Positions 1 through 32,749 of a stretch of DNA of 32,749 nucleotides are shown one piece after another (the first letter of the stretch is position 1; every line of letters begins with the position of its first letter). Source of the stretch: Thermoanaerobaculia bacterium (GTDB lineage Bacteria > Acidobacteriota > Thermoanaerobaculia > Multivoradales > JAHZIX01). A program made the position numbers and the translations under genes. The notes below the pieces were generated by a model. That model saw only the letters and a list, made by a program, of their open reading frames with translations, was not told the origin of the DNA and made no database searches. The DNA is taken from positions 1-32,749 of the forward strand of contig JALXFE010000037.1 in assembly GCA_027069135.1 (NCBI GenBank), in the 5' to 3' direction.

Positions 1-324
1 ACCCCAGCCTCCACCGCCGCCGCCCCCACCGAAGGGGCCGTCGTCGAAGCCGCTGAAGGATGGAGCACGCCGCTGGGGCTTCTCCGTGGCCTCATTCACT
101 CGTAGGGGACGACCGCCGAGGTCGAATCCGTTGAACTTCTCGATCGCGGCAGCGGCGTCACTGCTGTCGACATATTGTACGAAGGCGAATCCCCGAGGAC
201 GTCCCGTCACTCTGTCGACGGGAAGAAAGACCTCCTGGATGTCTCCGGCTTTCGAAAAAAGCTCTTCGACTTCCTTCTGGGTGGTCTGAAAGTTCAAGTT
301 GCCGACAAAGAGTTTCGAGCTGAT
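1..324 (-). CDS. RRM-domain RNA-binding protein (C-terminus beyond the window), apparent AUC start
   Basis: Single RNA-recognition-motif protein of the small bacterial Rbp type; family members bind single-stranded RNA. The 108 visible residues begin (I/M)SSKLFVGNLNF, with RNP2 (LFVGNL, residues 5-10) and RNP1 (RGFAFVQY, 44-51). A glycine-rich tail (eight Gly, then Trp) starts near residue 99 and runs off the window. Start choice: the frame has a TGA at 355-357, and between it and the RRM there is no ATG, GTG or TTG. An ATC at 322-324 sits 8 nt after a GGAGG and lies exactly where relatives have Met in MSSKLFVGNL. The first conventional start, a TTG inside RNP2, would destroy the first strand. 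I therefore call an AUC start; an assembly error at that base is the alternative. The RRM identity is very secure. Confidence 0.9.
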   Translation of the reverse strand, partial: MSSKLFVGNLNFQTTQKEVEELFSKAGDIQEVFLPVDRVTGRPRGFAFVQYVDSSDAAAAIEKFNGFDLGGRPLRVNEATEKPQRRAPSFSGFDDGPFGGGGGGGGWG

Positions 325-640
325 GGTCCTGTCCTCCGTCTCGTGCAGCGTATTTCAGCGCGGCGAATTGAGTTGAAATCTGCGATCCCAAGTCGTTCGG
401 GAACGCCGGGAAGGGCATATTTGCCCTGACGGAGCCTACGGTATCACCGCCTCGCCCCGTTTGCTCCGGGGTGGATCAGATCCAAGAACGGCTTGTTCAG
501 CAGCTTCGTCTCCTTAAGAGTATATCGGCAAAGGGGTCCGGTCGGGCGACCGGAACCTTCGCGGGGAGTGAAACACCCCTCGATCACTCCCGGTAGGAAG
601 GTTCGACGCAAACAACGATCCCAAGGTTTAAGGAGTGCCC
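325..640. other. Divergent intergenic region between the RRM gene and the amidohydrolase
   Basis: This 316 bp stretch holds no convincing gene. Its left part carries the Shine-Dalgarno of the RRM gene (GGAGG on the minus strand, about 333-337). A short hairpin lies at 455-471 (CCCCG/CGGGG). An AT-rich TATATC at 521-526 could be a -10 box for the rightward gene, but no -35 lies at normal spacing. The right part (535-604) holds the competing hairpins listed separately. Confidence 0.6.
535..604 (+). promoter_or_regulatory. Leader with mutually exclusive hairpins (attenuator-like)
   Basis: Three inverted repeats share bases. Hairpin 1 pairs TCCGGTC (537-543) with GACCGGA (548-554). Hairpin 2 is a compound stem: GAACCTTC (553-560) pairs with GAAGGTTC (597-604), enclosing GGGAGTGA (564-571) paired with TCACTCCC (584-591). 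Hairpin 3 pairs GGG-a-GTG (564-570) with CACCCC (574-579). Hairpins 1 and 3 are compatible with each other, but each disrupts hairpin 2. The block ends 25 nt before the Shine-Dalgarno of the amidohydrolase. I recognise no known riboswitch consensus. Confidence 0.4.
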
Positions 641-2239
641 ATGAAGTCTATCCTCTCGAATCGGCCGATCCGTTCCGGCCCCCAGCCCCGGGGCTCAAGC
701 CCGGCTCGGTTCGTCCGAGGCCTGGTCTTCGGCCTGTTCCTAGGAGCCCTGGCCTGTTCCTCACCTTCGACTCCGCCCAGGAGCTCAGCGGAGGGGGTAT
801 CGGGGCTGGTCATTACCGGCGTCACGGTCATCTCGGCAGAACGAACCGAACCCTTGACGGACGCTTGGGTTGCCGTCGAGAAGGGCCGGATCGTCGCCGT
901 GGGCAGCGGCCCCCTCCCCGAACGCCTGGGCGGATTCGAACGTTTTGAGGCAAGGGGGCGCTACCTCATTCCGGGTCTCATCGACAGCCATGTCCATCTA
1001 AGCTCGATTCCCGGGATGCTCTATCCCCAACAGCAGTCCAACCCAGCCCTCGTCGAAGGCTATTTTCGACAGATGCCCCGCAGCTATCTCTTCCATGGAT
1101 TCACGACCCTCATCGACCTGGGCACCGGCGACCCCGAGCTCCTCGGGGAGCTTCGGGAGTTGCCGAAGGCCCCGGATGTCTTCGGCTGTGGCCAGTCCAT
1201 GCCTTTGGCGAATAGCTATCCCATGGTCCTGGCCCCGGAGACGGTCCGCTTCGAGATCTTCCCGAATTTCCTCTACGATCCCCTCCGAGCGGAACAGATC
1301 CCTGGGCGTTTCGCTCCCTCCGATCACTCCCCGGCGGCAGCGGCGGACCGAGTCCGGCAAGCCGGAGGAATCTGTGTCAAAACCTATGTCGAGGACGGCT
1401 TCGGCCTGGCCAAGGTTTGGCCGGTGCCGAGTGCGTCGATGCTGCAAGAGGTACGAGCCGAGGCCCATTCGGCGGGCGTCCCCCTGGCCGTTCACGCCAA
1501 CAGTCACGACGCCTACGTCCGGGCCCTAGACGGCGGCGCCGATGTCCTCGCCCACGGCCTCTGGACCTGGGATGCCTACCAGGGCGAAGATGACGGTTCT
1601 ACCCTGCCCCCGGCGATCGAAGCTCTCCTCGATCGGGTAGTCGAAGAGGGTGCCGCCTCCATGCCGACACTGCGGGTCATCGCCGGCGACCGTGCCCTCT
1701 TCGATTCCGAATTCCTACAGGATCCAGCCCTCCGGCAGGTGCTTCCGGAGGAGCTCCTCGCCTGGTATGGCACCGAGGAAGGGCAGCGCTTCGGCCAGCA
1801 GCTCCTGGAAGGTTTTCCTCCCCATCAACAAACCCCCGAGACCGCCTACGAGGGCCATACAGCCGCCCTTTCCCGGGTGAGACGGGGCACCGCCTACCTC
1901 TCCCGGCGAGGCGCCACGCTCCTCTTCGGCAGCGACACCCCTTCGGGCCCCTCCTACGGCAATCCTCCCGGCTACAACGGCTACCTGGAGCTCAAAGCCT
2001 GGGCCGCCGCCGATGTTCCTCTCGACCGGCTCTTCTCTGCCACCACCCTCGAAAACGCCAAGGCATTCCACCTCGACGACCGCTACGGCACCCTCGAACC
2101 CGGCAAGGTCGCAAATCTGCTAATCCTGCGAGACAACCCCCTCGAGAACGTCGAGGCCTACGACAGCATCGAGACCGTCATCCTCCACGGCCGCCCCATC
2201 GATCGAAGCAGCCTGACGGCGGGCAGGGTCGACCCCTAA
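641..2239 (+). CDS. Exported amidohydrolase-superfamily protein, probable lipoprotein
   Basis: Metal-dependent hydrolase of the amidohydrolase (imidazolonepropionase/prolidase-like) superfamily, 532 aa. ATG at 641 is chosen because AAGGAG (629-634) precedes it by 6 nt; a GTG at 635 abuts that site and is rejected. The N-terminus has an Arg-rich stretch, a hydrophobic segment (about 27-38) and a Cys at 39 in GALACSS, an acceptable though not ideal lipobox, so export and lipid anchoring are likely. After a short N-terminal beta domain come the first metal ligands HVH (117-119), a Lys in GICVKTYVEDG (candidate carbamylated Lys), a His in LAVHANSHD, another in VLAHGLW, and the late Asp in LLFGSDTPSG. 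The C-terminus has the usual GTLEPGKVANLLIL strand that rejoins the beta domain. All superfamily ligands are present. The substrate cannot be told; dipeptidase or imidazolonepropionase-like activity is typical of secreted relatives. Confidence 0.88.
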   Translation: MKSILSNRPIRSGPQPRGSSPARFVRGLVFGLFLGALACSSPSTPPRSSAEGVSGLVITGVTVISAERTEPLTDAWVAVEKGRIVAVGSGPLPERLGGFERFEARGRYLIPGLIDSHVHLSSIPGMLYPQQQSNPALVEGYFRQMPRSYLFHGFTTLIDLGTGDPELLGELRELPKAPDVFGCGQSMPLANSYPMVLAPETVRFEIFPNFLYDPLRAEQIPGRFAPSDHSPAAAADRVRQAGGICVKTYVEDGFGLAKVWPVPSASMLQEVRAEAHSAGVPLAVHANSHDAYVRALDGGADVLAHGLWTWDAYQGEDDGSTLPPAIEALLDRVVEEGAASMPTLRVIAGDRALFDSEFLQDPALRQVLPEELLAWYGTEEGQRFGQQLLEGFPPHQQTPETAYEGHTAALSRVRRGTAYLSRRGATLLFGSDTPSGPSYGNPPGYNGYLELKAWAAADVPLDRLFSATTLENAKAFHLDDRYGTLEPGKVANLLILRDNPLENVEAYDSIETVILHGRPIDRSSLTAGRVDP

Positions 2240-2241
2240 CA

Positions 2242-2395
2242 GCCCGTGGCAGAAGTCAGGCGCTAGCGAGAGCGAGGAGTATTCGAGCCGAATCAAGGCG
2301 GAAAACCGCAGATGATTCGGGAATCATCGAGGTTTGACAACGAAGATTCGGCCGAATAGAACCGCTCGGAGCGCGGTTCGACTTTTGCCACGGGC
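2242..2395 (+). repeat. Long palindromic element A (~154 bp) with AAGGCG / CAACG-AG core
   Basis: Starts two bases after the amidohydrolase stop. The terminal inverted repeats are GCCCGTGGCAGAAGTC (2242-2257) and GACTTTTGCCACGGGC (2380-2395), with one mismatch. An inner pair is ATTCGAGCCGAATC (2281-2294) with GATTCGGCCGAAT (2345-2357). The centre is a perfect stem GATGATTC-gg-GAATCATC (2311-2328). AAGGCG lies at 2295-2300 and CAACGAAG at 2338-2345, symmetric about the middle. No coding capacity. It could be a non-autonomous mobile element, a structured RNA or a bidirectional terminator between the convergent genes. Confidence 0.75.
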
Positions 2396-2401
2396 AGCTA
2401 A

Positions 2402-2560
2402 TGTTCTGTGCGGGAAATTCGGTCTACACCGAGAGGCCTGATGGGCCCGGTCTGCAAGGCGCACCAACGGAGCCATAGCCTTGAGCTTGGTGAGTTTGGG
2501 CAACGCAGCAGAGCGGGATGCAGCGGGCCTCGAATGTGAGCGAATTTCCCGCATAGGACA
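2402..2560 (+). repeat. Long palindromic element B (~159 bp), same core architecture
   Basis: Lies between element A and the stop of the RNase H gene. Terminal inverted repeats of 20 nt occur at 2402-2421 and 2541-2560, differing at two positions, with GCGGGAAATTCG as the perfect part. An inner pair CCCGGTCTGC / GCAGAGCGGG has one mismatch. The apical stem is CACCAA (2462-2467) with TTGGTG (2487-2492). AAGGCG lies at 2456-2461 and CAACGCAG at 2501-2508, again centred. Its left end, read with the preceding bases, resembles the left end of element C (CTA-TGT-C-G pattern). Confidence 0.72.
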
Positions 2561-2575
2561 CCAGCAGCCCACCCC

Positions 2576-3466
2576 TCAGGCGCCGGAGCTCTTCAGGCGC
2601 TGGGCCAGGAGCTTCCACTCGGGTACCTCCTGGCCTTTGACACTGGGCCAGAGGACTTCCAATCTCTCGAGCTGGCGTGCCAGGCGGCGCCAGTCGGTGG
2701 CGTTCTTGACGGCGCTGCCGGAGGCGGTCTTCCAGCCTCGGCGGCGCCAGCCGACGAGCCACTCGGTGGCACCGTTGCGCAGGTAATCCGAAGCGGTGTA
2801 GACGGCAACCCTGCCTCGAGCCGGAAGGGTTTCGAGCAGTCCCGCCGCCGCCAGGATGTCCAATTGATTGGCAGACGCCCCGGGATAGGCCCCCTGGATC
2901 ACCTCTTCGTCTTCCCCTTGGCGGACCACTGCGGCCCAGCCTCCCCGGCGACTGCCGCTGACTTTGAGAAAAATCTCGCACTCGACGGTCGGCCTGGTGG
3001 GAGCTTCCGAAGGGACCGAGCTCCCACCTCCCGGGCTGCGGATCGCCGAGGTGGCCAGTTCATCGGCCCGTTCATTGTAGAGATTGCCCGAATGCCCTTT
3101 GACCCACTCCCAAGCGATCTCATGGCGCTGGCTCGCGGCGGCCAGGCGCTTCCAGAGGTCAGCGTTGAGAACCGGATTTCCATCTTTTTTGCGCCAGCCC
3201 CGCCGCTTCCAGGCGGCGAGCCATTGGGTGATGCCCTTGCGCAGGTATTGGGAGTCCGTGAAGAGATCCACCCGGCAGGGATCGCGGAGACTCTCGAGAG
3301 CCTGGATCGCCGCCGTCAGCTCCATGCGATTGTTGGTGGTCGCCGCCTCGCCGCCGGAAAGCTCCCGGGTCTTCCGGGTCCGGGGATCGACCAGGACGGC
3401 TCCCCAACCTCCCGGCCCGGGGTTCGGGTCGGAGCCACCGTCGGTATAGATGATGATGTGATCCAC
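2576..3466 (-). CDS. rnhA: Tandem-domain ribonuclease HI with an inactive second domain
   Basis: RNase HI cleaves the RNA strand of RNA/DNA hybrids in the cytoplasm, for example Okazaki primers and R-loops. This 296-aa protein is about twice the usual length. Residues 1-142 are a canonical catalytic domain: D9 (YTDGG), E49 (NNRMEL), D71 (FTDSQY), H125 (KGHSGN) and D135 (NERADEL), with a basic handle ([16 protein letters not shown]). A Pro/Ser linker (143-160) leads to a second RNase H fold (161-296). That domain keeps a near-copy of the handle ([16 protein letters not shown]), but the catalytic positions read S170, D203, A225 and Q279, and the last Asp is missing. The GTG start is chosen because GAGGGAGG precedes it by 8 nt across a run of seven T. 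It starts 20 nt after the stop of the PP2C gene, so it is probably the last gene of that operon. The second domain probably binds hybrid without cutting (inference). Confidence 0.92.
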
Positions 3467-3485
3467 TAAAAAAACCTCCCTCGGG

Positions 3486-5915
3486 TCAATCTTCGTGACG
3501 ACCGGCGCGATCCGGCCCCGTCGGAGCCGAGCCTTCACAACGAATGACGATAAGGGTCAGATCATCGTGGACCGGAGCCTGTCCGCAGAAAGCTCGGACA
3601 TCTGCCAACACGTGATCCAGAGCTTCCTGGGCCGCCATTCCGTCCGTCTGCCCGACGATTTCTTCCAGGCGGTCCAGGCCATACTCCTCGCGGTTCTCAT
3701 CCATCGCCTCAGAGATGCCGTCGGTATAGACGAAGAGCGCGTCCCCGGGCTCGAGGAACACCTCTTCGTCTTCCAGAATCAGAGAGAAGGTCGAGGACTT
3801 CACCGCTCCGGCGGCCAATCCCTTGGGCAGCAGGGCGACCGTTTCCCCAAGGGTGGGCCGCCGCCAGAGGACGGAGTTGTGACCGGCCCGAGCGTGGATG
3901 AGCCTGCCGTTTGCAGGATCTAAGAGGCCGTACCAAAGGGTCACGAAGATATCCCGGTCGGTCTCGCGGTAGAGGCCCTCATTGACCGCCGAGAGAACCT
4001 CCGAGGGTTTCTCCAGATATTCCGTCGCCGCCAGCAGCAATCCTTTCGTCAGCGTCATGAAGAGCGAAGCCACCATTCCCTTGCCGGAGACATCTCCCTG
4101 GGAAATGGCCCAACGATCTCCGATGGGGACGAAGTCGTAGAGGTCGCCGCCGACCTCCTGGGCGGGTTGACATCGGGCGGCGAGGCTCCAGCCCGGAATG
4201 GTCGGGGGGTGGGCCGGGAGCATTCGTGCCTGGGCTTCCCGGGCGACCTGGAGCTGAGCCCGGATCTGTTCCCGTTGGGCTCGGTGCCGAGGAGTCAGAG
4301 CCAACGATTCCGGGCTCAGGAGTCCCTCCGGAAACCGGTCGGCGATCCGGGCCAGCCCCCAACACCCGGCCGCCAACACCGCACAAGCCAAGGCGCCGGA
4401 AAACATCAGGGGTCCGGGTTGAATCGCCAAGCTGGCGCTGCGCAGGGCCGCACCGAAGCCGTAGGAGGTCACAAGAACCGCCAAGAGGCCCCAGCGATGG
4501 AAGATCTGTTCCAAGAAGAATCCCACGACGAGGGCTGCCAGGACGAGACCTGAGGAATCTCCCTGAAGCGGCAACTCTTCGACCAGCAGAAAAGCTGCCC
4601 CGAAGATCGTCAGCCCCCGGGCCAACCGCTCCCACGGCAGAAGATGGCGCAGCCAGGGTGCCAACATGCCGAAAGCGGCGATGGTGCCCAAAGACAGCCG
4701 TGGCGCCAAGGCGATCAGGAAGGGCCACCGGCCCGCGGCGGCCTCGGGGCTGCCCCCGAGCAGTTGGAGATCCCGCCCCAGGACCACCGCGACCAAGGTG
4801 AGGACCAAGGCTAGGGAGGGCCCCAAAGCCAGGCCGACGGCCGTGGATCGCAAGATCGGTCGACGGCGCCAAGTTCCCGCCAAGGCCGTTTCCAAGGGGG
4901 CGATGGCGGTGGGCAGGGCTCGGCGGGCCACCGCACAGCCAGCTCCGAAGAAAAGCAGGGCCCCGACGCTGCGATAGAGCACCGGGTCGAAGAGGGCCCC
5001 GACCCAGGTGCCGATGGCGCCGCCGTCGAATACCCGCTGTCCAAAGGTCAGAATCACCCCGACCCAACCGAGCATCGCGGCGAGGACTCCCAGGGTCAGA
5101 ATCCTGCGGTGGGGATGGAAGAAGCGGCGGCTCTGCACGAGATAAAGAACAGCCGCCAGGAACGCCGCCAGGACGAGGAACGCTCCAAAATCCTCTCGAT
5201 CGCTGGAAAAGCCCCGATCCTCCTCGATCTCACGGTGGCGGCGCACCCGCACTACGTCGGCCCCGGAAAGAGTCACCTCGAGCTCTTCGGAAGGCAAGGC
5301 CTCTCCTTTGGGCCCTCGGTCCGTCGCCTCGTCGCCGAGCTGCCAGCCAAGACGCCAGCGTCCCATGCCACGATCCTCGACCGTGGGATCCCCCAGGGCC
5401 CGACTTCGAGGGACCGAGACCATCTCGAGGGCCACCAAGGACTCGAGGGCCAAGGTCTCAGCGGCGGCGGACTGAAGTTCCTCGGAAGAAGACTTCGAGG
5501 AATCCCTCCGAAGATCCAAAGACAGGATCTTGCCGGCCCCGTCGAGGGTGCCGTAGACCTGGGCGTCGTCCTCCCTCGATTGCAGCACCACCTCCAACGA
5601 GAGCGCGGAAACCGAGCGCCCGGGGAACTCTCGCCCTCGAACCTTGGCATCGCGCCACCAGAAGGCGACCGCGATGTCCTGCCGACCCCGGACCCGAGCC
5701 CTGAAACCTTCGGTTTCGAGGCCGACGGCGGCGGCGGCCCTTCGGACCCGCTCCACGGCTCTGCCCCGGGTCTCCGTCGCCCTCCAAGCTCCCGCTGTGT
5801 CCCAGCGTTGGACCGCAAGAGCGAGCAAGCCCCACGAAACGAGGAGCAAGACCACCAGCCGAAGGGGTGATCCGCTCGAGGCGACACCGAGAGGGGAAAA
5901 ACTCCTAGGCCTCAC
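3486..5915 (-). CDS. Membrane-bound PP2C/SpoIIE-type protein phosphatase (intact active site)
   Basis: Predicted Ser/Thr phosphoprotein phosphatase of the RsbU/SpoIIE class; relatives dephosphorylate STAS anti-anti-sigma proteins. Length is 809 aa. One N-terminal membrane segment (about 18-36) is followed by a probably extracytoplasmic region to about 240, then a block of about eight hydrophobic segments (243-525), a coiled-coil-like linker (about 545-565) and the C-terminal PP2C domain (570-795). The metal-site aspartates are all present: D591 (GGDLYDF), D608 (QGDVSGKG), D732 (YTDGISEA) and D784/D785 (HDDLTLI). The GTG start overlaps the upstream TGA (GTGA) and has GAGGAG 8 nt before it. The open frame extends further upstream, but that part only shadows the preceding gene. 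It is translationally coupled to a similar but catalytically degraded protein. The membrane part could be a sensor; its ligand is unknown. Confidence 0.88.
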
Positions 5916-8422
5916 GGGGAGCTCTCCTCGACCTGGAGCCAGACCACGGTGCCCGGAGTGACTCCCTTCTTGCGCAGCACATCCAACACCTCTTGGGCAT
6001 CCATAGGCTTCCGTCGTTTCAGCGCTTTGAGGGTGCGACGTCTCTCGTGGTCGTCCAGTCCTTGGCCAAAGACCAGAAACAAAGCGATGTCCCCGGCCTC
6101 GAGTTGAACCACCGGGGCCGCCTCGGTGGCCGGGTCGGCCCTCGTGCCGCGAGGATCCGACGCCGCCAGAATCTCTTCCAACCCTCCCGTCGCCCGACGC
6201 ACCAGAACCCACACCCCTCCCAGATCCGACGCTAGCCGAAGGGTGCGATCCTCCGGCTGATACACGCCGTAGACGAGGGAGATCTCGGCAGAATCCTGGA
6301 TCAACTCATCCAGGTGCCGTCGCAGCTTGCGCCACGCCTCGACCGGGTCCAAGCCTCGATCGGAATAGGAGAGAAGGAATCCCTTCGCCAAAGTCATACC
6401 CAGCGCCGCGGCCAAGCCCTGCCGTCCGAAGTCTGCCGACACCACCGCCAGACTCCCGTCGGGCCGCGGGAAGAAATCGTAATAATCCCCTTCCGCCGCC
6501 TCCCCGGAGGAGCAACAGGCGCTGAGACGCACCCCTTCCACCTCCGGCGGCTGGGCCGGCAGCAAGCGCGAACGTGCCTGCTGGGCAGCGCTGAGCTCCG
6601 CTGACAGCGCCACCCGCTCGAACATGTTGTTGGCATACCCCGGCCGCACCTCCACCGCCGAGGCCTCCCGACCGTAGCGAGCGATCAACGCCGCAAGGCC
6701 CAAGGCACCCGCGAGGCCCAACGCGGTAATGGTGGCCGGGCCGCGCAAGGCCTCGGCGGGCTGGTGTAGGAAGAGCAAGATCGAGAAGCCCAAATGGGCC
6801 AAGAGGAAGGTCCAAAAGCCGGCCATCAGGTCGATCGCGAAGAAAGGCACCAGAAACGCCGCCACCCAGACCCCGGCCGCCAGAACGCTGGGAAAGACCG
6901 GCAACCGCATCCAGACGTGCGGCAGCTGGAGACAGACGAGCCACAGGAAGAGGACCAGGACGGGCAAGGTCCGCCAACGCGACGCCGTCCACCGGCGCAG
7001 AAAGGAAAGGGGCGCCATCAGGCCTAGGGTGCTGTAGGGAACGAGAACCGCCAGAGCCTGGGCCAGACCCGATTGGAAGGGGTGAACGAAGAGAAGACGG
7101 CGCACCGAAAGATCCGGTCCCCACTCCGGATGCCCGAGGCCTGGGAGATACAGCAGGAGTTGCGCCAGAACCACCCAGGCAGCTCCTGCCCCACCGACGA
7201 GGAATGAGTAGGCCGGGCCCCGGCTCAGCCACCGGCCGGCGAGCACGGTATCGAGAGGTAAAAGCCGAGCCGGAAAGATCTCCCGGACATCCCCTTCGCA
7301 ACCGGACCACACCGCACCGAGAAGAAGGGCCAGGGGGAGGACACTGGCAGCGGCCGTGATGGTGATCACCGTGATCGCCAGCAGACCGCTCGAGAACTCA
7401 TCATCCAACCCCGAGACCAGGTGGCTACTCTCCAAGATGAAAAATAGGGCGATACCGACCAGCAGGGCCAAGGTCACCGCCAGGAGCAAGGTCCTCACGT
7501 GGGAAACCTCGGACTCCCGGAATCGCACCCCATAGCGCCACAGGCCCCAGAACAGCATGACGGTGGAAGCGAAGACGAGGACGGCAAGACTGCCGAAACG
7601 TAGAAGGAGGCTCGCATCGCCGCGCTGCAAATGGGCCTCGGCAAAATCCGGATCCACCGTCGCCCGAAAACCCCAGCCGGTGATTTCACCGTCCTTGGAT
7701 TGGGTCACCGCGGCCAGAGTCAGCTCGGGCAAACCCTGGAGGTTCACCATCCAGAAGCGTTGTCCGGGCGCTTCTTCCCAGGAGTCCGCAAGCCGGTCCC
7801 CGGCGCCCGGGGCCTCCTCCTTAAGGCCATCACCGCTCGCATCCGGAGAGGCAGGTTCATCGGACGCGAGTGCTTCTTCCTCCTCTTGCGGTTCGCCGGG
7901 ATCGACTCTCGGTGCAAGCTCCAGCCCCTCCGCCCGCTCGGGGCCCACCCAAGCGACGAGGAATGCCCGTTCCACCCCCTCTTGCGCCGAACCCTCCGGA
8001 GAAAAGCCAGAGTCAGCATCCTCGGCGCCCGGCAGGCTCATCCCCAAGACCCGACCGTCCGGGGCCAGCCAAACCGTGGCGTCACCGGTTCCGGTACGGG
8101 CCGGAAACTTCAACTTCAAGCGAAACGGCGGGGCCAGACGATGGATCTCGGCGACGTCTTCCGGACTTTGCTCGGCATGGAGACGGAGGTAGCGTTCGAG
8201 GGCATCGTCGACCTCGGCGTCGAGACGGAACTCCTCCTCGTCGACCTTCACTCCATGGCTCGCCAAGCTGCGCCGCGCGATCTCGGCGGCACCGTCACGG
8301 TCATAGGCCAGACCGACCCGGGCTGCGGGCTCGACGATCGGCAGCAACCAACCCGCGGCGACGAAGGCCAGCGGCGAGAAAACAAATAGCGCCTTGCGGA
8401 GACTCTCGGTGCCGAAGCTCAA
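5912..8422 (-). CDS. Membrane protein with degenerate PP2C/SpoIIE domain (pseudophosphatase)
   Basis: 836 aa, with the same plan as its downstream neighbour: N-terminal membrane segment (about 11-29), a region to about 270 that is probably outside the membrane and includes a very acidic stretch (about 174-218), roughly eight membrane segments (272-585), and a C-terminal PP2C-like domain (605-832). The first two metal-site aspartates are kept: D646 (EGDYYDF) and D664 (SADFGRQG). The YTDG motif is replaced by VFGQG (784-788) and the final DD by P823-G824, so normal two-metal catalysis is unlikely. Both proteins share a cytosolic-loop motif of the form PL(D/E)T-LAG-W. TTG start at 8422, with GAGGA about 9 nt upstream; initiation is less certain than the fold. 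It is the first gene of the operon. A likely role is a regulatory partner or sensor for the active phosphatase (inference). Confidence 0.82.
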   Translation of the reverse strand: MSFGTESLRKALFVFSPLAFVAAGWLLPIVEPAARVGLAYDRDGAAEIARRSLASHGVKVDEEEFRLDAEVDDALERYLRLHAEQSPEDVAEIHRLAPPFRLKLKFPARTGTGDATVWLAPDGRVLGMSLPGAEDADSGFSPEGSAQEGVERAFLVAWVGPERAEGLELAPRVDPGEPQEEEEALASDEPASPDASGDGLKEEAPGAGDRLADSWEEAPGQRFWMVNLQGLPELTLAAVTQSKDGEITGWGFRATVDPDFAEAHLQRGDASLLLRFGSLAVLVFASTVMLFWGLWRYGVRFRESEVSHVRTLLLAVTLALLVGIALFFILESSHLVSGLDDEFSSGLLAITVITITAAASVLPLALLLGAVWSGCEGDVREIFPARLLPLDTVLAGRWLSRGPAYSFLVGGAGAAWVVLAQLLLYLPGLGHPEWGPDLSVRRLLFVHPFQSGLAQALAVLVPYSTLGLMAPLSFLRRWTASRWRTLPVLVLFLWLVCLQLPHVWMRLPVFPSVLAAGVWVAAFLVPFFAIDLMAGFWTFLLAHLGFSILLFLHQPAEALRGPATITALGLAGALGLAALIARYGREASAVEVRPGYANNMFERVALSAELSAAQQARSRLLPAQPPEVEGVRLSACCSSGEAAEGDYYDFFPRPDGSLAVVSADFGRQGLAAALGMTLAKGFLLSYSDRGLDPVEAWRKLRRHLDELIQDSAEISLVYGVYQPEDRTLRLASDLGGVWVLVRRATGGLEEILAASDPRGTRADPATEAAPVVQLEAGDIALFLVFGQGLDDHERRRTLKALKRRKPMDAQEVLDVLRKKGVTPGTVVWLQVEESSP

Positions 8423-8850
8423 ACTCGGATGTCCTCAGGAGTTGTTGGAATCTGATTCTACTGTGCCACAGGCCAACGTGCCCTCTCCTAAAGCTCTACG
8501 CCGGCCCCCGGGGCCAAGTTACAGAATTGCCCGTCCTGATTCGGATCCTCGATTCTCTCGTGGTTCGCGGCTACGATAGCCCCAGGAGGCCAGAATGACG
8601 ACTGTCGGTACCCGGACCTGAAAGACAGACTCTCCCGGCTACATCCACCGCGCGGAGATCGGCGAGGCTCCTTTCCGGGACTTCTGCGGCGATTCCTTTC
8701 GTCGCCAGTGACCGGCGCCTCCTCGAGGCGGCCGAAGGTGAGGGTTTCGAGTGCTTCAATCCCGCCTGGTTGACAAAAGGGTCGGGCCGGGAGATCAAAT
8801 CCCGCCCAACCGCTATACTCACGCCCAGGCGAATTGCCAGGGAGGTCCTG
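8423..8850. other. Divergent control region between the two phosphatase-containing operons
   Basis: A 428 bp gap separating the leftward phosphatase operon from the rightward STAS/kinase/phosphatase operon. I see no full gene. It contains an eight-codon reading frame with a perfect AGGAGG five nt upstream (ATG 8595, TGA 8619-8621), a dyad at 8784-8807 and a TATACT at 8814-8819. The many overlapping frames here have no recognisable protein features. Confidence 0.6.
8784..8819 (+). promoter_or_regulatory. Dyad symmetry plus -10-like box upstream of the STAS gene
   Basis: GGGCCGGGA (8784-8792) and TCCCGCCC (8800-8807) form a near-perfect dyad around a GATCAAA loop. TATACT (8814-8819) follows and resembles a -10 box, about 30 bp before the STAS start codon. 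No good -35 stands 16-18 bp before it, because that space is occupied by the dyad. The dyad may be an operator of an activator-dependent promoter. A TTGACA at 8770-8775 is 38 bp from TATACT, too far to be its -35. Confidence 0.35.
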
Positions 8851-9213
8851 ATGGCGGAGAATTTTTCGATCGAGGCGACGGACGAGGGAGATCTGACGAC
8901 GGTTGCGCTGGGCGGATATCTGGATGCCCACACGGCGCCGGAGTTCGAGGCGACCCTTCAAGAAAGAATCGATGCCGGGCGGGTGCGGATCGTCGTCGAT
9001 TGCGGCGCCTTGGAGTACATTTCTTCCGCTGGATTGGGGGTCTTCATGGGTTTCATCGAGGATCTTCGAGATGCCGGCGGCGACCTCAAGATCTCTGGTC
9101 TGATCCCCAAAGTACGGGAGGTCTTCGAGCTCTTGGGCTTCGATGCCCTATTTGAGATCTACGACGACCGAGCGGCGGCGGCAGGAAGCTTCGCCTCGGC
9201 GGCGGCGGGTTAG
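8851..9213 (+). CDS. STAS-domain anti-anti-sigma factor (RsbV/SpoIIAA-like)
   Basis: 120-aa single STAS domain. In partner switching the unphosphorylated form binds the anti-sigma kinase and frees its target; the kinase phosphorylates it on Ser and a PP2C phosphatase reverses this. The key loop reads DCGALEYISSAGLGVF, giving S58/S59 as phosphoacceptor candidates. ATG 8851 is chosen because GGGAGG lies 5 nt upstream and the protein begins like its family (MAENFSIEA). The frame is open further upstream, but that extension is not conserved-looking and crosses the promoter region. A short low-complexity Ala/Gly tail follows the domain. It is the first gene of a compact operon with its kinase (9 nt downstream) and a phosphatase. 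Confidence 0.93.
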   Translation: MAENFSIEATDEGDLTTVALGGYLDAHTAPEFEATLQERIDAGRVRIVVDCGALEYISSAGLGVFMGFIEDLRDAGGDLKISGLIPKVREVFELLGFDALFEIYDDRAAAAGSFASAAAG

Positions 9214-9222
9214 GAGGACCTC

Positions 9223-9657
9223 ATGGACGTCCTGGAACAGACCTTCACCCTCCACGTGCCCTCCTCGACCAAGAATCTGGTCATGATCCGTGATTTCGTC
9301 AACCGGGTGGCGGAGCAGGCCGGCCTTGAAGAATCGAATCGCAGCAAGATCGAGCTCGCCGTGGACGAAGCCTGCTGCAACGTCATCGAACACGCCTACG
9401 GCAACGACGTCAGTAAAGAGATCACCGTGCGGGCGACCTTCGACGGTGACGCCGTGCGGATTTCCGTCATCGATTCCGGTGCTGGCTTTGCGCCGGACGA
9501 GGTTCCCCAGGAAGAGCTCCGGGAACTGATCCGACAGCGGCGTACCGGTGGCCTCGGCATGCGCCTCATCAAGACCCTCATGGACGAAGTCCGCTACGAG
9601 ATCGAGCCAGGCCGCCGCAACGAGCTCCACATGGTCAAGAAGGTCCGCCAGGGATGA
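9223..9657 (+). CDS. HATPase anti-sigma factor / serine kinase (RsbW/SpoIIAB-like)
   Basis: 144 aa, GHKL ATPase fold of the HATPase_c_2 type. The N box reads ELAVDEACCNVIEHAY (catalytic Glu about 49, Mg-binding Asn 53), the G1 box is DSGAGF (D84) and the G2 box is GGLGMRLI (109-116). Such proteins bind either a sigma factor (or another output protein) or the dephosphorylated STAS partner, and phosphorylate the latter. AGGAGG precedes the ATG and overlaps the STAS stop region, and the gene's own TGA overlaps the next ATG (ATGA). Together these indicate a tightly coupled operon. No sigma factor is adjacent, so the protein restrained by this kinase is unknown. Confidence 0.93.
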   Translation: MDVLEQTFTLHVPSSTKNLVMIRDFVNRVAEQAGLEESNRSKIELAVDEACCNVIEHAYGNDVSKEITVRATFDGDAVRISVIDSGAGFAPDEVPQEELRELIRQRRTGGLGMRLIKTLMDEVRYEIEPGRRNELHMVKKVRQG

Positions 9658-11345
9658 CACCGTCGGAGGTGCCCCAGACCTCCGGGGGTCGTTCCGGGAG
9701 ACTGGCGGCGGGTTCTCTCGAAGCCCTCCTGGAAAATGCCCGCCTTCTGCATTCTTCCCTCGAGCTAGAAGACCTTCTCCGTTCCCTGCTGCGCTCCGTC
9801 ATGGGCCGGCTGGTCGTGACCCGCGGCCTGTTGGCTCTGATCGAAGGAGACCCTTCCACCTCGAAGGTTGAAACCGTCGCCGTGAGCCGCGGTTTTAGGG
9901 ACCTACCCGTCGGCAGCCTTTTCGATGCGGAGCATTGTCGGACCCTCGGAGCAGAGCACCTCCTGCCTATCGGAGACCCCCACCATCCCGTCGGTCATCT
10001 GGCGTTGGGCCGCCCCATCAAGGGCGAACTCGCGGACCAGGATCTGGAATTTCTCGAAGCCCTCCTGGGAATCGCTGCCGGAGCCATCGCCAACGCGCGA
10101 GCCCACCAACAGGCCCGGGCCCTCAATCGACAACTGGATCAGCGGGTACAGCAGTTGCGCACCCTCCTCGACCTGGGACGCAGCCTGACCTCGACCCTCG
10201 AGGCCTCCCAGGTAGCCCAGGCTCTCGGCCTGACCTTGGCCGGTCAATGGCTTCTGCGACGCTACGCCGTCGTCGCCTGGAATGGAGATGCTTCGCCGGT
10301 ACAACGGCTCAAAGGGATGAAAATTCCGGCAGCGGCAGAGATTCGCGAAGAGCTCGGCGCCCTCGCCGGGCCGGCGGCCATCGAGGAGCTGCCTCAAGGC
10401 GCCCTCCGCTCCGCCTTGGAGGCTCAAGAAGCCGAGCTGGTCGTGCCGCTGCTCTCCGGAGACAAAGTCGTCGGCTTGGTCGTCCTGGGAGCTCCCGCCG
10501 GACAGCGGACCTTCGAGGCCGGAGACCGGGACTTCTTGGCCGGCCTCGCCGCCCAAGCCGTGGTCGCCTTCGAGAACGCCTGGTACTTCGAAGAGACCCT
10601 CCAACGGGAGAAGATGGAACGGGATCTGGCCTTGGCCGGAGAGATCCAACAACGTCTTTTCCCCACGGAGCTGCCCCAGCCTACGGGCTTCGGCTTGGCC
10701 GCTCACAACCGGCCGGCTTCCCAGGTGGGAGGCGATTACTACGACGTACTCTCCGTTTCCTCCGGGGAAAACCAGCGGTACCTCATCTGCGTCGCCGACA
10801 TCTCCGGCAAGGGGATGGCGGCCTCCCTGCTGATGAGTAATCTGCAGGCCACCTTGCGGGCCTTGCTCGATACCGAGCCGGATTTGGCCGGCCTCGTCCT
10901 GCGTACCAGCCGACTGCTCTACGCCACGACTCCGGCCAGCAAATATGCCACCGCCTTCTTTCTTCTACTGGACCCTCGAACCGGCGCCTGCCGCTACGTC
11001 AACGCCGGCCACAACGAGGGATTGGTCGTCCGCCGGGACGGCACCATCGAAGAGATGACCGCCACCGGCTTCCCGGTAGGGCTCATGGGCATCGGGGAGT
11101 ACCGAGCCGAAGAATTTCGATTGGAGCCCGGGGATTGCGTCGCCCTCTACTCCGACGGGGTCAACGAGGCCAACGACCAGGATGAGCAAGAATTCGGCAT
11201 GGACCGCCTGAAAGCCGCCTTGGTCAAGCGCCGAAAGAAGAGCGCCCAGGACATCGTCGACGGCCTCTTTGAAGAAGTCGACGCCTTCGCCACCGGCGCC
11301 CCCCAATACGACGACATCACCGCCCTCGTCGCCAAGCGCTTCTAG
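9654..11345 (+). CDS. GAF-GAF-PP2C (RsbU-type) serine phosphatase
   Basis: 563-aa soluble phosphatase, the third component of the partner-switching module. Residues 25-150 and 175-312 look like two GAF-type sensory domains joined by a helical, coiled-coil-like linker (145-172). A second helical linker (about 310-335, ending AGEIQQRLFP) leads into the PP2C/SpoIIE domain. All metal-site aspartates are present: D361 (GGDYYDV), D382 (VADISGKG), D501 (YSDGVNEA) and D553 (YDDITALV). The ATG overlaps the kinase TGA by 4 nt. The expected substrate is the phosphorylated STAS protein two genes upstream. The GAF domains could bind a small ligand or act as dimer interfaces; I see no diagnostic ligand residue. 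Confidence 0.92.
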   Translation: MTPSEVPQTSGGRSGRLAAGSLEALLENARLLHSSLELEDLLRSLLRSVMGRLVVTRGLLALIEGDPSTSKVETVAVSRGFRDLPVGSLFDAEHCRTLGAEHLLPIGDPHHPVGHLALGRPIKGELADQDLEFLEALLGIAAGAIANARAHQQARALNRQLDQRVQQLRTLLDLGRSLTSTLEASQVAQALGLTLAGQWLLRRYAVVAWNGDASPVQRLKGMKIPAAAEIREELGALAGPAAIEELPQGALRSALEAQEAELVVPLLSGDKVVGLVVLGAPAGQRTFEAGDRDFLAGLAAQAVVAFENAWYFEETLQREKMERDLALAGEIQQRLFPTELPQPTGFGLAAHNRPASQVGGDYYDVLSVSSGENQRYLICVADISGKGMAASLLMSNLQATLRALLDTEPDLAGLVLRTSRLLYATTPASKYATAFFLLLDPRTGACRYVNAGHNEGLVVRRDGTIEEMTATGFPVGLMGIGEYRAEEFRLEPGDCVALYSDGVNEANDQDEQEFGMDRLKAALVKRRKKSAQDIVDGLFEEVDAFATGAPQYDDITALVAKRF

Positions 11346-11360
11346 ACTTTCGCCACGGGC
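11345..11360 (+). repeat. Solo right arm of an element-A-type palindrome
   Basis: GACTTTCGCCACGGGC matches the right terminal repeat of element A (2380-2395) at 15 of 16 positions. As at 2396-2401, it is followed by GCTA and then directly by another palindrome. The left arm of an A element is absent here; the preceding bases are the phosphatase C-terminus, and the arm overlaps the last base of its stop codon. Confidence 0.6.
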
Positions 11361-11362
11361 TG

Positions 11363-11527
11363 CTAGTGTCCCGATTGACAAATTCATCGTATAAATACAC
11401 GGCCCTTTCGGGCTCTAGCTGCGTTGTTCCTCCGCGCAATAGCTCTGCTATTACTTGTCCTCGCGCCTTACCAGAGTCCCGAAATGCCTCGCGATTTCTC
11501 ACGCGAATTAGCCAATCGGGACACTAG
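11363..11527 (-). repeat. Long palindromic element C (165 bp), same core in inverted orientation
   Basis: Perfect 15-bp terminal inverted repeats CTAGTGTCCCGATTG (11363-11377) and CAATCGGGACACTAG (11513-11527). The inner arms pair imperfectly (GGCCCTTTCGGGCTCT with AGAGTCCCGAAATGCC). The apical stem is AATAGC-tct-GCTATT (11438-11452). On the minus strand the core reads AAGGCG (11464-11469), 37 nt, CAACGCAG (11419-11426), centred in the element. No open frame of note. It fills most of the 279 bp gap between the phosphatase and the kinase gene. Confidence 0.78.
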
Positions 11528-11624
11528 AGGACGGGGCCTGTTACAATTCTTCGCATTCACGCGGCAGACTTCTTGGGCAGGTGACCAGGGACTGAAAACC
11601 TTTCATTTACCGATATTCTAAAAT

Positions 11625-14150
11625 ATGTCGAAGCAGGGCGACTTCAGGTTGGGAGATTGGTGGATCCGTCCGTTGCGCAACGAACTGGACCGGGGGGAGC
11701 AGACCCACAGCGTCGAGGCCCGCTCCATGGAGGTTCTCGTCTGCCTGGCGCGACATGCGCCGAAGGTTGTCACCAAGGAAGAGCTTCTCGCCGATGTCTG
11801 GCAGAATTCCCCCTTCATAGGGGACGAAGTGATCAGCCATGCCGTCTGGGAGCTCCGAAAGGCTCTCGGAGATTCGGCAAAGAGTCCTACCTATATTCAG
11901 ACGATCCCCCGCAAAGGCTATCGGCTACTGGTCGAGGTGCTCCACCCCAAAGGCTCGCCGGAACCCATCGTCGGGGCTCGCATCGACCATTTCGATCTCG
12001 AGGAAGAGATCGGGCGGGGTTCCATGGGTGTTGTCTACCGGGCCCATGACCGGCACCTGGACCGAACCGTCGCCCTGAAATTTCTCGCGGCGGAGCTCAC
12101 GCGGAATCCTTCAGCGGTCCGCCGCTTCGAACGCGAAGCACACCTCGCCGCATCCCTCGATCACCCCAATCTCGCGACGGTTCACGGCATCGGCGAGGCC
12201 TCTAATGGGCAGCGCTACCTGGTCACCTCCCACTATCCCGCCGGTAGCCTCAGGGATCGTCTGGCCCAGGGCCCTATCTCCCCGTCGGAAGCCTTGGACC
12301 TGGCCCGACAGATCGCCGCCGGCCTCCGAGCAGCTCATCGCCGTGACATCGTCCACCGGGATATCAAACCCGCCAATCTGCTTCTCGACGAGCACGGCAC
12401 CCTCAAGATCGCTGATTTCGGCATCGCCAAGCTCATCGGCGCGACGGACCTGACCCGCACCGGCGCCTCCCTCGGTACTCCGGCGTACAAGTCCCCCGAG
12501 CAAAGCCAGGGCCTTCCCGTCGATCATCGTACCGACCTATGGTCCCTGGGGGTCGTTCTCTTCGAGCTCCTCACCGGTCGCCGTCCCTTCGACGGCGAAT
12601 ACGACCAGGCCGTCGTCCACTCGATCCTCGCTCTCGACCCCAAGCCTGAAACCGATCTGGCCGGTAGGCCTTTGCCGGAACCTCTCCGCCGCATCATTGC
12701 CAAGGCCATGGCGAAGGACCCGGAGGAGAGATACCAAAGTGCTGAAGAGATATTGGGAGATCTGGGCGGAGCTGCCCGGGAACCAGCCCGCCTTCTCGCC
12801 AGCCCTGAAAGCCGGCCCAGGAGGAACCGGTCCCGCTTCGCTGTCGGTGCCGTCGCAGCGACGCTACTCTTGGCAGGGCTCACCTGGCGCTCGACCTCCA
12901 AGCCTCCGGTCTCGCCGGAGAGGCTAAACGCCGCCGGTCACTTCCAGCATGCACAGATTCTCCTCATCCGAGGCAATGACTCGGGGAATCTGCAAGCGGT
13001 CGCCGAGCAACTGGCTACGGCGAGAAGACTCGACGGGGAATGGCCGGATCTGATGGCATTTTCTGCCTTCGTCACAGCGGAGCGCTTCGGAGCTTCGGGG
13101 GACGAAAAGGACGAGGCGTTGGCCCGAAGCTTGCTGGACAGGGCCCGCCGGTTGGACCCAGAGAACCCCCTCGTCTTTGCCGCCGCGGGCCGGTTGATGA
13201 TTCTGGACCGGGGCTATGCCGAGGCCGAACGGGCAGCGAGGGCGGGAATCGAAGCCTGGCCGACCTGCAAGCCTTCAGAGAGCTGTGATCTGAACTACAT
13301 GATCCTGGGCCAAGCCCTGTGGGCTCAGGGGAACTTTGAACGGGCCCTGGGAGTCTTCGAGCGAGGAACCCAGGTAGGATTCGGCCGGATACGGTGTCGA
13401 CTCGAAAAGGCGCACTTCTACGGTCTGGCGGATGATTTTCCCCGTGCTGTCCTCGAGTACAGATCCGTCCTCGCCCTCGACCGAGAGCAGAGCACGGCCT
13501 TGAACGATCTGGCGATCCTCTACCGAGCCAATAATCAGCCGGAGAAAGCTGAGCCTTTGTTGCAAAGGTTGTTCACCAAGACCGGTGACCCCAAAGTGGG
13601 GATCAACCGGGGGAACCTGCTCTACGACCAGCACCGCTGGAAGGATGCCTACAACACCTACGAGGAAGCCTTTCGCCTTGCGCCAACGGGGAGTCTCGTT
13701 GCTGCTGCCGCCGCGGTCGCCCTGGGGGACGTTCGCTTAGAAACGCATTTCGCGGAGGGGGGCGGGCCTTGGTACGAACCGCCCGAGGGCGCTCTCCTAT
13801 GGTTTCGACGGGCCCTTGCCATGTATGACGGACAAATGGACGGCGCGCATCTCAGCCTGAGAGACCTGGGCCGCCGCGCCGTATGTCTTGCCAAGCTGAG
13901 CCGCCGGGATGAGGCCGCATCTGCTCTCGGAGCCGTCCTGCCCCGGTACCGGGAGCTCCCGGCCCTCCTCGACTACGCCGCTCGGATCGCGGCTCTGGCC
14001 GGCGACGACGTAGCGCTCTTCGCCGCCGCCCGCCGAGCCCGTGCTGAAGGACGCCCCCGGAACAACCTGAAGGACGATGCCGCCTTCATCGGCTACCGCA
14101 AGAACCAGGACTACCTCCGCCTCATCGGAGGAGGATCCCTGGAGCGCTGA
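11625..14150 (+). CDS. Winged-helix / Ser-Thr protein kinase / TM / TPR fusion protein
   Basis: 841 aa. Residues 5-105 are an OmpR/CadC-type winged helix (TKEELLADVW, then HAVWELRKALGD, and the wing YIQTIPRKGYRLL). Residues 122-380 are a complete Hanks-type kinase: glycine loop IGRGSMGVVY, K152 (VALKFL), HRD 244-246 (IVHRDIKPANLLL), DFG 264-266 and GTPAYKSPEQ. An Arg-rich stretch and one membrane segment (about 404-422) follow, then a C-terminal TPR-like region (about 430-841) predicted to lie outside the cytoplasm. CadC-like regulators place a wHTH directly before the TM segment; here a kinase sits between them. The start codon has no clear Shine-Dalgarno; a TATTCT six bases upstream would suit a leaderless transcript. 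The phosphorylation target and DNA site are unknown. Confidence 0.9.
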   Translation: MSKQGDFRLGDWWIRPLRNELDRGEQTHSVEARSMEVLVCLARHAPKVVTKEELLADVWQNSPFIGDEVISHAVWELRKALGDSAKSPTYIQTIPRKGYRLLVEVLHPKGSPEPIVGARIDHFDLEEEIGRGSMGVVYRAHDRHLDRTVALKFLAAELTRNPSAVRRFEREAHLAASLDHPNLATVHGIGEASNGQRYLVTSHYPAGSLRDRLAQGPISPSEALDLARQIAAGLRAAHRRDIVHRDIKPANLLLDEHGTLKIADFGIAKLIGATDLTRTGASLGTPAYKSPEQSQGLPVDHRTDLWSLGVVLFELLTGRRPFDGEYDQAVVHSILALDPKPETDLAGRPLPEPLRRIIAKAMAKDPEERYQSAEEILGDLGGAAREPARLLASPESRPRRNRSRFAVGAVAATLLLAGLTWRSTSKPPVSPERLNAAGHFQHAQILLIRGNDSGNLQAVAEQLATARRLDGEWPDLMAFSAFVTAERFGASGDEKDEALARSLLDRARRLDPENPLVFAAAGRLMILDRGYAEAERAARAGIEAWPTCKPSESCDLNYMILGQALWAQGNFERALGVFERGTQVGFGRIRCRLEKAHFYGLADDFPRAVLEYRSVLALDREQSTALNDLAILYRANNQPEKAEPLLQRLFTKTGDPKVGINRGNLLYDQHRWKDAYNTYEEAFRLAPTGSLVAAAAAVALGDVRLETHFAEGGGPWYEPPEGALLWFRRALAMYDGQMDGAHLSLRDLGRRAVCLAKLSRRDEAASALGAVLPRYRELPALLDYAARIAALAGDDVALFAAARRARAEGRPRNNLKDDAAFIGYRKNQDYLRLIGGGSLER

Positions 14151-14169
14151 GATGCCTCCGCCCAGGACA

Positions 14170-16431
14170 CTAGCCGCCGCCGCCGGGCCCGACCCGCAAG
14201 GGCTCCCCTTCCGGCTGAGGGCCGCTACCCCGAGAATCAGCGCCCGCCTCTCCCGGCTGGCGGCCATCCGAGGCATCGCTGTCGCGCCTCCCACCTCTAC
14301 CACCAGGTCGGCGGCGCAGCTCCCGGAAGCTACTGCGGGGCTCAAAGACCGGCCGCAGGGAAAATCGTAGATCGTCGGCGAGGGGTTCCAAATCCGAAGC
14401 CAGGGCAAATTCACCGAAAGGAGAGCCCGGCGTATCTCCAGCAAAGATCAAGCCCACCGCGAAGTAGACGTTGCGGACCTTTGTATTTTCGGTCTTTTCT
14501 TTCTCTTTCCTGGTCTTCTCGGAATCGATACCGTTCTCTTCCAACCAGGAGCCGAGAAGCTCGTCGAGGATTTCCCTCAATGCCCCCGTATCCAGAGGTG
14601 AGGTGCGAGGAACGAGCTTGGCGGCGCGGGCGCCGGCTTTCAACCTCCCTACATCGATCTCTCTCGAAACCAACTCTTGAAACTCTTGGAAAAGACCTGC
14701 CGCTCCGGGGATATAGCTCCCCTCTTGTCTCAGAAAGTCTCTGCATTCCTCCGCTAAGGCTTCGACCTCATCCCCGGCTCTCTTGACACAGTTTCGGAAT
14801 CTATCCCACGGCCCGCCGGGTCTACTTGAATGGATCACCGCCCTTGAAATATCCCCCAGATTTCTACGATCTTCTTGCAACTCATCCAGGCTGTAGCTGG
14901 TGAGCACCAGGGATCCCGAGTCGCCCATCTGGCTGACGTCGTCTCCGGCGAAGAGGGGAGCGATGTGGAATTGGTTCTCGAAATGGCGGATGAATCCTCC
15001 GCCATAGTCGATATTTGTGGCCAGGCAGACCCCGTCGACGAAGCCTTCGGTGAAGCCCGTGGTGCGGCCCCATTTGCGGATTTCGAGATTGAGCTCCGGC
15101 CGCTGGTATCCCGAGACGGGGTGCCACATGCCCAAGATCTCGCCGCTGGCGAAATTGCGCCCGCCGTCGAGCTCCGCCAAAGCGGCGTCTCCGAGCTCCC
15201 CAAGATGCCATCGCTTCAGGTGGGCGATGGTGTCTTTTTCCGTTCCGCCATCGAAAATCGCCGGCTGAAAGGTGGGCTGCCCCACCTGGGCCCGGCCGTT
15301 GCCAGCCAGGACATGCCAGTTGCTCAGAACGCAGGGGCTGCCGTCGGTGCGGTCCCAGACGATGGTACCGAGGGTTCCGGCCCGGCCGCCCAAGGTGCCG
15401 ATGCTGACACCACCGACCAGAGGATTGACCCGGCCGCGGCCGGTCAGGAGCTGCTCGCCGTCATCGAGCTCCCGGGCCGTCTCGAGGGGCCCTACGAAGA
15501 CCCCGTCGGCGTCATCCCCTCCCGAATGCTGCACCGAGGGAAAGTATCGGGCATCGATGATGTCCAAGGGAACCCCGCAGATGGCCAGGCGACAATAGGG
15601 CCTCGGCTCGCCACTGCAGTCGTGCTCTCTCGGTTTGCTAGATCCGAAGTCGATCCAGCAGCTCTCTTCGCGACAGAGCCAAGAGACGTGGTGGGAGAGA
15701 TCCTCCTGAGTCACCCCGGGAATCGGGTACGAGGAGCAGTGATGATGCCGGCCCATTCTGCGAATCCAATCGTCGAGGCAATCAGTCGGAAGTCCGTGGT
15801 ACTTTGATAACTCCCTACAGACCTCCTTGCGGTCGATCCGCCCTGCAGGGCCGGTGGCTTCATCGAAGCATTTCGAGACCGTCTCGCAATCGAAGGCATA
15901 CATCGGGTTGGTGAAATCCGGGAGCCCTTCCCGATGCAGGTAGCGCAAGGGATGCTTCTTGGCGACATGAACGCGGATCGAAAGGAGGTTGATGAACCGT
16001 TTCCTGCGCTCCCAGACGGCAAAACCCACATCAACGGCGCTGACGTCCTTGAATCGCAGCAGTTGGCGCCGCAGCCTGGCATGAACCCGCTTGGCATGTT
16101 CGACGGCGCAACGGCCCCGGAGCTTGATTCCAAGACGAGGATCCGGGCCAGGAATCCAGCAGAATTCGAATCCTTGGCACGAGGATCGCCCTGCGGCTCG
16201 CCGGAGCTTTTTCCTGTAACCATTCCATCTCGAGAGACTCTCCTTTTCTTGCCTTGAGAGGTCCCTTTCCGCAAACTCTCCTGCCTTTTCTATCGACTCT
16301 TCTACCTCGCGACCGATCTCTTCCCCGGACCCGACTCCCTCGCGCCACATCAAACAATCCAGTGGGACGCAGACCTCGAATTTTCTCGGGTCCAGGCATC
16401 TGTTGAGTTGCTCCTTCTTGTGGCGACTCAT
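14170..16431 (-). CDS. Trypsin-fold serine peptidase with Cys/His-rich N-terminal region and split barrel
   Basis: 753 aa, no signal peptide, so probably cytoplasmic. The peptidase part starts near 340 (GGVSIGTLGG): H373 (LSNWHVLAG), D415 (LGDAALAEL) and S505 (QMGDSGSLV) form a plausible chymotrypsin-type triad. The strand usually found just after the catalytic Ser (AVGLIFAGD, 658-666) is displaced by about 140 residues of mainly helical, charged sequence (513-654). The N-terminal 340 residues include a VDVGFAV...LSIRVHVAKK segment (133-159), a pattern I associate with bacterial NAL1-like S1 peptidases, and many Cys/His clusters (for example RHHHC, 228-232). The C-terminal 50 residues are Arg/Gly-rich and disordered-looking, ending in four Gly. 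ATG 16431 is chosen for GGGAG about 8 nt upstream; the open frame further upstream has no family features. It is divergent from a sigma factor and convergent with the kinase gene, 19 nt away. Confidence 0.82.
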   Translation of the reverse strand: MSRHKKEQLNRCLDPRKFEVCVPLDCLMWREGVGSGEEIGREVEESIEKAGEFAERDLSRQEKESLSRWNGYRKKLRRAAGRSSCQGFEFCWIPGPDPRLGIKLRGRCAVEHAKRVHARLRRQLLRFKDVSAVDVGFAVWERRKRFINLLSIRVHVAKKHPLRYLHREGLPDFTNPMYAFDCETVSKCFDEATGPAGRIDRKEVCRELSKYHGLPTDCLDDWIRRMGRHHHCSSYPIPGVTQEDLSHHVSWLCREESCWIDFGSSKPREHDCSGEPRPYCRLAICGVPLDIIDARYFPSVQHSGGDDADGVFVGPLETARELDDGEQLLTGRGRVNPLVGGVSIGTLGGRAGTLGTIVWDRTDGSPCVLSNWHVLAGNGRAQVGQPTFQPAIFDGGTEKDTIAHLKRWHLGELGDAALAELDGGRNFASGEILGMWHPVSGYQRPELNLEIRKWGRTTGFTEGFVDGVCLATNIDYGGGFIRHFENQFHIAPLFAGDDVSQMGDSGSLVLTSYSLDELQEDRRNLGDISRAVIHSSRPGGPWDRFRNCVKRAGDEVEALAEECRDFLRQEGSYIPGAAGLFQEFQELVSREIDVGRLKAGARAAKLVPRTSPLDTGALREILDELLGSWLEENGIDSEKTRKEKEKTENTKVRNVYFAVGLIFAGDTPGSPFGEFALASDLEPLADDLRFSLRPVFEPRSSFRELRRRPGGRGGRRDSDASDGRQPGEAGADSRGSGPQPEGEPLRVGPGGGG

Positions 16432-16818
16432 AGTTCTTCTCCCTTCATTTGAGTTTCTTCGACGAGACACTCTCTGCCAAGAAGAGGCGAGGTTCGCCAA
16501 GAAACCAATGGACGGCGGCCACCGAAAATGTAGCCCCCATTGGGGCCACCCATCCTGTGAACGCGCTCCGGTAATTCTGTGCAAGTTCTGACAAAGAAGT
16601 CCCCGGTGTCTCCCTATCCGGGACGGACACGTCCGAGAAGTTTCACAGACTTTGGAAAGAGTAGCCACAGGACTCGCGACGGTACCGGGGCCTAGGCTGG
16701 CTACAAATCCTGGAGACGAGACTTGAATCCATCGTCTCTCGAGACCCGGAGCGACGTTGGAATCCCCCTAAGCGGGGGGGCGCCAGAAGACAAGATCCCC
16801 AGACCGGAGGTGGTCCCC
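16432..16818. other. Divergent region between the peptidase and the sigma factor
   Basis: A 387 bp gap. It contains inverted repeats CCAATGG (16505-16511) / CCATTGG (16537-16543) and GGACG-gaca-CGTCC (16621-16634), plus a CCCCC-taagc-GGGGG hairpin (16764-16778) just before the chosen sigma start. An in-frame TTG at 16723 with GGAG 7 nt upstream is an alternative sigma start, which would add 32 residues. No clear -35/-10 pair was found. No other gene. Confidence 0.5.
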
Positions 16819-17589
16819 ATGCCCAAACAATCCCCCGATCCCTATTCACTTTTCACCAAGCAATTTCCGAATATCGAACACGTCCTGGTCCGTATCGCCC
16901 GGCGGCAGCACCTCTCGGCAGAGGAAAGAGGTGAGTTCCGCTCTTTTGTCTATCGGCGGTTGCTCGCCGACGACTGTTCCTGTCTGCACAGATTTCAGGG
17001 AAAGAGCCGCTGGAAGACATTTCTGACGGTGGTGATCCAACGCCTATTCATGGATTTTCGGAACCACCGCTGGGGGCGCTGGCGCCCCTCGGCCAGGGCT
17101 CGGAGACGGGGTGTCGGCGGAATCCTCCTGGAGCGGCTGGTCTCTCGGGACGGTTTCGGGGTCGAGGAAGCCATTTCGATCCTGCGGGAAAATCACGGCG
17201 TTCGGATTCCGTCGCACGAGTTGCGCCACTGGGCGGCGCAGCTCCCTCAGCGGGGTCGACCGGCTTGGGTCAACGACAGCTGCTTGCAGAACTATTGCGC
17301 CCCAGAGAGGACCGACGCCGAGTTGCTCGACCACGAGCGAGGGGAGCAAGCGTGCACGATCTACCGTCGCCTCGAACGCGTGCTCTCTTCTCTGCCCGCC
17401 CAGGATCGGCTCGTCCTGAAGATGCGCTACGAGGACGATCTACGGATCAATGAGATCGCTCGCCTCCTCGCCCGTCCTCAAAAGGCGCTCTATCGTGAAA
17501 TCAAGGCCATCCAGGCTCAAATGAAACGGTCTCTCGGCGAAATGGGCTGTCACCCGAAGGAAGTCGCCGAAGTTCTCGCCGGTCGCTAA
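16819..17589 (+). CDS. Sigma-70 family (ECF-like) RNA polymerase sigma factor with inter-domain insert
   Basis: 256 aa. Sigma2-like region (about 35-95) with the core-binding and -10-recognition pattern CLHRFQGKSRWKTFLTVVIQ and LFMDFRNHRWGRWRP; sigma4-like region (about 185-245) with LPAQDRLVLKMRYEDDL and an HTH (INEIARLLARPQKALYREIK). Between them is an insert of about 70 residues containing EEAISILRENHGVRIPSHELR, a feature I associate with sigma factors common in Acidobacteriota and Myxococcota. ATG 16819 is chosen for CGGAGG 8 nt upstream; the TTG at 16723 is possible. Divergent from the peptidase, which may be its target or regulator (inference); convergent with the DinB-like gene, 12 nt away. 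Confidence 0.85.
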   Translation: MPKQSPDPYSLFTKQFPNIEHVLVRIARRQHLSAEERGEFRSFVYRRLLADDCSCLHRFQGKSRWKTFLTVVIQRLFMDFRNHRWGRWRPSARARRRGVGGILLERLVSRDGFGVEEAISILRENHGVRIPSHELRHWAAQLPQRGRPAWVNDSCLQNYCAPERTDAELLDHERGEQACTIYRRLERVLSSLPAQDRLVLKMRYEDDLRINEIARLLARPQKALYREIKAIQAQMKRSLGEMGCHPKEVAEVLAGR

Positions 17590-17601
17590 CCGCAGGAAAC
17601 G

Positions 17602-18162
17602 TCAGTCCACCTCTTGAAGGATCCTGCGGATCTGATCCAGGTGCTCATAGGTGTGGACCCGAAGGCAGAGGGCCTGGGCCTTGGCATCGAATTCTTGCGT
17701 CCATCGAAGGTACTCCTCCGGGCCGCCGGGATTGGGAATTCTCAAGACCATGGAAATGGGACCGGTAACCGTTGGGGGATCATCCCGGGCCTGGTCGAGA
17801 AGGGCGAAGTAATCGCGGTGGATCTCGGAGAGTTTTCGGCTGAGATCAGACCAGTTTCGGGAGAAGGGCCGGGAGGATTGGAGCGACGCCGGGATCGGTT
17901 CGTTCGAAGGCCGTCGGCCTTTGAGAAGGTCACGGAGATGGCGAATCGCGGGACGGTGGCTCTCGACGAGATGGTCGACGACCTCGTGGACGGACCAGGC
18001 TTCTTTCGCCGGTTTGCGAGCGGCGGTCTCGGCGTCGAGGCCGGCGATCAATCCCTCCAATTCCAGAAGGGTCTCTCGAGCACGGTCTCGGACCTGCGCC
18101 CACGAAGCGTCAGTTCCCTTCCGCTCGATATACGCCACGGCCCGTTTGCGCAGAGGGTGCAT
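17602..18162 (-). CDS. DinB-like (DUF664-type) four-helix metal-binding protein
   Basis: 186 aa, all-helical. It matches the DinB superfamily pattern: an early helix ending near LIAGLD, then AWSVHEVVDHLVESHRP with a metal-ligand-type His, a second helix with EIHRDYFALL, and a C-terminal RVHTYEHLDQIRRIL. The spaced His residues fit the usual metal triad of the fold. Family members include thiol-dependent transferases and many stress-linked proteins of unknown reaction; no specific substrate can be read here. ATG at 18162 is chosen for AGGA about 6 nt upstream; a longer frame reading (15 more residues) lacks a ribosome site. It stands alone, convergent with the sigma gene and divergent from the cNMP gene. 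Confidence 0.75.
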   Translation of the reverse strand: MHPLRKRAVAYIERKGTDASWAQVRDRARETLLELEGLIAGLDAETAARKPAKEAWSVHEVVDHLVESHRPAIRHLRDLLKGRRPSNEPIPASLQSSRPFSRNWSDLSRKLSEIHRDYFALLDQARDDPPTVTGPISMVLRIPNPGGPEEYLRWTQEFDAKAQALCLRVHTYEHLDQIRRILQEVD

Positions 18163-18228
18163 GCTGTTTCCTACGAAAGCCCTACCGGGCTCGGTTTCGC
18201 TCTCCACCCCGGGGCGGCGTCGGGCTCC

Positions 18229-18237
18229 TGCTATGAT
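18229..18237 (+). promoter_or_regulatory. Extended -10 promoter element for the TPR-cNMP gene
   Basis: TG-c-TATGAT is a near-consensus extended -10 box. It lies 38 bp before the TTG start, giving a leader of about 30 nt. No -35 consensus is visible 17 bp upstream, as expected for extended -10 promoters. Confidence 0.45.
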
Positions 18238-18275
18238 CCGGCACCGAACGTTCCCATTCAGCTGAGCCGAACCCG

Positions 18276-19109
18276 TTGCGACTACCCTTCCTCCGACCCA
18301 AGATCGAGCACCTCGATCTCTATCTTGCCCGCAAAGCCTATGGCAAGGCTCTAGCGGCCATCGAAGCGGAGCTCGAAAAGCGCCCGGAGGATCTTCGCCT
18401 CCGCCGCCGCAAGGCGGATCTCCTCTTGAAGACCAAGGATATCGGAGGTTCGATCGAAATTCTCCAAGATCTTGCCCGGCGATACGTCGAGGACGGGTTC
18501 CACGCCCGCGCTGTGGCGTTGTTCAAGGAGATCTTGAAACTGGATCCGGACCGCCCGCAGATTCACCGTGAGCTGGCGTCGCTGATCCGGAAGGATCGAA
18601 AGGAAACGACTCCGCCGCCCCTTAGGCAGGAGGAAGACCCCGAAGCCGGGGCGCGGGAACGGGCCGCTTCTTCTCTCTTCACCCTCTTTGATACCGACGC
18701 TCTCGAGGAGGTTCTCACGTCGACGAACCTCCGGGTCTATAAGGATGGAGACATCATCGTTACGGAGGGAGAGGATGGCAGCAGCCTTTTCTTTGTCGTA
18801 GACGGCTGTGTCAAGGTTTTCTCCCGGGGCCGACAGGGGGAGAGCGTGTTCCTCGATGAGCTCGGCCCCGGCGCCTTCTTCGGTGAGGTCGCCGTCCTGT
18901 ACGGCAAGCCGCGCACAGCCACGATCACCGCCTGCTCCCCGACGACCGCTATCGAGGTCACGAAGCAAGAAATCGACCGCATTGCAAGAGATCACCCGCA
19001 GGTGAGATCCATCCTCGAGCAATTCTGTGAGGAACGGGCCCAGAACGCCGTCTCGGTTCTTGTCGCTTCGCGGCGAAGCGTCGACTCGACAGCTGAGCCC
19101 CCGGGCTAA
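18276..19109 (+). CDS. TPR and cyclic-nucleotide-binding domain protein
   Basis: 277 aa. The N-terminal half has about two TPR-like helical repeats (residues 12-105; AYGKALAAIEAELEKRPED, then HARAVALFKEILKLDPDRP), a charged linker (105-130) and a CAP_ED/cNMP-binding beta-roll (133-255). The phosphate-binding cassette is well preserved: FFGEVAVLYG (E204) and RTA (213-215). There is no C-terminal DNA-binding helix-turn-helix, so it is not a CRP-type transcription factor; it more likely links cAMP or another nucleotide to a protein partner through the TPRs. TTG start with only a weak Shine-Dalgarno, so the first residues are less certain. Its TAA overlaps the stop of the convergent FabZ-like gene. 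Confidence 0.85.
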   Translation: MRLPFLRPKIEHLDLYLARKAYGKALAAIEAELEKRPEDLRLRRRKADLLLKTKDIGGSIEILQDLARRYVEDGFHARAVALFKEILKLDPDRPQIHRELASLIRKDRKETTPPPLRQEEDPEAGARERAASSLFTLFDTDALEEVLTSTNLRVYKDGDIIVTEGEDGSSLFFVVDGCVKVFSRGRQGESVFLDELGPGAFFGEVAVLYGKPRTATITACSPTTAIEVTKQEIDRIARDHPQVRSILEQFCEERAQNAVSVLVASRRSVDSTAEPPG

Positions 19110-19561
19110 CTTCCTCCGGTGGGATCACCCTGCATGGCCGTCAGCTTCCCCTCGGCGATCATGTCACCGGCGACAAAGGCCCTCACGTCGCCTTGGAGTA
19201 GCGCTCCGAAACGGCGGCCCAAGCTCACTTCCACTTCCAGTCGATCTCCGGCGACGACGCTTCGATGACAGTGAAATTCTTGGATGGCGGCCAAGTAGCC
19301 GACGGCGGGGCGTTGCGGCGAGTCTCCGAGGGCCGCGCCCGCGACGAGGCCCAAGAGCTGTGCTCCGACCTCGAGAATCATCAGCGAGGGAAAGGCTTGC
19401 CCCGGCCCCAGGAGCTCGCCACCGGACACCAATTTGAGTCCGCGGCCCCGCTTTCCAGGGACGAGCTCGTCGACCCGGTCGATGAGCAGGAAGGGGAACC
19501 GATGCGGAAGCCGGCCGGCGACGGCGACGGGGTCCAGAGCCGGAAAAGCCGAGGAGCTCAT
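19106..19561 (-). CDS. FabZ-like hotdog protein lacking the catalytic histidine
   Basis: 151 aa. It begins with the family signature LPHRFPFLLIDRV (18-30) seen in FabZ 3-hydroxyacyl-ACP dehydratases, which act in fatty-acid elongation. In FabZ the catalytic His lies in FF-GHFPG-P-MPG and a Glu in E-MAQ. Here the region reads ELLGPGQAFPSLMILEVGAQ: the Glu (E64) remains but the His position appears to be Leu (about L50). Normal dehydratase chemistry is therefore doubtful; acyl-chain binding or another hotdog activity is possible. Its ATG overlaps the sppA TGA (ATGA), so it is translationally coupled to that peptidase gene. No other lipid-synthesis gene is nearby. Confidence 0.75.
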   Translation of the reverse strand: MSSSAFPALDPVAVAGRLPHRFPFLLIDRVDELVPGKRGRGLKLVSGGELLGPGQAFPSLMILEVGAQLLGLVAGAALGDSPQRPAVGYLAAIQEFHCHRSVVAGDRLEVEVSLGRRFGALLQGDVRAFVAGDMIAEGKLTAMQGDPTGGS

Positions 19562-21414
19562 TCCACTTCACAGAGACAATGAGCGTAGATCCCGGCGGGA
19601 TCGTTGAATTCTCCGAAAAGCTCCGTGGACTGCTCGATCGCCTGCAACAGCTCGCCCAAGGGCCCCCGGGCGGTGGGCGTCCGGCTGCGGGTCGGGAGCC
19701 AGCGCACGCTCGTGGACAGAAGGTCCAAGACGAGCTTTTCGCGAAGGCTCGGTTCTTCGACCACCCAATGGAGACGGTACTCACTTCCCAGCTCGGCTCG
19801 TTGGGCCGCCGCCGATATGGCCTCCTCGAGGCCCCCTAAGCCATCGACCAGCCCCAGGCGATGGGCGTCCTCACCGCTCCAGACCCGCCCCCGGGCGATT
19901 GCATCGACCTCCTCTACGGACATCTTCCGGGCCGCAGCAACCCGCTCCAAGAAATCTCGGTAGCCCCGCTCCAGCCATTGGGTCATGGTTTCCTTGAGCT
20001 CCGGTGACATCTCGCGGTCGATTCGTAGAGATCCCGCCAGGTTGCTGGTACCGACGCCGTCGACTCGAACCCCAAGATACTTCGCCAGAGGCTTTTGGAA
20101 GGTCGGAAAGAGACCGAAGATGCCTATGGAACCAGTGATGGTTGACGGGCTTGCCCAGATCTCGTCGGCCGCGGTGCTGATCCAATATCCCCCGGAGGCT
20201 GCGACGCTGCCCATCGATACGACCACCGGTTTACCCGCTGCGCGGACCCGGTCCAGCTCCCGGCGAATCACTTCTGAGGCCAGGGCGCTGCCGCCGCCGC
20301 TATCGACCCGCAGGACCAGGGCCTTGATGTTCTCATCCCGCCGTGCCTGGCGAATGAGCCGGGTCATGGAAGTGCTCCCAATCCCCCCGGGATCCTGCTC
20401 GCCGTCGACGATGGTTCCCTGGGCCACCAGCACCCCCACGGCGTCTGCCGAACCCGGCAGGGATGGAGCAGAGCTCTTGGTGGCAGCCAAATAATCCTCC
20501 AGGCCGACTTGGGGAAAGGGCTCCCCCTCGTCCCAATCCAAGATCTCGGCGATCCGATCCTCCGCCGCTGAGCGTGGCGCCGCGTGGTCCACCAATCCGG
20601 CTTCGAGGGCGGCTCGGGTGCCATTGCCTCCGCTTCCCCGGAGATGCTCCCCATGCTGGTCGATGAAGCTCCTGAGAGCCGCCACTTCCAACCCTCGCAG
20701 AGATGCGACGTCTTCCAACCAAATGCGCCACAGGTCTCCGAGCCAATCCTCGTTGGCTTCCCGCGCTGCGGGGGACATCTCGTTGCGCAGGTAGGGCTCG
20801 ACGGCACTCTTGAACTCCCCTACCCGCAGGACGTTGGCATCGACCTCCAGACGGTCGAGGGCGTCTTTCAGATACCGTCGGTAACGGCTGAACCCCGTCA
20901 GGAGCATGACCCCGGCATCGTCCAGGTAGACCTCGTCGGCGGTCGCTGCGATGTAGTAGCGCGAACGGTCGTAGAGCTCCGCCATGGCGACCACGGGCTT
21001 GCCGCTCGCTTTGAAAGCCTCGATGCCAAGGCGGAGCTCTTGCAGCTTGCTCAATCCGGCGCCGCCGAAGCTATCGAGATCGAGGACGAGGACCTTGATG
21101 CGATCGTCTTCCCGAGCCCGGTCCAGGGCTTCCAAAACGTCTGAAAGGAGAGTCTCTCCGGCCCAGGTTCCCTGGAGGTTCCCCAGAGCGCGATCGAAGG
21201 GGTCGCCGGAAAGCTGATCGACGAGGACGCCCTGGGGGCGCAAGACCAAAGCACCGGATTCCGGGATCGCAGACTCTCCACCGGCGAAGAGGAGTGCCAG
21301 AAGAATCAGCACGATGACGAGAAAGATGAAGTTGATGGTGAACCGCCGCACGCGGTCGACGCCCCTCCAAAAAGCTCCAAAGGTGCGTAGGATCCAGCTC
21401 GAATTTTCTGCCAT
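19558..21414 (-). CDS. sppA: Signal peptide peptidase SppA, long (67K-type) form
   Basis: 618 aa, the usual length of the long SppA form, which degrades cleaved signal peptides at the membrane with a Ser/Lys dyad. One N-terminal membrane segment (about 25-45) anchors two tandem ClpP/crotonase-like halves. The general-base Lys is in the first half (GEFKSAVEP, K202) and the nucleophile Ser in the second (VAASGGYWIS, S407), close to the E. coli positions. The GSIGIFG motif follows. The chosen ATG begins MAENSSWIL; a longer frame starting upstream adds 24 residues of no family character. The ribosome site is weak for either start. It is the first gene of a two-gene operon with the FabZ-like protein. 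Confidence 0.93.
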   Translation of the reverse strand: MAENSSWILRTFGAFWRGVDRVRRFTINFIFLVIVLILLALLFAGGESAIPESGALVLRPQGVLVDQLSGDPFDRALGNLQGTWAGETLLSDVLEALDRAREDDRIKVLVLDLDSFGGAGLSKLQELRLGIEAFKASGKPVVAMAELYDRSRYYIAATADEVYLDDAGVMLLTGFSRYRRYLKDALDRLEVDANVLRVGEFKSAVEPYLRNEMSPAAREANEDWLGDLWRIWLEDVASLRGLEVAALRSFIDQHGEHLRGSGGNGTRAALEAGLVDHAAPRSAAEDRIAEILDWDEGEPFPQVGLEDYLAATKSSAPSLPGSADAVGVLVAQGTIVDGEQDPGGIGSTSMTRLIRQARRDENIKALVLRVDSGGGSALASEVIRRELDRVRAAGKPVVVSMGSVAASGGYWISTAADEIWASPSTITGSIGIFGLFPTFQKPLAKYLGVRVDGVGTSNLAGSLRIDREMSPELKETMTQWLERGYRDFLERVAAARKMSVEEVDAIARGRVWSGEDAHRLGLVDGLGGLEEAISAAAQRAELGSEYRLHWVVEEPSLREKLVLDLLSTSVRWLPTRSRTPTARGPLGELLQAIEQSTELFGEFNDPAGIYAHCLCEVE

Positions 21415-21564
21415 GTCTTGAGTTCCAGAGATTGAAGGGTTGGACGGTGGAGATGACCCCATCAACGATATCAAACCCAGCCCCAATCAGGCTCCGGGCC
21501 AGAGCGACCTCAGCGTTTCGGTCCCGATGCCGGGAAACGAGGCCTCGCGATAAACTACCCAGGA

Positions 21565-23349
21565 ATGGAACAATCCGCAATGAGCCGCCGAGGTCCGTCG
21601 GCGCTGACATCCCGCTCCCGTCTCGGCGGCGGTTGTCTGGTTCTTTTTGGCCTGCCTTTCGCCGCCGTCGGCGTGTTCATGGGGTTTCTCGCCTCAAACT
21701 CTATTCTTCGCTGGAACGAGATGCGCTCCTGGCGGGAAGTGCCGGCGATCATCCTCGAAGCCCGACTGGAAGCGAGCTCGGGCTCGGACTCGACGACCTA
21801 TGGCGTGAAGGCTCTTTATGAATACTCCTTCGAGGGCCAGACGTACCGAGGTGAGCGGGTGTCCATCCATTCCGGCAAGGACAACATCGGCTCCTTTCAT
21901 GAACGGACCGCCCGAGAGCTCCAGGGCTACCGGGACCGCGCGGAGCCCTTCCGCTGTTTCGTCGATCCGGAGGAACCCCAGCGTTCGATTCTCTACCGGG
22001 AGCTCCGGCTCGGACTTCTGGCCTTCTACGGCCTTTTCGTCCTCCTCTTCGGTGGGGTCGGCTCCGGCATCATGGTGCTGGCATTCCGGGGGCACAAGAA
22101 GCTGAAGGCCCATGAGAAGCTCAAAGAGGTCGCACCGGAGGAACCCTGGCGTTGGCGCCCGGAATGGGTCGGGGGCAAGATCGTATCCGGCCACCGCAAG
22201 ACGATGATCGGTACCTGGCTCTTCGCGGCGTTCTGGAACCTCATTTCCTCACCGCTGGTGTTTCTGGTACCGAAAGAGGTCCTCGAAAAGAAAAACTACC
22301 CCGCTTTGTTGGGCCTGCTGTTTCCGATGATCGGAGCCGGCCTCCTGGTGTGGGCGATCCGAGCCACCCTGCAATGGCGGCGGTTCGGCCGCACAGTCTT
22401 CGAGATGGCGGGGATTCCCGGTGTCATCGGCGGCCCCCTCCGAGGAATCATCCGCATTCCCAGTCGCTTCCCCACTCCCCAAGACGGCTTCGAGATCACC
22501 CTGAACAGCGTTCGCCGACGAAGGCGGAGAACCGGGAAGAGCCGCAGCACCGAAGAAAAGGTGCTCTGGCAGGATCAGCGAATACTGGAACGGCCGCTGA
22601 CCGGAAACGCTCTATCCGGCACCGTCCTGCCGGTGCTTTTCGCCATTCCCTTCGACGCCCAGGAATCGAATTTCGAAGACCCCAACGACAAGATCCTATG
22701 GCGGCTGCGGGTTGCGGCGACCCTTCCCGGAGTCGACCTGGATGAGAGCTTTGAGATTCCCATCTACCGAACGGACGAAAGCTCCCAGGACTTCGTGCTG
22801 GAGGAAGGACGCCTCAGCGAGTATGAGCGACCCTCCCGACTGGAGGACGTCCTAAGACGGCGCGGTGCGGTCGTCCGCAAGCTACCCGCCGGGGGTGCTT
22901 CTTATTTTTTCCCATCCGGTGCACCGCTGGCTCAGAGGCTCGTCATCGGCTCCCTCCTACTCGTCTGTAGCCTCGCCCTAGGTATTTTGGTCCGTCAGGG
23001 AGCCGGCCTTCTTCCCCTCTTCATCGTCGGCCTCTTCGAAGCGTTCCTCGGCGCCTCCGCGGCCAGCCTGTGGCTCGCCCAATACCGGGTCGAGATCCGC
23101 GAAGGCGAGGTGACCCTCCAAGGAGGTCTCTTCGGCCCCGGCCGACCCAGAACATTTCGAGCCTCGGGGATTGTGTCCTTCAAGATCACCACCGGGGCTC
23201 AGACCGGCTCCAGGGTTTCGCACGACCTGGTTCTTATCCTCTCGGGAGGAAAGCAGCACACCCTCGTCCGGGCTGTGGGATCCCGCCGGGAGGCGGAACT
23301 GATCTTGGAGGATATGAAGCGCCACCTCTCACAGACCGCTATTGATTGA
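21565..23349 (+). CDS. Large DUF3592-like multi-membrane-segment protein
   Basis: 594 aa, function unknown. The N-terminal part has a membrane segment (about 21-45), an extracytoplasmic beta-rich module (WREVPAIILEARLE... YEYSFEGQTYRGERVS... FVDPEEPQRSIL) and a second membrane segment (about 150-175), the typical DUF3592 arrangement. The rest adds two more membrane segments (about 215-275), a long soluble region, two further segments (about 460-505) and a C-terminal PH-like strand region (YRVEIREGEVTLQGGLFG... IVSFKITTG). Another ATG 15 bp downstream could be the true start; neither has a strong ribosome site. Divergent from sppA (150 bp apart). Confidence 0.75.
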   Translation: MEQSAMSRRGPSALTSRSRLGGGCLVLFGLPFAAVGVFMGFLASNSILRWNEMRSWREVPAIILEARLEASSGSDSTTYGVKALYEYSFEGQTYRGERVSIHSGKDNIGSFHERTARELQGYRDRAEPFRCFVDPEEPQRSILYRELRLGLLAFYGLFVLLFGGVGSGIMVLAFRGHKKLKAHEKLKEVAPEEPWRWRPEWVGGKIVSGHRKTMIGTWLFAAFWNLISSPLVFLVPKEVLEKKNYPALLGLLFPMIGAGLLVWAIRATLQWRRFGRTVFEMAGIPGVIGGPLRGIIRIPSRFPTPQDGFEITLNSVRRRRRRTGKSRSTEEKVLWQDQRILERPLTGNALSGTVLPVLFAIPFDAQESNFEDPNDKILWRLRVAATLPGVDLDESFEIPIYRTDESSQDFVLEEGRLSEYERPSRLEDVLRRRGAVVRKLPAGGASYFFPSGAPLAQRLVIGSLLLVCSLALGILVRQGAGLLPLFIVGLFEAFLGASAASLWLAQYRVEIREGEVTLQGGLFGPGRPRTFRASGIVSFKITTGAQTGSRVSHDLVLILSGGKQHTLVRAVGSRREAELILEDMKRHLSQTAID

Positions 23350-23470
23350 GTAGAATCTGGCAAAGTCACGCTCGATTCGTTGACCGGGAGACCGGCTCCT
23401 GGTGACCGACGAGACGAACATAAGTCCAGCGCTCTCCGGCAAGGGTGCATATCTGCTCGGGAGTACGATC

Positions 23471-24280
23471 ATGGAACAATGGATAGACAGAGCTAGAGAA
23501 GCGATGACCGACTATGGGCCGAATCTGTTGGCGGCCGTCGCCATTCTGGTCGTCGGATACTTGGTGGCCAAGACCCTCACCGGTGTCGTTCGGCGCATCA
23601 TGCGCAAGGCGAATCTCGACCGGACCCTCGTCTCCTTCCTCTGCAACCTCATCTACATGCTCTTGATCACCCTGGTGGTCCTCGCAGCCTTGAGCAAGCT
23701 CGGTGTCGACACCACTACCTTCGCCGCCGTTCTGGCCGCCGGTGGTCTGGCCATCGGCTTTGCCCTCCAGGGCTCCTTGGGGAATTTTGCCGCCGGCGTC
23801 ATGTTGATCGCGCTGCGTCCCTTCAAGGTCGGTGATTTGGTAGAAGTGGCCGGTGTGGAAGGGGTGGTCGAGGAAATTACCGTCTTCGCCACTCGGCTGC
23901 GCACCAAGGACTATCGCACCATCATCGTGCCCAACGGCAGTGTCACCGAAGGCACCATCACCAACTACACCGCCGAAGAAATCCGCCGCGTCGACATGGT
24001 CTTCGGCATCGGCTATGACGACGACATCAAGAAGGCCAAGGAGCTTTTTCAGAAAGTCCTCGACGAGCACCCGCTGGTCCTCGACAGCCCGACCCCGGAC
24101 GTCGCCGTCTCGGAGTTGGCCGACTCCAGCGTCAATTTCGTCGTGCGCCCCTGGTGTAAGACCGATGATTACTTCAACGTCATGTTCGACGTCACCGAGA
24201 AAATCAAGCTGGCCTGCGATGCCAGCGGCGTCAGCATCCCCTTTCCCCAGCGAGACGTTCACCTCCACCAGGTCGCCTAG
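23471..24280 (+). CDS. MscS-family small-conductance mechanosensitive channel
   Basis: 269 aa, close to the minimal MscS length. Three membrane segments: about 16-38 (PNLLAAVAILVVGYLVAKTL), about 60-80, and the pore-lining TM3 rich in Gly/Ala (AAVLAAGGLAIGFALQGSLG, about 87-110). The beta domain follows (PFKVGDLVEVAGVEGVVEEI, VPNGSVTEGTITNYT) with a C-terminal alpha/beta domain. Such channels open on membrane tension and release osmolytes. ATG 23471 is chosen because GGGAG lies 7 nt upstream; the frame runs 23 codons further back without a ribosome site. A hairpin follows 15 bp after the stop. Confidence 0.94.
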   Translation: MEQWIDRAREAMTDYGPNLLAAVAILVVGYLVAKTLTGVVRRIMRKANLDRTLVSFLCNLIYMLLITLVVLAALSKLGVDTTTFAAVLAAGGLAIGFALQGSLGNFAAGVMLIALRPFKVGDLVEVAGVEGVVEEITVFATRLRTKDYRTIIVPNGSVTEGTITNYTAEEIRRVDMVFGIGYDDDIKKAKELFQKVLDEHPLVLDSPTPDVAVSELADSSVNFVVRPWCKTDDYFNVMFDVTEKIKLACDASGVSIPFPQRDVHLHQVA

Positions 24281-24295
24281 AGATCCGGACAACTC

Positions 24296-24334
24296 GCGGT
24301 CCCTTCCGGAGTGGCGACCTTAGGAAGGGACCGC
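24296..24334 (+). terminator. Perfect 12-bp stem hairpin after the MscS gene
   Basis: GCGGTCCCTTCC (24296-24307) and GGAAGGGACCGC (24323-24334) are perfect complements around a 15-nt loop. The hairpin starts 15 bp after the MscS stop and more than 150 bp before the permease start. There is no T run after it, so it may be a factor-assisted terminator or mRNA-stabilising hairpin rather than a classical intrinsic terminator. Confidence 0.55.
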
Positions 24335-24427
24335 AACCTCCGCTCTTGGCGGCTCGCCGGGAGGCTTACCCCTCGCCACTTCTGCAACCTGAAGCGCCTC
24401 CCTACGTACCCTTCGAGAAGAAGAATC

Positions 24428-24448
24428 CTGTAGGAGAGTCTGTAGGAG
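24428..24448 (+). repeat. Direct repeat CTGTAGGAG x2, 12-bp period
   Basis: CTGTAGGAG occurs at 24428-24436 and again at 24440-24448, a period of 12 bp, 42 bp before the permease start. It may be a tandem regulator site in the permease leader. No regulator gene lies next to it. Confidence 0.3.
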
Positions 24449-24490
24449 CCTAGAGAGCACCGATGCGGAAGAACCCGCGGGGAGGTTGCC

Positions 24491-26899
24491 TTGGAGAAAT
24501 TTCGTCAAGACCTGAAATTCGCCTGGAGAGCTCTCCGTCGGCAGCCTTCATTTTTCTTCGTCGTCGTGCTTTCACTGGCCCTTGCCGTCGCTGGAAACAC
24601 CATCGTTTTCGGGATGCTCAATGGCTTCCTTCTTCGGGCCCTGCCCTACCCCGAACCGGAACGCATCGTTCTCTTGGGAGAGCTCGGTGACGGGGAAGCC
24701 CCGTTGGGAGTGATCCCCGCTTCAGCGGCGAACTTCCTCGATTGGCGACATCTGCAAGACTCGTTTTCAGATCTGGCGGGGCTGCGGATCCTCCCCATGG
24801 CACTGGAAACCGGCGGCGATCCTCAGGCCGTCCAAGTCGGGGCGGGATCACCGGCCCTCTTCGAAATGCTCGGAGCCACCCCGGTCGCCGGACGCCTCTT
24901 CAGCCACGAGGAAGAAACACCGGGGCTGCACCGAGTCACCCTCCTCAGCCATGGTTTCTGGCAGAGTCGCTTCGGAGGAGACTTGAGCTGGGTGGGCCAG
25001 GACCTGATGCTCGATGGCAAGGCCCATCGGATCGTCGGCATTCTGCCCGAAGACTTCGAAGTCCTCGATCCGGGGACACAGCTCTGGACACCCCTGGCCT
25101 TGGACCCGGTCACCTCGCGTCGATCGGTCCGCGATACGTTGGTTTTCGGCCGTCTGCTTCCCGACGTCACCGTCGAGGAGGCGCAGGCTCAGATGGCGGA
25201 TGTCGCCCAATGGCTGGAGGACGATTACCCGGAATCGAATAGGGGCTATTGGATCCACGTGGCTCCCCTGCGAGACCGTCTCTTCGACAGCCGCAATCGC
25301 CGTCTCATGGTCGCGATTCAGGCGGCCCTGGTCCTCGTGCTCCTGATTGCCTGCGCCAATATCGCCAACCTCATGCTCGCTCGGGGCCAACGCCGACGTC
25401 GGGAGATGGCTCTTCGCTCGAGCCTCGGCGCCGGACGGAGCCGATTGGCCCGCCAGTTGCTGACGGAGAGCTTCCTTCTCGCTTCGGCTGGGGGCATCGC
25501 TGGGATCGCTTTGGGAACGGTCGGTCTACGCATTCTCGCAGCCGGGCTGGCGGCCAGCCTGCCCCGCGCTCTGGCCCCCGTTCTCGATCTCCGAGTCCTG
25601 ACTTTCAGCCTCTTCCTCACGGCTCTCGCTGCCCTTCTCTTCGGCTCCGCGCCGGTCCTCCAGAGCCTTCGGCTGGACCTGACGACGGCCCTCAAAGAGG
25701 GGAAGAGCTCCGGCGGCAAGGGAACCCGCGGATTCATCCGTCAGGCCCTGGTTGTCGCCGAGGTGGTCATGGCGCTGGTCCTGCTGGGGGGCGGTGCGGT
25801 GTTGATTTCCGGGCTCAAGGATCTTCAAGGCTTCGACGCGGGGTTCTCGACCGAAAACGTGCTGAGCCTGGAGATTAACTTTCCGGAGGATGGGTACGCG
25901 ACCCCGGCCACGGCCCATCGAGCAGCAGTACAGCTACTTGAGCGCCTTAAAGGACTTCCGGGAGTCTCTTCCGCATTTGCTGCCAGTCAACGGCCTCGCA
26001 ACCCGGTGCCTACCAACGCGACGTTCTCCCGGGGGTCTGAGGCCCCCCTCACTCAAGAAGCCCTCCCGCGGGCAGATTGGATTTCCACGAGCCCGAGTTT
26101 TCATCGGGATCTGGGAATTCCCCTGATCCGCGGGCGATGGCTCTCGGACTTCGACGACCCGGGCGCTCCCGCGGTGGTCCTGATCAATCGAGCCTTGGCC
26201 CACCGATATTGGCCCGGGGAGCAGGCCGTCGGTGAGCGGGTGTACTTTCTCGGTGAGCCGCGGGAGATCGTCGGCGTCGTCGGTGACGTCGTTCATGGAA
26301 TTTTCACCGGCCTTGAGGCCCGTGCCACCATCTATCTGCCCCTGGCCCAAAGACCGATTCGCTCTCTCAGCGTCGCCCTTGTGGCAGAGCTTCCGCCGGA
26401 GGAGCTGGTGGAGTCGGTGCGCCGGGAGATTCTCCAATTCAATACCTCTTTGGCGGCGGCTCAGATCCAGCCCCTCGACACCTATCTGGCGCAATTCTTT
26501 CTGGGATCGAGACTGATCTCCGCCCTACTCGGTGGGTTCGGCGGTCTTGCCCTTCTCCTCGCTATCATTGGCGTCTATGGAGTTTTGGCCTATTCGGTGG
26601 GAAGTCGAACCCGGGAAATCGGCCTGCGGATGGCCCTCGGTGCCCGCCAAGGCCAGATTTTCCGTATGGTGACGGCCCAGGGCGTCAAGCTCGCCATCCT
26701 GGGATCGATTCTGGGCCTCCCCCTCGCCGGACTTGCCAGCAAGGGCATCGGCAGCCTGTTGGCGGGTCTCGTGCCGACTCAGCCGATGCTCATCCTGCCC
26801 ATCGCCGCCGGCCTCATCGCGACGGCGACCCTCGCCAGCTTGATTCCCGCCCGGCGCGCCGCTCGCGTAGATCCGGTAGACGCTTTGCGCTCCGAGTGA
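24491..26899 (+). CDS. ADOP-type orphan ABC permease (MacB/FtsX-like)
   Basis: 802 aa with the layout of acidobacterial duplicated orphan permeases: N-terminal leader FAWRALRRQPSFFFVVVLSL with TM1, a MacB-like periplasmic domain (about 50-250), a three-segment FtsX block (about 275-405; IACANIANLMLARGQRRRRE, MALRSSLGAGRSRL), then a second TM, periplasmic domain (about 440-665) and FtsX block (about 675-795; VGSRTREIGLRMALGARQGQ, ending RRAARVDPVDALRSE). No ATPase gene is adjacent, as usual for this class, and its transported substrate or mechanical role is not known. TTG start, supported by GGGGAGG 5 nt upstream. Its TGA adjoins the stop of the convergent XRE gene in a shared TGATCA palindrome. 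Confidence 0.93.
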   Translation: MEKFRQDLKFAWRALRRQPSFFFVVVLSLALAVAGNTIVFGMLNGFLLRALPYPEPERIVLLGELGDGEAPLGVIPASAANFLDWRHLQDSFSDLAGLRILPMALETGGDPQAVQVGAGSPALFEMLGATPVAGRLFSHEEETPGLHRVTLLSHGFWQSRFGGDLSWVGQDLMLDGKAHRIVGILPEDFEVLDPGTQLWTPLALDPVTSRRSVRDTLVFGRLLPDVTVEEAQAQMADVAQWLEDDYPESNRGYWIHVAPLRDRLFDSRNRRLMVAIQAALVLVLLIACANIANLMLARGQRRRREMALRSSLGAGRSRLARQLLTESFLLASAGGIAGIALGTVGLRILAAGLAASLPRALAPVLDLRVLTFSLFLTALAALLFGSAPVLQSLRLDLTTALKEGKSSGGKGTRGFIRQALVVAEVVMALVLLGGGAVLISGLKDLQGFDAGFSTENVLSLEINFPEDGYATPATAHRAAVQLLERLKGLPGVSSAFAASQRPRNPVPTNATFSRGSEAPLTQEALPRADWISTSPSFHRDLGIPLIRGRWLSDFDDPGAPAVVLINRALAHRYWPGEQAVGERVYFLGEPREIVGVVGDVVHGIFTGLEARATIYLPLAQRPIRSLSVALVAELPPEELVESVRREILQFNTSLAAAQIQPLDTYLAQFFLGSRLISALLGGFGGLALLLAIIGVYGVLAYSVGSRTREIGLRMALGARQGQIFRMVTAQGVKLAILGSILGLPLAGLASKGIGSLLAGLVPTQPMLILPIAAGLIATATLASLIPARRAARVDPVDALRSE

Positions 26900-27064
26900 T
26901 CATTCCAGACGGACTCTCGATTTCAAGCCGAGGGCCGTCGCGGCCTTCTTGAGGGTGAGAAGGGTGACGGAGGGATGGCCCGGGTCCAGGAGGCGGTTGA
27001 GGGACGCCCGGCTGGTGCTCATTCGCTCGGCCAGAACGCTCTTGGTGAGCCCCTGCTCTTTCAT
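26900..27064 (-). CDS. Very small XRE-family helix-turn-helix protein
   Basis: 54 aa from ATG 27064 (61 aa if a GTG at 27085 is used). It is almost only an HTH: LTKSVLAERMSTSRASLNRLLDPGHPSVTLLTLKKAATALG, typical of the C-terminal half of HigA-like antitoxins and Fis/XRE regulators of about 90-100 aa. The ATG overlaps the stop of the upstream AAA ATPase (ATGA) and has GGAG 5 nt before it, indicating coupled translation. The same frame reads AKRVIV-FRIGET upstream of the start and resembles the missing part of the family, but is closed by a stop 33 bp before the GTG. No toxin gene is next to it. It may regulate the cox-like operon or be a remnant antitoxin. Confidence 0.75.
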   Translation of the reverse strand: MKEQGLTKSVLAERMSTSRASLNRLLDPGHPSVTLLTLKKAATALGLKSRVRLE

Positions 27065-27984
27065 GGTTTCTCCGATGCGAAACACGATGACCCGCTTCGC
27101 CGCTTGCGCACCCGATCAATATCGTCCTGGTATTTGAGCAGGACTCCGAGGGTTGCGTCGACGACCTCCGGGGAGAGGGCCTGATGGTCTAGGGCGTTAA
27201 GGGCAAAGGCCCAATCGAGAGTCTCGGCGACGCCGGGTCGCTTGTAGAGATCTTCATCCCGGAGGGCCTGGACGAAGGCGACGACCTGCCGGTGGAGGGT
27301 CTCGGCAGCCTTCGGAGCCTTGGCCTCAAGGATAGCCAGCTCCTTTTCGAAATCCGGAAAATCGATCCACTGGTAGAGACAGCGGCGGCGCAGCGCGTCG
27401 TGGAGCTCCCGCGTACGATTGGATGTGATCACAATGATCGGGGGGGACTCTGCCTTGAGGGTTCCCAATTCCGGTACCGTGATCTGGAAATCGGAGAGAA
27501 GCTCGAGGAGAAAAGCCTCGAATTCTTCGTCGGCCCGGTCGAGCTCGTCAATCAGGAGCACCGGGGAGCCCCGCTCCGGATCCGATTCCAGGGCCTCCAA
27601 GAGGGGTCTTCGGAGCAGGAAGTCCTCGCTGAAAAGCTCTTTGCCGACCGTCTCGACCCGGGCCTCGTCCACCCGCCCCACCGCTTCCTGCAGCCGGATG
27701 TGTAGGAGTTGCCGGGAATAGTCCCACTCGTAGGCCGCCGAAGCCAGATCCAGGCCTTCGTAGCATTGGAGGCGGATCAGGCGCCGACCCAGAAGGTCCG
27801 CCAGCACCTTTGCCACCTCCGTCTTCCCGACTCCGGCTTCCCCTTCGAGAAGAAGCGGGCGCTCCAGGCGCAGAGCCAGAAAAATCGAGGTGGCCAGGGC
27901 ATCGTCGGCGAAGTAGCCGTGTTTCCACAGATCCTGCCGCAAATCTGACACGGATCCGGCCGCACCGCTCGAGGGATCCTTCAT
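27061..27984 (-). CDS. coxD: MoxR-family AAA+ ATPase, CoxD-like
   Basis: 307 aa. Walker A GEAGVGKTE (48-56) and Walker B VLLIDELDRAD are intact, with sensor-1 IIVITSNRTRELHDALRRR. The C-terminal lid reads PGVAETLDWAFALNAL and LLKYQDDIDRVR, characteristic of CoxD-type MoxR proteins. In CO dehydrogenase clusters CoxD helps mature the active-site metal centre of the molybdenum enzyme; the same role is inferred here from its place after CoxM. ATG 27984 is chosen for GGGGAG 8 nt upstream; the open frame upstream of it has no protein character. No CoxE (VWA) gene follows; the tiny XRE gene does. Confidence 0.88.
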   Translation of the reverse strand: MKDPSSGAAGSVSDLRQDLWKHGYFADDALATSIFLALRLERPLLLEGEAGVGKTEVAKVLADLLGRRLIRLQCYEGLDLASAAYEWDYSRQLLHIRLQEAVGRVDEARVETVGKELFSEDFLLRRPLLEALESDPERGSPVLLIDELDRADEEFEAFLLELLSDFQITVPELGTLKAESPPIIVITSNRTRELHDALRRRCLYQWIDFPDFEKELAILEAKAPKAAETLHRQVVAFVQALRDEDLYKRPGVAETLDWAFALNALDHQALSPEVVDATLGVLLKYQDDIDRVRKRRSGSSCFASEKP

Positions 27985-28046
27985 CAGGCACACTCCCCGA
28001 ACGGCCCAGAGAATAGGTCCACCGGCCCTGGGGCCATGGCCGTCAC

Positions 28047-28904
28047 CTAGGCCCGGTCCCTCGCAGCTTTGAGGGCGCGGGCGCCGTAGACCTTCGCCAG
28101 CTGCACCCGGTACTCCCCGGAGGCATAGACATCCCCTAAGGGGTCCGGTACCGAGAGGTGAGAGCTGATCGCGGCGTCGATCGCCGCGTCGTCCAGGCTT
28201 GTGCCGACCAAGGCCGCCGCAACCGCGCTGGCGGAGACCGGAATGTCCGAAATTCCGTTGAACGCCAGGCTCGTGTCGGCGCAAACTCCACCGCTCATCG
28301 TGACCACCGCCGCAGCGCCACAGACCGCATACCCGGAAGCCGGGTGCTCGGCCTTCAAGTAGGCCGTGCCGACGCCGGAGGCGAAGAACGGGACGTGAAC
28401 GGCGGTGATGATCTCATCCTCCCCCAAGGCCGTAGAGAGAAGACCGACAAAGAAGTCCGCGGCTCGCACTTGCCGCTCACCGTTGGGCCCCAAGACGTCA
28501 ACGGTGGCGTCCAGAGCGACCAGGACCGCCGGCAGATCCGAGGCCGGGTCGGCGTGGGCGATATTGCCTCCGAGGGTGCCGCGGTTGCGCACCTGGGGAT
28601 CCCCGATATGCCCCGCCGCCTCGGCCAGGATCGGGCAATGCTCCCGCAGGGTCTGAGATGCGGCTAGCTCCCCGTGGCGGGTCGTCGCCCCGATCCGAAT
28701 CGTCCCGCCCTCGAGAGCGATGCCGGAAAGCTCGGCGATACGACCGATATCGATCACCGCCGGTGGCTGGGCCAGCCGGAGCTTCATCATGGGCAGCAGG
28801 CTGTGACCGCCCGCCAGAAACTTGGCCTCCGGATGGCGGGCCAGAAGATCCAAGGCCTCCTGGGTGCTACCGGCGCGATGGTATTCAAAACTCGCTGGAA
28901 ACAT
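28047..28904 (-). CDS. FAD-binding subunit of a xanthine dehydrogenase/CO dehydrogenase-type enzyme (CoxM-like)
   Basis: 285 aa medium subunit. The FAD-pyrophosphate-binding motifs of the family are AGGHSLLPMMKLRL (about 31-44) and TLGGNIAHADPASD (about 109-122); a CODH flavoprotein C-terminal domain follows. It passes electrons from the [2Fe-2S] subunit to FAD and on to an acceptor. ATG start with GAGGAG 6 nt upstream. It lies between the large subunit and the CoxD-like ATPase. The order S-L-M-D differs from the M-S-L order of classical form I CO dehydrogenase operons and fits form II-type clusters. Confidence 0.92.
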   Translation of the reverse strand: MFPASFEYHRAGSTQEALDLLARHPEAKFLAGGHSLLPMMKLRLAQPPAVIDIGRIAELSGIALEGGTIRIGATTRHGELAASQTLREHCPILAEAAGHIGDPQVRNRGTLGGNIAHADPASDLPAVLVALDATVDVLGPNGERQVRAADFFVGLLSTALGEDEIITAVHVPFFASGVGTAYLKAEHPASGYAVCGAAAVVTMSGGVCADTSLAFNGISDIPVSASAVAAALVGTSLDDAAIDAAISSHLSVPDPLGDVYASGEYRVQLAKVYGARALKAARDRA

Positions 28905-28925
28905 CGGCTACTCCTCTTCGAGGCA

Positions 28926-31274
28926 TCACGGTTGCATGGCCCGCCAGATTTTTTCTGGCTTCAACGGCATATCCAGATGGCGAACTCCGAAAGGCTTCAG
29001 GGCATCCACCACGGCGTTGGTGACGGCTGCCGGGGAAGCGATGCTCCCGGCCTCGCCGACCCCTTTGACCCCCAATGGATTGTGAGGGCAAGGGGTCACG
29101 GTGCGATCCGTCTCGAAGCTCGGCAGACCGTGGGAACGGGGAACCGCATAGTCGAGCAGGGTGCCCGTCAGAAGCTGCCCATTCTCGTCGTAGACGGCCT
29201 CTTCCCACAGAGCTTGGCCGATGCCCTGAGCGACACCGCCATGGACTTGGCCCTCGACGATCATCGGGTTGATGACATTGCCCACGTCATCCACCGCGAT
29301 GTAGCGCACCAACTCCACTTCGCCGGTGTGGCGATCGATCTCCACGACGGCGATATGGGTACCGAAGGGGTAGACGAAGTTGGATGGGTCGTAAAAGGCG
29401 GTCTTTTCGAGACCGGGCTCCATATCCTCCGGCAGGTCGTGGGCCAGATAAGCGGCCAGGACCACATCCCCCCAAGCCTTGGCCCGGTCGGGACTGCCCT
29501 TGACGGAAAACTCGCCGTCTTCGAAAACGATGTCTTCTTCCGCCGCTTCCAACATGTGGGCCGCGATCTTTCGACCCTTCTCGATGACCCGATCGACCCC
29601 GGTGGCGATGGCGCTACCCCCTACGGCGGCGCTACGGCTGCCGTAGGTACCCATCCCGAATTGCACCTCTCCGGTGTCGCCGTGGACGATCTCGACCTGA
29701 TCCAGATCGATACCGAGGCGACCGGCGACGATCTGGGAGAAGGTCGTCTCGTGGCCCTGGCCGTGGGCTGAGGAGCCGGTGTAGACCGTCACGCTGCCGG
29801 TGGGGTGCACACGGATCTTGGCGCTCTCCCACAGGCCTGCCTGGGCGCCCAGGGCACCGGCGACCTGCGAAGGCGCCAGGCCACAGGCCTCGATGAAGCA
29901 GCTCACGCCTATTCCTAAGAGCTTGTCGCTGCCGCTCTCCCGGCGCCGTTTCTGATCCTCCCGGAGCTCCCCGTAGCCGGAGATCTCGAGGGCCCGATCG
30001 AGGGCCGGCTCATAGTTGCCGCTGTCGTATTCGAGGGCAACCTGGGTCAGAAAGGGGAAATTTCCCGGATTCACGAAGTTGCGTCGGCGCACTTCCGTCG
30101 GATCGAGGCCCGTCACGTCTCCGGCCAGGTCTAATAGGCGCTCGACGACGAAGGTCGCCTCCGGCCGGCCGGCTCCCCGATAGGCATCCACCGGCGCCGT
30201 CGTGGTGAAGGTTCCCCACACTTTCACGTAGATGGCGGGGATGTCGTATTGGCCGGAGAGGAGCGTGCCGTAGAGAATCGTGGGCACCGCCGGAGCAAAG
30301 GTCGAAAGGTACGCTCCCATGGCCGCGTAGGTGTGGACCCGCAGCCCCAAGATCTTGCCCTCGGCGTCTAGGGCGATCTCCGCCTTGGTGACGTGGTCCC
30401 TACCGTGAGCGTCGGTGAGATTCGTTTCGGAGCGGGTCGCCGTCCACTTCACGGGACGGTTCAACTTCATCGCGCACCAGGCGACGATGGCCTCGTCCGG
30501 ATAGTGATGGATCTTGCTGCCGAAACCCCCGCCGACCTCCGGGGTGATGATGCGGATCTTATGCTCCGGTAAGTTGATCGAGGCCAGCGACATCAGCAGG
30601 CGATGGACGTGGGGATTCTGTGAGGTCATGCGAAGCGTCAGCTCGCCTTTATGCTCGTCGAAGCTGGCCAATGCAGCCCGGGGTTCCACCGCGTGGGGGA
30701 TCAAGCGGTTGTTGCGCAACTCGACCTCGGCGACGTGGGCGGCACCGTCAAAAGCGGCGGCGGTTTTCTCTCGGTCTCCGATATCCCATTCAAAAGCGAT
30801 GTTGCGGGGCACATCCTCAAAGAGCTGAGCCGCGCCCTGTGCCGTGGCCGCCTTGGGATCGACCACCGCCGGTAGCGGGTCGTAGTCCACCTCGACCAAC
30901 TCGGCCGCGTCCCGAGCGACGTAACGGTCCGTAGCTACGACGACGGCCACACCGTCACCGACGTAACGCACGATGTCTTTGGCGAGAATCGGATGCTCGG
31001 GAGTCTTCATATCCGGCAGCAGCCAGGCCGTCGGCACGACCCCGCCAGCGTCGGAGGCCTCGATATCAGCCGCGGTGAAGACACCGACGACCCCGGGGAC
31101 CGCCTCGGCGGCGGAGGTGTCGACGGTCCCCACCCGAGCGTGAGCGTAGGGGCTGCGGACGATCACCGCATAGGTCTGCCCCGGCAGGCAGAAATCGTCG
31201 GTATATTTCCCCTTGCCGGTGATCAGGGCCGGATCTTCCCGGCGCCTCACGGCGGAGCCGATGACGTTACCCAT
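28926..31274 (-). CDS. Molybdopterin-binding large subunit, form II CoxL-like
   Basis: 782 aa, xanthine oxidase/CODH large-subunit family: N-terminal a/b hammerhead domain (about 18-125) and the molybdopterin-binding region (about 145-end). Cofactor-contact motifs include GGGFGSK (248-254), the active-site loop AYRGAGR (364-370) and GVKGVGEAG near the C-terminus, whose Glu is the catalytic base of the family. Form I CO dehydrogenases have AY-CSFR with the Cu-binding Cys; this loop lacks that Cys, so it is form II and its substrate may be an aldehyde, heterocycle or other compound rather than CO. Its ATG overlaps the last 8 nt of the small-subunit gene with GGAGG upstream, so the two are translationally coupled. 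Confidence 0.93.
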
Positions 31275-31743
31275 TGGAAGCTCCTCCTTGGGCCGCCTTC
31301 TGCACGGCCTTGACGATGTTGTGATAGCCGGTGCATCGGCAGATATTGCCCTTGAGAGCTTCGCGGATCTCCCCCTCGGTGGGGTTCGGGTTGGTGTCCA
31401 GAAGGGCGGTCGCCGCCAGGATCATCCCCGGAGTACAGAAGCCACATTGCAGGCCGTGCTCCTCCCAGAAAGCTTCCTGCATGGGGTGCAGCTTGCTGCC
31501 GTCGGCCAACCCCTCGATGGTGGTCACGCGAGTCCCGTCCGCCTGAACCGCCAGCTGAGTACAGGATTTCACGGGTTGGCCGTCTATCCAGACGGTGCAG
31601 GCTCCGCAAAGAGTGGTCTCGCATCCGACGTTCGTGCCGGTGAGACCGAGGTCGTCACGCAGGAAATGGACGAGAAGCTTCCTCGCCTCGACCTCCCGCT
31701 CCTGGACCTCTCCATTGACCTCGACCCGGATTTGGTGTGCCAT
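31267..31743 (-). CDS. [2Fe-2S] small subunit (CoxS-like)
   Basis: 158 aa. N-terminal plant-type ferredoxin domain with C41, C46, C49 and C61 ([13 protein letters not shown]...SC), and C-terminal helical domain with C100, C103, C135 and C137 ([18 protein letters not shown]). Both [2Fe-2S] clusters are therefore complete; they carry electrons from the Mo site to FAD. ATG start with AGGAGAGGA upstream. It is the first gene of the leftward operon S-L-M-D-XRE. Confidence 0.95.
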
Positions 31744-31794
31744 CGAGATCCTCTCCTTTCGCTTCTCGTCTCTAGTCCGTCCGAATTTCTTCGA

Positions 31795-31803
31795 GTTATA
31801 CCA
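31795..31803 (-). promoter_or_regulatory. Extended -10 promoter for the CoxS-L-M-D-like operon
   Basis: On the minus strand TGG-TATAAC reads as an extended -10 box, 51 bp before the small-subunit ATG. The predicted leader is about 45 nt. No -35 consensus is seen at 17 bp. Confidence 0.4.
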
Positions 31804-31927
31804 CAGAGGGGGAGCTCGGAATGCCCGCACAAGGGGCAGAGGGGAAACGTCCAGCCGAGATGATTTCAAGGGCCTCGCTTTCCCTTCGAAAGCAAGCCGA
31901 GGATCCGCCTTTTCGGCCCATCTCCTC

Positions 31928-31936
31928 TGGTACACT
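31928..31936 (+). promoter_or_regulatory. Extended -10-like element for the second CoxM-type gene
   Basis: TGG-TACACT lies 34 bp before the ATG of the rightward FAD subunit and has the same TGG extension as the divergent promoter. A short dyad GCTTTC/GAAAGC (31877-31893) lies between the two candidate promoters and could be a shared operator. Confidence 0.33.
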
Positions 31937-31970
31937 GCCCCCCACTTCCCGACCGGCAAAAGGTACTTGC

Positions 31971-32749
31971 ATGAAGCCCGCACCCTTCGACTACATCGCC
32001 CCCAATACTCAGGAGGAGGCCCTCTCCTTGTTGGGGGAGCACGGCTTCGACGCCAAGATCCTGGCCGGCGGCCAGAGCTTGATCCCCATGCTCAACTTTC
32101 GCCTGGCTCAGCCGGCGCTGCTGGTGGACTGCCATCGAATCCCGGGGCTCGATTTCGTGCACCGAGGCGACGACGGATCTCTCCGGCTGGGGGCCATGAC
32201 CGCGGTCCGGGAATTGGAGCGGCGGCCCGTCGTCGCGCAGATCTGTCCCCTCTTGCGCGAAGCGGTACCGTTCATCGCCCATCCCCAGATTCGCAACCGC
32301 GGCACGATCGGCGGCAGCATCGCCCACGCGGATCCCGCCGGAGAGCTCCCGGCTCTGATGGTGGCTGCCGAGGCGCGCTTCCGATTGCTCCGCGGGGATA
32401 CCGAACGCTGGGTCGACGCCGCGGATTTCTTCGTCGGCCTCCTGACCACCGTCCTCGAGCACGACGAGCTTCTGACAGAAGTCGCCGTCCCCGAGGCACC
32501 TCCGGGCACCGGCTGGGCCTTCGAAGAAGTCTCCCGCCGCCTGGGAGATTTCGCCCAGGTCGGTGCCGCGGCCCGCATCACCCTCGACGCCGACGGTCGC
32601 TGCCGATCGGCGAGGCTGGTCTTCCTGAGCGTCGGAGATGTGCCCTACCGAGCCTCCGAGGCGGTCGCGGGCCTCCTGGGAGAAATTCCTTCCCTCGAGA
32701 GGATCCGCGAGGCCGCGGAGCTTGCCAAGAAAGCTGTGGACCCCTTCGG
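31971..32749 (+). CDS. Second FAD-binding CoxM/CutM-like subunit (C-terminus beyond the window)
   Basis: 259 residues visible, with no stop before the window edge. FAD motifs: [14 protein letters not shown] (about 32-45) and [14 protein letters not shown] (about 110-123), then [12 protein letters not shown] and the flavoprotein C-terminal domain. It is clearly paralogous to the subunit at 28047-28904 but reads [15 protein letters not shown] at the start and [16 protein letters not shown] where the other has GGHS/GGNIAHADPASD, so it belongs to a different enzyme set. AAAGG lies 7 nt before the ATG. It is probably the first gene of another Mo-hydroxylase operon lying to the right, divergent from the first. 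Confidence 0.92.

Follow-up and report, generated by a model that had tools for sequence, protein, structure and literature searches.

The stretch of 32,749 nucleotides analysed here (the window), derived from a Thermoanaerobaculia bacterium, encodes two membrane proteins arranged head to tail on the minus strand, which we refer to as UP (upstream gene) and DN (downstream gene). A preceding sequence-only reading had described them as proteins of the same architecture encoded with a 4-nt overlap, and its coordinates proved correct in the open reading frames, the translations and the shared GTGA (Table 1). The TTG start of UP is preceded by TGAGGA. UP and DN share a layout of a first transmembrane helix (TM1), an ectodomain of 200–240 aa, a block of about nine TM helices, a helical linker and a C-terminal SpoIIE-type PP2C domain, and they align with 32% identity over 225 columns comprising linker and PP2C domain (E = 7e-18). 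The Pfam family PF07228 was matched by DN with 148.1 bits (E = 3.8e-43, curated cut-off 25) and by UP with 45.8 bits (E = 8.8e-12), which likewise exceeds the cut-off, while the NCBIfam SpoIIE model matched neither protein. The ectodomain of UP (about 240 aa), the loss of its AGHN motif and the adjoining partner-switch module had all been absent from the sequence-only reading. On the minus strand, positions 2576–3466 encode an RNase HI-like protein in which two RNase_H stretches were recognised; judged by eye, the one at the C-terminus looks degenerate. Next to DN, each of the four genomes from the window's family encodes a protein of about 300 aa.

Table 1 Features of the UP-DN locus and the adjoining module, with positions in the window.
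Feature	Position	Strand	Evidence
UP, membrane pseudophosphatase gene (predicted), 836 aa, TTG start	5912..8422	-	ORF/translation; SpoIIE domain E = 8.8e-12; degenerate motifs
UP TM1, residues 12-30	8333..8389	-	hydropathy scan
UP extracytoplasmic domain, residues 31-271	7610..8332	-	hydropathy; mixed alpha/beta in predicted model
UP multi-TM block, about 9 helices, residues 272-581	6680..7609	-	hydropathy; no Pfam family
UP helical linker, residues 588-626, EVRPxYA...ERxALSAE...LLPxxPP	6545..6661	-	UP-copy alignment; helix in predicted model
UP pseudo-PP2C domain, residues 627-836	5915..6544	-	Pfam SpoIIE match; predicted model; structural matches
UP altered motif 2, ADFGRQG instead of GDVSGKG, D664 kept	6416..6436	-	motif alignment
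UP site of lost TDG: VFG, residues 784-786	6065..6073	-	motif alignment
GTGA stop/start overlap UP/DN (putative translational coupling)	5912..5915	-	sequence; exact 4-nt overlap in 8/16 adjacent pairs, window's included
DN, membrane PP2C phosphatase gene, 809 aa, GTG start, catalytic residues intact	3486..5915	-	translation; SpoIIE domain E = 3.8e-43; motifs
DN extracytoplasmic domain, residues 36-241	5193..5810	-	hydropathy; predicted model
DN multi-TM block, residues 242-530	4326..5192	-	hydropathy
DN helical linker, residues 535-572	4200..4313	-	linker alignment; predicted model
DN PP2C domain, residues 573-793, D591/D608/D732/D784/785 present	3537..4199	-	Pfam SpoIIE; motifs
STAS anti-sigma antagonist (RsbV-like), likely substrate, ISSAGLGV phospho-Ser site	8845..9213	+	Pfam STAS E = 4.4e-20; motif in 7/7 copies checked
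HATPase_c_2 anti-sigma/kinase (RsbW-like)	9223..9657	+	E = 1.2e-32
Soluble GAF-PP2C phosphatase (second RsbU-like input)	9654..11345	+	SpoIIE E = 3.5e-48, GAF

In Bacillus subtilis SpoIIE, Mn1 is coordinated by D628, D746 and D795 (PMC8080068, PMC3517971), and a putative Mn2 site involves D610, D628 and G629 (PMC3517971, PMC8080068). DN carries the motifs GGD (D591), DVSGKG (D608), AGHN, TDG (D732) and HDD (D784/D785), and the equivalents of SpoIIE D610, D628, D746 and D795, namely D591, D608, D732 and D784, are all present, in agreement with the earlier claim that DN has every PP2C aspartate. By its PF07228 match and full metal-ligand set, DN is classed as a SpoIIE/RsbU-type PPM phosphatase. 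The UP protein of the window retains GD (D646) and ADFG (D664) only; TDG is replaced by VFG and the final DD by PG, the AGHN motif is also gone and the C-terminal region is partly deleted. The loss of TDG and DD with retention of the first two aspartates had been recognised from the letters and was reproduced in the motif alignment. Thus, the Mn2-type ligands are left in UP, two of the three Mn1 ligands are absent, and the protein lacks the complete metal-ligand set of an active SpoIIE/RsbU-type phosphatase. The other four strong SpoIIE domains of the source genome, all encoded outside the window, keep GGD, TDG and DD. As the same degenerate state is found in all four genomes of the window's family although their UP proteins share only 36–47% identity, it is not a product of chance. 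UP is consequently predicted, from the missing ligands, to be an inactive PPM pseudophosphatase that retains the fold.

Retention of the fold, as previously proposed, is backed by the PF07228 score and by an AlphaFold model in which the PP2C fold of UP is kept, with block pLDDT values mostly of 70–85 in that region. The model matched structures of RssB, Rv1364c RsbU, SpoIIE and RsbX with target-normalised TM-scores of up to 0.70 (RssB/SpoIIE PP2C), RssB of Pseudomonas aeruginosa being the top match. By sequence, three solved structures were matched by the PP2C domain of DN and none by UP. A hydropathy scan counted ten helices in UP, eight in DN and mostly eight to ten in full-length relatives, and the even numbers would place the N-terminus and the PP2C domain of each protein in the cytoplasm. 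SpoIIE was the only significant Pfam domain, and neither the TM block nor the ectodomain of UP or DN gave a significant Pfam match, so the suggested comparison with known sensor families returned no catalogued Pfam family. A sub-threshold DUF4901/PepSY-like match was seen in the ectodomain of one related single protein, and 7TMR-DISM was rejected as the membrane domain for want of Pfam support. In full-length models of UP and DN built with six sequences, the TM part was of low confidence (mean pLDDT 59), and the membrane fold was therefore left uninterpreted.

Profile searches were run over the order, class and phylum of the window, comprising 943 genome searches in overlapping sets. While a contig scan with the UP sequence alone gave no match, the family alignment as query recovered two relatives from the window's family, Acidobacteria bacterium HKST-UBA06 and Deltaproteobacteria bacterium P_S1_bin.14. 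The pair is present in four of four genomes of this family, UP being degenerate at the same motifs and DN intact in each, and it recurs in three further families belonging to two other classes (f26, two genomes; f80, nine; f37, two), which rejects a single-genome artefact. Altogether, these four families of the phylum yielded 17 UP copies. In 16 cases UP lies immediately 5' of DN, with an exact 4-nt overlap at eight of the 16 adjacent junctions. In the remaining genome (G500), UP and DN lie on different contigs (loci L138/L125) and UP is followed by another gene, which by eye resembles a glycoside hydrolase; in a further genome (G408), DN reaches the end of its contig, and the rest of the genome yielded no UP. 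The sequence-only reading had named inconsistent pairing and UP homologues with intact catalytic residues as observations that would speak against it; pairing is consistent, and all 17 UP copies are degenerate. At least one Mn1 ligand (the equivalents of SpoIIE D628, D746 or D795) is missing in 17 of 17 UP copies, none of which has an AGH motif, and DN is intact in 18 of 18. The lesions themselves differ by lineage. TDG and DD are lost in the window's family; outside it, 12 of 13 UP copies carry glutamate for the motif-2 aspartate within a conserved AEGG-xGL signature and mostly keep TDG and DD, and the thirteenth (G499) keeps the motif-2 aspartate and has SEG for TDG and SD for DD. As for co-evolution, which had also been proposed as a check, a mirror-tree correlation of r = 0.94 was obtained, a value that shared descent alone would be expected to give. 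The UP-DN pair is thus old and conserved.

UP is under purifying selection, with values similar to those of DN. Within one genus (g208), dN/dS was 0.09–0.15 for UP and 0.12–0.19 for DN, and 0.08–0.15 and 0.05–0.09, respectively, for the PP2C domain alone, in each case with synonymous sites near saturation. Comparison of regional conservation over the same 12 genomes revealed that the membrane part is more conserved in UP than in DN (0.278 vs. 0.214; difference +0.065, CI 0.043 to 0.085), and the linker, which is the best-conserved part of UP with 58% mean identity, showed a trend in the same direction (0.58 vs. 0.46; +0.12, CI −0.005 to 0.244). In contrast, conservation of the PP2C domain is 0.31 in UP vs. 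0.53 in DN. Within this domain the motif-2/switch-helix segment is best kept in UP, and the stretch that runs from the FVT motif across the flap to TDG is least conserved (−0.27 vs. DN, CI −0.34 to −0.20), reaching 0.40 of the DN value. The overall distance among UP proteins is only 1.11 times that of DN. These results amount to a division of labour, with UP constrained as a membrane and linker protein and DN as an enzyme; the conserved regions of UP are those expected of a sensor and partner.

In a maximum-likelihood tree, UP (100/100) and DN (100/99) form sister clades (93/87), with single proteins of the same layout outside. When the PP2C domain was left out, UP (99) and DN (98) were still recovered as separate clades, and the singles remained separate too; catalytic decay therefore does not account for the split. 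Most simply, this can be read as a single tandem duplication that preceded the separation of the families, or else as spread of the pair as a unit, and the patchy distribution is compatible with both. In 22 single proteins from the order and class, the motifs are intact throughout. Intact multi-TM PP2C proteins with this layout that are encoded singly and carry a DVAGHGVSSG motif (L042–L063, e.g. L042:4630-7089) are widespread in the order and class; their sensor part has no Pfam name, and one genome of the window's family has a copy of this type of its own (G003_C845). Such DVAGHG-type proteins from the order were considered as intact UP orthologues, which would have spoken against the sequence-only reading, and rejected, as they fall outside the UP + DN clade.

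Divergently oriented to the pair, the window encodes a module of the Rsb type in which a STAS antagonist, a HATPase_c_2 kinase and a PP2C phosphatase are co-encoded (Table 1). Each of the four genomes from the window's family shows this divergent arrangement of pair and STAS module, which in one case was reconstructed from two contigs. In three other genomes (G156, G359 and G555) UP, DN, STAS, HATPase and GAF-PP2C genes form a single co-directional run, and two more agree with this order (G304, whose contig breaks off within the HATPase gene, and G537, across two contigs); no STAS gene adjoins the pair in most f80 genomes. This linkage suggests that the STAS protein is likely the substrate of DN, and that two phosphatase inputs, one membrane-bound and one cytoplasmic, act on a single node. 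The module contains no sigma factor gene; a gene for a sigma-70 region 4 protein (16723–17589, plus strand) is not adjacent and may be an output or part of an unrelated ECF-like system. Opposite to it, a large protein without Pfam match is encoded at 14170–16668 on the minus strand. Downstream of the GAF-PP2C gene lies a gene for a winged-helix, Ser/Thr kinase and TPR protein (11625–14150, plus strand), and similar kinases were also seen near the module at L108 and L109.

For RsbU, activation has been described as a crossing of linker helices by which the PP2C domains dimerise via switch helices alpha1/alpha2, a mechanism proposed to be general (PMC12143880). We favour a UP-DN heterodimer with UP as the signal-reading subunit that sets the position of the DN switch, and assign a probability of roughly 0.6 to this reading. 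The data show the pairing, the conserved loss of motifs in UP, the integrity of DN, selection, the regional pattern of conservation and synteny, whereas the dimer, the direction of control, STAS as substrate, the signal and the output are inferred. Both genes would go back to a membrane sensor-phosphatase with TM1, ectodomain, about nine TM helices, linker and PP2C domain that was duplicated in tandem long ago, after which DN would have stayed an enzyme and UP, having lost catalysis, would have been kept as a regulatory subunit. The two proteins would associate through their membrane domains and linker helices, their PP2C domains packing via the switch helices in the manner of the RsbU dimer. 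UP would be the main reader of a signal at the ectodomain or TM block, and this signal would set the linker and switch of DN and hence its metal binding and activity; DN would then dephosphorylate the adjoining STAS protein, freeing the putative output held by the RsbW-like kinase, with the GAF-PP2C protein as a second, cytoplasmic input to the same STAS/kinase node. More tentatively, and at somewhat less than even odds, the pair may represent a partner-switching membrane receptor of two subunits that occurs in several classes of a single phylum. In this receptor the dead subunit would be the main sensor and the allosteric partner of the live effector. The receptor would have arisen once, when a sensor-phosphatase that worked as a homodimer was duplicated in tandem, and different lineages would have completed the loss of catalysis in the sensor subunit by different mutations.

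Alternatively, UP could act as an inactive PPM adaptor that, without pairing with DN, binds the STAS protein, the RsbW-like protein or another output upon a membrane signal, leaving DN to form a homodimer. Escherichia coli RssB offers a precedent, as its PPM domain lost activity, kept linker and switch helices and became an adaptor (PMC12143880), and both the top structural match of UP and the separate contigs of UP and DN in G500 would fit such a role. However, in SpoIIE and RsbU the surface to which STAS proteins dock includes the flap (PMC11418112), and this element falls in the least conserved region of UP, which makes STAS binding by UP unlikely and argues against a STAS-binding decoy, while strict adjacency and the stop/start overlaps in half of the pairs favour co-assembly. 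We therefore regard the adaptor role as unlikely, yet as the most serious competitor to the heterodimer.

It is less probable still that UP remains a phosphatase with altered metal use or narrower specificity and that the pair comprises two enzymes. The kept PP2C fold of the predicted model is compatible with this, and residual activity is conceivable outside the window's family, because 12 of 13 copies there have glutamate in place of the motif-2 aspartate and TDG and DD are mostly kept. Against it stand the absence of two of three Mn1 ligands in the UP protein of the window, the loss of AGH in all copies, the poor flap/TDG conservation and the example of TAB1 and PHLPP2, which also lost metal ligands and are inactive (PMC12002173). 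That UP is a decaying copy en route to loss is very improbable: PP2C motifs are indeed lost, and differently by lineage, but the reading frame is kept in every copy found and the gene is retained in four families, with dN/dS at about 0.1, an overall distance close to that of DN and a membrane part more conserved than that of DN. A pseudogene was accordingly rejected on the basis of dN/dS and conservation.

Linker-driven dimers have been proposed as a general answer to the question of how transmembrane signals switch PPM phosphatases (PMC12143880). A natural dead/live pair would divide the roles, with signal reading and dimer contacts in one chain and catalysis in the other, and activation through the dimer interface could be tested in it without confusion with catalysis; the genome with UP and DN on separate contigs could show whether UP works without co-expression. 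Inactive PPM domains are already known from RssB, TAB1 and PHLPP, and a membrane-sensor case would, if the reading holds, join this small set. In the open-licence full texts searched we found no conserved, co-encoded bacterial membrane dead/live PPM pair tied to partner switching; to this extent, the earlier statement that no pair with this multi-TM domain has been described stands, although the multi-TM domain itself is not unique to the pair, as intact single proteins with this layout occur both within the order of the window and in other parts of the phylum.

Compared with known systems, the locus resembles RsbU, RsbP and SpoIIE of B. subtilis in the PF07228 PP2C domain, whose metal ligands recur in DN, in the switch helices and in the adjoining STAS and HATPase_c_2 genes, and RsbU and RsbP also in the helical linker of both proteins. 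It differs in that a multi-TM sensor and ectodomain take the place of the RsbU N-terminal domain, and in that a second, catalytically degraded copy is co-encoded. Rv1364c, an RsbU-RsbW fusion of Mycobacterium tuberculosis, and SiaA of P. aeruginosa are likewise partner-switching PP2C phosphatases and appear among the structural matches, but both are single phosphatases with different sensor domains. UP shares with E. coli RssB a SpoIIE-like PPM domain that has lost catalysis and in which linker and switch helices are important (PMC12143880); unlike UP, a membrane protein beside its live paralogue, RssB is soluble, carries a receiver domain and serves as adaptor for sigma-S degradation. The eukaryotic pseudophosphatases TAB1 and PHLPP1/2 have also partly lost their metal ligands while keeping the fold, and TAB1, which is inactive and binds a single ion at M2 (PMC12002173), matches the UP protein of the window in having kept M2-type and lost M1 ligands, although these proteins belong to unrelated architectures and pathways and form no dead/live operon pair of the kind described here.
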